A stretch of DNA of 64,000 nt. Source: Hyphococcus sp. Lineage in GTDB: Bacteria > Pseudomonadota > Alphaproteobacteria > Caulobacterales > Parvularculaceae. The stretch covers positions 1 through 64,000 of the forward strand of contig JANQJK010000001.1 of the NCBI GenBank assembly GCA_028281665.1, written 5' to 3'. This document shows, in pieces, positions 1 through 64,000 of the stretch (positions are counted from its first letter, which is position 1; each line of letters begins with the position of its first letter). A program made the translations under genes and the position numbers. The notes beneath the pieces were generated by a model. That model saw only the letters and a list, made by a program, of their open reading frames with translations. It had not been told where the DNA came from and searched no databases.

Positions 1-48
1 GCGGTAGGTTCCGGCGCATTCGGGGTCGGCATCGCCGGCAACGCCCGC

Positions 49-137
49 GGAGAGGTGCCGGAGTGGTCGAACGGGGCGGTCTCGAAAACCGTTGTGCGCT
101 TTGCGTACCGAGGGTTCGAATCCCTCTCTCTCCGCCA
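49..137 (+). tRNA. tRNA-Ser (anticodon CGA), with encoded CCA
   Basis: The sequence folds as a class II tRNA. The acceptor stem pairs GGAGAGG with TCTCTCC, the anticodon loop reads CTCGAAA (CGA anticodon), a long variable arm follows, the T-loop is GGTTCGAATCC and CCA is encoded at 135-137. Its 3' end is the likely attachment site of the decayed island immediately downstream: a truncated integrase starts about 90 bases later, and a copy of the last 12 bases recurs at 2557-2568. Confidence 0.96.
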
Positions 138-166
138 ACCATTGAACCCATTGATATTATTCACAC

Positions 167-201
167 TTTTAAGATCATCTGTTAAGATTTGGTGTTAAGA
201 T
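167..201 (+). repeat. Three tandem arm-type repeats (T[TG]TTAAGAT), 13-bp period
   Basis: TTTTAAGAT at 167-175 and TGTTAAGAT at 180-188 and 193-201 are spaced exactly 13 bases apart, just downstream of the tRNA-Ser 3' end and upstream of the integrase remnant. Two more TGTTAAGAT copies occur at 2451-2471, beside the candidate right end. Direct repeats flanking both ends of an element fit arm-type binding sites of a tyrosine recombinase; this role is inferred. Confidence 0.55.
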
Positions 202-226
202 CGGCTGGCGTTGCCTTCGCTACGCG

Positions 227-439
227 ATGCCAAAACTGCCGGTCCACGTCATCCGCAGAAAGGACTCTCCCAACCTCTATTGGATGAGAGACATCCCTGA
301 GCATGCACGTTTTTTATTCCGTACAGAAAAAGGTTTGCGCAAGCAGATTTGGAAGTCCCTGCGCACAACAAATCCAAAGATCGCCGCCGTCACGGCTGCT
401 GCTTTGGGGCCATGGCGCTCGATAGGGGCGGCGCATTGA
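227..439 (+). pseudogene. Tyrosine integrase remnant (N-terminal DUF6538-like domain only)
   Basis: The reading frame encodes about 70 residues. The first 58 or so resemble the N-terminal domain of phage-type integrases of the DUF6538 group: a basic 'V-I-R-R-K' opening, an aromatic 'NLYWMRDIPEH' stretch, then 'KSLRTTNPKIAAVTAAAL', matching the common 'SLgTrdpreA' pattern. No core-binding or catalytic domain follows in any frame before the convergent oxidoreductase gene, so the integrase has lost roughly five sixths of its length. Its place next to a tRNA 3' end supports the assignment. It cannot catalyse recombination. Confidence 0.6.
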
Positions 440-531
440 GCAATGACCGACACACTGAACTGCTCATCGGTTTTACCTGTTCCGGCTTTCCGACTATGAC
501 CGGCCCTTGTTCGACGTTCGGATTTATCAGC

Positions 532-2034
532 TTACATTGCTACGAAACGAGCGGCGGCAAGTTCCGCCATCGCCACAACTAAGGCGTTGGTGGGGCATGA
601 TGGAATCTCTGGAATAATTGATGCATCAACCACGTATAGATTTTCGATATCCCGGACTCTCAAATTTTCGTCAACCACCGAGGAATCATCCTTACCCATG
701 TGGCAAGTCCCGCAATGATGCCCAAAAGCGGTTGTCCCAGAAATTATCAGTTCGCCCATTCCGGCAATTGATCCCAGGAGATCTAGATTTTGCTCCACGC
801 CATTAAAGACATCGAACTCCTTAGAGCCCAATATTCTACGACTTAGATCAAGCGCGGCAATTGTACCTTCCAGATCCGTAGGCTCTGAGAAAATTCTGTG
901 ATCAATAATAGGCTGAACGGCAGGATCAGCACTTGCCAGGCGAATCTGGCCTCGGCTTTTTGGTTTCGTGAAACTAAATGTGGTTTTGAAACCATGCTCA
1001 GGCGATTGCAGCGGCGGAAAAATGGTCGGCGTGGTCGATACATTTAACATAATGTCGCGGGCGCCGTCTGAGTATTCTGAGGTAGCGTAAACCACCACAA
1101 CCGATCCGTGCGTATCTGACTGTTCTACTTCTGAGGTCGTGCCGTAATTGTGGCCCGCGATAAGTAAGTGATCGTGGAGGTTTTGTCCCACGCCTTCAGC
1201 GTCCATGCGCACCGGTATGTCAAATTTGCGCAAGTGATCGGGTGGTCCGACACCGGACAGCATCAGTAGCGTCGGTGAGCGCAGTGCGCCAGCTGATAAA
1301 ACAACCCTTGCTGCTTCGGCCTCGTGTTCGCTACCGCCAGCCTGAAAACTGACCCCTGTGCACTTAGCATTCTCAATTAGAAGGCGATTAACATGAGCGT
1401 CTGTTTGTATAGTTAGGTTGGGACGGTGCAAGGCGGTATGCAGATAAGAAAAACCTGTATGTTGTCGCCGAACGCCGTCAAACGCCAGCTGATTTAGCCC
1501 GGCGCCCACTTTCACCTCACCGTTCAAATCATCGCTCACGCCGAGCCCCAACTTTTCTGCGGCGCTCATTGTTGCATCGGCGATGGGCGGTGGGTCTGGC
1601 AGGCTCAAGACCTTGATAGGGCCTGATGAGCCCCGCTTTGGAGATGGACCATTGAGCCAGGTTTCCGAACGCAACAGCATTGGTTCGAGGTCACGCCAAG
1701 ACCAACCAGGCAAGCCCCACTGATCGATGTCGCCTGGTACGGGATGATGATGTATCATCGCGTTGATTGCACTTGAACCGCCAACGAGCTTGCCGTGGAT
1801 TGGCGCTAGTTCTCGGCCATCTGCGTGCGTCTGGGGTGCGCCTCTATCAGGCCAAACATAATCGCCAAACGTAAGCCGGAACCAATTCTTAGGATCATCG
1901 ATCAACGGGTCATCACTAGAAGGACCGGACTCAAGCAATAAGACCCTTGTGTTTGGATTCTCGGTCAGCCGCGCGGCCAAAACGCAGCCTGCCGAGCCCG
2001 CACCAACAATTACAAAATCAAAGCATTGAGTCAT
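532..2034 (-). CDS. GMC-family FAD-dependent oxidoreductase (choline dehydrogenase-like)
   Basis: The 500-residue protein opens with an FAD-binding Rossmann motif (VGAGSAG, residues 10-16) and the acidic 'LLLESG' end of the second strand. GMC signature 1 (GKLVGGSSAINAM) lies near residue 80 and signature 2 (GALRSPTLLMLSGVGP) in the middle. The C-terminal block contains the catalytic His in 'HHCGTCHMG' near 438 and an Asn in 'CPTNALVVAMAE' near 483, the usual His/Asn pair. Such enzymes oxidise alcohols (choline, other alcohols, polyethylene glycol); the substrate here cannot be told. The length is slightly short for the family (about 530). No partner betB or betI gene is nearby. It is cargo of the tRNA-Ser island, and its lower G+C content suggests transfer. 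Confidence 0.9.
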   Translation of the reverse strand: MTQCFDFVIVGAGSAGCVLAARLTENPNTRVLLLESGPSSDDPLIDDPKNWFRLTFGDYVWPDRGAPQTHADGRELAPIHGKLVGGSSAINAMIHHHPVPGDIDQWGLPGWSWRDLEPMLLRSETWLNGPSPKRGSSGPIKVLSLPDPPPIADATMSAAEKLGLGVSDDLNGEVKVGAGLNQLAFDGVRRQHTGFSYLHTALHRPNLTIQTDAHVNRLLIENAKCTGVSFQAGGSEHEAEAARVVLSAGALRSPTLLMLSGVGPPDHLRKFDIPVRMDAEGVGQNLHDHLLIAGHNYGTTSEVEQSDTHGSVVVVYATSEYSDGARDIMLNVSTTPTIFPPLQSPEHGFKTTFSFTKPKSRGQIRLASADPAVQPIIDHRIFSEPTDLEGTIAALDLSRRILGSKEFDVFNGVEQNLDLLGSIAGMGELIISGTTAFGHHCGTCHMGKDDSSVVDENLRVRDIENLYVVDASIIPEIPSCPTNALVVAMAELAAARFVAM

Positions 2035-2450
2035 GGTTTTTCGATTTAGGCTGTACTCAGAGATTGGTGACTAAGGGCCCACAAATAGACTTGCTCCAGC
2101 AACTACTTAGAGAATTCGACGATTTGAGAATTTCGTCTTCTACATTTCAGTCATCCGTGTGCAGAAGGGAACGCGCATCCACTCCTGGCTGTTACCTCTT
2201 TTCTGACACCTGCTTGAGAAAAACATCTACTCTATCCGACTACCGGATGACTTAACTGGAATGAGTGGTTGTTGCCCTCTTGCAGTTGGGCCGTGTGACA
2301 TGCTGATCTGATGCTGAGGAGCCGTGTCCTTGAACATTCGCTCCGATACCTGTAGTGGATTCTGCGTTAAGGTCGCCTAGGAATAGATAGATAGCACTGG
2401 GGCCAAAACAATAAAAAATCAGTATGCGATGCATATTCGGGTAGGCATTT

Positions 2451-2471
2451 TGTTAAGATTTCTGTTAAGAT
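2451..2471 (+). repeat. Right-end pair of TGTTAAGAT repeats
   Basis: TGTTAAGAT occurs at 2451-2459 and 2463-2471. These copies match those at 180-201 beside the tRNA and lie 5 bases before a 9-base copy of the tRNA 3' terminus, so a recombinase arm-site role is plausible. Confidence 0.5.
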
Positions 2472-2552
2472 AACATTCTCCGCCAAAAATTATTCCCACT
2501 TAGTGCTCTGAATTAATTGAACAATACTCCGGCACATTAGCCGGTACGGCAG

Positions 2553-2568
2553 TTCCCTCTCTCCGCCA
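2553..2568 (+). repeat. Candidate right attachment site, copy of the tRNA-Ser 3' end
   Basis: TTCCCTCTCTCCGCCA matches the end of tRNA-Ser(CGA): 12 consecutive identical bases (126-137), and more if a 2-base slip in the CT repeat is allowed. The preceding bases no longer form a tRNA, as expected for the short duplicated half of a tRNA attachment site that has since diverged. Confidence 0.5.
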
Positions 2569-2740
2569 GTAGCATTAACTCTGACGACTTGCTGACCTGC
2601 AACGGCGCCGCTTCGTTTAGGCGTATGCGGTTTCGCGCCCTCGGCCGTTAGTAAATTGTTACATAATTTCTGCAATTTATAGTTGTTGATTGTTAAAACC
2701 ACACGCACGCCGCTGCGCATGCCGAAACGAGGGACGATCC

Positions 2741-3667
2741 GTGCCGCAATCGCAGACTATCCTTTTGCTGGAGGACGATGATTTCGACGCCGCGGTGACC
2801 CGCGAACTGCTCGAAAAATGTTGCAGGCGCCCGTTTGCCGTTGAGCGGTGCAGGCGTCTTTCCGAGGCGTGCAAACTGATTTCCCGGCGCGAATTTCTCG
2901 CAACCCTTGTGAGTATCGATCTGCCCGGCGCTTCCGGACTTGAAACCGTGCGGGATCTTCATAACACGAGCCCCGAGACGCCGGTCATCGTCCTTACCGA
3001 GACGGACGACATTAACATCGCCGTCGCCGCTCTTGAGATCGGCGCCCAGGACTGCCTGCCGAAAACATCGCTCGACAGCCGCGCGCTGGAAAGGGTGATT
3101 GAATACGGCATTAGCCGAAAAAAGAAGGAAAGCGACCTGACCACAAAAGCCTACCACGACAGCCTTACCGGCCTCGGCAGCCGGGCGCTGCTATACGACC
3201 GGTGGCGCCGGGGTTTGTCGCGGTCCAAGCGCGCGGGTCGGCAGGTCGGCGTTCTCGTTGTGAATGTCAATGATTTTCGGTCCGTCAACGACATGCACGG
3301 CCATGAAGCTGGCGACCTCTTGCTCATGCACCTTTCCGCACGGCTTAAAGCCTGCGTCAGAAACACAGATATCGTTGCGCGCCTTGGCGGCGACGAATTC
3401 GTCATTGTGCTTGAAAACGTACAATCGAAAAAAGAAACGGAAACCGTTCGCGACAAGCTGATGAACGACTTCAGCTACGCCATGGCGAGCAACGGCAAAA
3501 GAATTTCCTACACGGTCAGCATTGGCAGCGCCATCATCGATCCGCAGAGCGAAGATGACCTGCTGCACGCCATGCGCACAGCCGATGCGGAAATGCATGA
3601 ACACAAAGGACGCGGAAAGATAAAAAACCCTGCTACTTTTGAGCTTATGAAAACGCTTGCTCAGTAA
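2741..3667 (+). CDS. Response regulator with diguanylate cyclase (REC-GGDEF)
   Basis: I use the GTG at 2741 because GAGGGA lies 6 bases upstream; the frame extends further 5' but that part lacks family features. The 308-residue protein has an N-terminal receiver domain (acidic residues near 11-13, phospho-acceptor Asp60 in 'SIDLPG', Lys108 in 'CLPK') followed by a GGDEF domain. The active-site motif GGDEF is intact (216-220), and an RxxD inhibitory site (RNTD) lies five residues before it, so product-inhibited c-di-GMP synthesis is expected. There are no membrane segments, so it is cytoplasmic. No histidine kinase is adjacent. It lies between the island end and a broken sugar operon, suggesting that this junction has been rearranged. 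Confidence 0.92.
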   Translation: MPQSQTILLLEDDDFDAAVTRELLEKCCRRPFAVERCRRLSEACKLISRREFLATLVSIDLPGASGLETVRDLHNTSPETPVIVLTETDDINIAVAALEIGAQDCLPKTSLDSRALERVIEYGISRKKKESDLTTKAYHDSLTGLGSRALLYDRWRRGLSRSKRAGRQVGVLVVNVNDFRSVNDMHGHEAGDLLLMHLSARLKACVRNTDIVARLGGDEFVIVLENVQSKKETETVRDKLMNDFSYAMASNGKRISYTVSIGSAIIDPQSEDDLLHAMRTADAEMHEHKGRGKIKNPATFELMKTLAQ

Positions 3668-3870
3668 CGCGACAGATCGTCGAATACGTTCCGACGCGCC
3701 GCCGGCGCGCCGCAATCGCGGATCGCGCTCAGCAATGCCGGCCCCGCGCCCGGGCTGACGAGAAACGCCACGCCCGCATCGATTGAGTCCTGCACATCCT
3801 GCGGCGTCCTGATCGTCCCCATGCCAATCATCAAATGCGGCGCGGCATCCATAATGTCTTCAATGGTCAC
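3661..3870 (-). pseudogene. eda: KDPG aldolase (eda) internal fragment
   Basis: A 69-codon frame beginning at a GTG that overlaps the glk stop codon contains a clear stretch of 2-keto-3-deoxy-6-phosphogluconate aldolase: 'IGMGTIRTPQDVQDSIDAG', then 'FLVSPGAGPALLSAI'. It corresponds to roughly residues 50-110 of the usual 210-residue enzyme. The N-terminal part with the catalytic Glu and the whole C-terminal half with the Schiff-base Lys are missing. Similarity stops near 3703, just before the convergent GGDEF gene, whose last codons it overlaps. It cannot be an active aldolase. Its position downstream of glk fits a former Entner-Doudoroff operon. Confidence 0.75.
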
Positions 3871-4829
3871 GTTTGTCCCTCCATAGCCGCCGCCGCGCCG
3901 TAGAGCGCCGCCCCCTCGGCGACAATCAGCTTTACGGGAACGGGCTCCACATAGCTTTTCATGCGGCCTTTGCTGAGAAATGTCTCTGTGAAACCACTGG
4001 CGAGAAAGACATCGCGGATCTTCGGCAGGATGCCGCCGCCGAGCACCACGCCGCCGCGCGCCCCTGTGGAGAGAACGGCGTCGCCCGCGACCCGCCCGAG
4101 AATGGCGCAAAAAAGATCCACCGCCTTCGCGGCAATCGGGCAGGTCCCGCTGATCGCCGCGGCGGTGATTTCATCGGCCGGCAGCGACGCACGGGGCGCG
4201 CCCGCAATAGCGCAAAGCGCGCGATGAATATTGATGAGGCCCCGGCCCGAAAGAAGTCGCTCCACGGAAACCCGCGGGTGCTCTTTCGCGATGAATTGCA
4301 TGACCTCAACCTCTTCTTCCGTACGCGGCGCAAAGGTAACGTGCCCGCCTTCCGTGGGAACGATGATCTGCCCGGCGGGCGACGGCACGATCAGCGCCTG
4401 CCCAAGCCCGGTGCCCGGCCCGATCACAAGAGTCGGCGCTTGCGGATTCGGAGTTCCCGCCTTGACGGTGACGAAGGCGTTTTCCGGCAAATGGCTGATC
4501 CCGGCGGCGAGGGCGTAAAAGTCGTTCACCACCTTGAAATCGTCGAGACGCAATCCGGTGCGGACCTCGTCCGGGCGCAGGCGCCAGTGAGAGTTCGTGA
4601 AAACGATCTCATCTCCGTCAACAGGACCGGCGACCGCAAAGCACGCCCGGCGCGGGCGCGCGCCCACGGATCCAAGATACGCGTCCGCCGCATCGCGAAC
4701 AGTCTCGAAATCCTCGGCGCGAAAATTCTGCGCGTCGCGGATCGCGATGGCGCCGCCGGCAACCGCATCGGCAAGCGCAAAGCGTGCATTCGTTCCGCCA
4801 ATATCTGCGACCAGAAGCGGATCAGCCAT
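3867..4829 (-). CDS. glk: Glucokinase (ROK-independent bacterial Glk family)
   Basis: This 320-residue protein phosphorylates glucose with ATP in the cytoplasm. It has the N-terminal phosphate-binding motif 'DIGGTNARFAL' (residues 9-19), 'TNSHW' and 'VNDFYALA' around the substrate-binding region, the 'GPGTGLGQA' loop, 'EGGHVTFAP' and 'RLLSGRGL'. Length and motif order match Glk of the E. coli type. The ATG is 4 bases after the stop of the upstream edd remnant, with GGAG overlapping that stop codon, which is typical operon spacing. Both operon neighbours are broken genes while glk appears intact, suggesting it is still selected, perhaps to serve the divergent alpha-glucosidase. Confidence 0.95.
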   Translation of the reverse strand: MADPLLVADIGGTNARFALADAVAGGAIAIRDAQNFRAEDFETVRDAADAYLGSVGARPRRACFAVAGPVDGDEIVFTNSHWRLRPDEVRTGLRLDDFKVVNDFYALAAGISHLPENAFVTVKAGTPNPQAPTLVIGPGTGLGQALIVPSPAGQIIVPTEGGHVTFAPRTEEEVEVMQFIAKEHPRVSVERLLSGRGLINIHRALCAIAGAPRASLPADEITAAAISGTCPIAAKAVDLFCAILGRVAGDAVLSTGARGGVVLGGGILPKIRDVFLASGFTETFLSKGRMKSYVEPVPVKLIVAEGAALYGAAAAMEGQT

Positions 4830-4833
4830 CGCA

Positions 4834-5037
4834 CTACTCCAGTCCGAATGTCATGGCGCCATCTTCCGCCCCGCCGACCAGCGACCGGAACCCGGCGAAC
4901 AGTTCCCGGCCAGAGCCGCGGCGCTCCTCCGCAAGGTCGCGCACAGCCGGCTCGCGCGCATCGCCCGCCGCGCCGAAAACGACGAGGTCAAAGGCGCTGA
5001 CTGGAACGAATTGCGCGGCGCTGGCGGGCTCGCTCAC
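4834..5037 (-). pseudogene. zwf-start/edd-end fusion scar (deleted Entner-Doudoroff genes)
   Basis: From a GTG at 5037 the frame encodes about 67 residues. The first 26 end in 'FDLVVFGAAGD', which looks like the N-terminus and NADP-binding strand of glucose-6-phosphate dehydrogenase (zwf). The rest, 'GSGRELFAGFRSLVGGAEDGA' plus a few residues, looks like the extreme C-terminus of 6-phosphogluconate dehydratase (edd). The join near 4960 keeps frame. The simplest reading is one deletion running from early zwf, through pgl, to the end of edd in a zwf-pgl-edd-glk operon. Promoter, start and junction to glk remain. Family matches are from memory of these termini; the edd part is supported by its position directly before glk. 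Confidence 0.65.
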
Positions 5038-5186
5038 TGGCGATGCTCTCTTTTTTGATGTTGCACCGCACAATAACGGCTAACGTGCTGATGCGCAATG
5101 CATGTCTCGCCGGCGCCGGGGAAACTACTGTGAGATGCCGGGCCGGCCGCAACGGCGTTTTTAACCCCGACCGCCCGTCGCCGCAC

Positions 5187-5192
5187 TATAAT
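5187..5192 (+). promoter_or_regulatory. Candidate -10 element (TATAAT) of the alpha-glucosidase gene
   Basis: A perfect TATAAT lies 34 bases before the chosen GTG start. No good -35 hexamer stands 16-18 bases upstream, so an activator may be needed. Its position downstream of the longer frame's first ATG (5043) supports the later start. Confidence 0.4.
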
Positions 5193-5225
5193 GTCCTACA
5201 GGCGAATCATCGGGAGCGCAGCGAA

Positions 5226-6875
5226 GTGGACCCCAGTGGGCCGGAGAACGAAACGGGCGCGGGCGCGAACGAAAGCGAATGGTGGCGAGGCGCCGTCATC
5301 TATCAGATTTACCCGCGCAGTTTTCTCGACTCCAATGGCGACGGCGTCGGCGACCTGAAAGGCGTCCTTGCGGGCCTCGACCATGTGGCGAGCCTTGGCG
5401 TCGACGCCATATGGCTGTCGCCGTTTTTTACCTCGCCCATGAAAGATTTCGGTTACGATGTCGCCGACTATCGCGACGTCGATCCGGTCTTCGGCGACCT
5501 TTCCGATTTCGACGCCATTGTCGAAAAGGCGCATCGGCTTGGCCTCAAGGTCATCATCGACCAGGTTTATTCGCATACGTCGGACCGTCACGGCTGGTTC
5601 GAAGAGAGCCGGCAAAACAGAGAAAACCCTAAGGCGGACTGGTATGTCTGGGCCGCCCCGAAACCGGACGGGTCGCCGCCCAATAACTGGCAATCCGTGT
5701 TCGGCGGCGGTGCATGGGAATGGGATGCCCGTCGCCGACAATACTACCTGCATAATTTCCTTGTCAGCCAGCCGGATCTGAACCTGCACAATAAATCCGT
5801 ACAGGATGCATTGCTTGACACGGCGCGGTTCTGGCTCGATCGGGGCGTAGACGGTTTCCGTCTCGATGCATTGAACTTCGCCATGCACGACCCGCAATTA
5901 CGGGACAATCCGCCGGCGCCGCAGAGTGGCCGGACCCTGACGCGTCCGTTTGACTATCAGCAGCATGCCTACAGCCGGTCCCATCGCGGGATTCCGGCTT
6001 TTCTGGAACGCATTCGCGACGTCGCAAACCAATATGAAAGCGTGTTTACGGTCGCCGAGGTAGTCGGCGACGCGCCGCTTGACGAAATGAAGGCGTTTAC
6101 GGCGGGCGGGCGCCGTTTGAACTCAGCCTATGACTTCGCTTTTCTCTACGCCGACAGATTATCGAACAAACTCGTCAGGCAAACGGTCGCCGCCTGGGGC
6201 GGCGACGCGGGCGAAGGCTGGCCCTCATGGACGTTTTCAAATCACGACGCGCCGCGGGTCGTCAGTCGGTGGGCTGACGAGAAGAACAGGGACCGCGCCG
6301 CGCGGCTTTTTGCGATGCTGCTCATGGCATTGCGCGGCAATGTGTTCCTTTATCAGGGCGAGGAACTCGGGCTGCCGCAAGGCGACGTTCCGTTCGAATG
6401 CCTTCAAGACCCGGAAGCCATCGCCAACTGGCCGCTGACGCTGGGCCGCGACGGTGCGCGCACGCCGATGCCCTGGACCGCAAATCAGCCGAACGCCGGG
6501 TTTTCGTCCGGCAAGCCTTGGCTGCCGGTCGACCCGCGCCATTTGCCGTTGTCCGTCAACGAGCAGGAAAAGTCCGAGACCTCCATGCTGCATTTCATGC
6601 GCGCGTTGATCCGTCTACGCCGGGAAAGCAATGCATTGAGGAGCGGCGCAATCGAGTTCGTCGAAACCCAAGACGGCGCACTGGCATTTTACCGCCGCGC
6701 AGGAGCTGACGCGGCGTTGTGCGTTTTCAATCTTAGCGATACGGCCGCGCGCTGGAAACCGCCCGCGGAAACGCCGTATGCACTTGCGGCAAGCACAGGG
6801 ATCGAAACCGGCGACAGAGCGCCGCCAACGGCGCTCGCCCCATATTCCGGCTACATCGCCTTTCCCGTCTGCTAA
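5226..6875 (+). CDS. Alpha-glucosidase, GH13 family
   Basis: I chose the GTG at 5226 because GGGAG lies 9 bases upstream and a TATAAT box precedes it; the family N-terminus 'WWRGAVIYQIYPRSF' begins about 20 residues later. The 549-residue protein has GH13 barrel motifs in order: 'DAIWLSPFF', 'DYRDVDP', 'GLKVIIDQVYSHTS', the nucleophile Asp214 in 'DGFRLDALNF', the acid/base Glu278 in 'TVAEVVG', and Asp341 in 'NHDAP'. This layout matches alpha-glucosidases/oligo-1,6-glucosidases that hydrolyse maltose or isomaltose-type oligosaccharides. There is no signal peptide, so it is probably cytoplasmic. It is divergent from the glk operon, which would phosphorylate the glucose released. Confidence 0.93.
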   Translation: MDPSGPENETGAGANESEWWRGAVIYQIYPRSFLDSNGDGVGDLKGVLAGLDHVASLGVDAIWLSPFFTSPMKDFGYDVADYRDVDPVFGDLSDFDAIVEKAHRLGLKVIIDQVYSHTSDRHGWFEESRQNRENPKADWYVWAAPKPDGSPPNNWQSVFGGGAWEWDARRRQYYLHNFLVSQPDLNLHNKSVQDALLDTARFWLDRGVDGFRLDALNFAMHDPQLRDNPPAPQSGRTLTRPFDYQQHAYSRSHRGIPAFLERIRDVANQYESVFTVAEVVGDAPLDEMKAFTAGGRRLNSAYDFAFLYADRLSNKLVRQTVAAWGGDAGEGWPSWTFSNHDAPRVVSRWADEKNRDRAARLFAMLLMALRGNVFLYQGEELGLPQGDVPFECLQDPEAIANWPLTLGRDGARTPMPWTANQPNAGFSSGKPWLPVDPRHLPLSVNEQEKSETSMLHFMRALIRLRRESNALRSGAIEFVETQDGALAFYRRAGADAALCVFNLSDTAARWKPPAETPYALAASTGIETGDRAPPTALAPYSGYIAFPVC

Positions 6876-6919
6876 GGTGAGTGCGCGCCCGGAATGGCGG
6901 AAGCTGAATGAAGGTTTAA

Positions 6920-6963
6920 TGGAGCGGGTAGCGGGAATCGAACCCGCATATTCAGCTTGGAAG
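6920..6963 (-). repeat. attL: orphan 3' half of tRNA-Gly
   Basis: These 44 bases are identical to 17060-17103 and correspond to the tRNA-Gly segment from the anticodon loop to the CCA end. The sequence on the inner side does not complete a tRNA, so this is the duplicated attachment core, not a gene. Confidence 0.95.
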
Positions 6964-7081
6964 TCTCACACATATTGGAGTGATTTCAGGGTGTTGCGAT
7001 GTAAACGCCGAAAAAATCGAACGAAATAAATCAATAGCTTACTCATCCGGCGTAAACCAATTAAGCGACGGCGCATAGCTT

Positions 7082-7103
7082 GCAAATACGTTTAAACATT
7101 TGC
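7082..7103. promoter_or_regulatory. Inverted repeat GCAAAT-N10-ATTTGC, candidate operator
   Basis: Arms 7082-7087 and 7098-7103 flank a centre containing the palindrome GTTTAAAC. It lies 19 bases upstream of the first gene of the element. A repressor-binding role is inferred from symmetry and position only. Confidence 0.4.
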
Positions 7104-7121
7104 CCAAATGGATTTTGATTT

Positions 7122-7685
7122 ATGAGCAAGACGGCAAAGAAGTTAAAACAGTATCATGAAATGTACCGAATTGGGTTCGATCGATCCCGTCCGCTCGACG
7201 AGCAGTATCATGGGCTGATGGCGGCAAAGGAACTTCGTGCTGAGTTAGACCTATTCCCGACTATATCTGGCTGGGTTGGCGACAAAGGAACGCAACAAGC
7301 TGTCGACCGTATCGAACGCCGTATTTCACGAATCAAAAAAATAAACAATGCGCGTTTCGACGTCACGGCGGCAATTACCCACGAAGGCGCGGCTAAAGGC
7401 AATCGCACAAGTGCCAAAAATCGTGGTTGGTCAAACGCGAAATGCCGTAGCGCAGCCCTAAAGACAATTGAATTGCTCAATGAACGTTATCCAAGATGGC
7501 GGGAAGGCCAAGGAAAGCGATTACCGGGCTCGCATGGCAAAGGTGGAATCGGTGCAATGTATTGCGAAGTTTGCGGGTTGAAAAACTCGGATGAAGCAAG
7601 AAAATACATACATATTGGTGTTCAGCAACTTGCCGATCGCGAAAATATCGATGCCTTGGAGCTTTTGAGAAAACCTTGGTTCTAA
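7122..7685 (+). CDS. Hypothetical protein, first gene of the tRNA-Gly element
   Basis: I do not recognise this 187-residue protein. It is strongly basic and soluble, with no signal peptide or membrane segment. A Lys/Arg-rich helix (residues 60-80, 'RIERRISRIKKINNARFD') is followed by a Gly/Lys-rich stretch ('GQGKRLPGSHGKGGIG') and a lone CxxC ('CEVC') near 150. The basic character would suit nucleic-acid binding, but that is inference. It is codirectional with the following small genes, about 100 bases upstream of the next one. A+T-rich codon use sets it apart from the host genes. Confidence 0.6.
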   Translation: MSKTAKKLKQYHEMYRIGFDRSRPLDEQYHGLMAAKELRAELDLFPTISGWVGDKGTQQAVDRIERRISRIKKINNARFDVTAAITHEGAAKGNRTSAKNRGWSNAKCRSAALKTIELLNERYPRWREGQGKRLPGSHGKGGIGAMYCEVCGLKNSDEARKYIHIGVQQLADRENIDALELLRKPWF

Positions 7686-7747
7686 GATTTGCTTTCCCAG
7701 TCTAAATATCAGCGACTAATTCGTTGCCCATACATCCTTGGGTAATT

Positions 7748-7784
7748 ACTCACGGTTCGGACAACCGAACCAGAAACCGTGAGT
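7748..7784 (+). promoter_or_regulatory. Nested, mutually exclusive hairpins upstream of 7792 gene
   Basis: A perfect 10-bp inverted repeat ACTCACGGTT/AACCGTGAGT (7748-7757, 7775-7784) encloses a second perfect 7-bp hairpin GGTTCGG-ACAA-CCGAACC (7754-7760, 7765-7771). The two share the bases GGTT, so only one can form at a time. The outer repeat ends 7 bases before the ATG. This could be a repressor operator, or an RNA switch that masks or exposes the start region. Confidence 0.5.
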
Positions 7785-7791
7785 ATTGGCT

Positions 7792-8301
7792 ATGACACCT
7801 ATCGAACAGAAAGACCTTCAGCGAGACGTTGAAGGCGCTCATAAACTGCTCCAAAACGCATTTGGCCGAAAGCTCAGTGATCGTGAAGTTGCTGAGCGAT
7901 TTACTCGACTTGAACGTCGCCTATGCCGCACCACGCTTAGCAGGGTCGAAACCGGCGTTTCGTGGTCACTAATTGATTCAAGGTGTCTTCGTGCTGTGCA
8001 GCGAAGCGGCCACCACTATGCTGCACTACTTGCGGCAATTGCAGGAATAGATCTGTCGGACCACAAGTCGGAAATTGATTTCATAGCACGTGACGACGAC
8101 AGGTTAGCCGATAAAATTCGAAGCGTCCGGATAGAATTTGCTCTCTGGAACAGAACGCAAAACCCCAACGCCGATGGAATTGATGTCGATTCGATTTGTA
8201 TTTCGTATGCCGCTGCCAGTATTCGGGCCCGGATCGAACTTAACCTACGAAATGGCGAAGAACCTCTAGGCCATTTCGAGTGCACAGATCGACTCCATTA
8301 A
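7792..8301 (+). CDS. Hypothetical protein
   Basis: The ATG at 7792 is preferred over an in-frame TTG two codons upstream. The roughly 169-residue product is soluble and not recognised. The first half has a helix-rich region with 'FGRKLSDREVAERFTRLERRLCRTTLSRVETG', which is reminiscent of a helix-turn-helix regulator's start, but I see no clean motif. The second half contains 'ALLAAIAGIDLS' and acidic stretches. The palindrome directly upstream would suit an autoregulated gene. Codon use is A+T-rich like the rest of the element. Confidence 0.55.
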   Translation: MTPIEQKDLQRDVEGAHKLLQNAFGRKLSDREVAERFTRLERRLCRTTLSRVETGVSWSLIDSRCLRAVQRSGHHYAALLAAIAGIDLSDHKSEIDFIARDDDRLADKIRSVRIEFALWNRTQNPNADGIDVDSICISYAAASIRARIELNLRNGEEPLGHFECTDRLH

Positions 8302-8437
8302 CGCCACTCACGTAGCGAACAGTTTTGAAGAAGCCCGCACAAATACTGTTTAAATGCGCACCGCAAAAACGATCGGTTATTCATTCATACCAGCTAAACA
8401 AACGAACCATCGTATAGAAACATAAACGGTAATCACA

Positions 8438-8986
8438 ATGAGCGAGTCGAATGCGATAGTTAACCGGCGTGGCAAATGGAGCTTGAAAGGCGTTCCGCAC
8501 AAGGGGTGGGAATGCGTTGATTGTGAAGACTTGGGCGAACCAGCCCAAACGTGTGAAATGTGTGAATCAACAGAGATTCGATATGTTCACGTAATGAGAC
8601 ATCCCGATTTCGAGACTGAACTACGCGTAGGATGCGTTTGTGCTGAGCACCTTTCCGAAGGATATGTTGGAAAGGAAAATGAACGCAGACTACGGAACTA
8701 TGCGAAGCGTCGGTCGCGTTTTCTAAATCGAAAGTGGAAGACTTCGAGAAGCGGTAATCCCAAGATTGAATTGAATGATTATCCCATTACAATTTTTGAA
8801 AAGGTATGCGGTTGGAAGTATGTGATTACGGTCGGGTTCTTTAAACCTTGGGCACCAGACGAGTCTCCAGAATCAATCTTCAGCGATCGCACTTTCAAAA
8901 CCAAGGACGATGCCAAACTTGCAGCGTTTGATCATGTAATGAGATTAGGACCGAGATATCAGAACCATACGTCCAAGACTCAATAA
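8438..8986 (+). CDS. Hypothetical zinc-ribbon-like protein
   Basis: This 182-residue protein has three closely spaced cysteine pairs: 'CVDC' near 26, 'CEMC' near 38, and 'CVCAEH' near 65 (a Cys-x-Cys plus His). The pattern suggests a structural zinc site. A basic patch follows ('RRLRNYAKRRSRFLNRKWK', near 85-105), then a beta-rich tail with 'GWKYVITVGFF'. I cannot name a family. Small zinc-ribbon proteins of this kind are common in phages and plasmids, often as nucleic-acid-binding factors. The gene ends 12 bases before the helicase gene and probably shares its transcript. Confidence 0.6.
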   Translation: MSESNAIVNRRGKWSLKGVPHKGWECVDCEDLGEPAQTCEMCESTEIRYVHVMRHPDFETELRVGCVCAEHLSEGYVGKENERRLRNYAKRRSRFLNRKWKTSRSGNPKIELNDYPITIFEKVCGWKYVITVGFFKPWAPDESPESIFSDRTFKTKDDAKLAAFDHVMRLGPRYQNHTSKTQ

Positions 8987-8998
8987 TCTCGCAGTTAT

Positions 8999-10429
8999 AT
9001 GACCAAACCCGACATACGACTGGTCCCGATCAGCGCTGAACAGTTCATGGCGGTGCGGCGGAAGATCGAATCGATCGCTCCGGAGCAACCGCGGGCTATC
9101 GTCGACGACTACACACCTGACGAAGTCTGCATCGAACTGATCCAGACCGGTGCGGCGTATCACGACCCGTCCACCCGTCTCGCCTGGAGGGGCTACACGG
9201 CTGATCAGATCCGAGCTTTTTTCGATGCGTCGGTCGATCGGGGGAGTAAGCGATGGAACGAGCGGTATCGTGAAATCGATGCAGCGGTCGCTTCGGCGTG
9301 GAAGAAACACACCGCTCGCGCCAACAAATTCTTCGCTGAGCCCATTACGTCCCAAAGCCTGCCCAACACAGCGCCACCGCGGCACGTCACGTTCGATACG
9401 ATCTCTGCAGCTTCATTTTACGGACAGCCTATCCCGCGCCAGCCCTGGCTCATCGACGGCATGCTACCAGCCGGCCAACCGTCGCTATTGAGCGGAGACG
9501 GCGGGCTTGGGAAGTCTTACCTGGCCCTTCAATTGTCGGTCAGCGTTGTAGCTACGGGAATGTGGCTATCTCGCAGTGTCGAACGCGGGTCAGTGCTGTA
9601 CGTCTCGTGTGAAGACGAAACCGCCGAGATCCACCGCCGATTGGAAAAAATCAGCAAGCATGCGGGAGTGACAGTGAATGATCTCAGCGGCCTCCATATC
9701 GCTCCAATGGCTGACCGTGATGCCCTGTTAGCGTCAACGACCCGTGCGGGGCTACAGATGACGCCACTATTCGCGGCGCTCAGTGAACGCGTTGCGGCCT
9801 CACGACCCACGCTCGTCGTACTCGACAGCCTCGCAGATGTTTACGGCGGCAATGAGATCGATAGAGCGCAGGTGCGGTGGTTCATCGGTCAGTTGCGGTC
9901 ACTGTGTCATACGACGGGAGCGACTATCGTCATTCTATCTCACCCATCGCTTAGCGGCATGGCGTCTGGTTCGGGTTTGTCTGGATCGACCCATTGGAAC
10001 AATTCGGTTCGTTCGCGATTGTACCTGACGCGGCCGGATAGCGGGAACAATGACGAACGGGTTTTAGAAGTTAAGAAGAACAACCGCGGTGAGACGGGTC
10101 GTCAGATCGAGCTGGAGTGGAGGAATGGTGTGTTCGTCGCACTCGACGGAGGCGACGCTAGACGTTTCGTAGAGGCGGATATAGATGACTTGTTCATGAC
10201 CTTACTCAAGCGCTTCACCGAGCAAGGTCGCTACGTCAACGCCAGCGGCGGGACGACATATGCTCCCTCGGTATTCGAAAAAGAGCCGGAAGCAAAAGCA
10301 CGGCGGATCAAGAAAAGGCAGTTTTCGGAAGCTATGTCTCGACTGTTCGGTGCGGGACGGATCGCCGTGGGAACACGCAAATCGGGCGGTCACGAACGGC
10401 AATTCATTGAGATTACTGGGGACAGTTAG
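8999..10429 (+). CDS. RepA-like hexameric helicase / AAA ATPase
   Basis: This 476-residue protein has a RecA-fold ATPase domain (about residues 140-345) of the RepA/AAA_25 type. Walker A is 'GDGGLGKS' at 166-173, 'YVSCEDE' lies near 201-207 after strand 2, Walker B is 'LVVLDSLAD' around 272-280, and 'ILSHPS' is the sensor strand. The N-terminal 130 residues form a separate helical region, and the C-terminal 80 are basic with a winged-helix-like pattern. Family members unwind origins of mobilisable plasmids and occur in phage satellites. Here it is the only replication gene of the element. The ribosome-binding site is weak, and a small upstream gene ends 12 bases before, so translational coupling is possible. 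Confidence 0.85.
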   Translation: MTKPDIRLVPISAEQFMAVRRKIESIAPEQPRAIVDDYTPDEVCIELIQTGAAYHDPSTRLAWRGYTADQIRAFFDASVDRGSKRWNERYREIDAAVASAWKKHTARANKFFAEPITSQSLPNTAPPRHVTFDTISAASFYGQPIPRQPWLIDGMLPAGQPSLLSGDGGLGKSYLALQLSVSVVATGMWLSRSVERGSVLYVSCEDETAEIHRRLEKISKHAGVTVNDLSGLHIAPMADRDALLASTTRAGLQMTPLFAALSERVAASRPTLVVLDSLADVYGGNEIDRAQVRWFIGQLRSLCHTTGATIVILSHPSLSGMASGSGLSGSTHWNNSVRSRLYLTRPDSGNNDERVLEVKKNNRGETGRQIELEWRNGVFVALDGGDARRFVEADIDDLFMTLLKRFTEQGRYVNASGGTTYAPSVFEKEPEAKARRIKKRQFSEAMSRLFGAGRIAVGTRKSGGHERQFIEITGDS

Positions 10430-10603
10430 TCTCGCGCGCGACCCTTACACTCCCCCGCGCTCCCCTCGGTAAGTCATTGATTTTTCTACGTCGCCCCTTC
10501 GCGCGCGCACTCCCCATACCCCTATACGCTCCGCGTCGCCTATGGCGGCAACCGCGGGCGTGTAAATGGAAATTCTCAACGTAACGCCAAGCACGGGTAT
10601 GTT
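10430..10603. other. G/C-tract-rich intergenic region after the helicase gene
   Basis: On the minus strand this 174-base gap carries repeated G-runs: GGGG at least four times plus a GGGGG, between 10436 and 10526, mixed with alternating CG stretches (CGCGCGCG). 'ACTCCCC' occurs twice on the plus strand. A gap of this type beside a replication gene could be an origin or a structured DNA region. I see no gene and no clear iteron set. Confidence 0.35.
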
Positions 10604-11824
10604 GTGCACGTTTTCGGTGATTCGGAAAAGCTACTCATGTTCGAGAAAATTACATTACGGCGGAGCGAAAACGGAGTCCCGTTTAGCATCGGGCATTTAG
10701 CCGAGGCCATGCTTTTTCACCAAAATGTACATGTTTTACTAGATCGGTGGAGCACTATTGCGCTTGCAAAGTCGCTCGGATCAGACCTTCTCCTTTCAAT
10801 ACTGGAGCGGCCGGAAGTAACTGCAACCTTCACGGAACAAATACTCGCTACCCACACCAAAACGGTCAACGGAATAAGTGTATATGACTGGGGGGCAATT
10901 CAGTTCGCTGGAGACCAAGATAGGGGAGTCTTGAAAAAGCAGGCTAGGATAACCGACATCTTTTTAAAGGCAGGCCTCCCTAAAGGCGAAGCAAAAAAAG
11001 CGAGCAGACGCTTTCGCGAGTTGACAAAAACTCGATCACTAACGTCAAACTACTATGCGCCTGGTGGTATTCCCGAAGCAGCGCGCGAGGAAGCCACCGA
11101 TATGGCATATTTCTCACACGCGCTCGCCACCAGTTTAGCGAATGATATTAAGAGGCCGGAACTAGCAAAAGAATTTAAGTTTGAAATAACACGCATTGAT
11201 GGCGGTTTTTTCGTTGTCGATAACGTAAACTGGGAACAAGTAAATGAGGAAAGAAAAAAGATATTACCAAATGTCGATGACATTGGCTGCGCACACGTAC
11301 TTTCGTCATTTCAGAACGCCGTTGCTGATCTACACATAGCATCACACTACGGCGGCGAATATGTGACTGACTCAATTTCATCTCAGCTAACGCGACTCAA
11401 ATATTCAAAATTGCTAAAAAGAATTGGGCGAGATACCAATTCAGTATCCGAATTCCAAGACGCGGTGCTAGATAATGCCGCGGCGGTTCGCGAATGCATA
11501 AATTCGGGCGAAAAGACGTTTGCAGAGTTTTTAAGAGTAATTGACCGTCGCGACGGGAAAAAGTTTAAGGAGTTTTGGGCTGGCGTGAACTCCGATGAAA
11601 ACGTTCTGCGAGCGTACTTTGAAGAAAGCTCGCGACGGGGCTGGATCGAGAATATACCAAGCAAAACAATTCGTTTCGCCTTTTGCACCACGATTGGCGC
11701 TGTTTCGCTTCCGGTAGGAATTGCCCTTTCGGCAAGCGATTCGTTTCTGGTGGAAAAGTTAACGAGAGGGTGGCGGCCACATCATTTCGTCGAGCGACAC
11801 TTAAAACCATTCGCTGAGTCATAA
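10604..11824 (+). CDS. Uncharacterised 406-aa protein, first gene of a two-gene accessory cassette
   Basis: Translation may start at GTG 10604 or ATG 10637 (residue 12). I do not recognise a named domain. The N-terminal 120 residues alternate helices and strands around 'SIGHLAEAMLFHQNVHVLLDR' and 'LAKSLGSDLLLSILERPEV', which recalls a widespread uncharacterised group. The middle is helical and charged. Near the C-terminus is one hydrophobic stretch ('FCTTIGAVSLPVGIALSAS', about 365-385), then a basic aromatic tail ('RGWRPHHFVERHLKPF'). The gene is A+T-rich compared with the helicase. The next gene starts 8 bases after its stop, so the two are almost certainly co-transcribed. Function unknown; a defence or host-interaction role is only a guess from location. 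Confidence 0.75.
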   Translation: MHVFGDSEKLLMFEKITLRRSENGVPFSIGHLAEAMLFHQNVHVLLDRWSTIALAKSLGSDLLLSILERPEVTATFTEQILATHTKTVNGISVYDWGAIQFAGDQDRGVLKKQARITDIFLKAGLPKGEAKKASRRFRELTKTRSLTSNYYAPGGIPEAAREEATDMAYFSHALATSLANDIKRPELAKEFKFEITRIDGGFFVVDNVNWEQVNEERKKILPNVDDIGCAHVLSSFQNAVADLHIASHYGGEYVTDSISSQLTRLKYSKLLKRIGRDTNSVSEFQDAVLDNAAAVRECINSGEKTFAEFLRVIDRRDGKKFKEFWAGVNSDENVLRAYFEESSRRGWIENIPSKTIRFAFCTTIGAVSLPVGIALSASDSFLVEKLTRGWRPHHFVERHLKPFAES

Positions 11825-11832
11825 GAAACAAG

Positions 11833-13488
11833 ATGAGCTTTGTCGGTATCACTGTTGGGAATGCGGTCGCTGCGCTAGCTTTTACATTTGCAATTCAACA
11901 GTTCTTGCGGCCAATTCATCTATTTCGTTTGCGCTCACAAGGGCTTCCAATAAATGTCTTCTATATAGCTATCTTTATCGCAGCGGGTTTTGTGTTTGCA
12001 GGAAACTTTGTTCGAAGTTTTGAGATTTTACCGTCATCGAACCACCTTTTCGCTTCGATTCTTGAGTATGTTGGCGCCGCTCTCTTTATTGTTTCCTATC
12101 TAGGCGTAGCCTTCATCGCAACAATAAGACCGCGATTTTCGCGCCGAAACGCGATTCCCTTCACTCAAGCAGCATTTTCGCTAATGTCAAAAGCGAAGGA
12201 AGAAGATTATGTACGGTTTTTTCATGACATAGTTCACAACATCACGGAGATATTTGAACTCGCTAAATTCAACGAACAGTACCGTTTTGCAGGGATCGGC
12301 AGAGAGCGACCCAGCGCTTTTTTTGATTTTATTCACAGGCACACTATCGAGCGGTCAGCCTATGCTGGTGATCTGCTGTCTATGTTATCGGATAGTAGGT
12401 TTTGTAAGGCAATCATTACGCACGATTCAACGGCAGTCGTCCAACTACTTGCAAAAATATCGCACGGCAGGCTGCATAGTTCTAAAGGCCAACGCATGAT
12501 TCAGGAGCTTGCCCGTCAATCAATTCTTCTCGATTCATCCATGCTTGAACGGGAAGTCGGCTACCACGGATTTAGTCACATTGGGCTATTTTTAGAGTCT
12601 ATGTTTGGCGATAGCTTCATTGTTAGAAGTTACAAACCACTAAACAAGATTAGCGCGTTCTATGATGTCGATATTTCGCACCGATTCGTGGAACGTCTAT
12701 CCGCGGCAGTTCAACAGGTCTGGAAAACAGGGGCGGGAGAAATTTGGCACCCTCAATCCGTTTATGATGTGGCACGATTGCTGGATTCATTGTCATCCAC
12801 CATTCGTAGTCTAGAAGAGAAAGATACTACGCAATGGCGCTTATCGGCGCCAATTCCCCGTATACTTCAAACAATTGTTGAGGCTTCCAACAAGGAGATT
12901 TTGGAATTAACTACCGAGGAAAGGCGTTCGCTATATAAGCCTGATGAGGAAACCAGCGCTCACGAACACATTGCTTCGCTAACTGCCGAAATCATCTTCG
13001 ATTATTTTTGCAACATATCCAATGGGTTTTTGGGGTTTGAAGACAAGCAATGGGTAGGAGCGCTTGATGTATTTGGAGAAGTCTTTCCTTCTGGAGATAC
13101 TCAGCCCGCGGGCCTCGACCCCATTCAACAACATCTTGCACTACGAATTATCGGAAAAGTACGCGATAATATGATTGGTTACTATCCAGCGATAACCAGA
13201 TTGTTGCTGGCAGTCATCGGCCCTTACGGCTCGCGAAACGGCAAAAGTAATAGTGCATTTCAACTGTTAGAAGATGCTTTCTACTTTGAACTACGTCGGT
13301 TTTCCGCGCTAGCAATTGAATCCCCTGAAAAGGTTTCGGATTATTTGCCTCCTAACGTTCGGTTTCAAAAGGAACAGAGTGTTTTGGTGCATCGCTATGC
13401 GTTCAATAGTGGCATACGCGAAACGAATTTGAATAAATTAAATCTTGGCGGCGTCGACTTTTACGATAAAAGCCGATTTGTGTCATAG
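11833..13488 (+). CDS. Uncharacterised 551-aa membrane protein, second gene of the cassette
   Basis: The N-terminus has three predicted membrane segments (about residues 5-25, 40-60 and 72-97, e.g. 'FYIAIFIAAGFVFAGNF'). A basic stop-transfer ('RPRFSRRN') follows, then about 440 cytoplasmic residues, mostly helical. I see no catalytic motif: no P-loop, HD, nuclease or protease signature. Conspicuous segments are 'FFHDIVHNITEIFELAKFNEQ' and a conserved-looking C-terminal region ending 'LNLGGVDFYDKSRF'. It is coupled to the upstream 406-aa gene with an 8-base gap. A membrane-anchored large helical protein paired with a soluble partner in an integrative element resembles the layout of many abortive-infection modules, but nothing in the sequence proves that. 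Confidence 0.75.
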   Translation: MSFVGITVGNAVAALAFTFAIQQFLRPIHLFRLRSQGLPINVFYIAIFIAAGFVFAGNFVRSFEILPSSNHLFASILEYVGAALFIVSYLGVAFIATIRPRFSRRNAIPFTQAAFSLMSKAKEEDYVRFFHDIVHNITEIFELAKFNEQYRFAGIGRERPSAFFDFIHRHTIERSAYAGDLLSMLSDSRFCKAIITHDSTAVVQLLAKISHGRLHSSKGQRMIQELARQSILLDSSMLEREVGYHGFSHIGLFLESMFGDSFIVRSYKPLNKISAFYDVDISHRFVERLSAAVQQVWKTGAGEIWHPQSVYDVARLLDSLSSTIRSLEEKDTTQWRLSAPIPRILQTIVEASNKEILELTTEERRSLYKPDEETSAHEHIASLTAEIIFDYFCNISNGFLGFEDKQWVGALDVFGEVFPSGDTQPAGLDPIQQHLALRIIGKVRDNMIGYYPAITRLLLAVIGPYGSRNGKSNSAFQLLEDAFYFELRRFSALAIESPEKVSDYLPPNVRFQKEQSVLVHRYAFNSGIRETNLNKLNLGGVDFYDKSRFVS

Positions 13489-13740
13489 GCATTGAATGCC
13501 GTTATATCAGTTATCCAAGTAACTTATGGTGGTGGGGCTGCTCAAAAGTTCAAATCCGTCCAGCCCAAACCGGCTGCCAAGTGAAAATTTTTCGCGCGCA
13601 GGTTGTGAGAACAAAAAAGGAACGTCAGTATCGCTTTTAAGATTTGCTAAGTAAATCTGATTTTCCTTTTATTTTCAATACACTAGAGTTGACGCCGTAG
13701 CCTTTTTCCGTAGAGTTCACTCGTCGCCTTTATCGGTTTC

Positions 13741-13757
13741 GCCGCGTCGGTGACCGG
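13741..13757 (+). repeat. 17-bp direct repeat GCCGCGTCGGTGACCGG, copy 1
   Basis: Identical to 13890-13906, 149 bases downstream. A weaker relative 'CGCGTCCGTGACCG' lies at about 13856-13869 between them. The repeats are confined to the G+C-rich patch upstream of the capsid gene. Confidence 0.6.
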
Positions 13758-13889
13758 CATCCGGTATCGATAAGGCGCAAGGTCGGACGGTCTGATCACC
13801 CGCCCGACCGACGCCGCGACCGCAGCGCTCGCGTAGAGCGCCCCAGCGCCGCCGTCGCGTCCGTGACCGACGATGCAGGTGTTTGGAGG

Positions 13890-13906
13890 GCCGCGTCGGT
13901 GACCGG
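13890..13906 (+). repeat. 17-bp direct repeat GCCGCGTCGGTGACCGG, copy 2
   Basis: Perfect copy of 13741-13757. It ends 57 bases before the capsid start codon. Confidence 0.6.
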
Positions 13907-13963
13907 TTTTCACGTAACGGCTTGCGACTGTCGCAGGCCTTGAAAGCTAAAGGTCTAAAAACC

Positions 13964-15205
13964 ATGAAATACCAATCTGAACTCGTGTCCACGGGGCGCG
14001 TTCCCCGTGTGCTTGCTCATTACGACAGAAACGAAGTTGCCGAGGCGACACGTCTAATTCACGAAATCAACAATGCATTTAGCGATTTTCGCTCGCGAAA
14101 CGATGCGAAGATTTCTGAACTGCAAGAGAACCAGGATGAATTGAATCGTCGCTTTGCAGCGGGCCCAGTATCGTCTGACAATGACGTTACTTTGCCTGTT
14201 CGTAGGGACGGAAGGCCGCGCCTGAGTCAATCCGCTGCCGACAACTTCCTTGGGTTACTCCAAGGCGATCCGCAGATGGCAATGACGGTTGGCTCGGATC
14301 CTGACGGCGGGTTCTCTGTTGAGCGTGAACTTGATAATGAAGTCCTTCGGGTGATCCGTAATTCCAGCGCCATGCGCCGCTTGGCATTCAACGCCAACTT
14401 AAGCATGGGCTTCGGATCATGGAAAAAACTTGTGACGACACAAGGCGGCGCGAGCGGTTGGGCTTCCGAGTCTGACACACGCGGACAGACCGACACGGCC
14501 CTATTCGGAGCGGTCGAGGTGTTCCCGTCAGAACTGTTCGTCAATGCGGAAGTGTCAAACTACCTATTGGATGACGCCGGTTTTAGCATCGAGCAGTTCC
14601 TGCAAACAGACGTTGCTGATGAATTCAGCGCAACAGAGGGGGCTGCGTTTGCAAATGGCAATGGATCGAATAAGCCGCTTGGCCTATTTCAACATCCAAC
14701 GTCGACTGACGATGACGATGCCCGAGAATTCGGAACGCTCGAATATGTTCCAACTGGCATAGCCGGAGCATTTTCCGGTTCCAGCGCTTCGCCGTCGTCT
14801 TCGCCCTATGATGTGTTGGTCGACCTGATCTCCAGGTTTCGGGTCGGCTATCTTGCAAACGCCACCTGGCTAATGAGCCCCCAAACAGCCGGAACTTTGC
14901 GCAAAGTGAAGGATCAGGACGGTCGGTTCATCTGGCAGGACTCATTGATCGCTGGACAGCCATCTATGTTACTCGGTTATCCGGTGGAAATGGACGAAAA
15001 CGCCCCTGCTATCGCTGCCGATTCGCTGTCGATTGCATTTGGCGATTTCAGCCGAGGCTACGTGATCGTCGACCGGCCGGGCATGCAGCTTGTTCGTGAC
15101 CCGTACACGAAGAAGGGCTTCACGCGGTTTTACTTCACTCGTCGCGTTGGCGGTCGCGTCCTAGATTCGCGTGCCATAAAGTTCATTAAATTCAGCAACT
15201 CCTAA
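13964..15205 (+). CDS. HK97-family phage major capsid protein
   Basis: The ATG at 13964 follows AAAGG by 10 bases. The 413-residue product has the family architecture. Residues about 15-60 form a charged helical scaffold (delta) segment ('EVAEATRLIHEINNAF', 'DAKISELQENQDELNRR'). The mature capsid fold starts near residue 100, with the usual 'DPDGGFSVERELDNEVLRVIR', then 'GASGWASESDTR', 'FPSELFVNAEVSNYLLDD', 'GAAFANGNGSNKPLGL', 'TWLMSPQTAGTLRKVKDQDGRFIW', and 'GDFSRGYVIVDRPG' to the end. Such proteins form the icosahedral shell. Prohead protease, portal and terminase, normally adjacent, are absent, so shell formation, if any, would need a helper phage. A strong terminator follows. Confidence 0.95.
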   Translation: MKYQSELVSTGRVPRVLAHYDRNEVAEATRLIHEINNAFSDFRSRNDAKISELQENQDELNRRFAAGPVSSDNDVTLPVRRDGRPRLSQSAADNFLGLLQGDPQMAMTVGSDPDGGFSVERELDNEVLRVIRNSSAMRRLAFNANLSMGFGSWKKLVTTQGGASGWASESDTRGQTDTALFGAVEVFPSELFVNAEVSNYLLDDAGFSIEQFLQTDVADEFSATEGAAFANGNGSNKPLGLFQHPTSTDDDDAREFGTLEYVPTGIAGAFSGSSASPSSSPYDVLVDLISRFRVGYLANATWLMSPQTAGTLRKVKDQDGRFIWQDSLIAGQPSMLLGYPVEMDENAPAIAADSLSIAFGDFSRGYVIVDRPGMQLVRDPYTKKGFTRFYFTRRVGGRVLDSRAIKFIKFSNS

Positions 15206-15221
15206 CGTCCGGCTGAACTTG

Positions 15222-15260
15222 GCCCCGCCTCTTCGTTTCCTAGGAGGCGGGGCTTCTTTC
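15222..15260 (+). terminator. Rho-independent terminator after the capsid gene
   Basis: A perfect 10-bp G+C-rich stem (GCCCCGCCTC/GAGGCGGGGC, 15222-15231 and 15244-15253) with a 12-base loop is followed by TTCTTTC. It stands 17 bases after the capsid stop and separates that gene from the integration genes. Confidence 0.85.
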
Positions 15261-15270
15261 AAACAGCAAA

Positions 15271-15492
15271 ATGGCTGATACCGAGCATCATAAAAGCAAA
15301 CGTCGCCGCTATCCGACACAAGCAGCGATTGATCGGGTTATTCGGGCTGCTCGCAAGGCGGGAATTTTCGTAAATGGCATCGAAGTTTCGCCAGATGGCG
15401 TCATTCGCGTTATTGACAGGACGGAATCGCCGCAGGACGATTTTGAGCGATGGCAACGATCGAAGGCATTCACTTCGTCCGCCGACGTCTAG
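15271..15492 (+). CDS. Small basic protein overlapping the integrase gene
   Basis: The 73-residue protein begins with a Lys/Arg-rich stretch ('KSKRRRYPTQAAIDRVIRAARKAG'), followed by two short strands ('VSPDGVIRVID') and an acidic linker. This pattern, 'ptqaaI.raiRAArkaG...v...Dg.irv', is one I associate with small genes set just before integrases in alphaproteobacterial islands. Its last 43 bases overlap the integrase start in another frame, so the two are translationally linked. It might be a directionality factor or a DNA-binding regulator; the function is not established. Confidence 0.75.
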   Translation: MADTEHHKSKRRRYPTQAAIDRVIRAARKAGIFVNGIEVSPDGVIRVIDRTESPQDDFERWQRSKAFTSSADV

Positions 15493-16493
15493 CGTCGGGC
15501 GCTGTTCGTTGGCACGTATATGCGTGGCGGGGTGGTCCTAAGGTAATGACCGCTGACGGCTTGGCGAAACCGTCTCTTACGCCAGAAGCCCTCACCGCTA
15601 TTGTCAAAGCACATGAGAACGCAACAGAGCCGCGACGCGATACTTTCGATGGTCTCGTTGTCGCATATCTCGGCAGTGCTGAGTTTAGTCGCCTTGCCGA
15701 AACTACACGCCGTCAGTGGCGAACCTGGGCGGACCGGGCGCGAACTGAGTTCGGTCACGCACCGCTGAAACTGTTTTCGGACCCAAGAATGCGGGGGGCC
15801 ATTCTTGAATGGCGAGACAAGTGGGCCAACTCACCGCGATCGGCTGATTATGCCATGCAGGTTCTGTCGCGAGTTCTTTCATGGGGGCTGCAACGCGGTT
15901 GGGTCATGCATAACCCGGCTGCGGGAATGCCCACTCTTTATCGTGCAGACCGTTCCGACATCATCTGGGAAGACCACGAAATCGATGCGGTGGCCGCCAA
16001 GATGCACCCACATGCGGCGCGCGCGTTCAGATTGGCCGCATGGACTGGGCTACCGAGATCGGATCTCGTGTCGCTGCGATGGGACGACGTTGGCGATCTT
16101 TATATCAGCGGACGGCGCGGAAAAACGAAAGTGGAACGTTGCATTCCGATCTTTGATGAGACGCGAGAATTACTGGCCGGCTTTCCAAAATGTGCCGTCA
16201 CAGTGGTGACTAATTACCGTGGCCGTCCATTTTCAGCGCGAGGGTTTTCAGCGTCATTTGAGAAGGCCAAGGCCGCGGCTGGGATTAGCGGAAAAACCCT
16301 TCACGACCTTCGCGGTACGTTCGCGACACGGCTTATGCGCAAAGGGTTTGAAGACCGGGTGATCGACGAAATCCTTGCGTGGGAAACAGGCCGGTCCGTT
16401 CGCATTCGACGCAAGTACATTACCCGCAAAGCTGTGGTAATTTCCGCAATTGAACGGATGCGCAATCGAAAATCTACTGACCCTGACCGATAA
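15450..16493 (+). CDS. int: Tyrosine recombinase/integrase of the tRNA-Gly element
   Basis: This 347-residue site-specific recombinase has an N-terminal arm-binding region (about 1-60), a SAM-like core-binding domain (about 65-165) and a catalytic domain. Likely active-site residues are Arg203 ('TGLPRSDLVSLRW'), Lys near 225-227 ('GRRGKTK'), His285 and Arg288 ('LHDLRGTFATRL'), Trp311 in the third basic/aromatic position ('ILAWETGRS') and the nucleophile Tyr323 ('RRKYI'). All expected positions are filled, so it should be active. Its target is the 3' part of tRNA-Gly(TCC), judged from the 44-bp duplications. It overlaps the small upstream gene, and its 3' end overlaps the convergent membrane gene by 20 bases. 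Confidence 0.95.
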   Translation: MATIEGIHFVRRRLASGAVRWHVYAWRGGPKVMTADGLAKPSLTPEALTAIVKAHENATEPRRDTFDGLVVAYLGSAEFSRLAETTRRQWRTWADRARTEFGHAPLKLFSDPRMRGAILEWRDKWANSPRSADYAMQVLSRVLSWGLQRGWVMHNPAAGMPTLYRADRSDIIWEDHEIDAVAAKMHPHAARAFRLAAWTGLPRSDLVSLRWDDVGDLYISGRRGKTKVERCIPIFDETRELLAGFPKCAVTVVTNYRGRPFSARGFSASFEKAKAAAGISGKTLHDLRGTFATRLMRKGFEDRVIDEILAWETGRSVRIRRKYITRKAVVISAIERMRNRKSTDPDR

Positions 16494-16935
16494 AGATACC
16501 TAAAGTGAAGAATAATGCGGAAAAAAGAAAGCTAAAGATGACGGCCTTAACGCCTTCACGTTTTGCGCCAGCGTGCACAACATCTGCAATTGCTCCCAAT
16601 TCTTCGTCGCTTAAGTCTTTCAACGCTTCAATCTTTTCTTTTTCCTTTTGGAGGCGATCTAACCGTTTAGTGCGCTTGCTGATCTCTGTATCCAGTTCGC
16701 TTACAAGAAGATTTGCCTCGCGGAGCGCCGCTGATAGTCGATCCACGCGAGATTGGAAATCCAACCCAGACGAACTGCGAGCACGCGAAATTCTTAGTTG
16801 AAAAAACGCAGTTAGAAATGTCGCAAAAAGTGTAATGAGAAAAAGTAAAGGGTCGCGCGTTAGAATCTCCAACGCGTAGCCGAATGTTTGCAGCAGATCC
16901 TGAAACCAATTCGACAAACTATCTGAAATCGCCAT
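16474..16935 (-). CDS. Small membrane protein: TM, coiled coil, TM
   Basis: The 153-residue protein has a hydrophobic segment near residues 29-46 ('PLLFLITLFATFLTAFF'), a long charged helix likely to be a coiled coil (about 55-110; 'SKRTKRLDRLQKEKEKIEAL'), then a second hydrophobic segment at the C-terminus ('VIFSFLFSALFFTLGIFIG'). I do not recognise a family. It is the only minus-strand gene of the element, lies between the integrase and the attachment site, and overlaps the integrase gene end to end by 20 bases. Genes in this position are often expressed from the integrated state, for example immunity or exclusion functions; that is inference. Confidence 0.7.
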   Translation of the reverse strand: MAISDSLSNWFQDLLQTFGYALEILTRDPLLFLITLFATFLTAFFQLRISRARSSSGLDFQSRVDRLSAALREANLLVSELDTEISKRTKRLDRLQKEKEKIEALKDLSDEELGAIADVVHAGAKREGVKAVIFSFLFSALFFTLGIFIGQGQ

Positions 16936-17002
16936 TTTTTGCCCCTCACTTCTCGCGAAAAATTACCGTGCGAATGGCATTACTGCAACAAAGTGGGAAC
17001 TC

Positions 17003-17023
17003 CGATGTAAACCGCCTGTAAAC
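17003..17023 (+). repeat. Arm-type repeats (TGTAAAC) near attR
   Basis: TGTAAAC occurs at 17006-17012 and 17017-17023. The 10-mer CGATGTAAAC at 17003-17012 recurs at 6997-7006, just inside attL. Matching motifs inside both ends fit integrase arm sites. Confidence 0.5.
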
Positions 17024-17059
17024 GGTCCCAACGTGGCACAACTAACAGATTGAAATCAT

Positions 17060-17103
17060 TGGAGCGGGTAGCGGGAATCGAACCCGCATATTCAGCTTGG
17101 AAG
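17060..17103 (-). repeat. attR: 44-bp core within tRNA-Gly
   Basis: Identical to 6920-6963. Reading with the tRNA, it runs from the anticodon loop to the CCA end. Confidence 0.95.
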
Positions 17104-17133
17104 GCTGCTGCACTACCATTGTGCTATACCCGC
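17060..17133 (-). tRNA. tRNA-Gly (anticodon TCC), with encoded CCA
   Basis: Read on the minus strand the gene begins GCGGGTATAG, has an anticodon loop TTCCAAG (TCC) and a T-arm GCGGGTTCGATTCCCGC, and ends with discriminator T and CCA. All stems pair. The 3' 44 bases are the attachment core of the element to its left, which restores a complete tRNA on integration. Confidence 0.97.
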
Positions 17134-17192
17134 CCGAACCCAACAGGTTGGGCCCGTTCTAATGATCGAAAATGGCGGCGCGCGCAAGAGCG

Positions 17193-17828
17193 CTAGTCAA
17201 GTTCGGCTTTGCGGGGGCGGGCGTATCGGGGCGATGGTATTTTGAACCGGATGGCGGCGGCGCGAATGAGAAATGTTGCGAGCGCCGCAATTGGCGCGCT
17301 GACGCCGGCGTCCGCGCCCAGGGCAATCAACGTCACATAGACGCCCGCCCCGATCAGCGCCGCAGTCGCGTAAATATCCTGCTTCAGGATAAGCGGCGGC
17401 TCGTTGAGAAGCACGTCGCGGACAACGCCGCCGAACGTCGCCGTGACCGCGCCCATAAAGATCGCGATTACGGCCGGGGCGCCGACAGCAAGCGCAGCCT
17501 GCGCCCCCAGCACAGCAAAAACAGCAAGGCCGACAGCGTCAGCCCAAATCAGCGCCTTCAGGCGCGAGGCGAGGATCGGCTGCGCCAGGGTCGCCGCAGC
17601 GGCGCCGGCAAGGCAGACAAAAATCGCCGACGGCGCGGCAATCCACCAGACGGGGAAGACGCCGAGGAGCACGTCGCGGATGGTGCCGCCGCCAACGCCG
17701 GTAACGAAGGCAATGAGGGCGACCCCGAAAAGATCCATATCATTTCGAAGCGCCGTCAGCGCGCCGGAAACGGCGAAAACAAACAGTCCCAGAATATTGA
17801 GCGCCGCGAAGACGGTTGCGGTATCCAT
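17193..17828 (-). CDS. TRIC-type cation channel family protein (UPF0126)
   Basis: The 211-residue inner-membrane protein consists of two homologous halves of three membrane helices each, with a seventh at the end. Each half carries the family hallmark: 'GVGGGTIRDVLLG' near 45 and 'TFGGVVRDVLLNE' near 130. Bacterial TRIC proteins form trimeric channels conducting monovalent cations; the physiological role in bacteria is not settled. It lies next to the tRNA-Gly gene outside the element and has host-like codon use. The following acyl-CoA dehydrogenase gene on the same strand ends 44 bases upstream of its start, so co-transcription is possible. Confidence 0.93.
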   Translation of the reverse strand: MDTATVFAALNILGLFVFAVSGALTALRNDMDLFGVALIAFVTGVGGGTIRDVLLGVFPVWWIAAPSAIFVCLAGAAAATLAQPILASRLKALIWADAVGLAVFAVLGAQAALAVGAPAVIAIFMGAVTATFGGVVRDVLLNEPPLILKQDIYATAALIGAGVYVTLIALGADAGVSAPIAALATFLIRAAAIRFKIPSPRYARPRKAELD

Positions 17829-17871
17829 AGAACACCGCTTGTGGCGTGATTCAACGGGGCGCGAAACGGTC

Positions 17872-19029
17872 CTACAGCGTTCGGGCGATCAGGAGCTTCA
17901 TGATCTCGTTTGTGCCGCCATAAATGCGCTGAACGCGGGCGTCGGCGTACATGCGGCTGATCGGATATTCATCCATATAGCCGTAGCCGCCATGGAGCTG
18001 CAAGCATTCATCTATGATCTCGTTTTCGAGATCGGTAAGCAGCATCTTCGACATGGAAGCCGTCGCCGCGTCGAGCTTTCCAGCAATTAATTGCTCGGTA
18101 CAGTAGTCGACAAAGACGCGGGCCATCGTCGCGCGCGCCTTGCACTCGGCAAGCTTAAACTGCGTGTTCTGGAATTTCAGGATCGGCCGGCCGAAGGCCT
18201 GGCGTTCTTTCACATAATCGATCGTCAAATCCAGCGCGCGCTCTATCATTGCGATCGCCTGCACGGCGATCTCATGACGCTCCTGCGGCAGCTGCTCCAT
18301 CAGCTGGAAAAATCCCTGCCCCTCATCTGTACCAAGAAGATTTTCTGTTGGCGCCTTCACGTCATTGAAAAATAACTCTGACGTGTCCTGCGCCTTGTTG
18401 CCGAGCTTCTTGAGATTTCGTCCGCGCTCAAAGCCGTCCGCATCGTCGGTCTCAACCACCATCAGCGAAACGCCCTTGGCGCCCTCCGACGGGTCCGTCT
18501 TCGCGACGACGATAATGATATTGGCGTTCTGGCCATTGGTGATAAAGGTTTTCTGACCGTTGATGACGTACTGATTGCCATCTTTGATCGCCGTCATTTT
18601 CACGCCCTGAAGATCGGAACCGGCGCCGGGCTCGGACATTGCGATGGCGCCGATCAGCTCGCCGGTCGCCATTCTCGGCAACCAGCGCCGCTTCTGTTCT
18701 TCCGTTCCGTAATGCAGGATGTAGGGCGCAACGATCGTGTTGTGCAGCGGCGCACCGAAGCCTTCTATGCCGCATTTGATCTGCTGTTCGATCGCGACCT
18801 GCTCATGGGCGAATGTGCCGCCAAGGCCGCCATATTCTTCCGGCATCGACATGCATAGCAGCCCCTGCTCGCCCGATTTTTCCCACGCCCACCGGTCAAC
18901 GCGCCCCTGGTCGCGCCATTTCTCTACGTGAGGCAGTAGTTCGCGCGTATAGAACTTGGCCACCTCGTCTTCGAACATGACGAGTTCGTCGGTTTTCCAT
19001 TGAGGGCGGGCGGTTTGAACGGCAATCAT
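17872..19029 (-). CDS. Acyl-CoA dehydrogenase
   Basis: I start at the ATG at 19029, 8 bases after GGAG; a GTG three codons earlier overlaps that site. The 385-residue flavoenzyme has the family's order: N-terminal helical domain, the middle beta domain with 'IGAIAMSEPGAGSDLQGVKMTA' and 'FITNGQNA', then the C-terminal helical domain with 'QERHEIAVQAI', 'RQAFGRPI' and 'QLHGGYGYMDEYPISRMYADAR'. The catalytic base is the Glu of 'YGGTNEIMK'. It oxidises acyl-CoA to trans-2-enoyl-CoA with electron transfer flavoprotein as acceptor. Chain-length preference cannot be read here. It lies upstream of the TRIC gene on the same strand. Confidence 0.95.
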   Translation of the reverse strand: MIAVQTARPQWKTDELVMFEDEVAKFYTRELLPHVEKWRDQGRVDRWAWEKSGEQGLLCMSMPEEYGGLGGTFAHEQVAIEQQIKCGIEGFGAPLHNTIVAPYILHYGTEEQKRRWLPRMATGELIGAIAMSEPGAGSDLQGVKMTAIKDGNQYVINGQKTFITNGQNANIIIVVAKTDPSEGAKGVSLMVVETDDADGFERGRNLKKLGNKAQDTSELFFNDVKAPTENLLGTDEGQGFFQLMEQLPQERHEIAVQAIAMIERALDLTIDYVKERQAFGRPILKFQNTQFKLAECKARATMARVFVDYCTEQLIAGKLDAATASMSKMLLTDLENEIIDECLQLHGGYGYMDEYPISRMYADARVQRIYGGTNEIMKLLIARTL

Positions 19030-19186
19030 CAGGCGCACTCCAAGCGTGAAGTCAGGTTTCTACGGTGCAATTCTGAAACGCGGCGCCGGGCCGAACAAGC
19101 AAATTGCGCAGTGATTGCTGCGGAAACCGCAGGAGGCCGGCCGGCGCAAAACGACATGCCGCCGTGCTTTTGGGATGCAATAATGC

Positions 19187-20050
19187 CTAGTCGGCGTCGC
19201 TAAGACGCCGCACGAGGCTTGACGTATCCCACCGCCCGCCATCCATCGCCTGGATGTCGGCATAGAACTGATCGACAAGCGCCGTGACGGGCAGACGCGC
19301 GCCATTATCGCGCGCGGCGGCGAGGGCGATGCGCAAATCCTTGCGCATCCAGTCAACGGCGAAACCGAAGTCGAACTCGTCCGCCGCCATGGTGCGGGCG
19401 CGATTTTCCATCTGCCAGCTTTGCGCCGCGCCCCCGGAGATCGCTTCCAGCACCTTATCGATTTCAAGCCCAGCCCGGGTGGCGAAATGAACGCCTTCGG
19501 ATAGGCCTTGCAGCAATCCGGCGATACAGATCTGGTTGACCGCCTTCGTCATTTGTCCTGCGCCGGACGAACCGACATGGACGATACGCGCACCGTAAGA
19601 CTCCATTGCAGGCCGGGCAATTTCAACATGGGCGCCGTCACCGCCGCACATAATCGCCAGCTTGCCGTTTTGCGCGCCGGCCTCGCCGCCGGACACCGGA
19701 GCGTCGACAAATCCGACGCCCAGTTCGGCAAGTTCACCGTGCAGACGCTTCGCAAGGGCCGGCGACGCCGTTGTATGATCGACAACGATGGCGCTGCGCG
19801 ACAGGGCGCCGGCCGCGCCGGCGAGCACCGCCTCGACATCCGGGTCGTCGCCAAGGCACATGAAAACGAAGTCCGCATCTTCAACGGCCGCGTCCGGCGT
19901 ATCGGCGGCGGCGCCGGCATAATTGTCGGTCCACTGGCGCGCTTTCGCCGCGGTGCGATTATAAACCGTAACTGAGTATCCCTTTTCCGCCAAGTGTCCC
20001 GCCATGGGATAGCCCATGACCCCCAATCCCAAAAATGCAGCACGCTTCAT
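19187..20050 (-). CDS. 3-hydroxyisobutyrate dehydrogenase-family NAD(P)-dependent oxidoreductase
   Basis: The ATG at 20050 places the dinucleotide-binding motif 'FLGLGVMGYPMAGHL' at the N-terminus; a TTG-initiated extension lacks family features. The 287-residue protein has 'GFVDAPVSGGEAGAQNGKLAIMCGG' around 115-140 and the catalytic lysine in 'QMTKAVNQ' near 170, as in beta-hydroxyacid dehydrogenases (3-hydroxyisobutyrate, tartronate semialdehyde, 2-hydroxymethylglutarate). The exact substrate is open. It starts 10 bases after the flavin reductase stop, so the two form an operon. The gap to the acyl-CoA dehydrogenase downstream is about 160 bases. Confidence 0.9.
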   Translation of the reverse strand: MKRAAFLGLGVMGYPMAGHLAEKGYSVTVYNRTAAKARQWTDNYAGAAADTPDAAVEDADFVFMCLGDDPDVEAVLAGAAGALSRSAIVVDHTTASPALAKRLHGELAELGVGFVDAPVSGGEAGAQNGKLAIMCGGDGAHVEIARPAMESYGARIVHVGSSGAGQMTKAVNQICIAGLLQGLSEGVHFATRAGLEIDKVLEAISGGAAQSWQMENRARTMAADEFDFGFAVDWMRKDLRIALAAARDNGARLPVTALVDQFYADIQAMDGGRWDTSSLVRRLSDAD

Positions 20051-20060
20051 GTGGCCAACG

Positions 20061-20543
20061 TCATTTACTTTGAATTCCCGAATGATAGTTGCTGCTGAAA
20101 TATACCAGCGGCGCGCCGTTTGTTGAATCAAAACGCACGACTTCGCCGATCAGGATCACATGATCGCCGGCCTTGTGACGCCGATGGATGCGGCAATCAA
20201 ATCCGGCGATGCGCGACTTCAGCAAGGGCGCACCGGTTTCCCAGATCTCGAATTCGTCGGGCGAAAGCGGCTCCGGTTCCCGGCCGGCGAACCGGTTGGA
20301 GAGCGCCGCCTGATCCGCGCCGAGAACCGACAACGCATACCCGTCCGCCTCCATGAATTGCGCATAAGCGGACGTCTTGTTTTCAAGGCACCAAAGCAAC
20401 AACGCCGGATCCAGCGAAACGGACGTAAAGGAGTTAATGGTCAGCGCCCGGATCTCGCCCTTCGCGTCGACGCAGGTCGCAATTGCTATCCCCGTTGCAA
20501 ACTTGCCGAATGCATCTTTTAGCGGCCTGAATTCGTCCGCCAT
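20061..20543 (-). CDS. Flavin reductase domain protein (FMN-binding split barrel)
   Basis: I start at the ATG for 'MADEFRPLKDAFG' (20543). The 160-residue protein matches short-chain flavin reductases: 'FGKFATGIAIATC' at the start, 'ALTINSFTSVSLDPALLLWCLENKTS' in the core, 'LSNRFAG' and 'AGDHVILIGEV' towards the end. Such enzymes reduce FMN or FAD with NAD(P)H for a partner monooxygenase, but no monooxygenase is encoded nearby. It is followed after 10 bases by the 3-hydroxyacid dehydrogenase gene. Confidence 0.92.
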   Translation of the reverse strand: MADEFRPLKDAFGKFATGIAIATCVDAKGEIRALTINSFTSVSLDPALLLWCLENKTSAYAQFMEADGYALSVLGADQAALSNRFAGREPEPLSPDEFEIWETGAPLLKSRIAGFDCRIHRRHKAGDHVILIGEVVRFDSTNGAPLVYFSSNYHSGIQSK

Positions 20544-20699
20544 GGCGACTGCCTTCCTTCGATCGCGCCGCCATTTCGGCAACGTATTGAAAATGCTTCC
20601 ATCTTGTGCCGTTAGCATCTATTCCGGAAAATAAAAAGCGGCGAGTTCCGCCGCTTCGACGCTGCGAATGGCGCGGCTGGAACCGAACCCGGGCGGGCG

Positions 20700-22556
20700 A
20701 TGGACTTCTTTATCGACGCGCATTGGCAGATGTGGGCGACGCTGGCGATCATCTTCGTCACGATCGTCGCCTATACGCTCGACCGCTTTTCGCTGGAGCT
20801 TATTTCAGCCGGGGCGCTTGTGGCGTTGCTGGCGCTGTTTCTGATTGCGCCTCTTCAGGACGGCGCCCTTAACCTGCTGACGACGGAAGACCTCCTCTCC
20901 GGCTTCGCCAGCCCCGCCCTTTTCGCCATTCTCGGTCTGCTCATTATCGGCCAGGGCATGTTTCAGTCAGGCGCGCTGGAACACCCGACCGAGTATCTTC
21001 TGCGCATATATGACAAGCGCCCGCTCTTTATTACGGCCGCGATCTTCATATTCATCATGATCATCAGTGCATTTTTGAACAACACGCCCGTTGTCGTCAT
21101 GTTCATACCGATCATGGCCGCACTCGCGCAGCAGGGAAAAATTCCCGTGGCGCGTTTCATGATGCCGCTTTCCTATCTGTCGATATTCGGCGGCATGACG
21201 ACCATTATCGGCTCGTCGACAAACCTCCTCGCCGCACAATCTTATCGTGCGACGACAGGCGGGGAGATCGGATTTTTCGAACTGACGCCCATGGGTCTGT
21301 TTCTGGCCGGCATTGGCATTGTCTACATGATGACCGCCGGGCGATGGCTCATTCCGATCCGCGCCAATCCGAACCAGACCGCGATCAACGAACGGGAAGG
21401 CAAACACTTCATCGCGCAGATCGAGATCACGCGCGGACACCCGCTTGTCGGCAAGGGGCCCGTTTCGGGATTGTTTGTGGATTTGCCCGACATCACGGTC
21501 AGGATGGTTCAGCGACGGGAGCAAGCGATCCTGCCGCCTTTCGACGATTTCAAGTTCAAGACCGGCGACGTGCTGATCGTCGCCGCCACCCGCTCAGCGC
21601 TCACCTCGTTGCTGAAATCGAACCCGCCGATGCTGGAAGGGCTGATGGCCGAAACCTCAATCGCCGACGAGGAAGACGGATCGGTTCAGCGGTCGACGCA
21701 GTTGACGCTGGTCGAAGCCATCGTTGCGCCGGGCTCCCGGCTGATCGGCCGGTCGATCGCACAAATCGGCTTTCACGCGCAAACGGATTGCGTCATCGTC
21801 GGGATCGAACGGCGCAGCCGAATGATCCGCACACAGATGAATACGATCAGGCTTGAGGCGGGCGACGTGCTCCTGATCCTCGGCAATCTGAGCGATATTC
21901 GAAATCTGCGGTCCGATCGCGACATTCTGCTGCTGGAATATTCCATCCAGAACCTGCCGGACCCCCGCAACGCCCGCATCGCCGCGCTCATCTTTGCCGC
22001 GGTTGTCGCCTTTACCGCAACCGGCATTGTTCCGATCGCCGTTTCCGCAATCTGCGGCGCAACCGCGATGGTCGCCTCGGGCTGCCTGAACGTGCGGCAG
22101 GCGGCGCGGGCGATCGACCGGCGTATTTACCTCCTCATCGGCGCATCCCTTGCCATGGGCGCGGCCCTGGAACGAACCGGCGGCGCGGCCTTTATCGGCG
22201 AAGGGCTCGCCGCCCTTGCGGGACCCTTCGGACCCATAATCGTGGTTTCCGCTTTCTTTATTTTATGCGCGGCATTGACCAATGTTCTGTCAAACAACGC
22301 GACTGCCGTTCTCTTCACGCCGATTGCCGTGTCCGCCGCGCGCCAGCTCGGCATTGACGAACACATCCTGGTATTGACCGTAATCTTCGGATCGAACTGT
22401 TCCTTTGCAACGCCCGTGGCGTATCAGACGAACCTCCTTGTCATGACGCCGGGGCACTACAAATTCCGGGATTTCATGACCGTCGGCGGGCCGCTGATCC
22501 TTGTTCTGTGGATCGCCTTCACCCTCGCAGCGCCCTTCTATTTCGACCTCAATTGA
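20700..22556 (+). CDS. SLC13/DASS-family transporter with two RCK_C (TrkA-C) domains
   Basis: The 618-residue membrane protein has about five N-terminal helices, a soluble middle part (about 225-425) with two TrkA-C-like beta domains ('GPVSGLFVDLPDITVRMVQR', 'GSRLIGRSIAQIGF...DCVIVGIERR'), and a second membrane half. Each half carries the SLC13 hairpin signature: 'SAFLNNTPVVVMFIPI' with 'GSSTNLLAAQ', and 'NVLSNNATAVLFTPIA' with 'TPVAYQTNLLVM'. Members import sulfate, di- or tricarboxylates with sodium. The inserted regulatory domains are usual for this subgroup. The substrate is not determinable, and no neighbour suggests one. Confidence 0.93.
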   Translation: MDFFIDAHWQMWATLAIIFVTIVAYTLDRFSLELISAGALVALLALFLIAPLQDGALNLLTTEDLLSGFASPALFAILGLLIIGQGMFQSGALEHPTEYLLRIYDKRPLFITAAIFIFIMIISAFLNNTPVVVMFIPIMAALAQQGKIPVARFMMPLSYLSIFGGMTTIIGSSTNLLAAQSYRATTGGEIGFFELTPMGLFLAGIGIVYMMTAGRWLIPIRANPNQTAINEREGKHFIAQIEITRGHPLVGKGPVSGLFVDLPDITVRMVQRREQAILPPFDDFKFKTGDVLIVAATRSALTSLLKSNPPMLEGLMAETSIADEEDGSVQRSTQLTLVEAIVAPGSRLIGRSIAQIGFHAQTDCVIVGIERRSRMIRTQMNTIRLEAGDVLLILGNLSDIRNLRSDRDILLLEYSIQNLPDPRNARIAALIFAAVVAFTATGIVPIAVSAICGATAMVASGCLNVRQAARAIDRRIYLLIGASLAMGAALERTGGAAFIGEGLAALAGPFGPIIVVSAFFILCAALTNVLSNNATAVLFTPIAVSAARQLGIDEHILVLTVIFGSNCSFATPVAYQTNLLVMTPGHYKFRDFMTVGGPLILVLWIAFTLAAPFYFDLN

Positions 22557-22626
22557 CGACAAAAAAGAACAGCATCATTGATGATGCGCTAATCGCCCGC
22601 TAAGGTTTTTTCGTTAGGGTAGTTGA

Positions 22627-23391
22627 ATGAGCAACGAAGAATTTGCACGGCGATTTGGTCTCGAAAGCGGCGATTTTTACGTCACCGCGTCGGCGCCCTG
22701 TCCCTATCTGTCCGGCAAGCGCGAGCGGAAAGTCTTCTCCTATCTCGACGGTCCGGACGCATCGTCGACAAACGCACTGCTGACGCGGCGTGGGTTTCGT
22801 CGCTCTCAGAACATCATTTACCTGCCCGCCTGCGAAGGGTGTTCGGCCTGCGTGCCGGTGCGGATTGTGGTTGACGATTTCGAACTAACTCGCTCGCGCA
22901 AACGCAACATCGTCAAGAACGCCGATCTCGCGCGGCGCATGGCGGCGCCGCGCGCCACCGGCGAGCAGTTCTCCGTGCTGCGCGGCTATCTCGACTCCCG
23001 CCACGGCGACGGCGGCATGTCGGAGATGACGGTGCTCGATTACGCCGCCATGGTCGAGGAAACCGCCGTCGATACGATGATCGTTGAATATCGCGCGCCA
23101 TCGGGCGAGCCTAACGAAGACGATACGCGTCTCGTGGGCGCGGCGTTGACGGACCGTCTGACCGACGGCCTCTCCATGGTCTACAGTTTTTTCGAACCGG
23201 ACGACGCAGACCGCTCGCTCGGTCGGTTCATGATCCAGGACCACGTATCCCTCGCGCGCGACCTGGGCCTGCCATACGTCTATCTCGGCTATTGGGTCGA
23301 AGGCTCGCCGAAGATGCAATACAAGGCGGACTTCCAGCCGCTGGAGAAACTCACCGCCACAGGGTGGGTGCGGATGGACCGGACGGCATAG
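22627..23391 (+). CDS. bpt: Aspartate/glutamate leucyltransferase (N-end rule)
   Basis: The 254-residue protein transfers leucine from Leu-tRNA to N-terminal Asp or Glu of substrate proteins, marking them for ClpS/ClpAP. Recognisable features are 'PCPYLSGKRERKVFSYL', the zinc/cysteine region 'IYLPACEGCSACVPVRI', 'SRKRNIVKNADL', the acyltransferase core with 'LTDRLTDGLSMVYSFFEP', and the end 'YVYLGYWVEGSPKMQYKADFQPLE'. Length is normal (about 240-260). It is monocistronic or leads the TRAP cluster 75 bases downstream. Confidence 0.95.
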   Translation: MSNEEFARRFGLESGDFYVTASAPCPYLSGKRERKVFSYLDGPDASSTNALLTRRGFRRSQNIIYLPACEGCSACVPVRIVVDDFELTRSRKRNIVKNADLARRMAAPRATGEQFSVLRGYLDSRHGDGGMSEMTVLDYAAMVEETAVDTMIVEYRAPSGEPNEDDTRLVGAALTDRLTDGLSMVYSFFEPDDADRSLGRFMIQDHVSLARDLGLPYVYLGYWVEGSPKMQYKADFQPLEKLTATGWVRMDRTA

Positions 23392-23465
23392 CGGTCCTAT
23401 TTGGCCTGACGCCAAAACGGCGATAAGACTTGCCGCCTGATGACTTTAAGGGCGGTATCTCCTTC

Positions 23466-24581
23466 ATGATGAAACGGCGTCAACTACTGACAGGCGGCGC
23501 GCTTGGCCTCGGAGGGCTGGCCGCAGGCTGCGAATGCGGCGTGCCGGCGGGTCTTGAAAGTATCGGCGGCGCCGTGCGCCAGCGCGAACTCAAAATGGTG
23601 ACCACATGGCCGAAGGACTTTCCCGGTCTCGGGACCATGGCGGAACGCACGGCGAAGTTTATTTCCGATCTTTCCGGCGGAGCGATGACGGTAAAAGTCT
23701 TTGCCGCCGGCGAACTTGTCGCCGCCTTCGAAAGTTTTGACGCCGTCTCCGACGGCGCGGCGGACCTTTATCATGGCGCCGAATATTACTGGGTCGGCAA
23801 ATCGCCGGGATTTGCGTTTTTCACCGCTGTGCCCTTCGGCATGACCACGGCGGAAATCATGGCGTGGACCGAGTTCGGCGGTGGGCAGGAGCTGTGGGAC
23901 GAGCTTTCGGCGAAGTTCAACATCAAGCCATTCGCCGCCGGCAACACGTCAAACCAGTCCGGGGGATGGTTCAAGAAAGAGATCAACAGTCTTGAGGATC
24001 TGCGTGGGCTGAAAATCCGCATGCCGGGCCTGGGCGGCGAAGTCCTGCGGCGCATCGGCGCCAGTGCTGTCGCCCTTTCCGGCGGCGAGATTTACCAGGC
24101 GCTACAGTCCGGCGCCATTGACGCCACGGAATGGGTTGGCCCTTGGAATGATCTCGCTTTCGGATTCTACAATGAAGCGAAGTATTATTATAATCCCGGC
24201 TTCCACGAACCGGGCGCGCAGCTGGGAGTCGGCGTCAATCTCGATGTCTGGAACGGGTTTAACGACACAGAACAGGCGATCATCCGCGGGGCCTGTCAGT
24301 GGGCGAACAACCTTTCTGTCGCTGAGTACATGCATCACAATTCGGCCGCGCTCGACCAGCTCGTTGCCGAGCACGGCGTAGAATTGCGTACGATGCCGGA
24401 AGACGTGCTTGAGGCCGCCGCGGCGGCGTCAACCGAGGTTCTTCTCGAAACGGCGCAAAACGATGAGCTGACGGGACGCATTTTTGAAAGCTTTAAGGCG
24501 TCGCTGACGCGCAGCATGGCGTGGGTTGATGTTTCGGAAGAGGCCTATATGGCCGCGCGCCGCCGACATTTTGCGATCTGA
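23466..24581 (+). CDS. dctP: TRAP transporter solute-binding protein (DctP family)
   Basis: I start at the ATG at 23466, which gives a twin-arginine-like signal ('MMKRRQLLTGGALGLGGLAAGC') with a possible lipobox cysteine; a longer TTG start would bury it. The roughly 371-residue periplasmic protein has 'LKMVTTWPKDFPGLG' at the mature N-terminus and 'DLRGLKIRMPGLGGEVLRRIGAS' with the conserved arginine that binds the substrate carboxylate. 'GGEIYQALQSGAIDATEWVGPWND' follows. This is typical of the TakP/2-oxo-acid subgroup. It is the first gene of dctPQM, 2 bases before dctQ. Confidence 0.94.
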   Translation: MMKRRQLLTGGALGLGGLAAGCECGVPAGLESIGGAVRQRELKMVTTWPKDFPGLGTMAERTAKFISDLSGGAMTVKVFAAGELVAAFESFDAVSDGAADLYHGAEYYWVGKSPGFAFFTAVPFGMTTAEIMAWTEFGGGQELWDELSAKFNIKPFAAGNTSNQSGGWFKKEINSLEDLRGLKIRMPGLGGEVLRRIGASAVALSGGEIYQALQSGAIDATEWVGPWNDLAFGFYNEAKYYYNPGFHEPGAQLGVGVNLDVWNGFNDTEQAIIRGACQWANNLSVAEYMHHNSAALDQLVAEHGVELRTMPEDVLEAAAAASTEVLLETAQNDELTGRIFESFKASLTRSMAWVDVSEEAYMAARRRHFAI

Positions 24582-24582
24582 C

Positions 24583-25386
24583 GTGCTTGAGCTCACCGGC
24601 GACATTCTGAACTGGGCCGCGGCAGGGGTGCTGTTTCCCCTTTTGCTCTTGCCACTGGCGCGCTGTTTCTACGCAGACGAGACGCACAGATTTTACAATA
24701 CAGCGATCTGGTACATCACATATGGCGTCGTTTTCTTGATTGGTGTCTGGTTCGTTATCCTTGTCCCACGTCTAAACACTGGGCAGTCTTTCGCCGAAGC
24801 ATTCTCGGCATCATTGACAAACCAGGCGATCGTACTTCTCGTCGCCGCAATCGTATTCATATTGGGCGGTCCCCAACGCGTCGGTAGACTTTTGGCGCCG
24901 TTGTTCGGCGTCATCGTTCAGCTCACCGGGCGCGCCGTCATGTGGCTGTTGCTGGTGATGGCGCTGGTGCAGTTCGCCGTCGTGCTGTTGCGTTACGTCT
25001 TCGGCGTCAATGAAATCTTCATGCAGGAATCGATCACATATATGCACGGCGCGATCTTCCTGCTCGCGGCCGGCTATGCTTTGCTCACAAACGACCATGT
25101 CCGGGTCGACATTTTCTATCGCGATGCGCCGCCAAAGCGAAAAGCGATCGTCGATCTTCTCGGGACGTATCTGTTTCTGTTTCCGGTCTGCCTGATAATC
25201 CTGTGGACTGCGTCTCCTTATGTCGCGCGGTCCTGGGCGTTCTTTGAGGGGTCGGCCGATACCTCCGGCATCCAGGGCGTTTTCCTGCTCAAAAGTCTCA
25301 TACCCGCCTTCGCCGTTCTGTTGTCGATGGCCGGGTTTGTCATCGCCCATAAAGCGGTCGAGACATTGAAGGGGCGCAGCGGCTGA
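24583..25386 (+). CDS. dctQ: TRAP transporter small permease, extended N-terminus (DctQ)
   Basis: The start is taken as GTG 24583, 1 base after the dctP stop. The C-terminal 165 residues are a normal four-helix DctQ ('MWLLLVMALVQFAVVLLRYVFGVNEIFMQESITYMHG', split by a charged loop 'NDHVRVDIFYRDAPPKRK'). In front are about 100 residues with three further hydrophobic segments ('VLFPLLLLPLA', 'VVFLIGVWFVILVP', 'IVLLVAAIVFILGG'), making a 267-residue protein compared with the usual 160-200. DctQ supports DctM in sodium-driven uptake. Its stop codon overlaps the dctM start by one base. Confidence 0.88.
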   Translation: MLELTGDILNWAAAGVLFPLLLLPLARCFYADETHRFYNTAIWYITYGVVFLIGVWFVILVPRLNTGQSFAEAFSASLTNQAIVLLVAAIVFILGGPQRVGRLLAPLFGVIVQLTGRAVMWLLLVMALVQFAVVLLRYVFGVNEIFMQESITYMHGAIFLLAAGYALLTNDHVRVDIFYRDAPPKRKAIVDLLGTYLFLFPVCLIILWTASPYVARSWAFFEGSADTSGIQGVFLLKSLIPAFAVLLSMAGFVIAHKAVETLKGRSG

Positions 25387-27008
25387 TGGACTTTTCCGCC
25401 ATTGAGACCGGCTTTTGTCTGTGCCACCTCGCCGGCTGGCTCGACGTGATGATGGTCGTCACCCTCTGCGCTCTCCTGATGGCGGGCTATCCGGTTGCGT
25501 TTTCCCTTGGCGGCACGGCGCTCATCTTTGCGGTGATCGGCCTTGCCGCCGGCGTCTTCGATCTTTCCTACATCAAGCCGTTTCCGTCGCGCATTTTCGG
25601 CGCCGTTTCCAACACAACGCTCATCGCCGTGCCGATGTTCGTCCTTATGGGCGTCATTCTTGAAAAATCGAAGATTGCCGAAGACCTGCTCGATGAAATG
25701 GCGAAGCTGTTCGGCTCGATGCGCGGCGGGCTGGGCCTGTCGGTTACCTTTGTCGGCGCGCTCCTCGCAGCATCGACGGGCATTGTCGGCGCCACCGTCG
25801 TCACCATGGGGTTGCTCAGCCTGCCGACCATGTTGCGGCGCGGCTACGATCCGGCCTTCGCGTCAGGGTCCATTGCCGCAGCCGGCACGCTCGGCCAGAT
25901 CATCCCGCCCTCCATCGTTCTTATCCTGTTGGGCGACGTTATCTCCAACTCTTATCAGCGCGCGCAACTGGAATTGGGCGTCACATCGCCGGATACCGTA
26001 TCGGTGGGCCACCTCTTCGCGGGCGCCCTTCTGCCGGGCTTGATGCTCGTCGGGCTGTACATGGCGTGGCAGATTTTTGTCGCCGTAACGCAACCCAGAA
26101 AAGCGCCGGCCATTCCCGCCGAAGAATTGGGCAGCCTGAAGGAAACCTGGATCGCCGCCGCGCGCACCTTGCCCGCACCCCTGCTCCTGATCATCGCTGT
26201 CCTCGGCTCGATCCTCGCCGGCGCGGCGACCCCGACCGAGGCTGCGTCAGTCGGAGCCGTCGGCGCCATGCTGATCGCCGGCGGACGAATGGCGCCCAAA
26301 GGCTCTTTCGCGTTCGGCCGGCCGGCGGTTTACGTCTCCGCAGCGTCTATCGTCGGATTGATCCTCCTCACGTCACTGCTCGATCTTCGCCTCGGGCGGG
26401 AGGCGGTCGCGCCGGTCGAGGCCGCGGGCATTGCCGCCGCCTTCCTCCTTTGCGCCCTGACGCCTTGGGGCCTCGTCGCCAGCCTCGTTCAGATGCGCCG
26501 CGAGCGAACGATCACCCCGATCCTCGATCAAACGACCCGCGTCACCACGATGGTCTTTTCAATTCTCATCGGCGCCGCACTCTTCTCCCTCGTCTTTCGC
26601 GGTTTGGGCGGCGATGAAACAGTCGAACACGCGCTTGCCGCGACCCCGGGCGGCATCGCCGGCGCCGTCATTGTCGTCATGGCCGTCATGTTCCTGCTGG
26701 GCTTCTTCCTCGACTTTATTGAAATCACCTTCGTGGTCGTCCCGCTGGTCGGGCCGCCGCTCCTGATGATGGGGCTCGATCCGGTCTGGCTCGGCGTCAT
26801 GATGGCGATCAACCTGCAAACCTCGTTCCTGACGCCGCCCTTCGGGTTCGCACTGTTTTACCTGCGCGGCGTCGCCCCGCCTGAAGTCAGAACAGCGCAG
26901 ATCTATGCCGGGGCAATTCCTTTCATCTTTATACAGATTTTGGCGCTGGCGATGCTGGCGGCTTTCCCGGCGATTGCAACCTGGCTGCCGGGCGCACTGT
27001 ACAATTAG
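25386..27008 (+). CDS. dctM: TRAP transporter large permease (DctM)
   Basis: The ATG shares its A with the dctQ stop (TGATG). The 540-residue protein has the DctM helices and signatures: 'GTALIFAVIGLAAG', 'MFVLMGVILEKSKIAEDLLDEMAKLFG', 'GIVGATVVTMGLLSLPTML', 'AAAGTLGQIIPPSIVLILLGD', and near the end 'FFLDFIEITFVVVPLVGPPLL' and 'LQTSFLTPPFGFALFYLRG'. It is longer than the classical 430-residue form because of extra hydrophobic segments in the middle (about 310-400), as in other large TRAP permeases of the TakP group. It is the transport subunit of the dctPQM system. Confidence 0.95.
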   Translation: MDFSAIETGFCLCHLAGWLDVMMVVTLCALLMAGYPVAFSLGGTALIFAVIGLAAGVFDLSYIKPFPSRIFGAVSNTTLIAVPMFVLMGVILEKSKIAEDLLDEMAKLFGSMRGGLGLSVTFVGALLAASTGIVGATVVTMGLLSLPTMLRRGYDPAFASGSIAAAGTLGQIIPPSIVLILLGDVISNSYQRAQLELGVTSPDTVSVGHLFAGALLPGLMLVGLYMAWQIFVAVTQPRKAPAIPAEELGSLKETWIAAARTLPAPLLLIIAVLGSILAGAATPTEAASVGAVGAMLIAGGRMAPKGSFAFGRPAVYVSAASIVGLILLTSLLDLRLGREAVAPVEAAGIAAAFLLCALTPWGLVASLVQMRRERTITPILDQTTRVTTMVFSILIGAALFSLVFRGLGGDETVEHALAATPGGIAGAVIVVMAVMFLLGFFLDFIEITFVVVPLVGPPLLMMGLDPVWLGVMMAINLQTSFLTPPFGFALFYLRGVAPPEVRTAQIYAGAIPFIFIQILALAMLAAFPAIATWLPGALYN

Positions 27009-27131
27009 CGCCTTCCGCTGAAACCCGCTTACAGCCTGAAGAACCTTTGTGAATCAAAGGCGTTTGAAGAAATTCGTCCATTGATGTATTCGGAGCGCAG
27101 CCAAAAACGTTCTTTCTGGGGAGGAAAGCAT

Positions 27132-27788
27132 ATGAAAATCACTACAAGCGCCGCCTTGGCATCGCTGTTGACGCTTGCCGCGCAGGCAAGCGCAAATGAC
27201 GCAACGCCCAGGCTGCACCCAACGGAAGCCGCCTGCGTTACCTATGAAACCTCCGGTCCGATGATGTCTGGTCAGACGACCCGGTGCCATCGCGACTACG
27301 CCTATGAGCAGTATGAAATTGTGAACACCAACATTTCATTCGCCGGCGTCTCCCAAAGCCAGGACCAGCACACCATTACCATCGGCGACTGGATTTACGC
27401 CATCAATCTGCAAACCAATAAAGGCACGAAAACCAAGAATCCTATGTATGAGGGGCTCGTCTCAGCACTTGACGATTCATCGCCCGAAGAGATGACGGAT
27501 GTGTTTTTGAACGCCATGGGGATGACGCCAAACGGTCAGTCGAAGACCGTCGCAAACGTCCAGTGCGATATCTACACATCGGCGATGATGGGCACGGTTT
27601 GCATTACGGATGGCGGCCTGATGCTCGAGCAGGAATTCATGGGAACGACGCAAGTCGCCACATCCGTTGCTATTGGCGACAGCGGCGCCGAGGAAAACTA
27701 TACGCTTTATCAGAACGTGCCGATTACGGACGGACCGGACCTGTCGAACGGCTTACAAGGACTGTTCGATCAGATGGGGCAGCAATAG
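27132..27788 (+). CDS. Secreted hypothetical protein
   Basis: The ATG at 27132 is preceded by GGGGAGGAAAG and gives a clean Sec signal peptide ('MKITTSAALASLLTLAAQASA', cleavage near residue 22). The mature part has about 195 residues with four cysteines ('ACVTYE', 'TTRCHRD', 'VQCDIY', 'TVCITDG') that could form two disulfides. It shows repeated beta-strand patterns ('NTNISFAGVSQSQDQHTITIGDWIYAI') and an acidic C-terminus. I recognise no named domain. It is likely periplasmic. It converges with the M48 protease gene, whose stop is 12 bases away. Confidence 0.75.
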   Translation: MKITTSAALASLLTLAAQASANDATPRLHPTEAACVTYETSGPMMSGQTTRCHRDYAYEQYEIVNTNISFAGVSQSQDQHTITIGDWIYAINLQTNKGTKTKNPMYEGLVSALDDSSPEEMTDVFLNAMGMTPNGQSKTVANVQCDIYTSAMMGTVCITDGGLMLEQEFMGTTQVATSVAIGDSGAEENYTLYQNVPITDGPDLSNGLQGLFDQMGQQ

Positions 27789-27800
27789 AGCGATTTCCGG

Positions 27801-28766
27801 CTAGGCTGCGCCGCCGGCGAACTCCCGTAACGCCTCTATCCGCTTTTCGATCGGCGGGTGCGTCGCGAACACGCCGGCGAAACGGGCGCGGTTTTCGACC
27901 ATCATCTGCTGCACGTCATTGGGCGCGTCGATATGGGCGTTGCCGGATATTTTTTGGAGGGCGCGGATCATGGCGTCGGGGTTGCGCGTCAGCTCGGCGG
28001 CGCCGGCGTCGGCGAGATACTCGCGTTTCTGCGACAGCGAGAATCGGATCACCAGCGCCAGAAGATAAGCGATGACGATCAGCGCAACGGCGATCAGGAT
28101 AAGCGCGCCACCGCCGCGACTGTCTCCATTACGCGAACGGGTGTGCCCGCCCATACGCACGCCGCGCCGGAACATCCCTTCGAACAGCATCTCGCCAAAG
28201 AATGAAAAGATCCCGACAAAGATAACGGCAATAACCAGCAGGCGCACGTCCTTGTTTTCGATATGGGTGAGTTCATGAGCGAGCACGGCTTCAAGTTCGT
28301 CTTTTTCCAGCGCTTCCATCAATCCGCGCGTCACCGTAATCTTGTAGCTCTTTTCGCTCAGACCGCTGGCGAAGGCGTTGAGCGCGGGCGTCTCGACAAT
28401 GTTGAGCCGAGGCATCGCAATCCCGCGGGCGATGCAGAGGTTTTCGAGGAGATTGTAAATCTCAGGCGCTTCCTTGCGCGACAGGCTTTTGGCGCCCACC
28501 GACGCCTCGATAATGCTTTGATGAAAGCCCCAGGCGATAAGGAACCAAACGCCGGCGCCAAGAAATGCAAACGGCCAGAGCCGGCTCATATAGTCAAAGG
28601 CCATGGCCAGTCCCTGCTCCACCGAAGAGACGTATTGCGTAAGCGCGACAAAGCCCACAGCAAGCCCGTACATCAAAATCATGAGCAGCAGCGGAAAGCC
28701 GGCGAGCAACAGAACCGACTTCAGATTGTTGTTCCAGATATGGGTTTGCAGGCCGTAAGCGCCCAT
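27801..28766 (-). CDS. M48-family membrane zinc metalloprotease (HtpX-like)
   Basis: The ATG at 28766 shares its A with the racemase stop (TAATG). The 321-residue protein has two N-terminal membrane helices, the zinc motif HELTH in 'LAHELTHIENKD', a second hydrophobic pair after the motif, and the third ligand in 'QKREYLADAGAAELT'. The end 'FATHPPIEKRIEALREF' is typical of HtpX-like proteases, which degrade misfolded membrane proteins. It is the last gene of an operon with lemA, GNAT and racemase. LemA and M48 proteases are often neighbours, which supports a shared envelope-stress role. Confidence 0.93.
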   Translation of the reverse strand: MGAYGLQTHIWNNNLKSVLLLAGFPLLLMILMYGLAVGFVALTQYVSSVEQGLAMAFDYMSRLWPFAFLGAGVWFLIAWGFHQSIIEASVGAKSLSRKEAPEIYNLLENLCIARGIAMPRLNIVETPALNAFASGLSEKSYKITVTRGLMEALEKDELEAVLAHELTHIENKDVRLLVIAVIFVGIFSFFGEMLFEGMFRRGVRMGGHTRSRNGDSRGGGALILIAVALIVIAYLLALVIRFSLSQKREYLADAGAAELTRNPDAMIRALQKISGNAHIDAPNDVQQMMVENRARFAGVFATHPPIEKRIEALREFAGGAA

Positions 28767-29464
28767 TACGCGCCACCGAAGGCGTAGCGCGCAGCGGCGG
28801 CGGCGTGGAGCGCCGTCGTGTCGAGCACCGGTAAATCCGTATGCGACTGATTGAGAATCATGCACAGTTCGGTGCAGCCGAGAATAACGCCGTCTGCGCC
28901 TTCGCTTCGCCAACGGTTGATAATGCCGAGATATTCCTCGCGGCTTTCATCCCTGACGATCCCATCGACAAGTTCGTCGAGAATGATCCGGCCGATGGTC
29001 GCCTGTTCGTCAGCGTCCGGCACAAAGACGTCGCCGGCAAACCGTTTGCCAAGCGCGCGCCGATAGTGATCCCCGCTCATCACGACAGGCGTTCCCGTCA
29101 GCAGCGGGCGCTTAACGCCGCGGGCGCGCATTTCATCGGCCAGAACGTCCAGCATATGAATGAGCGGCAGGCCCGTGGCCTCGTGCGCCGCATCAGCGGC
29201 GACATGGGTTGTGTTCGACGAGATCACCAGCGCGTCGACGCCACCAGCCTTCAGGTGTTTAGCGCCTTTCACGACTTCGGCGATAAAGGCGTCCCAGTCG
29301 CGATTGTCGTAGTGACGGATCATCACGCCGTAATCGAGAGCGTAGAGAAGAATGTTCGCCGAGTGCTGGCCGCCGAAACGCGCCCGCGCCGCCTCATTCA
29401 ACAGGCGATAGTAAATCGCCGTCGCTTCCGGGCTGACGCCGCCTATGAGGCCGAGGAGTTTCAT
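28766..29464 (-). CDS. Aspartate/glutamate racemase-family amino acid racemase
   Basis: The 232-residue protein has the two pseudo-symmetric lobes of PLP-independent racemases: 'LIGGVSPEATAIYYRLLNE' at the start, 'VISSNTTHVAAD' near 82 and 'VILGCTELCMIL' near 195. The first active-site position is Thr instead of Cys while the second Cys is present, as in YgeA-type broad-specificity racemases. Substrate is therefore uncertain. It overlaps the upstream acetyltransferase by 4 bases (ATGA) and the downstream protease by 1 base, so it is tightly co-translated within the lemA operon. Confidence 0.88.
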   Translation of the reverse strand: MKLLGLIGGVSPEATAIYYRLLNEAARARFGGQHSANILLYALDYGVMIRHYDNRDWDAFIAEVVKGAKHLKAGGVDALVISSNTTHVAADAAHEATGLPLIHMLDVLADEMRARGVKRPLLTGTPVVMSGDHYRRALGKRFAGDVFVPDADEQATIGRIILDELVDGIVRDESREEYLGIINRWRSEGADGVILGCTELCMILNQSHTDLPVLDTTALHAAAAARYAFGGA

Positions 29465-30060
29465 GCGACGCTCCCGTTCTGAGCCGGCCGAAGCATGGCC
29501 AGCAGGGGCGGCGCGCCGTCGGGAAGCGGCAGCAGTCCGGTCGGCTGAAATCCGAGACGTTCATAAAGCGGCGTGTTGTGGGGTTTGGAGTTTTCAAGAT
29601 AAGCCGCCGCCCCGTCCGCGTCCGCCCGCGCGAGGCCGGCGCGAACGAGCGCGCCGCCGAAGCCTTTGCCTTGTGCATGGGGGCGCACGCCAACAGCGAA
29701 AAGATAATAGTGAGCGTCGCGCGGATGGTTCGCGGCGAGAACGGAGCCCGTTGTTGTCATGCGGCGCACCGCGCCGGCGCCGCCGCTTGCGAGCACGCGC
29801 AACGCAAGCTCAATCTGACGCAAGGCCGGAAACCGCGGACGCACTCGCGCCGGCAGCCAAAGCGTCGCGGCCGCATCGCCGGCGACATGGCCGAACCCGT
29901 CGCGAAGATATATCGAATTCGTCATAATCCTGAACATATCGCCAATCGGTCTTCGATGGCCGAACATCCAGTTCATGACGGGGTCGTCCGAAAAAGCCTC
30001 GGTCAGAATGTCCGCAACACGGGCAGCGTCATCCAATGCAGCGGCGCGTATCTCAGTCAT
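29461..30060 (-). CDS. GNAT-family N-acetyltransferase
   Basis: The 199-residue protein has the GNAT core, with acetyl-CoA binding motif A in 'LFAVGVRPHAQGKGFGGALVRAGL' (about 118-145) and 'YLENSKPHNTPLYERLGFQ' for strand 5 and helix 4. The N-terminus 'EIRAAALDDAARVADILTEAF' is typical. The acceptor substrate is unknown. Its stop overlaps the racemase start by 4 bases, and lemA lies 27 bases upstream. Confidence 0.9.
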   Translation of the reverse strand: MTEIRAAALDDAARVADILTEAFSDDPVMNWMFGHRRPIGDMFRIMTNSIYLRDGFGHVAGDAAATLWLPARVRPRFPALRQIELALRVLASGGAGAVRRMTTTGSVLAANHPRDAHYYLFAVGVRPHAQGKGFGGALVRAGLARADADGAAAYLENSKPHNTPLYERLGFQPTGLLPLPDGAPPLLAMLRPAQNGSVA

Positions 30061-30087
30061 GACATATTCGGGCGACGGCGCCCTGCG

Positions 30088-30654
30088 TTACGAGAATGAG
30101 ACCTCCGGCGCCGCTTCGATCTGATCGCGGCTGCCTTCCGGCACTTCGAAATATTCCTTCGTCGTGAAGTTGCCAAGCGGCGCAATCAGATTGCCGGGGA
30201 TCTGCTGGATCGCCGTGTTGAATTCCTGAACCGCGTTGTTGAAGAAGCGCCGCGCCGCTGCAATTTTGTTTTCAACGTCGGACAGTTCGCGCTGTAACTC
30301 CATAAAGTTCTGGTTTGCTTTGAGATCCGGATAGGCTTCGGCCAGGGCGAACAGCTTGCCCAGCGCGGCGCCGAGAACGCCTTCCGCCGCCCCTTGCGCA
30401 GCGGGCCCGTGCGCAGCCTGTGCGGCGCTGCGCGCCATGATGACGGCGTCGAGCGTGTCCTGTTCATGGGATGCGTATCCCTTCACCGTCTCCACGAGAT
30501 TTGGGATCAGGTCGTGACGCTGCTTCAGTTGCACGTCCACATCGGCAAAGGCCTGTTCCGTGCGCTGCGACAGGGCGACGATGCGGTTGTAGATAACGAT
30601 GACGAAGACGACGACCGCAATAACAAGGCCGATGAATACGAGAAAACCGGACAT
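30088..30654 (-). CDS. lemA: LemA family protein
   Basis: The 188-residue protein has a single N-terminal membrane helix ('FLVFIGLVIAVVVFVIVIYN') and a helical-bundle domain with the family signature 'AFADVDVQLKQRHDLIPNLVETVKGY'. Further matches are 'FALAEAYPDLKANQNFMELQRELSDVENKIAAARRFFN' and 'VQEFNTAIQQIPGNLIA'. The end 'YFEVPEGSRD' is usual. Its biochemical role is unsettled. It is the first gene of a four-gene operon ending in an M48 protease, a frequent LemA partner. Confidence 0.95.
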   Translation of the reverse strand: MSGFLVFIGLVIAVVVFVIVIYNRIVALSQRTEQAFADVDVQLKQRHDLIPNLVETVKGYASHEQDTLDAVIMARSAAQAAHGPAAQGAAEGVLGAALGKLFALAEAYPDLKANQNFMELQRELSDVENKIAAARRFFNNAVQEFNTAIQQIPGNLIAPLGNFTTKEYFEVPEGSRDQIEAAPEVSFS

Positions 30655-30812
30655 AGTCTCTCCTTTGCGCCGGGCGCAGAGCGCCGTTTAGCTGACCGGG
30701 GCGCAAACCCCTCCCGGCACTCTATATGGTGTTTTTTTGCCACAGAGCAACGTCGAAGCTGGGGGGCGCGCCAAAACGGGACGGCGCGTGACCCAGTCGG
30801 ATCCAGCCGCTA

Positions 30813-31568
30813 CTAGGCCGTAATGCCGCCGTCGATCTTGAATTCGGACGCCGTTACAAACCGCGATTCGTCCGAGGCCAGATAAAGCGCGCAATATCCA
30901 ATGTCCTCCGGCTCTCCGAGCCGTTTAAGGGGTATCTGACGTACGAGCTTGTGATCGCTGCCGTCTTTCAGCATCGGCTCAAGGATCGGCGTCCGCGTGA
31001 AGACAGGATGGATGGAATTGCACCGGATATCGTAGCCCGATCGCGCGCAGTGGAGCGCGATTGATTTCGTCATCATCCAGACCGCCGCCTTGGCCGCATT
31101 GTACGCGATGAAATTGCCGTCGGCCACTAGCCCTGCAACGGAGGAGATGTTGATGATGGACGCCGGCTGGTTCTCTTTCAGGTAAGGCATGGCGAGCTGC
31201 GTGCCGACGAAAATCGAATCCACGTCAACGTCGTTGACGCGCCGCCAGTTTTCAAAGCTTTCCGTTTCAATGTTGCCGAAGGATCCGATGCCGGCATTAT
31301 TGATCAGCACACTGATCCCGCCCATAAACTCGTTCGCCTCGGCAAGCGCCCGCTCCCAGTCATCCTTGCTGGTAACGTCATGCTGAATGGCGATGGCGGC
31401 GCCCGAGTGCTTTTCGTTTATGGCCGCGGCCGTTTCGCGCGCGCCCTCGATATTCACATCGCTGACGGCGACTGTTGCGCCCTCGTCCACAAGCATCTGC
31501 GCGAAACACGCGCCAAGTCCCTGCGCCCCGCCTGTAATAAAAGCCTTCTTGCCCGCAACCCGCGCCAT
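30813..31568 (-). CDS. Short-chain dehydrogenase/reductase (SDR)
   Basis: Two consecutive ATGs exist; the second (31568) has the better spacing (7 bases) from GGGAG. The protein of about 251 residues is a classical SDR with 'ITGGAQGLGACFAQ' (cofactor binding), 'NNAGIGSFG', the catalytic Ser in 'INISSVAG', and Tyr/Lys in 'YNAAKAAVWM'. The Asp after strand 2 ('VAVSDVNIEGA') favours NAD. The end 'SDESRFVTASEFKIDGGI' is typical. The closest functional labels are 3-beta/7-alpha hydroxysteroid or cyclopentanol dehydrogenases, but substrate assignment is not possible. It appears to be transcribed alone. Confidence 0.92.
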   Translation of the reverse strand: MARVAGKKAFITGGAQGLGACFAQMLVDEGATVAVSDVNIEGARETAAAINEKHSGAAIAIQHDVTSKDDWERALAEANEFMGGISVLINNAGIGSFGNIETESFENWRRVNDVDVDSIFVGTQLAMPYLKENQPASIINISSVAGLVADGNFIAYNAAKAAVWMMTKSIALHCARSGYDIRCNSIHPVFTRTPILEPMLKDGSDHKLVRQIPLKRLGEPEDIGYCALYLASDESRFVTASEFKIDGGITA

Positions 31569-31637
31569 CATGCATCTCCCTATTCGGGTTTCGCCATGCC
31601 ACAGGCGAGGACGACGATAAAGCGAAGAAAGCAGCGC

Positions 31638-32264
31638 CTATGGGTTGCGGGCGAAGATCAGATGCAGGCCCAGCCCGCCGAAAACGAGCGCTGATGCGGT
31701 GCGGATGCGCGCCCGCAACGCGGCGGACGACGCCACGCGGTCGCGCAAACGCCCCGCCGCGCCGGCGACAGCGATCAACACAATCACGCCGCTTACGCTG
31801 AATACCGCGCCCAGAAACAAAACCTGGGCCCAGAGCGGTCCGGCGGCTTCGCTCGTAAAGGCCGGCAGGAACGCGATGTAAAAGAGCCCGACTTTGGGAT
31901 TGAGGAGGTTCGTGATCAGCCCCGCGCGGAATGCGGCGACGGCATCACCAGCGCCGGTTGCTTCGATCGTCTCACGGCGGTGGCGATAAGTCTGCACCGC
32001 CAGATACACAAGATAACACCCGCCGGCGATGCGGATAATGGTAAGGGCATGGTGCGAAGCCGACAGCAACGCCGCCAGGCCGACGGCGGTCGCGCCCGCC
32101 CAGACCAGAGACCCGCAGCCGATGCCAATCGCCGCAGCAATACCCGATCGGGCGCCGCCCTTGATGGAACTCGCCAACGTAAAGGCCATATCGGGCCCGG
32201 GCGTGATGTTCAGTAAAACGGCGCCGGCGAGAAATACTAAATAGGTTTCCGCAGGCAGCGCCAT
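31638..32264 (-). CDS. LysE-family amino acid exporter
   Basis: The 208-residue inner-membrane protein has six hydrophobic segments and the LysE/RhtB signature near the N-terminus ('LLNITPGPDMAFTLASSIKGGARSGIAAAIGIGCG'). 'NLLNPKVGLFYIAFLPAF' marks the central helix. Members export amino acids or homoserine lactone-like compounds. It lies 9 bases downstream of the DUF1476 gene on the same strand, so the two may be co-transcribed. Confidence 0.93.
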   Translation of the reverse strand: MALPAETYLVFLAGAVLLNITPGPDMAFTLASSIKGGARSGIAAAIGIGCGSLVWAGATAVGLAALLSASHHALTIIRIAGGCYLVYLAVQTYRHRRETIEATGAGDAVAAFRAGLITNLLNPKVGLFYIAFLPAFTSEAAGPLWAQVLFLGAVFSVSGVIVLIAVAGAAGRLRDRVASSAALRARIRTASALVFGGLGLHLIFARNP

Positions 32265-32273
32265 CGCCGAAAG

Positions 32274-32597
32274 CTAGCCTTCGGTCTGGATCTGCTTGAC
32301 CGCCTCTTCGAGGCACTCATCCATATGCCGCCGGATCTGATGGTCGGACTGGTCGACGCCCGCCGCATCGAAGTCCGCGCGAATCTTCCGAAAGACGTCC
32401 TCATCGCCGGCCTCTTCGAGATCGGCCTTGATCACTTCTTTCACATAGGCGTCCGCCGCATCGCCGGTCTTGCCGAGGAGTTCCGCGGCCCAGTGGCCGA
32501 CCAGCTTGTTGCGTCGCGCCTCCGCCTTGAATTTGAGGGCGGCGTCATGGGCGAACTTTTTTTCGAACTTGTCTTCGCGGTCGTCGAAGGTCGACAT
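32274..32597 (-). CDS. DUF1476 / ATP synthase inhibitor zeta-subunit family protein
   Basis: The ATG at 32597 is preceded by AGGAG and gives the family N-terminus 'MSTFDDREDKFEKKFAHD'. The 107-residue acidic helical protein continues with 'KAEARRNKLVGHWAAELLG', 'YVKEVIKADLEEAGDEDV' and 'QIRRHMDECLEEAVKQI'. In alphaproteobacteria this family includes the zeta subunit that blocks rotation of F1-ATPase in the hydrolysis direction. The place divergent from purC is the common alphaproteobacterial arrangement. Confidence 0.93.
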   Translation of the reverse strand: MSTFDDREDKFEKKFAHDAALKFKAEARRNKLVGHWAAELLGKTGDAADAYVKEVIKADLEEAGDEDVFRKIRADFDAAGVDQSDHQIRRHMDECLEEAVKQIQTEG

Positions 32598-32866
32598 CGG
32601 GACTCCTTGATCATTCCAGGCGGTGAACGCCGCCCTGCGCGCCCTACATAATGACCGTCCGGGGCGGGCGCAATCGTCCAGGCGCGCGCCTCGGGCGGGG
32701 CTTTCCAAACGGCAATTTTGCGATTAAACCGCGCCGCTTCCCGAAATCGCCAGGCCCGCGCTAGCCAAAACCGGTCCTTGCGCTTATTTCACGGGCCGAG
32801 ACCGGCTGCCCGGGCGATCCGCCCCGGCGCCAAAACGGTCTGTAACCGCCTGAAAGGACGTCGGAA

Positions 32867-33643
32867 ATGGCCCGCCGCAAGCAGATTTACGAAGGCAAGG
32901 CGAAAATTCTGTTCGAGGGGCCTGAGCCGGGCACCATCATCCAGTATTTCAAGGACGATGCGACGGCGTTCAACAACCAGAAGCACGCGATTCTGGAGGG
33001 CAAGGGCGTCCTCAACAACCGCATCTCGGAATTCGTCATGGCGGGCCTGGAGCGAATCGGCGTGCCGACCCATTTCATCAAGCGCCTCAATATGCGCGAG
33101 CAGCTCGTGCGCCATGTGGAAATCGTGCCACTGGAGGTTGTGGTGCGCAATGTGGCCGCCGGCTCGCTCTGCAAGCGGCTGGGGCTTGAGGACGGAACGC
33201 CACTGCCCCGGTCGGTGATCGAGTTCTACTACAAGGACGACAAGCTCGGCGATCCGCTGGTCTCCGAAGAACACATCACCGCGTTCAACTGGGCCAACCC
33301 CCAGGAGATCGACGACATGATGGCGCTGGCCCTGCGCATCAACGATTTTCTCGCGGGCCTGTTCGCCGGGGTCGGCATCAAGCTCGTGGATTTCAAAGTC
33401 GAGTTCGGCCGCCATTATGAAGGCGATCTGATGCGCCTGATCGTCGCCGACGAAATCAGCCCGGACTCCTGCCGCCTGTGGGACATGGAAACCGGCGACA
33501 TCATGGACAAGGACCGCTTTCGCAAGGACCTTGGCAATGTGACGGACGCCTATCGCGAAGTTGCAAAACGGCTCGGCGTGTTGCGCGAGAACGAAAACGC
33601 CGGTCAAAGAGGACCGGTGCTTGTGAGCGATAACGAGAACTAG
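32867..33643 (+). CDS. purC: Phosphoribosylaminoimidazole-succinocarboxamide synthase
   Basis: The 258-residue enzyme joins CAIR and aspartate with ATP in purine synthesis. Typical stretches are '[30 protein letters not shown]', '[40 protein letters not shown]', '[26 protein letters not shown]' and '[10 protein letters not shown]'. '[29 protein letters not shown]' near the end is the aspartate/CAIR-binding region. It is followed after 4 bases by purS. Confidence 0.97.
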
Positions 33644-33647
33644 ACCC

Positions 33648-33890
33648 ATGAAAGCGAAAATCATCATCACGCTCAAAAACGGCGTTCTCGACCCTCAGGG
33701 CAAAGCCATTGAAGGCGCGCTGAAAGGGCTTGGCTTTGACGGCGTCACCGATGTGCGCCAGGGCAAGGAAATCGAGCTGTCGCTTGCGGAAACCGACGAA
33801 GCCGCCGCCCGCGCCAAGGCGGAGGAGATGTGCCGGAAACTCCTCGCCAATCCGGTGATGGAAAACTACGTGATCGAGATCACCCCCTGA
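33648..33890 (+). CDS. purS: FGAM synthase subunit PurS
   Basis: The 80-residue protein is the small subunit of the three-part formylglycinamidine ribonucleotide synthase (PurS/PurQ/PurL) and helps ammonia transfer. The pattern 'KIIITLKNGVLDPQGKAIEGALKGLGFDGVTDVRQGKEIELSL' and the end 'KLLANPVMENYVIEI' are characteristic. It is 4 bases after purC. Two unrelated genes separate it from purQ, its usual immediate neighbour. Confidence 0.97.
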   Translation: MKAKIIITLKNGVLDPQGKAIEGALKGLGFDGVTDVRQGKEIELSLAETDEAAARAKAEEMCRKLLANPVMENYVIEITP

Positions 33891-33904
33891 ACGCCCGCTC
33901 CTCG

Positions 33905-34591
33905 ATGTTGCTTGCGCCACATTACGTCCGAAACTACCGCAGCCTGATGCGGCGCCTGCGCCGGGAAAGCGCAAGCGAGGACGAGGCGGTCGAACGCGCC
34001 GTCGGCGGCCATTATCTGCGGGTCGGCAAAGTGCAGGCCGAACTCGTGCTGGACGTGGCCCCGGACGGTCCGTTCACCATGATCGACATCGGTTGCGGAT
34101 CGGGCCGCGCCGCCTATGCGCTGCGCGAGGAAAGCCGCCTTTCCTATGTCGGCATCGACGTGGTGCCGGACCTCGTCGACTATGCGCGGCAAAAGGCTGA
34201 CCGGGCGGACTGGCGCTTCGAACTGATATCGTCGATCTCAATTCCGGCGGAAGACGCCTGCGCCAATCTCGTCCTGATCATGTCCGTCTTTACGCATTTG
34301 AAGCCCGGCGAAATCAAAGCCTACCTCGCCGAGACAGCGCGCGTTCTGAAGCCGGGCGGCGCGGTGATCGCCTCCTATCTCGAACGGGACAATGAACGCC
34401 ACCGCTCGCTTTTTTACAGACCGCTCAAGAACCGGATCTCTCGTCTTTTAGGACGCGACGTGATGGTGAGCTTTACCACCAAAGACGAACTTGCCGGATG
34501 GATGGAGGACGCCGGATTCACGATCGAACGCGCTATCGGCGATGGGCCTGTGGGCCAACATGTGCTTGTCGGGCGAAAAACCGCCAGTTAA
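33905..34591 (+). CDS. Class I SAM-dependent methyltransferase
   Basis: The first good ATG after purS is at 33905, giving 228 residues. The Rossmann fold is evident: motif I 'MIDIGCGSGRAAYAL' near 60, an acidic end of strand 2 ('YVGIDVVPDLVDYAR'), and 'VLIMSVFTHLKPGEIKAYLAETARVLKPGGAVIAS'. The final part 'LAGWMEDAGFTIERAIGDG' is common in small-molecule methyltransferases. The acceptor is unknown. It lies in the purine operon between purS and purQ, where it is not expected. Confidence 0.88.
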   Translation: MLLAPHYVRNYRSLMRRLRRESASEDEAVERAVGGHYLRVGKVQAELVLDVAPDGPFTMIDIGCGSGRAAYALREESRLSYVGIDVVPDLVDYARQKADRADWRFELISSISIPAEDACANLVLIMSVFTHLKPGEIKAYLAETARVLKPGGAVIASYLERDNERHRSLFYRPLKNRISRLLGRDVMVSFTTKDELAGWMEDAGFTIERAIGDGPVGQHVLVGRKTAS

Positions 34592-34622
34592 TGTCGACAC
34601 GGGCAATCACGGGCGGGGCGAC

Positions 34623-35201
34623 ATGGATGACATCAAACAAACGCTGCTGGTCGATCGACAAAGCGCATACGCCCGTCTTCGCGGCGGCTTTCCCGTAACG
34701 CTCGCCGGCGCCACATACTGGGCGGCGCTCGCCGCGCTCAGCCAGCAGGTTTCAACCGAGATCTGGCATTACGCGGCGCTTTTCGGCAGCGGCGCGATCT
34801 TTCCGTTGGCGCTGCTTTACGCTCGTATCTTCCGGAACGACTTCATGAAAGACACGAGCGCAACGAGCAGCCTGATCGCGCCCGCCTTCATCGGCATGTT
34901 GCTTTTCTGGCCAATGGCGATAGCAGCGCTTTGGCGGGCGCCGGATCTTTTCCCGATGGTGCTCGCAATCGGGATGTCAATTCACTGGCCGGTTATTGGA
35001 TGGAGTTACGGTCGAACCGCAATCTTCAGCGCCCATTCCATCATTCGAGCGATCGTCGTTTTCGCGATTTGGTGGAGATACCCCGAGCAACAACTCCTGT
35101 TGATTCCTTCGGCGGTCGCGATCATTTACCTGGTAACGATCTTCGTAATTGTCATCGATTCCGGACTTGTCAGAAACCGCTTGAACAGGCCTGCCCAATG
35201 A
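34623..35201 (+). CDS. Conserved membrane protein (DUF7010-like) in the purine operon
   Basis: The ATG at 34623 follows GGGCGGGG. The 192-residue protein has a short charged N-terminus ('[22 protein letters not shown]') and about six hydrophobic segments, e.g. '[13 protein letters not shown]' and '[17 protein letters not shown]'. It looks like the DUF7010 group of small membrane proteins; this label is from memory of the pattern and is uncertain. Its last codon and stop overlap the purQ start (ATGA), so translation of purQ is probably coupled to it. Confidence 0.75.
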
Positions 35202-35860
35202 AACCCGCTGTCATCGTTTTCCCCGCATCCAACTGCGACCGTGACGTCGCCGTGGCCCTGGAACAGGCAACCGGCGCGAAGCCGGCCATGGTCTGGCACG
35301 GCGACGCAGACCTTCCCGATACGGATTTTATCGTGCTGCCGGGCGGTTTTTCCTATGGCGACTATCTGAGATGCGGCGCAATGGCCTCGAAGTCGCCGAT
35401 CATGCGCGCCGTCATGGAAAAGGCGAAGGCGGGAACGCCGGTTCTCGGCATCTGCAACGGATTTCAGATTCTCTGCGAAACGGGGCTGTTGCCCGGCGCG
35501 CTCCTGCGCAACGCCAATCTGCATTTCGTTTGCCGCACGGTGACGCTTCGGGTCGAAAACAGCCAGTCGATTTTTACGAGCGGCTTCGAAACCGGTCAAT
35601 TCGTCGACTTTCCCGTCGCCCATCATGACGGCAATTACTTCGCCGACGATGCAACCCTCGACCGGCTCGAAGGCGACGGCCGGGTCGCCCTGCGATATGT
35701 GGACAATCCCAACGGCTCGGCGCGCAATATTGCCGGCGTCCTGAACGACGCGGGCAATGTTTTCGGGCTGATGCCGCACCCGGAACGGGTGATTTCGCCA
35801 TTGCTGGGCGGCTTGGACGGCGCGGCGTTTTTTAAAGGCGTCGTCGACGCGGCGGCCTAA
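35198..35860 (+). CDS. purQ: FGAM synthase glutaminase subunit PurQ
   Basis: The ATG lies within the overlap with the preceding membrane-protein gene. The 220-residue class I glutamine amidotransferase has the nucleophile Cys in '[11 protein letters not shown]' (near 86), the oxyanion/substrate loop '[17 protein letters not shown]', and the His-x-Glu of the triad in 'LMPHPERV'. It delivers ammonia to PurL. PurL is not in this window. Confidence 0.97.
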
Positions 35861-35901
35861 TCGCAGCCCCTCATCTTTCCCGCAAACCGCATTGCTTTAT
35901 A

Positions 35902-35920
35902 CTCCCGGAAAAAGCGGGAG
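35902..35920 (+). promoter_or_regulatory. Small hairpin masking the ribosome-binding site of the beta-helix gene
   Basis: CTCCCG (35902-35907) pairs with CGGGAG (35915-35920) across a 7-base loop. The 3' arm is the GGGAG ribosome-binding site, 8 bases before ATG 35929. This could damp translation; no ligand or regulator can be named. Confidence 0.35.
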
Positions 35921-35928
35921 ATATTCTT

Positions 35929-37152
35929 ATGCACCGATGGCTTATCGCCGTCTGCGCCGTCGGCGTCGCTGCATGCGGACAATCCGTCGACGAGAAGGCA
36001 ACGCCGACCGACTACGCCTATCAGGATACGCTGATGGCGCAGCTTATCGATGCGCAACCCGGTGACATCATCGAGATCCCCGAGGGCGTGCACGCCTTTA
36101 ACCGCTCGCTGAGCCTCAATGTGGACGGCGTTACGATACGCGGACGCGGCATGGACAAGTCCGTACTGTCATTCAAGGGCCAGATCGCCGGCGCCGAGGG
36201 ACTGCTGGTCACCGCCAGCGACTTTACCATCGAAGACCTAGCCATCGAAGATACGAAAGGCGACGGCCTGAAGATATCGGACGGCGAAAACATCGTCATC
36301 CGTCGGGTCCGCACCGAGTGGACGGGCGGGCCGAAAACATCCAACGGCGCCTATGGCATCTACCCGGTGCAGACGAAAAACGTGCTGATGGAGGAAAACG
36401 TCGCCATCGCGGCGGCCGACGCCGGGCTTTACATCGGGCAATCGCAGAACGTCATCGTCAGGAACAACCGGGCGGAATTCAACGTCGCCGGGATTGAAAT
36501 AGAAAACACGACCGGCGCCGACGTCTATGGCAATGTCGCTGCCAACAACACCGGCGGCATACTGGTGTTCAATATGCCGAACCTGAAGACGCCGGGCGCA
36601 CGCACCCGCGTTTTCGCCAATGAGGTTTACGAGAACAACACAAAGAACTTCGGCCATGAAGGCACGCCGGTCGCATCGATCCCCGCGGGCTCCGGCGTCG
36701 TCGTTAACTCAAATGACGACGTGGAGATTTTTGACAACGATATCCGCGACAACAAGACCGCGAACGTCATTGTCTCAAGCATCTTCTCCGCCGATTACGC
36801 GGACGCCGCGGCACAGGATGATTTCGATCCCTATCCGGAGCGGATTTTCGTTTACGAAAACCGGTTCGACGGCGGCGGAAACAATCCCGACGGCCTTGAG
36901 CTACAGGCGCTGAAACTCGCTGTTGCAGGTCCCCTGGGCCGCCTGCCCGATATTCTCTGGGACGGATATGTAAATCCGGACGGCGGCGGCGACCCGGTTA
37001 TCTGCGTGCAGAATGACGGGGTGCAGGTGCTGAACGCGGACGGGCCGAATGGCAACAAGAACGCGGGCATCGCCGATGACGGCGTCCACGACTGCACGCT
37101 TGAGCGGCTGCCCGCCATTTCGCTGACCGGCGCCCTCGCGGAGCAAATGTAA
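35929..37152 (+). CDS. Parallel beta-helix repeat lipoprotein (partner of SO2930-type cytochrome)
   Basis: The 407-residue protein has a lipoprotein signal ('LIAVCAVGVAAC', lipid-modified Cys near 16). It then has many short right-handed beta-helix turns rich in Asn/Gly/Asp, such as 'DFTIEDLAIEDTKGDGLKI', 'NVIVRNNRAEFNVAGIEIENT' and 'VFANEVYENN'. It matches the single-domain beta-helix family that accompanies the dihaem cytochrome encoded next (TIGR03805/TIGR03806-type pair). It probably sits at the outer membrane facing the periplasm or surface and may bind polysaccharide. The next gene begins 1 base after its stop, so the two act together. Confidence 0.87.
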   Translation: MHRWLIAVCAVGVAACGQSVDEKATPTDYAYQDTLMAQLIDAQPGDIIEIPEGVHAFNRSLSLNVDGVTIRGRGMDKSVLSFKGQIAGAEGLLVTASDFTIEDLAIEDTKGDGLKISDGENIVIRRVRTEWTGGPKTSNGAYGIYPVQTKNVLMEENVAIAAADAGLYIGQSQNVIVRNNRAEFNVAGIEIENTTGADVYGNVAANNTGGILVFNMPNLKTPGARTRVFANEVYENNTKNFGHEGTPVASIPAGSGVVVNSNDDVEIFDNDIRDNKTANVIVSSIFSADYADAAAQDDFDPYPERIFVYENRFDGGGNNPDGLELQALKLAVAGPLGRLPDILWDGYVNPDGGGDPVICVQNDGVQVLNADGPNGNKNAGIADDGVHDCTLERLPAISLTGALAEQM

Positions 37153-37153
37153 G

Positions 37154-38248
37154 TTGCGTTTGATAGCGCCCCTCTTGTGTTTCCTGCTGGCGGCGTGCTC
37201 GGGCGAACGCGCGGCCTCGCCAACCTTCTATGGCGAGGCTGCGCCATACGCGCTGAGCGACTGGGGCATGGTGTTCACGGACGGAAATCGTCTTGTCGTC
37301 AATGACGGCGTCACGCCTTACGATCTCGCAACGCCGCTCTTTTCCGACTACGCTCTGAAACTGCGGACCGTCTGGCTTCCCGGCGCGGAGGCCGCCTCCT
37401 ACGACGAAACAGAAACCTTCGACTTTCCGGTCGGCTCCGTCATTACGAAGACGTTTTATTATCCAACGCGCGGCAATGCGGCGTTGGTCGGGACGCCGCC
37501 ACCCCTTTCCGACAAATCCCTGTCTCTCGATGCGTTTCGGCTGATCGAAACGCGGCTGCTCGTCCGCCGCGCCGGGGGCTGGACCGCGCTTCCCTATATC
37601 TGGAACGACGAACAAACCGACGCCGTGCTGAAGCGCACCGGCGACATCAAGGCAATCACGCTGGTTCGCGGCGACGATGAAACCGAGTTTCCGTATATCG
37701 TGCCGAATCAGAACCAGTGCGCCGCCTGTCATGCGACAAACGCCGACACGAAAGAGATCCAGCCGATCGGGATGAAGGCGCGCCACCTCAACAGACAGTC
37801 CGCCTTCTCGCCCGGCTTTAATCAGCTCGATCACTGGGTCGCTTCTGGAATAATCGCCGCGGGAAATGTCGAGAAAGCGCCGGCCAACGCCGCATGGACC
37901 GATAAGACGGTGCCGCTCGACGCCCGCGCCCGAGCGTATCTCGATATCAATTGCAGCCATTGCCACAACCCGAACGGCGCCGCCGACACCTCCGGTCTCG
38001 ACCTTGAGCCGAGCGCGCGCGGCGCCGCGCTGGGCGTCTGCAAACCGCCCATCGCCGCCGGCGGCGGCACGGGCGGGCGCAGAGTCGCCATCGCACCCGG
38101 CGCGCCGGATGCGTCCATAACGCTCTTCCGTATGGAGACGACGGACCCCGCCGCGATGATGCCCGAACTCGGGCGGGCCCTTGCGCATAAGGAGGGGGTT
38201 CATCTCATTCGCGAATGGATTTCGGAAATGGAGGGCTCTTGCGGTTAA
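37154..38248 (+). CDS. SO2930/HNE_0200-family dihaem c-type cytochrome lipoprotein
   Basis: Translation starts at TTG 37154, 1 base after the preceding stop, giving a lipoprotein signal ('LIAPLLCFLLAACSGE'). The 364-residue protein has two CxxCH haem-attachment motifs, 'CAACH' near 193 and 'CSHCH' near 270, in the spacing of the family. 'YDLATPLFSDYALKLRTVWLP' near 55-75 is a conserved block. A distal methionine could be in 'MMPELGRALAHKEGVHLIREW'. Function is unknown; the obligate pairing with the beta-helix protein suggests an electron-transfer or oxidising module in the envelope. Confidence 0.88.
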   Translation: MRLIAPLLCFLLAACSGERAASPTFYGEAAPYALSDWGMVFTDGNRLVVNDGVTPYDLATPLFSDYALKLRTVWLPGAEAASYDETETFDFPVGSVITKTFYYPTRGNAALVGTPPPLSDKSLSLDAFRLIETRLLVRRAGGWTALPYIWNDEQTDAVLKRTGDIKAITLVRGDDETEFPYIVPNQNQCAACHATNADTKEIQPIGMKARHLNRQSAFSPGFNQLDHWVASGIIAAGNVEKAPANAAWTDKTVPLDARARAYLDINCSHCHNPNGAADTSGLDLEPSARGAALGVCKPPIAAGGGTGGRRVAIAPGAPDASITLFRMETTDPAAMMPELGRALAHKEGVHLIREWISEMEGSCG

Positions 38249-38316
38249 TCGCGCCGTTGCCCAATTGCAGGCATTCGGCGTAAATGAGTTGCACGATTTT
38301 CAAGGACTCCTGAAGC

Positions 38317-38595
38317 ATGGACCGCAAACCGCCCGTTCCGTCGTCATCCGTGACCTTTGGCGGCTTTGAGGCGAAGGGCGACAAAATATTTTTGAAATTC
38401 TACCTGATGAACGACTACCGAAATGTCGGCGAGTTCATCTACGAGATTCAATCCGGTCCGAAAGACCAGGCCCGGCGCCTTGAGCGCACGCATACGCAGA
38501 TCGAACGCTGCCTGCAAGAATTGCTGCATGTCAATGCGGCGATGCTGAAGTCCGCGCGACAGGACGCAGCAAGCCGTCCCGCTTCAGACGAATAA
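38317..38595 (+). CDS. Small hypothetical protein
   Basis: The ATG is preceded by AAGGA at about 10 bases. The 92-residue soluble protein has a short beta-rich N-terminal half ('GDKIFLKFYLMNDYRNVGEFIYEI') and a helical C-terminal half ('RRLERTHTQIERCLQELLHVNAAMLKSAR'). I recognise no family. G+C content and codon positions look like host coding sequence, and it follows the cytochrome gene by 68 bases. Confidence 0.65.
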   Translation: MDRKPPVPSSSVTFGGFEAKGDKIFLKFYLMNDYRNVGEFIYEIQSGPKDQARRLERTHTQIERCLQELLHVNAAMLKSARQDAASRPASDE

Positions 38596-38649
38596 TCTGT
38601 CCGAACGCCGCTATTCGGAGAATGCCTCTTTCCAGCCCACAAGCGCCGT

Positions 38650-38715
38650 TTATGTAAACGACATCGTAAAGGCGAGGCTAAGCGCAAGGACCAGCACAAT
38701 TACGTAAACACGCAT
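38650..38715 (-). CDS. Possible 21-residue single-span membrane peptide
   Basis: A minus-strand ATG at 38715 is preceded by GAGAGGAG at 5 bases, an excellent ribosome-binding site in an otherwise empty gap. The 21 codons encode MRVYVIVLVL followed by a hydrophobic stretch ending MSFT: one short membrane helix with a positive N-terminus. Such very small membrane proteins are often missed by annotation. Without conservation data this remains a candidate. Confidence 0.45.
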   Translation of the reverse strand: MRVYVIVLVLALSLAFTMSFT

Positions 38716-38814
38716 AAGCACTCCTCTCGGGGTGCAATTCAGCAATAATTGTACCGCGAGTCGGAATTTCCGCGAACGGACGGTAAATATCAGAATTTTC
38801 GGCGTTTTTTGCCG

Positions 38815-40869
38815 TTACGGCGTTGCAGAGGCGGACATGAATTTCCGGACCCGGGCGAGCGCCATGATCGGAAAGTAATGCCTGTAAAGATTATAGTTAA
38901 TCATAAAGGCGCGCGAGAGTTCCGGCCCCTGCTTCAAACGTTCCGCCAGTTGCGGGTCGCCAAGTTTGATTGTGGCGCCGACGCCGTAGCCCGGAAATCC
39001 CGTACCGGTATATTCCGGCTCGTCCCAGGTACCGTCGACCTGACGCTCAATGAGGAACTGGACGCCGTCTGCAATTGCGGCTTCGTCTTCCCTCCGACCG
39101 GCCGCCGCGAGCGCCATCAGCGCCCAGGCGGTCTGTGACGCCGTGGACTTGCCGCGCCCCATCGCAGCGGGGTCCATGTAAGACGCACAGCTTTCGCCCC
39201 ACCCCCCGTCGTCATTCTGATGGAGGATCAGCCAGTCCGATGCTTTTCGGATGTAGGGCTGGGTCATATCCTCGCCGATCGCTTCGAGCGCCGGCAGGAC
39301 TGCGCCGGTTCCGTATACGTAGTTTACGCCCCACCGGCCGAACCAGGCTCCGTCCGGCTCCTGCTCCGCCTTTAAATACTCAATCGCGCGGGCGATGCTG
39401 GGGTGCGCTTTTGAGTATCCCAGCTTGCCAAAGGCCTCGACAATGTGCGCCGTCACATCGACCGAGGGCGGATCGAGCGCCTCGCCGAAATCGCAAAAGG
39501 GAATCCTGGTGAGGTAGTTCTTGTCATTGTCCTTGTCGAACGCGCCCCAGCCGCCATTTTTGCACTGCATGCCCAAAAGCCAGTTGACGCCTTTTTCAAT
39601 CGCAACCTCGACGCCGCGCTCGCGCCATTTCGGATCTGATTTGTGTTTCGCCAGGACAATCAGCGCGACCGCCGTATCATCCGTATCGGGATAATAACCG
39701 TTCTTGTATTCGAAGGCCCAGCCGCCGGGCTCCAGGTCGGGCAGCTTTTCGCTCCAATCGCCCTTTCGCAGAACCTGCTGATCGAGCACCCACTGAACGG
39801 CCTTTTCAACCTCCGCGCTATATTGCTGATCAACACCCGCGTCCTCAAAAGAAAGGAGCGTCAGCACCGTATCCCAAACCGGACTGGTTGAAGCCTGTAT
39901 CCAGGTCGCATCGCCCGCATCGACGCGCCATCGGGGATCGTCGAGGGCGCCCAGCCCCTTCTCCAGAACCGCGTGATCAAGCGCGTATCCTTCGTTGTAG
40001 AGCGCCATCAGCGAGTAAATCCACGGGGGCTGTATGCCGCCCCAGACGCCGTCATTGTCCTGGTGCTTGATGATCCATTCGAGCGCAGTTCTGATCGCTG
40101 TCTTTCGGGCCAGCGAAAACCCGGTCCACTCGCCGTAGGTTTGCAGCGCGTGAAGCACGCGGTCAGCGGTCTTGAAAAACCCGTCCCAGAAATCTGCGCC
40201 CGGCTTCTCCGGATAGGCGTAGTCGAAATTTTCGCGGCCCTCAGGAAACAATTCGTCCAGTCGGTTTTCGGCAGGCAGGGGCCGCGCGGGCCGGCGCGCC
40301 GACAGGACGGCAATCGGCATCAGCGTCGCGCGAGCCCATTGGGCGAAGTTATAGATCGAGAACGGAAACCAGTTCGGAAAGAAAACCACTTCCGGCGGAA
40401 GGTTCGGCGTCGCCTTCCACGGATACTCCCCGATCAGGGCAAGCCAGTAGCGGGTGAAGACGCGAATGCTTTTCAGCCCGCCCTTCGACATGATCCATTC
40501 GCGGGCGGCCTTCAGCGCCGGATCGTCTTTTGAAGCACCCATGGACCGGAGCGCCGCATAGGCTTCGACGGTCGTATTGACGTCGCCGGCGGGCGCGTCG
40601 TGATAAATCTCCCACGAACCGTCAGGGCGCTGGGTCTGACGTAATGACTGCGCAAGACGCGCGCGCAAATGGTGGTCTTCAAGCCCCAAGAACCAGAGAG
40701 CCAATATCCACTGCGCTTCCATGCATGCGTTCGACTCAAGTCGCCCAACCCAATACCCTTCCGGCTTCTGGCGCGCAGCAAGCCAGTCCGCCGCCGCGTC
40801 AATCGACGCGCTCAGTTGGGCGTCGAAATTCGACCCTGCGGGATGCTTTTTTTCAGTGGCGTCTAGCAT
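38815..40869 (-). CDS. shc: Squalene-hopene cyclase
   Basis: I start at the ATG for 'MLDATEKK' (40869), giving 684 residues, normal for the family. The enzyme cyclises squalene to hopene on the inner membrane. It has the protonating DxDD motif as 'DTDD' (395-398, in 'YYPDTDDTAVAL'), multiple QW repeats ('QRPDGSWEIYH', 'QDNDGVWGG', 'QCKNGGWGAFDKDN', 'QEPDGAWFGRWG', 'QNDDGGWGE'), and the 'FPNWFPFSIYNFAQWAR' region. No squalene synthase (hpn) genes lie next to it. It converges on the small-peptide gap and is divergent from the metallo-hydrolase gene. Confidence 0.97.
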   Translation of the reverse strand: MLDATEKKHPAGSNFDAQLSASIDAAADWLAARQKPEGYWVGRLESNACMEAQWILALWFLGLEDHHLRARLAQSLRQTQRPDGSWEIYHDAPAGDVNTTVEAYAALRSMGASKDDPALKAAREWIMSKGGLKSIRVFTRYWLALIGEYPWKATPNLPPEVVFFPNWFPFSIYNFAQWARATLMPIAVLSARRPARPLPAENRLDELFPEGRENFDYAYPEKPGADFWDGFFKTADRVLHALQTYGEWTGFSLARKTAIRTALEWIIKHQDNDGVWGGIQPPWIYSLMALYNEGYALDHAVLEKGLGALDDPRWRVDAGDATWIQASTSPVWDTVLTLLSFEDAGVDQQYSAEVEKAVQWVLDQQVLRKGDWSEKLPDLEPGGWAFEYKNGYYPDTDDTAVALIVLAKHKSDPKWRERGVEVAIEKGVNWLLGMQCKNGGWGAFDKDNDKNYLTRIPFCDFGEALDPPSVDVTAHIVEAFGKLGYSKAHPSIARAIEYLKAEQEPDGAWFGRWGVNYVYGTGAVLPALEAIGEDMTQPYIRKASDWLILHQNDDGGWGESCASYMDPAAMGRGKSTASQTAWALMALAAAGRREDEAAIADGVQFLIERQVDGTWDEPEYTGTGFPGYGVGATIKLGDPQLAERLKQGPELSRAFMINYNLYRHYFPIMALARVRKFMSASATP

Positions 40870-40976
40870 GTTCGTTTCTCGCGCCGCGGGCCTTCGCACG
40901 GCTTTGGCTAGCTGTATATAATGGCTTCCGCCGGCGCGCTACCGGCCACCGGCAAGCAGGCTAGCAAGGAGCGATC

Positions 40977-41840
40977 ATGGTGCAAACAGCCGTCGAAACC
41001 TTCTTCGACGAAGCGACGTTTACGGCAAGCTACGTCGTTCATGACCCGGAAACGCGGCGCGCTGCGATTATTGACCCGGTGCTGGACTATGATCCCGCGG
41101 CCGGCCGCACGACAACGGGGAACGCCGAGCGAATTGTCGACTATGTGGCATCCAACGGGTTGAGCGTCGACTGGATCCTGGAAACCCATGTGCACGCCGA
41201 CCATCTGACGGCGGCGGCGTATCTAAAAAATGCGCTGGGCGGACAAACCGGGATCGGCGCAGCCGTCGGCGTCGTTCAAAAAACATTTGCCGAGGTTTTC
41301 GCTGCCGAGCCCGATTTCGCAACAGACGGAAGCCAGTTCGACCGGTTGTTCGCAGACGGCGACAGTTTTGACATGGGCGCGATCGAGGCGCACGTCATCC
41401 ACGCGCCCGGGCACACGCCGGCCTGCATCGCCTATGTCATCGGCGATGCGGCGTTTGTAGGCGACACGCTGTTCATGCCCGATTACGGCACGGCCCGTTG
41501 TGATTTCCCGGGGGGCGACGCGCGAACGCTTTACCGGTCCATTCAGAAAATTCTCGCCCTTCCCGACGAAACCCGGGTCTTTACGTGTCACGACTACAAG
41601 GCGCCCGGACGAGATCGGTTTGCGTTCGAGTCCACCGTAAGAAAACAACGGGAAGAAAACATCCATATCGCCCGCAAGTCGGAGGACGAATTTGTCGCCA
41701 TGCGCGAGGAGCGCGACGCAAAGCTTTCAATGCCAAGGCTCATCCTGCCGTCGGTCCAGGTCAATATGCGCGCGGGCGCATTGCCGCCCGCGGAGGAAAA
41801 CGGGATCAGCTATCTGAAAATTCCCGTGAACGCACTTTGA
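40977..41840 (+). CDS. MBL-fold persulfide dioxygenase-like hydrolase (ETHE1/Blh type)
   Basis: The 287-residue protein has the metallo-beta-lactamase motif 'ETHVHADHLTAA' (H-x-H-x-D-H, near 59-64), a third-metal-ligand region 'HAPGHTPACIAYVIGDAAFVGDTLFMPDYGTARCDFPGG', and 'FTCHDY' near the end. This combination is typical of ETHE1/Blh sulfur dioxygenases, which oxidise glutathione persulfide with one mononuclear iron. Glyoxalase II is a less likely alternative because the conserved 'TARCDFPGGDARTLY' block belongs to the ETHE1 group. The next gene starts 9 bases after it. Confidence 0.88.
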   Translation: MVQTAVETFFDEATFTASYVVHDPETRRAAIIDPVLDYDPAAGRTTTGNAERIVDYVASNGLSVDWILETHVHADHLTAAAYLKNALGGQTGIGAAVGVVQKTFAEVFAAEPDFATDGSQFDRLFADGDSFDMGAIEAHVIHAPGHTPACIAYVIGDAAFVGDTLFMPDYGTARCDFPGGDARTLYRSIQKILALPDETRVFTCHDYKAPGRDRFAFESTVRKQREENIHIARKSEDEFVAMREERDAKLSMPRLILPSVQVNMRAGALPPAEENGISYLKIPVNAL

Positions 41841-41849
41841 TCGCGCCAC

Positions 41850-43364
41850 ATGAGCAATGGCAATTTCTACGATCTGCTGAAACGGCGCTTGGAGCTGAAT
41901 TCAAGCGGGCCGGCGCTTACCGCGCCTGGCGACCGATCGATCGCCTATGGCGAGCTGGATGCGCGCGCCGCACAGATGGCATACGCCATGGCGCAGGCCG
42001 GTGCAAAGCCCGGCGACCGCATTCTCGTACAGGTTGAAAAGTCCTTTGAAAACGTCGCCGCCTATCTTGGCGCGCTCCGCGGCGGGTTCGTTTACGTTCC
42101 GTTGAACGCAGCCTACACCAATGAAGAAGTCGCCTACTTTCTGCGCGACGCCGAACCCTCTCTCTTTATCTGTGATCCGGCGCGACAGGCCGACCTTGCG
42201 CCTCTCGCCAACGATGCGGGCGTGCGAACCGTGCTGACCCTAGACAGCGACGGCGTCGGCTCGTTGCGCAGCGCCGCGGACAACGCGCCTTCCCAGGTGA
42301 AAGTTCAGGCGCGTCACCCGGACGACCTCGCGGCAATCCTCTATACGTCCGGCACGACCGGCAGGTCGAAAGGCGCGATGCTATCGCACGGCGCTTTGCA
42401 GGCAAATGCGGTTGCTCTCAATGCGTTATGGGAATTTCGCCAAACAGACGTGTTGCTGCACGCGCTGCCCGTCTTTCATATTCACGGGCTGTTCGTGGCG
42501 CTGCATACGGCAATGTTATCCGCTTGCGAAATTCTGTTCCTCCCGAAGTTTGATGTAGCGGATACCCGCCGGGCGCTGACGCGCGCCAGCGTGATGATGG
42601 GGGTGCCGACATTTTATACGCGCCTGCTGGCCGACGCGGACTTCCACAAGGACGACGCCGCCCATATGCGGCTGTTTATTTCCGGCTCGGCGCCGCTGAC
42701 AGAAGAGACCTTCAACGCATTTCACGAGCGAACCGGACACAGAATTCTTGAGCGCTATGGAATGTCCGAGGCCGGCATGATTTCGTCCAACCCGCTGCAC
42801 GGGGAACGCATCGCCGGCTCCGTCGGTTTTGCGCTTCCGGGCGTCGACATTCGCGTCACCGACAATGACGGCGGCGTGCTGCCGGCCGATACGCCGGGCA
42901 ATGTGGAAATCCGGGGCGACAGCCTTTTTTCCGGCTACTGGCGCATGCCTGAAAAAACCAAGGCGGAATTTCGCAACGGGTGGTTTATAACCGGCGACAT
43001 CGGCGCCATCGACGGCGCCGGACGCCTCACCCTCTCCGGGCGCGCCAAAGACCTGATCATCGCCGGCGGCTACAACATCTACCCGAAGGAAATCGAAGCG
43101 TTGCTGGATGCGGCGCCCGGCGTTGCTGAGTCCGCGGTTGTCGGCGTTCCGCATCCGGATATGGGCGAAGGCGTCATCGCTGTTTTCGTCGGCGACGCAG
43201 AGCTTAACCTGCTCGAAAATGCAATTGAAGCGCTGGCCCGGTTCAAACGTCCGCGAAAATTCTTCCGTGTCGACGTGCTGCCGCGCAACGCCATGGGCAA
43301 GGTTCAAAAACAGGTTTTGCGAGAGCGCTACGCCGCAACATTCACCCTCGATGAAAAAGAATGA
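41850..43364 (+). CDS. matB: Malonyl-CoA synthetase-like AMP-forming acyl-CoA ligase
   Basis: The 504-residue ANL-family enzyme has the P-loop 'LYTSGTTGRSKGAMLSH' near 165, 'PVFHIHGLFVALHTAM', 'ERYGMSEAGM' near 302 (A5 motif of the malonyl/methylmalonyl-CoA synthetase type), 'NGWFITGDIG' and 'SGRAKDLIIAGGYNIYPKEIEALLD'. The C-terminal catalytic Lys is in 'RNAMGKVQKQVL'. Sequence and length fit MatB; an activity on other short acids cannot be excluded. It is 9 bases after the ETHE1-like gene. Its 3' end overlaps the convergent acetyltransferase gene by 23 bases. Confidence 0.85.
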   Translation: MSNGNFYDLLKRRLELNSSGPALTAPGDRSIAYGELDARAAQMAYAMAQAGAKPGDRILVQVEKSFENVAAYLGALRGGFVYVPLNAAYTNEEVAYFLRDAEPSLFICDPARQADLAPLANDAGVRTVLTLDSDGVGSLRSAADNAPSQVKVQARHPDDLAAILYTSGTTGRSKGAMLSHGALQANAVALNALWEFRQTDVLLHALPVFHIHGLFVALHTAMLSACEILFLPKFDVADTRRALTRASVMMGVPTFYTRLLADADFHKDDAAHMRLFISGSAPLTEETFNAFHERTGHRILERYGMSEAGMISSNPLHGERIAGSVGFALPGVDIRVTDNDGGVLPADTPGNVEIRGDSLFSGYWRMPEKTKAEFRNGWFITGDIGAIDGAGRLTLSGRAKDLIIAGGYNIYPKEIEALLDAAPGVAESAVVGVPHPDMGEGVIAVFVGDAELNLLENAIEALARFKRPRKFFRVDVLPRNAMGKVQKQVLRERYAATFTLDEKE

Positions 43365-43869
43365 CCTCATTGCCGTGATAGGTCGTGCGCGTTGTCTCCG
43401 TGAATCCGCATTTCTCGGCAATCCGAATTGAGGCCTTGTTCGCAGGATCAATGATGCAGGACATTGGCAAGGGAATGTTGTTAGCATGTCCCCATTTAAT
43501 GACAGCGCGAGCCGCTTCGCTGGCGTATCCCTTGCCGTGAAAAGCGGCGGCGACAGCCCACCCGATCTCCGGCGCGCCTCGGAGCGACGGATCGATATCG
43601 CGCTTGAAATCGCCGAAACCGATCTCGCCGACCACCGCGCCGGATTCCTTCTCTTCGATAATCCAGTAGCCGTATCCGAGATGCACCCAGAACCCTGTCG
43701 CGCGCAGGAATTTCACCCAGCACTCCTCTTCCGCGCGCGGCTTGCCGTCGATGTATTTCGTAACGTCGGGGTCACTCCACATTTCGCGGACCGCCGAAAA
43801 GTCGTCGAGACGGTGTCCACGAAGGATCAAACGCTCCGTTTCGATGCGTGGGACATCGGGACCGGTCAA
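43342..43869 (-). CDS. GNAT acetyltransferase, RimJ/RimL type
   Basis: The 175-residue protein has the RimL-like pattern: 'IETERLILRGHRLDDFSAVREMWSDPDV' at the start, 'IGFGDFKRDIDPSLRGAPEIGWAVAAAFHGKGYASEAARAVIKWG' in the middle (acetyl-CoA motif 'FHGKGYASEA'), and 'IIDPANKASIRIAEKCGFTE' near the end. Substrates of such proteins are usually N-termini or small amines; this one is unknown. It begins 2 bases after the DUF885 gene's stop on the same strand, so they may form a pair. Confidence 0.9.
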   Translation of the reverse strand: MTGPDVPRIETERLILRGHRLDDFSAVREMWSDPDVTKYIDGKPRAEEECWVKFLRATGFWVHLGYGYWIIEEKESGAVVGEIGFGDFKRDIDPSLRGAPEIGWAVAAAFHGKGYASEAARAVIKWGHANNIPLPMSCIIDPANKASIRIAEKCGFTETTRTTYHGNEVILFHRG

Positions 43870-43871
43870 TT

Positions 43872-45626
43872 TTACTCCTCCGCCTTGGTCGCGGCAATAT
43901 AGCGGTCGATCTGGTCGGCAAGCATTTCAAGTGGCAGACCTCCTTGAGCAAGCACCGCGTCATGAAATGCGCGAATGTCAAAATCCTCGCCCAGTTCCGC
44001 CTCCGCCTTCGCCCGCAGCTCCCAGATCGTCAGCTCGCCCATTTTGTAGGCGAGCGCCTGACCGGGCCAGGCAATGTACCGGTCGACTTCCGTGCCGACA
44101 TTGTGCAGCGACAGCGCCGTGTTGGACGCGAGGTAATCGACCGCCTGCTGACGGGTCCAGCCCTTGGCGTGAATGCCGGTATCGATCACGAGCCGGCAGG
44201 CGCGCCACATCTCCCAGGTGAGGCGCCCGAAATCATCATAGGGCGTTTGATAAACGCCCATCTCGACACCGAGTTTCTCCGCATAAAGACCCCAGCCTTC
44301 GCCATAGGCGTGCGGGTAATACCCTTTGCGAAACTCCGGCACGTTTTTGATCTCTTTCGACAACGCGATCTGTAAGTGATGGCCCGGCACCGCCTCATGG
44401 AGGGCCATGGCGACGAGCTGATAGATGGGGCGGATTTCAATTTTGTATGTGTTGACCCAGAACTCGCCGCCACGGTCTGAATCGAGCGGCGCGCCCACAT
44501 AACGCGCCGTGGTGTAGTTGGGCGCAATGTCCTCCGGCACCGGCTCAACTGAATAAGGCTGACGCGGCAGCTTGCCGAAATAAGCCGGCAGGCGACCGTC
44601 AATGTCTTTTGATATCCACGCCGCGCGCTCCAGCAATTCCTGTGGCGTTTCCGCGTAGAATTGGCGGTCCGTTCGCAGGAATTCGAGAAACTCCTCGAAG
44701 ATTCCGTCAAACCCCGCCTCCTCGATGACGGCAGCCATTTCCTTTCGAATACGGGCGACTTCCTTCAGGCCGATCTCATGGATTTCATCCGGCGTCGCGT
44801 CATCGAGCGTCGTGAAGTAACGCACCAGCGCAGCGTAATAGGCCTCGCCGTCCGGGGTCTCGCTGATGCCGAGGGTTTCGCGGGCATTCGGCAGGTATTC
44901 TTCCTGCATGAACGTCGCGAGAGCGGCGAAGGCGGGAATAACGTCATTTTCGAGAACGGCCCTGCCCTGCCTTTTCAGCGAACGCTGACGGCACTCCGAA
45001 ATCACGGCGGGCATGTCATTAAACGGCGCATAAAGGGAGTGCGCTTCCGCGTTCCCCGCCGCCATTGCGTTGAACGACGGAATGATCAGGGGAATGATTT
45101 CTTTCGGTTGCGTGAATCCGACAGCAAGTCCTTCACGCATGTTCTCGATATTTTGCTCGATGAAATCCGGCAGCGCTTTCAGGCGCTTCAGGTAATCCGT
45201 GAAATCCTTTTCCGAGCGAAAAGGCGTTGCGCTGACGACATGGTTGATCCGGTTGTGAAACCCGCTGTCCGCGCGAAACGGCATTCGGTAGGCGCGAAAT
45301 TCCGCGAGCGCCGCCTCTTGCCCCAAGATAAAGTGCAGGAGATCGGCGTTGATGCGGTCCGCATCGCTGAGGCCGCCGCGGTCAATCGCCTCAAGCCGTT
45401 CGAGAAACGCGGCGACGTCGCCGGTCCGGCGCTCTTTATCCGCCGCCGTCACTGATGGAATGCGATCATTATAATCGTATACGCCGGCGCTGGTGGCGGC
45501 GAAGGGATCGCTTTGGTGCGCATGGCGCTGGACCTCGTCAAACAGGGCATCAAGCGCGTCATCGGCCAACGCGGCGCTGAGCGACGCTGTGAGCAAAGCA
45601 AATCCAAGAACAAACAATCGAAGCAT
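43872..45626 (-). CDS. DUF885-family secreted metallopeptidase-like protein
   Basis: The 584-residue protein has a Sec signal ('LFVLGFALLTASLSAALA') and matches the DUF885 family. 'DPFAATSAGVYDYND' lies near the mature start, and the likely zinc motif is 'ALHEAVPGHHLQIALSKE' (H-E-x-x-P-G-H-H). 'YAEKLGVEMGVYQTPYDDFGRLTWEMWRACRLVIDTGIHAKGW' and 'PGQALAYKMGELTIWELRAKAE' follow. Related proteins are zinc carboxypeptidase-like. It is likely periplasmic. A GNAT gene follows 2 bases after its stop. Confidence 0.9.
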   Translation of the reverse strand: MLRLFVLGFALLTASLSAALADDALDALFDEVQRHAHQSDPFAATSAGVYDYNDRIPSVTAADKERRTGDVAAFLERLEAIDRGGLSDADRINADLLHFILGQEAALAEFRAYRMPFRADSGFHNRINHVVSATPFRSEKDFTDYLKRLKALPDFIEQNIENMREGLAVGFTQPKEIIPLIIPSFNAMAAGNAEAHSLYAPFNDMPAVISECRQRSLKRQGRAVLENDVIPAFAALATFMQEEYLPNARETLGISETPDGEAYYAALVRYFTTLDDATPDEIHEIGLKEVARIRKEMAAVIEEAGFDGIFEEFLEFLRTDRQFYAETPQELLERAAWISKDIDGRLPAYFGKLPRQPYSVEPVPEDIAPNYTTARYVGAPLDSDRGGEFWVNTYKIEIRPIYQLVAMALHEAVPGHHLQIALSKEIKNVPEFRKGYYPHAYGEGWGLYAEKLGVEMGVYQTPYDDFGRLTWEMWRACRLVIDTGIHAKGWTRQQAVDYLASNTALSLHNVGTEVDRYIAWPGQALAYKMGELTIWELRAKAEAELGEDFDIRAFHDAVLAQGGLPLEMLADQIDRYIAATKAEE

Positions 45627-45821
45627 GGGCGTTCCTCGTTCTCAAACTGGTGGAGCCGGGTCAATATCATGACGGCGCAAAATTCCAAAACGGCTCACGC
45701 AGCGCTGGTCCTCGCGGCGTAATTGCGCGCCGCCCGGCATAGCCGCTTACTCTGTACACAGATTTAGCATATCCATCGAAAAATTTGCATTTCACCGAAT
45801 GATCCGCTAATCAGGCAGAGT

Positions 45822-47258
45822 ATGCCTACAAAAAGCCTCTTCGCCGAATACGATCCCGGCGAAAATTTTTGCGAAATCACCACCAGCGCCGGCGGCAAGA
45901 ATAATCCCGTCGCCCGGAAGCTTTCGCGCTACAATCTGCGCACGCTGAACCAGCGCAACGCCGCTGCGGAACGCGAACTTAAAAACCTCGGGATTACGTT
46001 CACGGTCTATTCCGACGCGGGCGCCATCGACCGTATTCTTCCGTTCGACCCGCTGCCGCGCCAGATTACGGCGGCGGACTGGAACCTCATCGATACGGGC
46101 TGCATCCAGCGCGTCACTGCGCTCAACGCCTTTTTGAATGACGTCTACGGCAAGCAGCAAATCCTGAAGGACGGCGTCGTGCCGAAAGCGCTCGTCCTGA
46201 AGAACAAACATTTCCGAAAGGAGATGCTTGGCGTCAAACTGGCGCAGGGCGCCTATACACATATCTCCGGCGTCGATCTCATTCGCGATCAGAACGGCGA
46301 ATTCCTTGTTCTGGAAGACAACTGCCGCTCGCCATCGGGCGTTTCCTATGTCATCGAAAACCGCCACCTGATGATGCGTTCGTTTCCCGACCTGATGGAA
46401 GGGACGAAAATCCTGCCGGTTTCCGATTACGGCAAACGGCTGCGCGGCAAACTGTCGGAAACGGCGCCGCCGCGGATCCAAAAACCGAATATCGTTCTCT
46501 TGACCCCGGGCGTTTTCAACTCTGCCTATTTCGAACACGTTTTCCTTGCGCGGGAGATGGGGGTTTCACTCGTGGAGGGCCGCGATCTTTTTGTCGATGA
46601 CGAAGACCGGGTCTTCATGAAATCCATATCCGGCCTTCAGCGGGTGCATCTGATCTATCGCCGTATCGACGACGATTTCCTCGACCCGGAAGTTTTCCGT
46701 GAAGACTCCATGCTCGGCACGCCTGGCCTGATGCGCGCGCTGAAAGCCGGCAAGGTGACAATCGCCAACGCGGTCGGGGCCGGCGTCGCTGACGACAAGG
46801 CGGTATACGCCTATATGCCGCGGATCATCGATTATTATCTCGGCGAGGAACCGATCCTCAACAATGTCAAAACCTGGATCTGCCGGGAAAAGGAAGACCG
46901 GGCCTACGTGCTCGATCATCTTGACGAGCTGGTGGTTAAACCGGTCGGCGAATCCGGCGGCTATGGCATTGTCATCGGGCCAAAAGCAACGAAGGCGGAA
47001 ATCCGCGACGTGCGCAAGGCGATCAAAAAGGATCCTGCAAACTACATTGCGCAGCCGATGATCAGTCTTTCCGTATGCCCCACATTAACGCCCAGGGGTG
47101 TGGCGCCGCGCCATGTGGATTTGCGCCCCTTCGTTCTCACGGGAAAAGATTCCTGGGTTCTGCCCGGCGGGCTGACCCGCGTCGCCATGCGCGAAGGCTC
47201 GCTCATCGTCAATTCAAGCCAGGGCGGCGGCTCGAAAGACACCTGGGTGATGCGGTAA
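45822..47258 (+). CDS. Circularly permuted ATP-grasp protein
   Basis: The 478-residue protein belongs to the circularly permuted ATP-grasp type 2 family: 'QRVTALNAFLNDVYGKQQILKDGVVP', 'GVDLIRDQNGEFLVLEDNCRSPSGVSYVIENR', 'LVEGRDLFVDDEDRVFMKSI', and 'DELVVKPVGESGGYGIVIGPKAT' with the ATP-contacting Lys and Gly-rich loop. 'GVAPRHVDLRPFVLTG' and the end 'SQGGGSKDTWV' are characteristic. It is proposed to ligate peptides or amines. It is followed by alpha-E (6 bases) and transglutaminase genes, the standard cassette of this family. Confidence 0.93.
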   Translation: MPTKSLFAEYDPGENFCEITTSAGGKNNPVARKLSRYNLRTLNQRNAAAERELKNLGITFTVYSDAGAIDRILPFDPLPRQITAADWNLIDTGCIQRVTALNAFLNDVYGKQQILKDGVVPKALVLKNKHFRKEMLGVKLAQGAYTHISGVDLIRDQNGEFLVLEDNCRSPSGVSYVIENRHLMMRSFPDLMEGTKILPVSDYGKRLRGKLSETAPPRIQKPNIVLLTPGVFNSAYFEHVFLAREMGVSLVEGRDLFVDDEDRVFMKSISGLQRVHLIYRRIDDDFLDPEVFREDSMLGTPGLMRALKAGKVTIANAVGAGVADDKAVYAYMPRIIDYYLGEEPILNNVKTWICREKEDRAYVLDHLDELVVKPVGESGGYGIVIGPKATKAEIRDVRKAIKKDPANYIAQPMISLSVCPTLTPRGVAPRHVDLRPFVLTGKDSWVLPGGLTRVAMREGSLIVNSSQGGGSKDTWVMR

Positions 47259-47264
47259 GCGCTG

Positions 47265-48209
47265 ATGCTGTTATCCCGTTTTGCAGAAAACGCCTTCTGG
47301 CTCGGCCGTTATATGGAACGGGTCGAAAGTCTCGCACGCCTTTTATGGGTGACCGAAGCCTTCGCCGCCGATCAGGACTCGGGCGAGGCCTGGGCGCCGA
47401 TCCTTTCTGTCTTCGCCGACGAAGCGGCGTTCGCCGAGCGCGGCAAAGCGCCAACGGCGCTCAATGTGGCGCGGTTTTACCTCACCGACCGGAACAATCC
47501 GAATTCGGCCGTCGCCGCCTCATTCATGGCCAAAGAAAATGCGCGCTCCCTGCGGCACTTGTTGAGCACCGAAGCATGGCGCGAGATATCGGTCTTTAAT
47601 GACGACCTCGCGGCGCTTCAGAAGCGCCGGTTTTCTCTTTCGAAGTTAAATGACATCTGCCTTTCGCTTCGGGACGGCTGCTATAAGCATCGCGGCGTTA
47701 TGGCCGCCACCTGCTATCGCGATGAAGTCTGGCGTTTTCATCAACTCGGCGGCGCTCTTGAGCGCGCCGACCAGATGACACGCCTCATCGACATGAAGTA
47801 CTTCCGATTCGATATTGACGATATTGATGACGTAACCCCTCCGGACGTCGCCTGGTGGAACACGCTGTTGCGGTCCGCCTCCGGCTATCACGCCTTTCAG
47901 CGACGTCACTCATTTAACGCCGATGCCGGCGACGCCGCGCATTTCGTGTTGTGCGATCCGTATCTGCCGTTGTCGGTCACTAATGCGGCGGAAGCGTCAT
48001 TCTATCAGCTTGGACGGCTTGAGCGCGATTTTAACGCCAAGCCCGGCGCCGCGATTGTCGCCGCCGCCAATGCGCTGGAATCCCGGCTGGCGTCGCCGCC
48101 GGCGAAACTTAACGGCCGGGCCCTGCATCGTTACCTTGACGCAATCCAGCAGGAGATTATCGCACTCGCCAACGCCCTCAATGACCGCTATTTTGCGCCC
48201 GCCGGCTGA
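47265..48209 (+). CDS. Alpha-E domain protein
   Basis: The 314-residue all-helical protein begins with the family signature 'LLSRFAENAFWLGRYMERVESLARLL' and contains 'KENARSLRHLLSTEAWREI', 'RFHQLGGALERADQMTRLIDMKYF' and 'WWNTLLRSASGYHAFQRRH'. Alpha-E proteins always accompany permuted ATP-grasp and transglutaminase partners; their function is not established. Start is the ATG 6 bases after the ATP-grasp stop. Confidence 0.93.
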   Translation: MLLSRFAENAFWLGRYMERVESLARLLWVTEAFAADQDSGEAWAPILSVFADEAAFAERGKAPTALNVARFYLTDRNNPNSAVAASFMAKENARSLRHLLSTEAWREISVFNDDLAALQKRRFSLSKLNDICLSLRDGCYKHRGVMAATCYRDEVWRFHQLGGALERADQMTRLIDMKYFRFDIDDIDDVTPPDVAWWNTLLRSASGYHAFQRRHSFNADAGDAAHFVLCDPYLPLSVTNAAEASFYQLGRLERDFNAKPGAAIVAAANALESRLASPPAKLNGRALHRYLDAIQQEIIALANALNDRYFAPAG

Positions 48210-48253
48210 TTCAACCGGCGCCGGCTGCGCAAGGCGTAAAGAAAGTCAGTCCG

Positions 48254-49207
48254 TTGAATGTCGCCGCACCCATGACCGTATCGACCCCGCTTGTCTCCAC
48301 TGATCTGCTGCATGTGCGCCACGTTACGCAATACCGTTACGCGCGGCCGGTGAAATTCGGCAACCACCGCGCCATGTTCCGGCCGCATGAGTCGAACGAT
48401 CTTCGCCTGACCGCATTCGAAATCAACACCAACCCGGTCTCGGCCCGGCATTGGGTTCACGACGTGTTTTCGAATTCTAAAATCATCATGGATTTCGACG
48501 CCGCGCCCGCGTCGGACACGCTTGAGATTGTCTGCGAGTTCAATGTGGTTCGCTCTACCGTACACGAACCGAAATTCCCGATCGCCGAGTTTGCGCGGCG
48601 ATATCCGTTTACATACCCTTCGGAACAATGGCCCGATCTCGTCGCCCTGATCCGGCCCGAATACGACACGCCGACGGGAGAAGTGAAACAATGGGCCGAG
48701 TTTTTTGTCGACGACGCGTATAGCGACAGCTGGGCCATCCTTGAAAACGTCAACAGCGCGATCCATCGGGATTTTGACTACCGCCGCCGCGAGGAGCCGG
48801 GCATCCAGCCGCCGCGCGAAACCCTGGCGCTGGGCGCCGGATCGTGCCGCGACTTCGCCGTCCTCATGCTCGAAGCGGTTCGCCAGCTCGGATTTGCTGC
48901 GCGTTTCGTCACGGGCTACCTCTACGACCCCCTGACGGACCAGACCGACGACGAGGGCCATCGCTCCATACGCGGCGCCGGCGCCACCCACGCCTGGGTG
49001 CAGGTCTTCCTGCCGGGCGCCGGCTGGATCGAATTCGACCCCACCAACGGCCTGATCGCCTCCGGCCATTTGATCCGCACCGGCGTCGCCCGACTGCCCG
49101 CCCAGGCCGTGCCGCTTGAGGGGTCGTTCAGCGGCGCCAAGGACGATTTCCTCGGCATGGATGTCAGCGTCGAGGTTTCGACGATCGCGCCGACGCTGCG
49201 CGGTTAG
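48254..49207 (+). CDS. Transglutaminase-like cysteine peptidase family protein
   Basis: Translation begins at TTG 48254 or ATG 48272. The 317-residue protein has an N-terminal beta domain ('VRHVTQYRYARPVKFGNHRAMFRPHES') and a transglutaminase core. The core has the catalytic Cys in 'LGAGSCRDFAVLMLEAVRQLGFAARFVTGYL' (near 199), the His in 'GATHAWVQVFLPGAGW' (near 246) and the Asp in 'FDPTNG'. It is the third member of the ATP-grasp/alpha-E/transglutaminase cassette and may process or attach the peptide made by the ligase. It has no signal peptide, so it is cytoplasmic. Confidence 0.93.
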   Translation: MNVAAPMTVSTPLVSTDLLHVRHVTQYRYARPVKFGNHRAMFRPHESNDLRLTAFEINTNPVSARHWVHDVFSNSKIIMDFDAAPASDTLEIVCEFNVVRSTVHEPKFPIAEFARRYPFTYPSEQWPDLVALIRPEYDTPTGEVKQWAEFFVDDAYSDSWAILENVNSAIHRDFDYRRREEPGIQPPRETLALGAGSCRDFAVLMLEAVRQLGFAARFVTGYLYDPLTDQTDDEGHRSIRGAGATHAWVQVFLPGAGWIEFDPTNGLIASGHLIRTGVARLPAQAVPLEGSFSGAKDDFLGMDVSVEVSTIAPTLRG

Positions 49208-49306
49208 CCCCTTTCATTCTGTGCTGTTCGCACTATGTTCCAGCATCGGGGCGGCCGCGCATTCCCACGCCCACCCGACATCCATTTGACCGGAAACCCT
49301 CAGCCG

Positions 49307-51652
49307 ATGCCTGCTCCACGCCGTAAAAAACCGACGACCCAGCCCTCAACGCCCCGGGAGGAGATCACCCCCGGCGGGTTCTCGGAGGCCATGGCCGCCT
49401 ATCACGACCGGGTGCAGACGTCGGAATGGACGCCGCACCGGCCCGAACGGCCCACTATCACCGGCCTGTCGAAGCCGCTGAGGGTCGTCTCAGATTACGA
49501 GCCCGCCGGCGACCAGCCTCAGGCCATCGCCGAACTGTCGGACGGACTGAAATCCGAAGACTGGGACCAGGTGCTCCTCGGCGCCACCGGCACCGGCAAG
49601 ACCTTCACCATGGCCAAAGTGATCGAGGCGGCCCAGCGCCCGGCGCTGATCCTCGCCCCCAACAAAACTCTCGCCGCGCAGCTTTATGGGGAGTTCAAGG
49701 CGTTCTTCCCCGACAACGCGGTTGAGTATTTCGTTTCCTATTACGACTACTACCAGCCGGAAGCCTATGTTCCGCGTACGGACACTTACATAGAAAAAGA
49801 ATCGTCCATCAACGAACAGATCGACCGCATGCGCCACGCCGCGACGCGCGCGCTGCTCGAACGGGACGACGTCGTCATCGTCGCCTCGGTGTCGTGCATC
49901 TACGGCATTGGCTCGGTCGAAACCTACACGGCGATGACGTTCTCACTGAAACTTGGCCAAACGATTGAACAGCGCAAGCTCCTCGCCGATCTTGTCGCCC
50001 TGCAATACAAACGCAATGACAACGCCTTCGCTCGCGGCGCCTTCCGGGTGCGCGGCGACGTCATCGAGATTTTCCCGGCGCACTATGAAGACAGGGCGTG
50101 GCGGGTTTCCATGTTCGGCGACGAGGTGGAGGCGATCCACGAGTTCGATCCGCTGACGGGCCAGAAGACCGGCGATCTCGAAGAGATCACCATGTACGCC
50201 AACTCCCACTACGTCACGCCGCGCCCGACACTGCAACAGGCGATGGCGTCAATCAAAAAAGAACTGACGGAAGTGCTGCCGATCATGCGCGAGGAAGGCC
50301 GGCTCCTTGAAGCACAGCGCCTTGAACAGCGCGTGCAGTTCGATCTGGAAATGATGGCCGCGACCGGCTCGTGCAACGGCATCGAGAACTATTCCCGTTA
50401 CCTCACGGGCCGCAAACCGGGCGAGCCGCCGCCGACCCTCTTCGAATACCTTCCCGAAAACGCGCTCATCTTTTGCGACGAAAGCCACGTCACCGTGCCG
50501 CAGATCGGCGCCATGTTCCGCGGCGACTTCAACCGCAAGCGCACCCTCGCCGAATACGGCTTCCGCCTGCCCTCCTGCATGGACAACCGGCCGCTGAAAT
50601 TCGAGGAATGGGAGAAGATGCGTCCGCAGACGATGCATGTCTCGGCGACGCCTGGCGGCTGGGAGCTGGACCGCACCAGCGGCGTTTTCGTCGAACAGGT
50701 GATCCGCCCGACGGGCCTCGTCGATCCGGAAGTGGAAGTGCATCCCGTCACGGGAGGCAAGACCAACCAGGTCGACGACGTCATCGCCGAATGCAAGGAA
50801 ATCGCCAAGAAAGGCGGGCGCGTCCTCGTCACTACCCTGACGAAACGTATGGCCGAAGACTTGACCGAATATATGCATGAACAGGGGGTAAAAGTCCGCT
50901 ACATGCATTCCGATATCGACACGCTGGAGCGCATCGAGATCATCCGCGATTTGCGCCTTGGCGCCTTCGACGTGCTCGTGGGAATCAATCTCTTGCGCGA
51001 GGGCCTCGATATTCCCGAATGCCAGCTTGTAGCGATCCTCGACGCGGACAAGGAAGGGTTCCTAAGGTCGGAAACCTCGCTGATCCAGACCATCGGCCGG
51101 GCCGCGCGAAACGTTGACGGCCGGGTTATTCTCTATGCGGACAGCATCACCGGCTCCATGGAGCGGGCCATGGGCGAGACCGAACGCCGGCGCGAAAAAC
51201 AGCTCGCCCATAACGAAGTCCACGGCATTACGCCCGAAAGCACCAAGGCGAAGATCGCGGAAATCGCCGCCAGCGACGACGAAGGGGCGAAGGCCGCCGC
51301 CGGCCAGACTTTCGTGGGCCATCGCGGCGCGCGCGCGGCGAAACCCGGCCAGGGCTTCGCCGAAGACGCGGAAGAATTCCTCCAGCCCGGACACAATCTC
51401 CGCGCGCATCTCGATGGCCTTGAAAAACAGATGCGCGACGCCGCCGCCAATCTCGAATTCGAAGAGGCAGCGCGCCTCCGCGACGAAATCAAGCGGCTTC
51501 AGGAAGTCGAGCTTGCAGTGGCGGACGATCCGCTGGCGAGGCAATCGGCGATTGAGGAGCGGTCGGAGGGCCGCGTCAAAAAGTCGGAAGGAACGGTTTC
51601 CAATATTCGCTCAAAACCCAAAGGAGCGAAGTCAAAGCGGCGCCGGCGATAA
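49307..51652 (+). CDS. uvrB: Excinuclease ABC subunit B
   Basis: I start at the ATG for 'MPAPRRKK' (49307), giving 781 residues. This damage-recognition helicase has an N-terminal basic extension usual in alphaproteobacteria and Walker A '[10 protein letters not shown]'. The DNA-inserting beta-hairpin is '[25 protein letters not shown]', the DEAD-like motif is 'FCDESHV', and '[13 protein letters not shown]' and motif VI 'QTIGRAARN' follow. The C-terminal UVR domain for UvrC/UvrA contact is '[27 protein letters not shown]'. The tail after it is long and Lys/Arg-rich. No LexA box was evident in the 99-base gap upstream. Confidence 0.97.
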
Positions 51653-51755
51653 ATTTGGGACGCCCAAAACGCGTCAGCGATGCGATGGCAGTCAAACTGG
51701 CGTAGCCGCCGCGCCACAAGACAAAGGACGCGGCGGCGCTTCTACTTTATCGCGT

Positions 51756-53570
51756 CTACCTTCCCTTCTTGGTCCGGTTTCTTGGTCGCCGGTTTGTATC
51801 GGCGACAACGAATACATTGTCGGAAATTTCATCACCGACGCCGGTATTGTCGCGAATTATCCGCGCAAGCGTCACACCGTCCAGTATCTCCAGCTCACCT
51901 TTAGTCAAGTCGCGCTCGAACCAGAAGCGGTCGCCATCGCGAAGCGCAGAAAACTGGCGGATCAGTATCTCCCGAAATAACGGCCCGATCTGCGAGCCCT
52001 CCGCCATGGGATCTTCGGCAAGTCCGCCCACCCATAGGTCAATATCGTCAACGGAACCGTAGGTTTCGAAAAGCGCGTTCTGAAGCGCTACGTCCGACGT
52101 AATCTCGTCGAAACCGGAGACGCGCACCAGGCCCAGGGCTTCGCGCGTATCATTATAGGAGCCAACGCCATGGTCGCGACCACGCTGTATGTTCAACGAC
52201 GCGAGATCGAAACCGCCGGCGCCCGGCTCGCCAAAGAGAAAATTACGAAGCGCGTTAACAACTTTAACATCAATATTCTGGTGCGATTGGGCGGCAAGAC
52301 CACGCAAGATCGGATCAAGGTCACCTCGCTCTTGCAGATGAATTACGCCGGTGAAGAACGCATCGCGCAGTGCAACCGGCCCCTCCGCAATTGCCGCGCC
52401 GTCAACGTCAAGGCGCAAGATTTCGCTTGAGAGCATAGAGTGTCCGAGCCTGTATGCAGCGACGGAAAACTCATTGAAGATGGTGGCGTCAACCGATGAA
52501 TCATAACCGCGATATGCGTCGATAGCGCTCGGTCCCAGCAACGCTGGCAGGAACTCATTGTAGGAAATGATCTGGATTTCCGCGATGACCAGACGCCGGG
52601 CCGCCTGGAAAATTTCTTCGGGACTAGCGCTTCCGCGCTTTCGCATCAACAGCGCTGCCAGACGATTGTGCTCGCGCACGAACAGCGTGTGCATCACCGT
52701 GAGGCCGAGCTGTTCATTGGCGCGAACATCGCCGGCGAGAAAAAGCATCGTCGGGTCGGCGACCGGGCCGTTGGCGTTCGTCAAGCTGTCAGTATTGAAC
52801 GGCAAGAGATCGCCGGCGCTGGTTTTTAGATACGGACTGTCAGGCCCGACACGCAGCGCTGCGGCGCGTTCCGCGTCAGAGCCGTAGACCATGGATGCGT
52901 CGATCCAGCTGGTGATTTCATTTTCCTGTTGTCGCGGATTGGTAAGATCCGTGCCCGTTGCGGGATCAAAAATTGCGCGGCTGAAAGGGATCACTTCCGC
53001 GCCTGTCCCGTCGGGGTCAAAAAACGGATCGCCCGCAGGCACTTCAATGTCGGCGATTTCGTCGACGCCGCCATCGGTCAGATCAATGTCGTGGTCGAGG
53101 AACTGGCCCCACTGCCACATGAAATCACTCGTTCCAAATAGGTTGGGAATCGATTCATCCTCGTCCTGACTAACGACCGCGTTGCTCACAACACGCGCGC
53201 TCGGGCGCAGCGGCCCTGCAAGCGCCGAGATTCCGTCAGCGTAATCGACGAGACCGAATCTCTGCAAATGCGCAAATGTCGCGCCCCATTCCGGATTTTC
53301 TATGTTATTGCCGCTACCGTCATAGGTGCGTACTTCACGCGCCCCGACGCGCGGTCGATCCCCGTCCGTCTCGCGTCGTCGTTTTGCGCGATCGCGCCGA
53401 TCATTTGCGTCGCCACTGATGCCTTGCGGCGAACCCGATCTCCGTTCTGATGATTTAGATTGATCGGATAGCAGCGGCGCTTCCTGTGCGCCTGCCGGCG
53501 ACAGTGCTCTGACGCCGACTACTGTGATCGCTAACGCGCCTAAAGACGCGATTACATATATACTACGCAT
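51756..53570 (-). CDS. Secreted animal-type haem peroxidase
   Basis: The 604-residue protein has a signal peptide ('VIASLGALAITVVGVRALSPAGA'), a low-complexity charged linker (about 35-75), then a peroxidase-cyclooxygenase superfamily domain. The distal His with calcium-binding Asp is in 'WGQFLDHDIDLT', the catalytic Arg in 'HTLFVREHNRLA', and the proximal His in 'FSVAAYRLGHSML'. 'NIQRGRDHGVGSYND' is the conserved calcium/haem block. It ends with a basic tail. Start ATG follows AAGGAAG. Such bacterial peroxidases oxidise halides or thiocyanate, or act in antimicrobial and envelope oxidation roles; the substrate here is unknown. It converges on uvrB. Confidence 0.92.
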   Translation of the reverse strand: MRSIYVIASLGALAITVVGVRALSPAGAQEAPLLSDQSKSSERRSGSPQGISGDANDRRDRAKRRRETDGDRPRVGAREVRTYDGSGNNIENPEWGATFAHLQRFGLVDYADGISALAGPLRPSARVVSNAVVSQDEDESIPNLFGTSDFMWQWGQFLDHDIDLTDGGVDEIADIEVPAGDPFFDPDGTGAEVIPFSRAIFDPATGTDLTNPRQQENEITSWIDASMVYGSDAERAAALRVGPDSPYLKTSAGDLLPFNTDSLTNANGPVADPTMLFLAGDVRANEQLGLTVMHTLFVREHNRLAALLMRKRGSASPEEIFQAARRLVIAEIQIISYNEFLPALLGPSAIDAYRGYDSSVDATIFNEFSVAAYRLGHSMLSSEILRLDVDGAAIAEGPVALRDAFFTGVIHLQERGDLDPILRGLAAQSHQNIDVKVVNALRNFLFGEPGAGGFDLASLNIQRGRDHGVGSYNDTREALGLVRVSGFDEITSDVALQNALFETYGSVDDIDLWVGGLAEDPMAEGSQIGPLFREILIRQFSALRDGDRFWFERDLTKGELEILDGVTLARIIRDNTGVGDEISDNVFVVADTNRRPRNRTKKGR

Positions 53571-54029
53571 GACTCACTTCCTTCCTTTGTACTAGCGATG
53601 ATGTTTCCCGCAATATCATCGGAGACCCTCTGTTGATCGAACGCATGCGCAGCGTGGTGCGTCAGACGAGATAGAATGCAAACCGCCTCTCGGCCGGCGC
53701 TCAAGAATGGAACGGCGGTTGCTATCTATACGACAGCGCCGGGATTGTTCGTCGTGACGGAAGATGAAAGTTTGTTTATCGAAATATGCGCCCGTGAAAC
53801 CGGGCAATCTGTTCACTCTATCTGCTGTTACAGTAGAATCTTGTAACGACGCGATCTAACGCCGGAAAAATTGACAGTACACGTCAAACGAATTGACCGG
53901 TTGATGGCAAGCAACGCGAACCGGGACGTAACTAAATCATTATTCATGAATTGGCGGCGTTGCAGACATTTCGGTGGCGGCTGGCGGACCGTTGCGCGCC
54001 GTGGCCCTCGTGCCGAAACGGACGAAGAC
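53571..54029. other. Intergenic region upstream of the peroxidase gene, with two dyads
   Basis: No gene is convincing in these 459 bases. Two dyad-symmetric sites stand out: GTTACA-N9-TGTAAC (53827-53847) and TTGAC-N7-GTCAA (53871-53887). Either could be an operator for the divergent or convergent transcription units, but they are about 250-300 bases from the peroxidase start. Confidence 0.35.
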
Positions 54030-54476
54030 CTAACCGTCCGCCGTTAGGTCGAAGTCGATATGGATACACGTCTCGGGCGGTTTGCCGCCGACCGATTTAT
54101 AAAGCGCAAGAGCCGCGGCGTTGTCGGGCTCCGTCGCGAGCCAGGCGAGCTTGCAGCCCGCCGCTTGCCCCTCAGCCAGCACCGCCTTCATGATTCCCTT
54201 GCCGATGCCGCGTTTCCGATAGGTGTCGTCAACACCGACTTCGAGAATCAACATTTCCGGCGCTGATTTGTCCGGGTGCAGATAGATCATGGCGCTGGCG
54301 AAGCCGACGACCAGACTGTCTTTCTTTCCATCAAGGGCCGCGACGAGGACGCTGTTCGGATCCGCAAGGAATTTCTCAGCCGACGCGGGAATGATCGGAT
54401 CGTCGAAAACGCCCGGCGCAACATTTGAAAGGAGAGACTGATCAGCGGCGACAAGGCGCCTTATGACAATAGACAT
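54030..54476 (-). CDS. GNAT-family N-acetyltransferase
   Basis: The 148-residue protein has a GNAT core with 'MLILEVGVDDTYRKRGIGKGIMKAVLAEGQAAGC' (strand 4 plus the R-x-x-G-I-G acetyl-CoA loop) and 'LATEPDNAAALALYKSVGGKP' near the C-terminus. The N-terminal 'VIRRLVAADQSLLSNVAPGVFDD' resembles the AAC(3)-I-like branch, but an aminoglycoside-resistance role should not be assumed. It is followed on the strand by nothing close; the MAPEG gene lies 26 bases upstream on the same strand. Confidence 0.88.
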   Translation of the reverse strand: MSIVIRRLVAADQSLLSNVAPGVFDDPIIPASAEKFLADPNSVLVAALDGKKDSLVVGFASAMIYLHPDKSAPEMLILEVGVDDTYRKRGIGKGIMKAVLAEGQAAGCKLAWLATEPDNAAALALYKSVGGKPPETCIHIDFDLTADG

Positions 54477-54502
54477 GACGCATTATAGCCGCGCCGTCGA
54501 TT

Positions 54503-54919
54503 TTAAAAAACCAGCGCCGCGGCGCGGCCGACCAGAACCCCGGACAGTACGATCCCGGTGATATAGGTGCCTGCGGCGCCCAGCCTTTTGAGCGTGTTCG
54601 CTTGATAGATGCTGCCGCCCGTCAGAATGCCCGCAGCATGAACATAACGCGACGCCACCGCCGCAAGCATCAGCGCGGCGATCCACCAGGAGAGCAGCAT
54701 CGGAATTGCCAGACCAATCGCCAGGATCATCAGCGCCAACATCGGCGCATATTCAATGCAGTTACCGTGGGCGCGAATCGCTTTGCGCAAACCGCTTTTG
54801 GGATTCGCCTCAGCCTCATGCTGGGTCACCGCAACGGACCGACGCTCGCGCGACACATTTGCGCCGAGGAGGAACACAAGCAGGCCCAACAGACCCACAG
54901 AGAGAAGAGCAATCGCCAT
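54503..54919 (-). CDS. MAPEG-family membrane protein
   Basis: The ATG at 54919 follows AGGAGG. The 138-residue protein has four membrane helices and the MAPEG signature 'RAHGNCIEYAPMLALMILAIGL' (the Arg-x-x-x-Asn-x-x-E-y motif for glutathione contact), then 'SRYVHAAGIL' and a last helix. MAPEG proteins include microsomal glutathione transferases and prostaglandin-type enzymes; bacterial members are mostly uncharacterised. Confidence 0.9.
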   Translation of the reverse strand: MAIALLSVGLLGLLVFLLGANVSRERRSVAVTQHEAEANPKSGLRKAIRAHGNCIEYAPMLALMILAIGLAIPMLLSWWIAALMLAAVASRYVHAAGILTGGSIYQANTLKRLGAAGTYITGIVLSGVLVGRAAALVF

Positions 54920-55004
54920 CGCGGCGCCTCCTTGTTTTCTTTCAAGTCCCGCCAAGTGGAACTGAAACGGCTAAGACACGCTGATACTGAAAATTCCCAT
55001 ATGG

Positions 55005-56294
55005 TCAAACGGAAGCAAGCGCCTGGTCGAGATCGGCGATGATATCGTCCGCATGCTCAATGCCGATTGAAAGGCGCACCGTATCCGGCGCGGCGCCGGC
55101 GGCGACTTTTTGCTCGTCCGTTAACTGACGATGGGTTGTCGAGGCCGGGTGAATAATCAGGCTCCTGGCGTCGCCCACATTGGCCAGGTGACTGAACAAC
55201 TTCACTGCTGAAACAAGCTTCACGCCAGCCTCATGTCCGCCAACAAGCCCGAATGTAAACACCGAGCCGGCGCCTTTCGGAGAAATGCGTTGCGAGAGCG
55301 CATGGTTTTCATCGTCTTCAAGGCCCGCATACGAAACCCAGGCGACCTTCGGGTGATCCTTCAGAAAGGTCGCGACTTTTAAGGCATTATCGCAATGGCG
55401 CTCCATGCGCAGATGCAAGGTCTCGATCCCCTGCAATATCTGAAATGAATTGAACGGCGAGATCGCCGGCCCGAGGGCGCGCAACCCGAGAACGCGGCAC
55501 GCGATGGCAAAGGCCATGGGGCCGAAGCTCTCGTAAAACTTGACGCCGTGATAGTCCGCATTCGGCTCAACCAGATGACGGTAACGTGGATCGGCGGACC
55601 AGTCGAAGTTTCCGCCATCCACGATGACGCCGCCCATGGACGTTCCGTGCCCGCCCAGAAACTTGGTCAGCGAGTGCAGCACGATATTGGCGCCGTGCTC
55701 TATCGGTCGGCAAAGATAGGGAGAGGCGAGCGTATTATCGACGATAAGCGGGATGCGCGCCTCTTTGGCGATGGCGGAGATCGCGGCAATGTCTGTCGGC
55801 GCGCCGGCGGGGTTTGCGATACTCTCTATAAAGATTGCTTTTGTTTTACCGGTGATCGCTTGACGAAAATTTTCCGGCTCTCGCGCATCGGCCCAACTGA
55901 CTTCCCAGCCGAACCGCTTGAAAGCGTGATCGAACTGGTTGACGGACCCGCCATAGAGTTGACGGGCGGCGACATAATGATCGCCCTGCTCCAGAAGCGT
56001 GTGCAGCACCACAAGCTGCGCCGCGTGCCCGGACGCGACCGCAAGCGCCGCCGAGCCGCCTTCCAGGGCGGCGACCCGTTGTTCAAGCACGTCGGTGGTC
56101 GGATTCATGATCCGCGTATAGACGTTGCCGAATTCTTCCAAATTAAAGAGGCGCGCCGCCTGATCGCAGTCGTCAAAAACATAGCTCGTCGTCTGGTAGA
56201 TGGGCGTCGCCCGCGATTTCGTTACCGGGTCGGGGGCCGCCCCCGCATGGATCGCAGCGGTTTCGAATTTGTAGCTCGGTGTCTCGTCGGACAT
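55005..56294 (-). CDS. metY: O-acetylhomoserine sulfhydrylase / aminocarboxypropyltransferase
   Basis: The 429-residue PLP enzyme of the Cys/Met metabolism family makes homocysteine (or methionine) from O-acetylhomoserine. Features are 'FETAAIHAGAAPDPVTKSRATPIYQTTSYVF' at the start, 'YTRIMNPTTDVLEQRVAALEGG', 'VDNTLASPYLCRPIEHGANIVLHSLTKFLGGHGTSMGG' with the PLP lysine, and the ending 'RLSIGIEHADDIIADLDQAL'. The length (about 430) separates it from cystathionine enzymes (about 390). GGAGAAGG precedes the ATG. No SAM riboswitch is apparent in the 72 bases upstream. Confidence 0.95.
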   Translation of the reverse strand: MSDETPSYKFETAAIHAGAAPDPVTKSRATPIYQTTSYVFDDCDQAARLFNLEEFGNVYTRIMNPTTDVLEQRVAALEGGSAALAVASGHAAQLVVLHTLLEQGDHYVAARQLYGGSVNQFDHAFKRFGWEVSWADAREPENFRQAITGKTKAIFIESIANPAGAPTDIAAISAIAKEARIPLIVDNTLASPYLCRPIEHGANIVLHSLTKFLGGHGTSMGGVIVDGGNFDWSADPRYRHLVEPNADYHGVKFYESFGPMAFAIACRVLGLRALGPAISPFNSFQILQGIETLHLRMERHCDNALKVATFLKDHPKVAWVSYAGLEDDENHALSQRISPKGAGSVFTFGLVGGHEAGVKLVSAVKLFSHLANVGDARSLIIHPASTTHRQLTDEQKVAAGAAPDTVRLSIGIEHADDIIADLDQALASV

Positions 56295-56366
56295 AGTCGT
56301 TGCCTTCTCCTTGGTGCTGCCGGTCTGGTAGCCAAAAACTGTAGGAATGCAAACAGCGCCGGCGCT

Positions 56367-57590
56367 TCAGGCCGCTTCGAAGGTCAGCCCGGCGTTTTCC
56401 TCAAGCCGCGCAATGAGCTTGTCGCCCATGGCGGCCGCCGCGGTCCACACGCCGCCGGGGGTTTCTTCGCGCGACACGTCGAAGGCAAGACACAGTGCGG
56501 ACTCGGCAATCATCTTCGATGTCGACCCGTAGCCGGGGTCGCGGTCGCCCTTGACGATGGCTTTTACGGTTTCGCCGTCTTGCGTTTTCGCGATGAAAAG
56601 CAATTTGTAAAAGCCGGTTTCGCGCTGGCGGGCCGACGGGCCCTCGCCCGGCTTCGGCAGGATTGTGTTTTTCAAAAGCGCCCGGCTTGGCGGGAAGGCG
56701 AGCGCCCCGGCGACCCCGCCCATGCCGCCGGCAATCGCGAAAGCCGCGGGCGCGTTGGGCGCCGCCAACATCTCCGAGTAGCGGAAGTCTTCGCCATAAG
56801 CGTAGTCCATGAGCATGTTGGAGCGATGCACATTGCGCGCATTGATCGCCGCCATGATGAAGGGCGCGACCCATTTCCCCGCATCGCGATCGTAACGGGG
56901 CCGGTTGCCGTCAGGCTGGCGCGGGCGGCGGGCCGTTTCGTCGGGCGCGAGGGAATAAATATCGCGCATGGTCCGGCGCACAAACGGGTCGCCGATGTTT
57001 TCCAGTGTCGTCAACAGGCTGGCCACGGTTCCGCCGGAGGCGCCGCCGCGCATGGCGAGGACACGGCCCTTTACTTCAGTCGCGGGCGCCCCAAATTTCT
57101 CCTTCGCCAGCTTTTGCACGTAATAGACGCCAAGATCGAACGGGACCGAATCGAAGCCGCAGCTATGGACAATGCGCGCGCCGGTTTTTCGCGCCTCATC
57201 CGAATACTGATCGACCATGCGACGCATGAAAGGCGGCTCGCCGGAAAGGTCCACATAGTCCGTCCCCGCGGCGGCGCACGCCTCCACCAGCGGCGCGCCA
57301 TATTTCTGATAGGGGCCGACCGTGGTGATGATCGCTTTCGTCCGCCGCGCCATGTCGCCGAGGGATTTCGGGTCGTCAGCGTCGGCAGTGACAAGCGAGA
57401 TTTCGCCCGCGCCGATCGCTTCGGCAACCTCACCAAGCTTGCCGGCGTTCCGCCCCGCCATGGCCCATTTGACGTTACCGGGATTTGGCCCGCCGGCAGG
57501 ATGGCGTTCGTTCAGATACTCCGCGACAAGCCGGCCAGTAAATCCGGTGGCGCCCCAGACGATGACGTCAAATTCTCGGTTATTGGTCAT
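56367..57590 (-). CDS. Saccharopine dehydrogenase-like / trans-acting enoyl reductase family protein
   Basis: I use the ATG at 57590, two codons after a TTG. The protein of about 407 residues has an N-terminal NAD(P)-binding fold with 'DVIVWGATGFTGRLVAEYL', followed by 'KAIITTVGPYQKYGAPLVEACAAAGTDYVDLSGEPPF' and 'IVHSCGFDSVPFDLGVYYVQKLA', the set that defines the trans-acting enoyl reductase group known from mycobacterial lipid synthesis. A hydrophobic stretch near 270-290 ('AFAIAGGMGGVAGALAF') is common in the family. In other bacteria its substrate is unknown. Confidence 0.88.
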   Translation of the reverse strand: MTNNREFDVIVWGATGFTGRLVAEYLNERHPAGGPNPGNVKWAMAGRNAGKLGEVAEAIGAGEISLVTADADDPKSLGDMARRTKAIITTVGPYQKYGAPLVEACAAAGTDYVDLSGEPPFMRRMVDQYSDEARKTGARIVHSCGFDSVPFDLGVYYVQKLAKEKFGAPATEVKGRVLAMRGGASGGTVASLLTTLENIGDPFVRRTMRDIYSLAPDETARRPRQPDGNRPRYDRDAGKWVAPFIMAAINARNVHRSNMLMDYAYGEDFRYSEMLAAPNAPAAFAIAGGMGGVAGALAFPPSRALLKNTILPKPGEGPSARQRETGFYKLLFIAKTQDGETVKAIVKGDRDPGYGSTSKMIAESALCLAFDVSREETPGGVWTAAAAMGDKLIARLEENAGLTFEAA

Positions 57591-57720
57591 GAGCAATCAT
57601 TACCGGGTACTTGACCGACGGGAATATTCTTCACCTTCGCTGCTTCAGCCTCGATTTGCAGTTCTGCTCCCATTTCCCTATATCAAACGTTCAATCGGCG
57701 TTTTCAGCAGCGCCATTCAT

Positions 57721-58398
57721 TCATCTTGAAAAGTCAAACAACACGGCGCGCCGCCCGCCTCCGCAGTCGGGCTCGTCGGCAGAGTCGCGAATGAACCTAT
57801 CGAGATTGAACGGCGCGATGGTCAAATTAACGGGATAGAAGCCCCACCCCGCAAGTTCCACGCGCGCAGGTTTCGGCCCGGTGTTTTTCGTTGTGCCGTC
57901 CTGTGAGGTCGCCAGGAAAAACCGGCTCGCGGCCTGTGCGCGAGCGATAACGTCTTGCGCGATATCCATAGGCATGTGGCCAAGCACGTCGCGCGCAATA
58001 ATCAAGTCAACGAATGGAAAGGCCTCAGTAGCGACGTCTTTATGATAAAAGCTGACCGTTTTGGCGCCGTACGCTTTGTTTAGATCAGCAACGAGAGTCT
58101 TGTTCGACTCCCAACCCTGATAGCGCACGAGTTCACCAGAGTGATGATTATTGAGCGACACATGCCGCATCCAGTTCCAATCACCGCACCCCAAATCAAG
58201 AATGCTTTGAACGCCGTAGCGCTGGATGATTTTTTCGAGAAACACCCGAATTGGTTTTGTCGCGGCGACGGTGCTGCCCGCGCCCGAGGCGGATTCGAGT
58301 TCGCCATCAGACTTCCGTTTCAGATTGTAGTCAACATAGGCTGACGCAACTGTGAAATTTGTCTTTGGCTGATCACTGGGATCCATGTCGCTCTCCAA
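57721..58398 (-). CDS. Class I SAM-dependent methyltransferase
   Basis: The protein of about 225 residues (start ATG 58398 or the second ATG at 58386) has motif I 'SILDLGCGDWNWMRHV' near 67-82, 'YQGWESNKTLVADLN', and 'VDLIIARDVLGHMPMDIAQDVIARAQAASRFFLAT'. The acceptor substrate is unknown. A lower G+C content than neighbouring thiC suggests it may be a later arrival. It ends the thiC transcription direction 17 bases after the thiC stop, so it could be read through from the thiC operon. Confidence 0.85.
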   Translation of the reverse strand: MESDMDPSDQPKTNFTVASAYVDYNLKRKSDGELESASGAGSTVAATKPIRVFLEKIIQRYGVQSILDLGCGDWNWMRHVSLNNHHSGELVRYQGWESNKTLVADLNKAYGAKTVSFYHKDVATEAFPFVDLIIARDVLGHMPMDIAQDVIARAQAASRFFLATSQDGTTKNTGPKPARVELAGWGFYPVNLTIAPFNLDRFIRDSADEPDCGGGRRAVLFDFSR

Positions 58399-58415
58399 CG
58401 CCCCGCCTCAGAGCT

Positions 58416-60853
<2,438 letters not shown>

Positions 60854-60856
60854 TCC

Positions 60857-60944
60857 GTCCCTACGCCGGTGCTAACCGATCAGGTTCTAAGGGTGCCCGT
60901 GTGAGGAAAACACAGTCTCAGCCGGTCCGCCGGCGCCCCTCGGA
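60857..60944 (-). promoter_or_regulatory. TPP (THI-box) riboswitch
   Basis: On the minus strand the sequence reads GAGGGGCGCC, then GGCTGAGA (CTGAGA at 60916-60921), a variable hairpin with CTGTGTTTTCCTCACACGG, then ACCCTTAGAACCTGATC (60878-60894), GGTTAGCACCGGCGTAGGGA. These are the conserved thi-box blocks in the right order and spacing. The last block, AGGGA, lies just before the TTG start of the PH-domain gene, so ligand binding would hide the ribosome-binding site: translational repression by thiamine pyrophosphate. Confidence 0.95.
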
Positions 60945-61010
60945 ATGGCGCTTAAATAGCAACTGCCCGGGTCCGTGGCAAGATTAATCGCAACCGCGCC
61001 CGGTGTGCGT

Positions 61011-61682
61011 TCAGTCAATCATCTGACCGCCGAGATAGAAATCGGTAACGCCCATCGTGTCGAGCACGCCATGCGCTAATATGAGTGGCGCGAGGCTGCG
61101 GCCGGCGGCGAGATAGGCGCCGCCAAGCGCCAGGGACAGGACAAAGATCTCGATCATTCCGACCACGCCCTGATAGGAATGCGCAAATGCAAACACCGCC
61201 GCCTGAAAGGCGATGGCAAACACCCACCCAATCGCGGATAGCGAAAACATCTGCGAAACCCGCGTCATGATGAAACCGCGATAAACGACTTCCTCGCCAA
61301 AGGCCGCGCCAACCCACGCAGCCGACAGCAGCAACAGATAAAGACCGAGATCGCCTTCAAGCCGTTCAAAAACCGAAAGGTCGATCGGGCCGAACCGCTC
61401 CACCAGCGAGGGTTCGAGAAACAGATAAATCGCGACCGCCCACGCAACAATCGCGACGGTCAAAGCGAGGGACGTGACCAATCCGGCGGGCCGGAACCCG
61501 AATGCCGACAGCCTTTCGCCGCGCAACTTGATGAAGAGAATCGAAACAGCGACGCCCGCGAGCATGCCGAACGGCGCAGCAAAGACGTCGCCGAAAAATG
61601 ACGCCGACGCGTAGAGGCCCGCGAAGGACGCCATGAGCACCGCAGCGATTTCAGCGACGGCGCGAAATACGTTTATTCTCAT
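61011..61682 (-). CDS. CPBP-family intramembrane glutamic protease
   Basis: The ATG at 61682 opens a hydrophobic protein of 223 residues with about seven membrane helices. The family motifs are 'AAFGEEVVYRGFIMTRV' (EExxxR), 'FAFAHSYQGVVG' (second motif with His), and 'LILAHGVLDTMGV' (third motif). Bacterial CPBP proteins are related to Rce1/Abi proteases and are linked to prenyl-protein-like processing or bacteriocin immunity; the substrate here is unknown. It is divergent from the amidohydrolase gene. Confidence 0.92.
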   Translation of the reverse strand: MRINVFRAVAEIAAVLMASFAGLYASASFFGDVFAAPFGMLAGVAVSILFIKLRGERLSAFGFRPAGLVTSLALTVAIVAWAVAIYLFLEPSLVERFGPIDLSVFERLEGDLGLYLLLLSAAWVGAAFGEEVVYRGFIMTRVSQMFSLSAIGWVFAIAFQAAVFAFAHSYQGVVGMIEIFVLSLALGGAYLAAGRSLAPLILAHGVLDTMGVTDFYLGGQMID

Positions 61683-61822
61683 GTCCGCCCCGCAACGACA
61701 CGCCGGAAACCATAGTCCAGACGGGACAAGGCGTAAAATGCAGCGATTGCTGCTGATGCGAATTGCGCAACGCCGGCCACCGGACGTAACTTTTTTCCTG
61801 AACCACAACGAAGGGGCCCGCC

Positions 61823-62638
61823 ATGCCTGCAAATGTCATCGACGCCTGGATGCAGATCACAACGCCGCGGATGGCGGCGGAACCCTGGATGGCGACGTTG
61901 CTACGCTGGACCGGGCAAAGCGCCGACGCGCTGCTGCCCGATGTCGCCGCGACACTCGCCGTCATGGACGAGGCGGGAGTTGAAACCGCGCTCATCTCCG
62001 CATGGACCGGGCCCGCCGGCGCGCTTATTTCAAACGATGAAACAGCCGAAAACGCGGACCGCTCCGGCGGACGCTTGCGGCCCGTTATGAGCGTTGACCT
62101 GAATGACCCTATGGGGGCGGTGCGCGAGATTCGCAAGCGCGCCAAAGAGGGGTTTGTCGGGGTCCGCGCCCTGCCCTGGCTATGGGGCCTGCCGCCAAAT
62201 GACCGACGCTTTTACCCGGTTTACGCCGCATGCATCGACGAAGGCCTGCCGTTCTGCACACAGATCGGCCATACGGGGCCTTTACGAACATCTGAGTACG
62301 GACGGTTGATCCCGTATCTGGAAGACGTGTTGCTTGATTTTCCGGAACTTGTCGTCGTCGGCGGCCATGTGGGCTTCCCCTGGATCGACGAAGTCGCGAG
62401 CCTGATGCACAAATTTCCGAATTTTTATGTGGATACTTCCGCCTATGTCTTACACAGGCTGGCGCCGGATCTCGTTCGCCTTATGAAGGGCGAAGGCGAA
62501 AAGCGGATCCTTTTTGGCACCAACTGGCCGATGCTGTCGCCGGCGCGTTGCCTGAAAGGGCTCCCGGAACTCGGGTTGTCCTCTGATGCGGAAAGCCTGT
62601 TTCTGACCGGCAACGCAAAACGCGTATTCAAGCTGTAG
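61823..62638 (+). CDS. Amidohydrolase-2 family protein (ACMSD-like)
   Basis: The 271-residue TIM-barrel protein belongs to the amidohydrolase-2 group that includes aminocarboxymuconate-semialdehyde decarboxylase: 'FVGVRALPWLWGLPPNDRRFYPVYAACIDEGLPFCTQIGHTGP' with a metal-ligand His, 'LVVVGGHVGFPWIDEVASLMHKFPNFYVDTSAY', and 'RILFGTNWPML' with Asn in place of the usual Asp. The N-terminal metal motif HxH is absent: the position reads 'IDAWMQ'. Related proteins with 'DVWAQH' keep one ligand. Metal binding and catalysis are therefore uncertain; a hydrolase or decarboxylase on a cyclic acid is the default guess. Confidence 0.82.
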   Translation: MPANVIDAWMQITTPRMAAEPWMATLLRWTGQSADALLPDVAATLAVMDEAGVETALISAWTGPAGALISNDETAENADRSGGRLRPVMSVDLNDPMGAVREIRKRAKEGFVGVRALPWLWGLPPNDRRFYPVYAACIDEGLPFCTQIGHTGPLRTSEYGRLIPYLEDVLLDFPELVVVGGHVGFPWIDEVASLMHKFPNFYVDTSAYVLHRLAPDLVRLMKGEGEKRILFGTNWPMLSPARCLKGLPELGLSSDAESLFLTGNAKRVFKL

Positions 62639-62752
62639 CGCCTACTCCGACGCGAGATTTTGCGGATCGGGCCGCCGCTCTCGCAGTTGTGTGCTTGAAT
62701 TCGCGCGCGCAGTCCTAAATAGCTTCCAGAGTTCGCTATGGAGACCGCACGC

Positions 62753-63634
62753 ATGACCGACACACCGGCCTATACGCCCCCCAGGATATGGACGTGGGAA
62801 GCCCCGAGCGGCGGCCAGTTCGCCAGCATCAACCGGCCCATCGCCGGACCGACCCATGAAAAAGAGCTGCCCGTGGGCAGACACCCATTGCAGCTTTACT
62901 CGCTGGCGACGCCTAACGGCGTCAAAGTCACGGTGATGCTGGAGGAACTGCTGGCGCACGGCCATTCCGGCGCCGAATACGACGCCTGGCTGATCGATAT
63001 CAATGAAGGCGACCAGTTCTCCAGCGGCTTCGTTGACGTTAACCCGAATTCGAAGATCCCGGCCCTTCTCGATCGCTCCGGCGCAAAACCGGTTCGCGTT
63101 TTCGAGTCCGGTTCGATCCTCCTTTACCTGGCGGAGAAGTTCGGCGTTCTCCTGCCGACAGAGCCAGCAGCGCGCACCGAAACGCTGAACTGGCTTTTCT
63201 GGCAGATGGGCTCGGCGCCTTATCTTGGCGGCGGCTTCGGGCATTTCTACAACTACGCCCCCGAGAAGTATGAGTACCCCATCAATCGGTTCGCCATGGA
63301 AGTGAAACGCCAGCTGGATGTGCTTGACCGCCGGCTGGCGGAAACTGAATTCATCGCCGGGCCTGATTACACCATCGCCGATATAGCGATCTGGCCCTGG
63401 TACGGGTTGCTTGCTCAAGGCAAGACGTACAGCGCCGGTGAGTTCCTTCAGGTTCAGGACTACAAAAACGTACAACGCTGGACAGCGGCAATCGCCGAAC
63501 GCCCCGCGGTGATACGGGGACGGATGGTCAACAGAAAATGGGGCGATGATTTGTCGACGCAGCTGCGAGAACGCCACGACGCCAGCGATTTCGAGCTGCG
63601 CACCCAGGACAAGCTGGAGCCCGACGGCGCATAA
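62753..63634 (+). CDS. yghU: Glutathione-dependent disulfide-bond oxidoreductase, YghU type
   Basis: The ATG at 62753 (five codons after an alternative ATG) gives 293 residues, matching YghU. The protein has the N-terminal extension 'YTPPRIWTWEAPSGGQFASINRPIAGPTHEKELPVG', a thioredoxin-fold GST domain ('LQLYSLATPNGVKVTVMLEELL', 'INEGDQFSSGFVDVNPNSKIPALLD', 'FESGSILLYLAEKFG'), and the C-terminal helical domain ('WQMGSAPYLGGGFGHFYNYAPEKYEYPINRF'). YghU binds two glutathiones and reduces disulfides and peroxides. Confidence 0.95.
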   Translation: MTDTPAYTPPRIWTWEAPSGGQFASINRPIAGPTHEKELPVGRHPLQLYSLATPNGVKVTVMLEELLAHGHSGAEYDAWLIDINEGDQFSSGFVDVNPNSKIPALLDRSGAKPVRVFESGSILLYLAEKFGVLLPTEPAARTETLNWLFWQMGSAPYLGGGFGHFYNYAPEKYEYPINRFAMEVKRQLDVLDRRLAETEFIAGPDYTIADIAIWPWYGLLAQGKTYSAGEFLQVQDYKNVQRWTAAIAERPAVIRGRMVNRKWGDDLSTQLRERHDASDFELRTQDKLEPDGA

Positions 63635-63759
63635 GTGCGGCGATCAAAGTAACAATAAAAGGTCTACGCGATTACGGGCGCGGAGAAGTTGGTCGCCTGT
63701 GTTAAAAACCCTCCGGCGTAGCCGCCGCGCCTGAAGCTTGCGGCATAACGAAAGCCGTA

Positions 63760-64000
63760 TCAATCGCCCGACGTCACGACACCGACAATCGGACCCATTG
63801 CAAGCCCCGGATCGTTACGATCAAGTTCCGGTGCGTAAAGCCGGGATATCGTCCCGTCGAGATAAAGGGCGTTCTGCGTTTTGAGTTCATCGCGGAAGAA
63901 TGACGCGAAGTCATAAAACCTGACCGGGCTGTCGGCGAGCACGAAGAAAACGTCGCCTTCGTCGGTGACGCCGACGCCGTTGCGGCGTTTCAGCGACGTC
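63760..64000 (-). CDS. Phosphodiester glycosidase family protein (C-terminal part, runs off the window)
   Basis: The minus-strand frame is open to the window's right end, so only the last 80 residues are visible. They read 'RRNGVGVTDEGDVFFVLAD', 'FYDFASFFRDELKTQNALYLDGT', 'SRLYAPELDRND' and 'MGPIVGVV', the characteristic end of NAGPA/phosphodiester glycosidase-like proteins (PF09992 type). These are often exported and act on phosphodiester-linked sugars, for instance in exopolysaccharide or teichoic-type polymers. Start and signal peptide lie outside the window. Confidence 0.8.
   Translation of the reverse strand, partial: TSLKRRNGVGVTDEGDVFFVLADSPVRFYDFASFFRDELKTQNALYLDGTISRLYAPELDRNDPGLAMGPIVGVVTSGD

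Follow-up and report, generated by a model that had tools for sequence, protein, structure and literature searches.

The locus analysed here raises the question of how an intact glucokinase gene came to stand between fragments of other sugar-catabolic genes, and of what became of the pathway that those genes once served. It lies within the window, by which we mean the whole 64,000-nucleotide stretch of Hyphococcus sp. DNA examined. Our analysis makes it very probable that the locus is a decayed zwf-pgl-edd-glk-eda operon, from which the dedicated Entner-Doudoroff (ED) enzymes were lost while glk was kept, with glucose-6-phosphate now probably passing through Pgi and a PfkB-family kinase.

One sign of decay is a 67-aa frame at 4834-5037 on the minus strand, consisting of VSEPASAAQFVPVSAFDLVVFGAAGD up to the junction and AREPAVRDLAEERRGSGRELFAGFRSLVGGAEDGAMTFGLE from there to the stop codon, in which about 26 N-terminal codons of Zwf are fused in frame to about 41 C-terminal codons of Edd. 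The zwf remnant (4960..5037, minus strand) has the GTG start and ends in an FGAAGD motif; in tblastn searches it matches the Zwf N-termini of relatives at up to 77% (G012; best E 2e-8), and it reaches 91% over 22 codons against G014. The edd remnant (4834..4959, minus strand), followed by glk, matches the Edd C-termini of relatives at up to 71% (G012; best E 3e-14), and the NCBIfam edd model TIGR01196 matches the fused frame at E 1.1e-6 over model positions 554-600 of 601. When the frame is extended to a TTG start at 5073, giving 79 aa, the tblastn matches to the start of Zwf and the end of Edd fall on residues 17-38 and 38-79, respectively. Searches of Pfam with the 67-aa frame and of the PDB with the fused frame returned no match. 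The first-pass annotation had read a Zwf-like N-terminus joined to an Edd-like C-terminus at these coordinates, which proved right, and each half does resemble the enzyme named for it. The junction would be the product of one large in-frame deletion, of about 3.6-4.6 kb as judged from relatives, that took out pgl entirely, together with the greater part of both zwf and edd.

Downstream of the fusion, glk (3867..4829, minus strand) encodes an intact glucokinase of 320 aa, with a full-length domain (PF02685, E 1.1e-106; TIGR00749 above its cut-off) and, in alignment, conserved glucokinase active-site residues, as the earlier description of an intact gene had implied. The eda remnant (3661..3870, minus strand; TIGR01182, E 4.5e-9) keeps Eda's own start (VTIEDIMDAA), which overlaps the glk stop, but alignment to intact Eda reveals an in-frame internal deletion of 49 codons and the loss of the 3' half as well. 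What remains aligns to residues 57-110 of the 213 of E. coli Eda, so that the catalytic residues Glu45 and Lys133 (E. coli numbering) both fall outside it, in agreement with the original reading of the fragment. At least two further deletions would thus have gutted eda, and the earlier count of at least two separate deletions can be broken down into the one joining zwf to edd, the one internal to eda and the loss of the eda 3' end.

The locus is flanked on the side of zwf by a divergent, alpha-glucosidase-like GH13 glycosidase gene (5043..6875, plus strand; PF00128, E 9.5e-121), homologues of which adjoin zwf or glk in relatives; its actual start codon probably lies downstream of 5043, because homology mostly begins near codon 58-80. 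On the other side, a response regulator-GGDEF gene (2690..3667, plus strand), recognised by Pfam and synteny, converges on the eda remnant and is the same neighbour in the sister genomes G023 and G001.

Farther along the window, a phage-like element of about 10 kb (7122-16493), perhaps a satellite, lies near a tRNA-Gly gene (17060-17133, minus strand) and encodes an AAA_25 ATPase (8999-10429), a phage capsid protein (13883-15205) and a tyrosine integrase (15450-16493), with no further phage genes recognised in the frames scanned. At the start of the window, a tRNA-Ser gene (49-137) is followed by a 70-aa DUF6538 fragment (227-439), apparently what is left of an integrase at a tRNA site.

For the ancestral state of the locus we turned to 28 genomes of the genus (Parvularculaceae, Marinicaulis group), among them Marinicaulis sp. 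and Parvularculaceae MAGs, in which the window's own genome is designated G000. Genes zwf, edd, glk and eda stand together in ten of them (G012, G014, G016, G006, G007, G009, G010, G022, G025 and G026, with eda cut by the contig end in G012) and in two further genomes of the family (G032 and G033), and two genomes of the order (G051 and G057) likewise have zwf, edd and glk grouped; pgl was read directly in the operon of G014. The intact zwf-pgl-edd-glk-eda operon that the first-pass annotation expected close relatives to have is therefore present, and since outgroups from the same order also group zwf, edd and glk, we take it to be ancestral. At the window locus the remnants of zwf, edd and eda stand around glk in operon order: gene order, strand, glk and recognisable pieces of the other genes are shared with the alphaproteobacterial operon, but glk is the only one still intact, and the other four genes are either deleted or present as remnants. 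In G016, G006 and G007 a GH13 gene is divergent from zwf, which suggests that the window's glycosidase probably adjoined the operon already before the collapse. A partial form of the operon is seen at locus L033 of G003, where zwf is followed directly by glk, and edd and eda are on other contigs.

The first-pass annotation had left open whether the pathway was lost or relocated. We searched the genome of the window (3.35 Mb, 100% complete, a draft in 28 contigs) family by family for further copies of zwf, edd, eda and pfk. Genome-wide, there is no other zwf, no edd apart from IlvD and the remnant in the window, and no classical phosphofructokinase (PF00365); what was found is one other eda and a PfkB-family kinase. 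This eda is a paralogue, 41% identical to the operon type of G014, and adjoins a sugar kinase related to KDG kinases. The genome thus has neither a full-length zwf nor a full-length edd, and an Eda with the catalytic Glu and Lys is lacking at the window locus, with only the paralogue elsewhere. Since no other zwf or edd is present and the one further eda is a paralogue of 41% identity, the evidence argues for loss of the dedicated ED enzymes from the genome, and the loss half of the earlier alternative stands while the relocation half falls. Relocation is certainly known in relatives, with zwf and edd away from glk in G019, G021 and G002 and, in part, with edd and eda elsewhere in G003, but in a 100%-complete genome that has no zwf or edd, and whose remaining eda is of a different type, intact copies at another site are highly improbable. 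An assembly error that removed the middle of an intact operon is scarcely credible: the genome is indeed a draft in 28 contigs, but the assembly contains no match to zwf and no piece of edd except the remnant, eda carries lesions of its own, and both flanks are syntenic with those of G023 and G001, which themselves lack the ED pathway. A comparison of the locus with a plasmid collection gave no match.

Loss of the ED pathway is recurrent in the genus, and several relatives have lost the same operon independently. On a tree of rpoB, built from first and second codon positions and without G002, an outlier probably read in the wrong frame, and G027, for which the sequence was incomplete, the distribution of ED-less genomes requires seven changes, at least five of which are forced by well-supported branches, and a single clade of ED-less genomes is rejected (p-AU 6e-75). 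G000, G023 and G001 form a clade with 100/100 support, the sister of which, G014, has the operon. G004, G008, G017 and G020, each at least 95% complete, are ED-less as well; G001, G005, G011, G015 and G018 are less complete, and the absence of the pathway is correspondingly weaker there. In eight genomes (G000, G001, G008, G015, G020, G021, G023 and G027) glk directly adjoins the glycosidase gene. Remnants are also found outside the window's genome: G015 has a mini-frame that ends in an Edd tail (ERAMTFALE...) and overlaps the glk start, G023 and G001 have a fainter LEER/LKER-like Edd tail upstream of glk, and both the GTG start and the promoter region of the window's zwf can be aligned with G023 sequence.

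The timing of the collapse in G000 can be approached through the remnants themselves. Over 108 codons (codon positions 1 and 2), their divergence from intact relatives is no greater than the divergence of those relatives from one another, and in simulations neutral decay of 0.1 per site was compatible with the observed value in 5% of runs and decay of 0.15 per site in 0.1%. Because the remnants show no detectable neutral drift, the collapse looks recent, and we favour, as a reading not proven by these comparisons, a collapse in G000 after its split from G023; selective constraint on the remnants would, however, yield the same picture. That G000, G023 and G001 form a fully supported clade, all ED-less and with the same neighbours, would fit a single loss in their common ancestor, a timing that deserves consideration but that we find the less likely. 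The G000 remnants are compatible with no more than about 0.1 neutral changes per site, against a raw fourfold rpoB divergence between G000 and G023 of 0.337, about half of which is expected on the G000 side, and the divergence of glk relative to rpoB is at the operon-type rate in G000 (3.6) but faster in G023 and G001 (4.6).

Across the genus, glk outside the operon tends toward faster divergence relative to rpoB (4.4-5.5 in G001, G008, G020, G021 and G023) than the operon-borne copies (mostly 3.2-3.8, with two values at 4.3-4.5). In G021, conserved positions of glk are changed (N to H, E to Q).

With most of the operon gone, the surviving parts would be the promoter region and start of zwf, the 3' end of edd and an intact glk that could still be expressed from the old operon promoter. 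The putative promoter, TTGCGC-16-TTATTG (5071..5098, minus strand), is suggested by an alignment of the three sister genomes, in which G023 and G001 show a comparable block in the same position; a consensus scan did not call it and found no promoter. The end of the edd remnant probably carries the glk ribosome-binding site. The fused frame might instead be read as a small gene newly arisen and maintained by selection, for example a leader whose translation would link that of glk to the old zwf promoter. Both deletions left the frame open, its stop lies only four bases before the glk start, G015 has its analogous mini-frame, and the fragments carry no excess divergence; but an in-frame outcome has a chance of one in three per deletion, a recent deletion accounts equally well for the absent drift, and the fused protein occurs in none of the relatives examined, so that it is not seen as a conserved small protein. 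We therefore consider a selected small gene unlikely and prefer to regard the frame as a remnant of decay. A broader version, in which selection confined the surviving deletions in the genus so that the zwf promoter and the edd end bearing the glk ribosome-binding site were kept, the operon was repeatedly rewired to a single-gene glk unit and the fused remnant of G000 became a translated glk leader, is doubtful, if somewhat arguable.

As for what decay of the operon left for sugar metabolism, glk was probably kept to phosphorylate glucose freed by the divergent GH13 glycosidase, and glucose derived from oligosaccharides would then still be phosphorylated, as had been suggested at the outset. 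The genome encodes Pgi, and its PfkB-family kinase, encoded at G000:C28:38325-39230, scores above the TIGR03168 cut-off, has a GGGG motif and has E. coli Pfk-2 (PfkB) as its best match of solved structure (E 2.8e-50), although the models for 1-phosphofructokinase (TIGR03828) and Pfk-2 (PRK10294) score nearly alike and both below their cut-offs. The comparison with E. coli Pfk-2 has to allow for a genome without classical phosphofructokinase, in which the PfkB kinase is a putative 6-phosphofructokinase. Glk, Pgi and PfkB would form the likeliest, though unproven, route for glucose-6-phosphate, into lower glycolysis or into biosynthesis, with a PfkB-type kinase rather than a classical phosphofructokinase as a possible replacement. 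The oxidative branch of the pentose phosphate route would be closed too, because zwf itself is gone. Phosphoketolase, considered as an alternative route, is absent from the genome. The PfkB kinase is encoded in 19 of the 28 genomes of the genus; it occurs in 9 of 11 ED-less genomes as against 9/15, a difference in the expected direction that is not significant (p 0.39). Among FBPases and FBP aldolases, the searches covered class I FBPase (PF00316), found in none of the 28 genomes, G000 included, and class II FBP aldolase (PF01116), found in none apart from a 50-residue fragment in G005.

Unlike the genus, C. vibrioides has both a PF00316 FBPase and a PF01116 aldolase. In G023 (98% complete), Pgi (PF00342) was not found and zwf and edd are absent as well, with glk kept.

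Loss of the ED pathway is a type of event already known in the Alphaproteobacteria. Gene edd is disabled by mutation in B. abortus, B. melitensis and B. suis apart from biovar 5, while other members of the group keep the pathway, and the affected Brucella, which are without phosphofructokinase, rely on the pentose phosphate route (PMC7840955); G000, by contrast, lacks zwf too and has a PfkB-type kinase. A literature search for loss of the ED pathway in Parvularcula, Marinicaulis or Parvularculaceae returned nothing on point, and what is new here is the preserved intermediate together with the parallel losses within one genus. Pathway loss is mostly inferred from absence, whereas here the remnants show where the events took place and provide a handle on their age. 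Furthermore, a genus that holds both intact and collapsed forms of the operon, with losses in parallel, could be used to ask why the ED pathway is dispensable and why glucokinase outlasts the enzymes downstream of it.

Follow-up and report, generated by a model that had tools for sequence, protein, structure and literature searches.

What does a compact chromosomal element gain from carrying a single capsid gene and no other gene for a virion? The locus that raises this question lies in Hyphococcus sp. (GCA_028281665.1, JANQJK010000001.1:1-64000), and we refer to the whole 64,000-nucleotide stretch analysed here as the window. Such a gene may be the last trace of a prophage, or it may serve the element that carries it. 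We suggest that the lone HK97-type major capsid protein (MCP) is probably a working tool for hijacking the shell of another virus, and not the leftover of a dead one; our confidence that the element as a whole is a functional satellite is moderate to good. The element sits in a tRNA-Gly gene at 6920-17106, with a length of 10,140 bp, and its features are as follows.

6920..6966, strand not assigned: left attachment repeat, a piece of the tRNA-Gly 3' part; the same 47 nt bound the sister element L081
7122..7685, plus strand: 187-aa protein; the corresponding end of the sister element L080 has a weakly similar 102-aa ORF
7786..8301, plus strand: g171, a 171-aa protein common only to the second lone-MCP element, L034 (42-44% identity)
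8438..8986, plus strand: 182-aa protein, put through the family searches
8999..10429, plus strand: RepA-like replicative ATPase (AAA_25), 476 aa, E 7e-40
10604..11824, plus strand: 406-aa protein in the cargo slot, which lies between rep and S1; its C-terminal part has a hydrophobic segment
11833..13488, plus strand: 551-aa membrane protein, also in the cargo slot
13568..13602, plus strand: S1, 35 nt, AACCGGCTGCCAAGTGAAAATTTTTCGCGCGCAGG, candidate cos/pac site, common to five terminase-less satellites
13609..13623, plus strand: GAAC-N7-GAAC, LexA (SOS) box consensus, found in four of the five S1 elements
13741..13906, plus strand: three copies of GCCGCGTCGGTGACCGG, at 13741, 13854 and 13890, around S2
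13773..13844, plus strand: S2, a conserved noncoding block that precedes the MCP gene in the window element and in L034
13964..15205, plus strand: HK97-type MCP, 413 aa, with an N-terminal delta-domain-like region and a conserved GGFSV at residue 115
15222..15253, plus strand: terminator-like hairpin downstream of the MCP gene, with a similar one behind the MCP of L034
15271..15492, plus strand: g73, a 73-aa protein before the integrase, with homologues in the same place in L081 (56%) and L080 (50%)
15450..16493, plus strand: tyrosine integrase, 347 aa, Phage_integrase E 4e-18, 92% identical to that of L081 and 68% to that of L080
16474..16935, minus strand: 153-aa protein with two hydrophobic segments
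17060..17133, minus strand: tRNA-Gly(tcc), the target site; the right attachment repeat is its 3' part

The 44-bp perfect duplication of tRNA-Gly that the first-pass annotation had described is confirmed, and lies inside a 47-nt direct repeat (6920-6966 and 17060-17106) in which 46 positions are identical and the first 44 are perfect. Across most of the element GC content drops to 0.45-0.53, from about 0.60 outside, and a relative (G023, locus L127) preserves the empty site, with the glucosidase gene of the left flank directly abutting tRNA-Gly and the conserved right flank. Searches of the ten ORFs against Pfam, PHROGs and NCBIfam recognised three families, the RepA-like AAA_25 protein, the HK97 MCP and the tyrosine integrase, and found no terminase, portal, protease or tail family, which bears out the gene content first read from the DNA. 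The integrase keeps its R-HxxR-Y catalytic set (R203, H285/R288, Y323), as expected of the intact enzyme that had been proposed. An integrase with attachment sites, small size and an incomplete set of virion genes are the marks of integrative satellites in general, and the element shows all of them. The cargo cassette (10604-13488, the 406-aa and 551-aa genes) has no family match, and PADLOC detected none of the known defence systems there; we regard these two genes as a candidate new defence or host-benefit system.

The capsid gene product matches two capsid families (Phage_capsid PF05065, 6e-67; TIGR01554, 1e-84). Its start is most likely the ATG at 13964 and not the TTG at 13883, because the homologue in L034 begins at the same point. 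The strong terminator reported directly after it is indeed there, as a 10-bp GC-rich stem (15222-15231/15244-15253) following the MCP stop codon, part of which was found by a terminator scan. AlphaFold models of the MCP (mean pLDDT 31) and of g171 (mean pLDDT 59) were unusable.

We think it on balance probable that the element is a satellite induced by the SOS response, that its lone MCP co-assembles with head proteins of a helper phage, and that its DNA is recognised by the helper terminase at S1. Under this proposal, DNA damage would remove LexA from the box at 13609-13623, which is identified from its consensus, and so allow a capsid transcript to be made; the integrase would excise the element, and the RepA-like protein would presumably replicate it. 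The lone MCP would then enter the shell of a co-resident or infecting HK97-type helper, from which portal, protease, terminase and tail would be borrowed, while S1 would act as the packaging (cos/pac) site for the helper terminase. The resulting head would fit the genome of about 10 kb and the helper would be starved, as happens with the Ccm protein of SaPIbov5. Co-assembly, in which we have moderate confidence, appears the likeliest mechanism because the anatomy of the window element matches that of SaPIbov5. The Ccm protein of that island is a lone homologue of the capsid protein of the helper, with the HK97 fold and a delta domain of its own; it supplies the pentamers in small T=4 shells, makes no capsids by itself and blocks the helper, and the island also carries the cos site of its helper (PMC5052747, PMC8569155, PMC10945586).

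A first line of evidence comes from sister satellites. S1 is the core of a 57-bp block upstream of the window MCP, and an 89% identical copy of this block precedes the MCP gene of a second locus of the genome (L049, G000:C13); a DNA search with the block led to two further capsid-bearing loci, L081 (G010) and L080 (G032). The three have a common layout, which runs from a replication protein through a cargo slot of variable content and the block to an MCP-head protease-portal module; two small genes come next, and then an integrase that sits at a tRNA gene. No tail or terminase genes were found between their ends. L049 (5444-14909, at tRNA-Ser) is a second capsid-bearing satellite of the window's genome, which thus pairs a lone-MCP element with an MCP-protease-portal-Int element, S1 and the LexA box being common to the two. 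L081 uses the same tRNA-Gly as the window element, with which it has in common both ends, the g73-Int region (86% at the DNA level) and the block, and no other DNA segment. The sister MCP is very distant, to the point that a search with the window MCP missed the sister MCP of the same genome at E 1e-3. Because the ends, the integrase and the cis site of the lineage are kept but the head consists of one MCP of another group, sequence comparison identifies the window element as a head-module swap, and not as a decayed form of the sister MCP-protease-portal module. A relative of the same element with a full morphogenesis module was the observation expected to show that this copy is simply a decayed prophage, and L081 provides half of it: it has the same integrase and site and an MCP-protease-portal module, but its MCP is a different one, and tail and terminase are absent.

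The window element, L034 and the sister satellites cluster in size at 8.5-11.0 kb. More distant relatives in the bacterial family were also recovered. L101 (HNH and TerL) and L103 (an HNH-like ORF, TerS and TerL) look like cfPICIs, which are defined by an MCP, head protease, portal and connectors together with their own TerS, TerL and HNH. L101 (G054:C59, 1914-13037) has Rep, HNH, TerL, MCP, protease, portal, Int and a LexA box, plus a tape-measure-like protein, and a tape measure of its own is unexpected in such a satellite; L103 (G009:C36, 2961-13028) spans about 10 kb at tRNA-Val and has the HNH-like ORF, TerS, TerL, MCP, protease, portal and Int. L102 (G031:C125, about 4583-12898), beside tRNA-Asn, has an odd partial virion set of integrase, MCP, a 607-aa tape-measure protein and a small terminase subunit, with no matches for portal, protease or large terminase. 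L046 (G232:C1, 7234-15392) has an integrase, a Clp-type head protease, an MCP about 45% identical to the lone MCP and a 742-aa tape-measure protein, with transposase-like ORFs nearby, and is possibly a remnant intermediate between a lone MCP and a full module. L105 (G012:C123, 5812-6551) is a decayed relative, an interrupted integrase of the window type with no adjoining element. It is conceivable, although we would call it a long shot, that this satellite family swaps whole head cassettes between fixed ends (int/att on one side, S1 on the other), alternating between building its own shell and mixing into that of another, and that the partner shell could even be that of another satellite in the same cell, as the pairing with L049 in G000 would allow, which would make the element a satellite's satellite.

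The sisters bear on a further interpretation, in which the lone MCP alone builds the whole shell of the satellite, as a cut-down cfPICI, and the helper contributes portal, protease, terminase and tail. The MCP is full-length, with its delta-domain-like N-terminus, and the sisters encode a shell, protease and portal of their own, all of which would suit a homomeric shell. Against this, such a shell needs a matched portal and protease and the element has neither, and SaPIbov5 Ccm cannot form capsids alone. We therefore consider a homomeric shell credible in principle and unlikely in fact.

The second line of evidence is the S1 site. The pattern used for the search was derived from the same five sites, with at most 3 mismatches, and its result hence measures specificity and not function: it matches exactly five places in 148 genomes, all of them in these satellites and always on the MCP strand, whereas the reversed pattern matches nowhere in the same 148 genomes. 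No further site was found in 299 genomes of the order. L034 has S1 close to its right end, about 1.4 kb downstream of its MCP. With a weight matrix, no S1-like site was found in four related elements, two that encode a terminase (L101, L103) and two that do not (L100, L104). We propose S1 as a candidate helper-read packaging (cos/pac) site because it is kept by terminase-less elements whatever their replication genes and wherever it lies in them; it could also be a replication origin or a regulatory site. A role as MCP promoter fits four of the elements and not L034, where S1 is downstream of the MCP. The neighbouring GAAC-N7-GAAC is the published alphaproteobacterial LexA operator (PMC3091678). 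It was not found in L034, and the SOS step would therefore not be general; a short SOS-box-like match in G079 fell outside any recognisable satellite. The S2 block is similar in the two lone-MCP elements at a score that none of 300 shuffle pairs attained.

It is also S1 that argues against the MCP being solely an anti-phage weapon, which would poison the head assembly of an incoming phage in an element that moves rarely or by passive packaging. Expression of Ccm alone lowers phi12 titre 10^3-10^4 fold, and interference genes are frequent in satellites, so that the idea has precedent. The conserved S1, int and att, in contrast, suggest ongoing transfer, and we judge a purely defensive role improbable.

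The third line of evidence is a second element with the same kind of MCP. Syntenic relatives and capsid dN/dS had been put forward as checks on the lone capsid gene. The genome scan returned a close MCP relative, at 66% identity, on contig JANQSJ010000011.1 of a Parvularculaceae bacterium, which belongs to the same family as the window's host but to another genus. There it stands alone in an 8.5-kb element, L034, which is bounded by a perfect 52-nt repeat at tRNA-His and has a 406-aa integrase different from that of the window; searches of L034 found no TerL, portal or protease. L034 also contains an AlpA-like HTH_17 protein, direct repeats and a homologue of g171 (43.6%). Three 43-nt direct repeats at 8066-8243 of L034 are likely replication iterons or a regulatory array. 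Full-score MCPs of this group occur in two of 398 genomes of the order, and g171 occurs in the same two. The two MCP genes differ at 32, 22 and 63% of codon positions 1, 2 and 3, with dN 0.31 and dS saturated; purifying selection acts on the lone MCP in both element backgrounds. The next-best MCPs of a class-wide sample score 270-290 bits, against more than 870 for the lone-MCP pair, and sit with a head protease and mostly with TerL, portal and tail genes, in GTA or GTA-like clusters, some of them cut by contig ends. No relative with an MCP of the lone group inside a full head module was found in the 398 order genomes, the class-wide sample or the viral contigs.

That two separately integrated elements keep a conserved lone MCP does not fit the reading of the gene as a relic. 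Related elements with larger head modules do exist, and L046 and L102 hold partial modules, as might be expected if the window element were a decayed prophage or a decayed capsid-forming satellite with the MCP as its last head gene. Yet the closest element, L081, has a different MCP in its module, the lone MCP recurs in the independent L034, and tblastn found no remnant of portal, protease or terminase, so that the morphogenesis remnants and disrupted ORFs typical of a defective prophage are not seen. We regard decay as quite improbable. Of the readings given in the first-pass annotation, the last relic of a prophage is thus disfavoured, and the satellite with a lone capsid protein is supported by the same MCP alone at another tRNA, the intact integrase and att sites, the empty site and the sister satellites.

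The origin of the MCP was approached through its relatives. The best solved-structure homologue is the MCP of RcGTA (6TB9 and others), the window MCP is 42% identical to the GTA MCP of its host, and the only other HK97-MCP loci of the host genome are its GTA and the one capsid-bearing satellite. Maximum-likelihood analysis joins the two lone MCPs in a clade with 100/100 support, which branches on a long stem apart from the GTA clade and next to phage and G232 MCPs, the latter placement being unsupported; a recent capture from the host GTA was therefore rejected. That the element parasitises an RcGTA-type gene transfer agent, its MCP mixing into GTA heads, would suit this homology, the GTA clusters of G000 and G029 and the GTA-type MCP of G010, but is very improbable given the separate long-stem clade, the absence of a GTA MCP match in G032, which holds a sister satellite, and the fact that RcGTA-type agents package DNA without a specific site.

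The helper posited for co-assembly was sought among viral contigs. The strict S1 pattern matched none of them, and a looser pattern gave seven GC-rich, unrelated matches that did not have the AT-rich spacer and were set aside. A single-sequence search with the MCP gave no match in the viral contigs, and profile searches gave relatives of at most 46% identity, in multi-gene head modules or on short contigs. Because no viral contig has an MCP above this identity, the MCP donor, and probably the helper, appear to be unsampled. Where the Ccm-type SaPIs have the cos site of their helper, S1 is common to the satellites and absent from the viral contigs searched. If S1 is a packaging site, it could be used to track down the helper and to spot further elements of this kind.

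We note that a working lone capsid gene in satellites was previously known mainly from staphylococci, as Ccm. Two alphaproteobacterial elements with a lone MCP, and sisters with the same ends and a larger module, suggest that remodelling a shell and forming one are interchangeable cassettes, and allow the benefits and costs to a satellite of having its own portal and protease to be compared in a natural setting. The premise that a satellite with a capsid gene normally retains a larger head module stands for cfPICIs; it does not for SaPIbov5, PmCI172 and EcCICFT073, which have a lone or nearly lone capsid homologue. With the MCP only, and no TerS, TerL or HNH of its own, the window element is not a cfPICI. 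Its cfPICI-like sisters from the same bacterial family have MCP-protease-portal modules (the three with S1, plus L100 and L104) and a tyrosine integrase, mostly at tRNA genes; L049, L080 and L081 show part of the cfPICI head module, and L101 and L103 part of its terminase/HNH set. The Gram-negative PICIs PmCI172 and EcCICFT073 carry capsid homologues (PMC6092414) and, like the window element, do so without a full head module, but they are gammaproteobacterial, with an AlpA/Pri-type organisation, and the capsid homologue of EcCICFT073 is not involved in interference. RcGTA and GTA-like modules provide the closest solved MCPs, but in full TerL-portal-protease-MCP-tail clusters and in a separate clade.

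The nearest likeness is to the SaPIbov5-type cos SaPIs of Staphylococcus aureus. As in these integrative elements of 10-14 kb, the window element has a lone HK97-fold capsid homologue, the hallmark of the Ccm type, with a helical domain at its N-terminus; both lack portal, protease and TerL and have a short site, helper-read in SaPIbov5 and represented in the window by the candidate S1. It differs in its alphaproteobacterial host, in the LexA box beside its capsid gene and in having no known helper with a related MCP. The likeness lies in the lone capsid and the layout, and not in any demonstrated relationship of integrase, replication or accessory genes; no family match among the ten ORFs suggests a SaPI backbone, and we do not place the element in the SaPI family. 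Satellites with a lone capsid homologue are hence already known, and what is new here is their alphaproteobacterial lineage, the swap of head cassettes and the S1 site that these elements have in common.

Follow-up and report, generated by a model that had tools for sequence, protein, structure and literature searches.

A mobile, usually single-gene protein family with a candidate anti-phage role, carried as cargo by a predicted capsid-bearing satellite of Hyphococcus

We analyzed two adjoining genes in a 64,000-nucleotide stretch of Hyphococcus sp. DNA (contig JANQJK010000001.1, positions 1 to 64,000; hereafter the window), which a preliminary description had proposed as a two-gene module and a candidate for undescribed anti-phage cargo. 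Sequence comparison indicates that the product of the first gene, P1, belongs to an undescribed, mobile, and usually single-gene family. The candidate anti-phage function of gene 1 is supported by this mobile distribution and by a slot shared with a DUF262-HEPN defense-type pair. That part of the proposal therefore survives for gene 1, while a conserved two-gene system is not supported by the neighborhoods compared. The reading we favor, and consider probable, is that P1 serves as a mobile, self-sufficient single-gene phage-exclusion factor.

Results

Two Low-GC Genes on One Strand

Both open reading frames were found as first described, on the plus strand and 8 bases apart: gene 1 at 10604-11824 (GTG start, 406 codons) and gene 2, encoding P2, at 11833-13488 (ATG start, 551 aa). 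Their lengths lie far beyond chance (~2e-10 for gene 1 and ~3e-14 for gene 2 with shuffled composition). The 406-residue frame from GTG 10604 does exist, but since the relatives of P1 begin with MF, homologue alignments place the start probably at ATG 10637, which gives a 395-aa protein (10637-11824, plus strand). The GC content of gene 1 (46.8%) and gene 2 (44.6%) is low and foreign-looking against 57.5% in the neighboring AAA_25 ATPase gene and about 57-63% in host genes. The pair is thus A+T-rich relative to the ATPase gene, as had been noted, but not peculiar in this: three small genes in the left part of the carrier element have 45-50% GC and a 153-aa gene at its right has ~45%, so that low GC is a trait of much of the element and not of the pair alone. 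The earlier view that neither protein falls into a nameable family also stands, as searches of Pfam, PHROGs, PADLOC, NCBIfam, and PDB sequences gave no convincing match to either, and PADLOC-DB 2.0.0 (2023) returned 0 families for P1, P2, and 13 aligned members of the P1 family.

The Carrier Element

The pair was said to sit between the replication and capsid genes of an integrative element, and this was borne out. The element spans 10.1 kb (6920-17106) and is bounded by a 47-bp direct repeat (98%), the left copy of which (6920-6966) reproduces the 3' part of tRNA-Gly, while the right copy (17060-17106) lies inside an intact tRNA-Gly(tcc) gene (17060-17133, minus strand). Between the repeats are three small unknown genes, an AAA_25/RepA-like replication ATPase that flanks the cargo upstream (8999-10429, plus strand; Pfam AAA_25, E=7e-40; PHROG primase/helicase), P1, P2, a lone HK97-type major capsid protein that flanks it downstream (13883-15205, plus strand, with TTG as the listed start; Pfam Phage_capsid, E=6e-67; NCBIfam major_cap_HK97, E=1e-84), a tyrosine integrase (15450-16493, plus strand; Pfam Phage_integrase, E=4e-18), and a 153-aa membrane protein (16474-16935, minus strand) whose gene overlaps the end of the integrase gene. 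The last of these is hydrophobic at both ends with a coiled middle, and its gene is as low in GC as the cargo genes. No terminase, portal, or protease was recognized among the nine gene-sized open reading frames between the repeats. This genome encodes a second HK97 capsid (G000:C3:221659-222561) that shares 42% identity with the capsid protein of the element. Many relatives carry one copy at ~40% identity, and these copies may belong to gene-transfer agents.

Two loci were informative about the nature of this element. A sister element of 8.5 kb (L047:6554-15127), found in a different genus of this bacterial family and bounded by perfect 52-bp tRNA-His repeats, encodes a lone capsid protein about 65-68% identical to the one in the window. 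Its integrase and cargo differ from those in the window, and both P1 and P2 are absent from it. The second locus (L062:6497-15537) carries a related ATPase, HNH, terminase, capsid, protease, portal, and then an integrase adjoining tRNA-Arg (several of these gene names were assigned by eye), and the position of P1-P2 in the window corresponds to that of HNH-terminase there. From the comparison with these two loci, the carrier is best read as a predicted reduced capsid-bearing satellite, in which the P1-P2 interval would be replaceable cargo. The L062 locus itself resembles an alphaproteobacterial capsid-forming satellite or a small prophage. Upstream of the capsid gene of the sister element (L047:10248-10425), a 43-nt repeat occurs three times, with copies 74-98% alike and spaced 63 and 72 nt from start to start; these may represent iterons or a short array of CRISPR-like type.

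Distribution of the P1 Family

We found about 16 distinct relatives of P1 (17-54% identity); they come from Nitrospirota and from four proteobacterial classes (Alpha-, Beta-, Gamma-, and Zetaproteobacteria). Among them, the copy in a genome of the same genus is 54% identical, that of Escherichia coli UTAK-6 (WP_047090168.1) 29%, that on a Buttiauxella plasmid 28%, and that of a Hyphomonadaceae MAG about 20%; to these, a profile search added relatives in Nitrospirota, Mariprofundus, Nitrosomonas, Kangiella, Pseudomonadales, Alteromonas, and Vibrio; one further genome (G099) holds a very distant relative. A scan of viral contigs (IMG/VR) yielded six more, all on contigs of P2-like prophages. In the FastTree topology, the copies from P2-like prophages group with that of the Buttiauxella plasmid, and the window P1 with that of Marinicaulis. 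Across several classes, two phyla, and low identities, the relatives have no constant partner or neighbor; they stand alone in variable places, such as the S-V slot of P2-like prophages, a phage-like plasmid, and islands. Literature searches with accessions of P1 homologues, or for orf30 with P2-like phages, returned nothing useful. A kinship with phycobilisome linkers was rejected as a compositional or local match, the best hit (E=4e-7) being partial, all-helical, and confined to 60-70 residues.

In E. coli UTAK-6 and the six IMG/VR contigs, a lone P1 relative lies between gpV and gpS, on the strand opposite to the late genes. The prophage region flanking this slot was matched in 51 E. coli genomes, one of which carries a P1 relative. 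Of the remaining genomes, the slot was read in five: two strains hold a DUF262+HEPN pair, which in one of them is accompanied by an inserted IS element, and three hold unrelated proteins of 309, 328, and 543 aa. In phage P2 it is occupied by orf30. The DUF262 protein matches PADLOC NsnA (E=7e-80) and PD-T4-2_A (E=1e-42), and PD-T4-2 defends its native strain against T4 (PMC9519451). Across the loci compared (L050-L053 and L016), the contents of the gpV-gpS interval vary: orf30, a member of the P1 family, HEPN+DUF262, or one of three unrelated proteins; between P1 and orf30 or the other occupants tested, there was no sequence relation. The S-V slot looks like an additional defense-type hotspot of P2-like prophages, distinct from the gpA-gpQ hotspot (Rousset 2022, PMC9122126). 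A second hotspot has been described within which fun is counted (Vassallo 2022, PMC9519451). In phage P2, fun(Z) follows gene G, a position other than the S-V slot. We considered whether P1 might be a relative of Fun(Z) and rejected this, because the P1 relative occupies the S-V position of orf30, not that of fun, and because tblastn of the E. coli P1 relative against phage records gave no match in phage P2.

Elsewhere, the company kept by the family is mixed. One relative lies near type I HsdR and SoFic (L022), another near a GmrSD/NsnA-like gene (L020), and a third near pyocin-S DNase and HEPN/nucleotidyltransferase genes (L024); other relatives adjoin nrdB, groES/groEL, an ABC-F gene, or the lexA/trp region (neighbors named by eye). 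Since several of the latter are solitary beside housekeeping genes, the link of the P1 family to defense genes appears partial. The preliminary description had reasoned that its proposal would fail if homologues only ever occurred singly and next to housekeeping genes; the single habit was indeed found, but not a uniform housekeeping context. An empty-site comparison on the nrdB side found the neighboring gene not syntenic in the genome compared (G012). In Mariprofundus (L019:7953-11175), the neighbors of the P1 copy, identified by eye, are a transposase and a ComM gene that looks truncated, which suggests an island inserted in comM.

Predicted Structure and Conserved Residues of P1

An AlphaFold2 model of P1 built from ten sequences (pTM 0.75, mean pLDDT 74) confidently predicts an N-terminal alpha/beta domain, with pLDDT of 80-96 at residues about 30-230 and low values at 323-362 and over the last 14 residues. 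In the model, a beta-alpha-beta arrangement that includes a beta hairpin precedes the helices. The fold search that had been proposed gave no significant match for P1: Foldseek against PDB and BFVD returned nothing at E<=0.001. Comparison of the N-terminal domain with cyclodipeptide synthase, class I Tyr-tRNA synthetase, and TIR folds gave at best a VIA Z of 5.1 (97-163 residues, rmsd 3.5-4.5), which is below the meaningful level for such models. Rows for the respiratory syncytial virus nucleoprotein and the cyclodipeptide synthase fold were set aside, with TM by query length of 0.11-0.20.

Near-invariant in the family are M1-F2, G19, E23, Q29, H32, G143-G144, Y238, R262, and E297 and, in the C-terminal part, Y327, R346, G361, S365, D368, and G378-W379-x-P381-xx-F384. 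In agreement with the preliminary description, these residues make no familiar catalytic set. Conservation, hydropathy, and low pLDDT together mark a weakly hydrophobic C-terminal helix pair (11654-11764, plus strand; residues about 340-376), after which conservation defines the GWxPxxF motif (residues 378-384). The hydrophobic stretch noted at the C terminus of P1 is thus conserved across the family, but it is weak, with a Kyte-Doolittle value of about 1.0 in the window protein and 0.9-1.7 in relatives, mostly below the transmembrane threshold.

Gene 2 and Its Relation to Gene 1

The three N-terminal membrane helices ascribed to P2 were confirmed at residues 3-21, 38-56, and 80-98 (Kyte-Doolittle 1.95-2.26). 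The remaining about 450 aa are predicted to be mostly helical, with an AlphaFold2 model from the single sequence too poor to use (mean pLDDT 42). No relative of P2 was detectable in about 780 distinct genomes (an estimate from overlapping sets of relatives, class, and phylum), plasmids, phages, viral contigs, and genome contigs; the gene may evolve fast or be rare. Several candidate matches were dismissed: PHROG_25374 (E=0.006), a profile that, followed in 200 genomes, was found only in the window; the designed protein THR5 in PDB (E=6e-5), with no stretch significant by itself; and phmmer matches in L006, L033, and L034, which are taken as noise because inspection by eye suggests that the proteins are an AraC-type regulator, a kinase-like protein, and GlmU.

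No P2 relative lies beside any P1 relative in the neighborhoods examined, and the pair was seen in no other genome searched, so that the idea of a two-gene module with co-occurring homologues was not upheld. Most likely, P2 is cargo in its own right, a membrane-anchored protein whose gene was acquired recently; it may instead be a lineage-specific partner of P1.

Discussion

We regard as established the reality of both genes, the boundaries of the element, the P1 family with its single-gene habit, and its sharing of a slot with defense-type genes. The anti-phage activity of P1 and its mode of action are what we infer from them. According to the reading we favor, a small satellite-like element that integrates in tRNA-Gly uses this interval as its cargo slot, and P1 would be spread by prophages, plasmids, and islands as a self-sufficient accessory protein, guarding the host cell from competing phages as a superinfection or abortive exclusion factor. 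Its N-terminal alpha/beta domain may sense or act on an infection-related target and, judging from the architecture, the C-terminal helix pair and GWxPxxF tail may dock on or insert into the membrane and so stop infection.

Other roles for these genes have to be weighed against this one. Prophage morons can also serve host fitness or virulence, and not all are defensive; P1 could accordingly be a lysogenic-conversion moron acting in host physiology, stress, or a toxin-like manner, in keeping with the several chromosomal copies that adjoin housekeeping genes. The slot shared with the NsnA/PD-T4-2-like pair and the defense neighbors around several P1 copies make such a role unlikely. Service to the element itself, through control of replication or packaging or interference with a helper phage, would fit two genes that lie between a replication ATPase and a capsid gene, on the same strand and at the HNH-terminase position of L062. 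It is nonetheless quite improbable, given that P1 relatives turn up on a phage-like plasmid, in P2-like phages, and in chromosomal islands that do not have the genes of this element, and that P1 and P2 are both missing from the sister element, whose capsid is 65% identical.

P1 and P2 might also form a two-component system born in this lineage, in which P1 would be a soluble sensor that recruits P2 as membrane effector. Their 8-base spacing on one strand, similar composition, and complementary soluble and membrane architecture favor this, as do unrelated small membrane or helical genes near other P1 relatives (133 aa in L018, 306 aa in L022, and 342 aa in L023). However, P2 relatives are missing next to every P1 relative as well as from the roughly 780 genomes, and P1 is the sole occupant of its slot in P2-like prophages, which leaves such a system unlikely. 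A related version, which combines a new dispersed single-protein anti-phage family, including the previously unseen alpha/beta domain and membrane-acting C terminus of P1, with the acquisition of P2 as a dedicated membrane effector in this satellite, seems to us rather improbable.

With about 16 homologues, a module of unknown function becomes a testable family and, since one homologue resides in a P2-like prophage of E. coli, P1 function is directly testable in laboratory strains. The contents of the S-V slot (the 309-, 328-, and 543-aa proteins and DUF262-HEPN) are worth screening as defense-type genes, and the lone-capsid satellites of Alphaproteobacteria are flagged as carriers.

Among known systems, the N-terminal domain of P1 is weakly similar to cyclodipeptide synthase, TyrRS, and TIR folds, a likeness that falls short of a Foldseek match. 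P1 relatives occupy the same slot as the DUF262-HEPN pair (NsnA/PD-T4-2_A) in sibling prophages, but P1 has neither a GmrSD_N nor a HEPN domain. The carrier shares with capsid-forming satellites (cf-PICI-like) an integrase at a tRNA gene, tRNA attachment repeats, its own replication gene (the ATPase), and its own HK97 capsid gene, and differs from them in that the capsid gene is alone, with terminase, portal, and protease unrecognized. Compared with the moron genes of P2-like phages (orf30 and the old/tin and fun(Z) hotspots), the P1 relatives are single genes that sit in the S-V slot of orf30, on the opposite strand.
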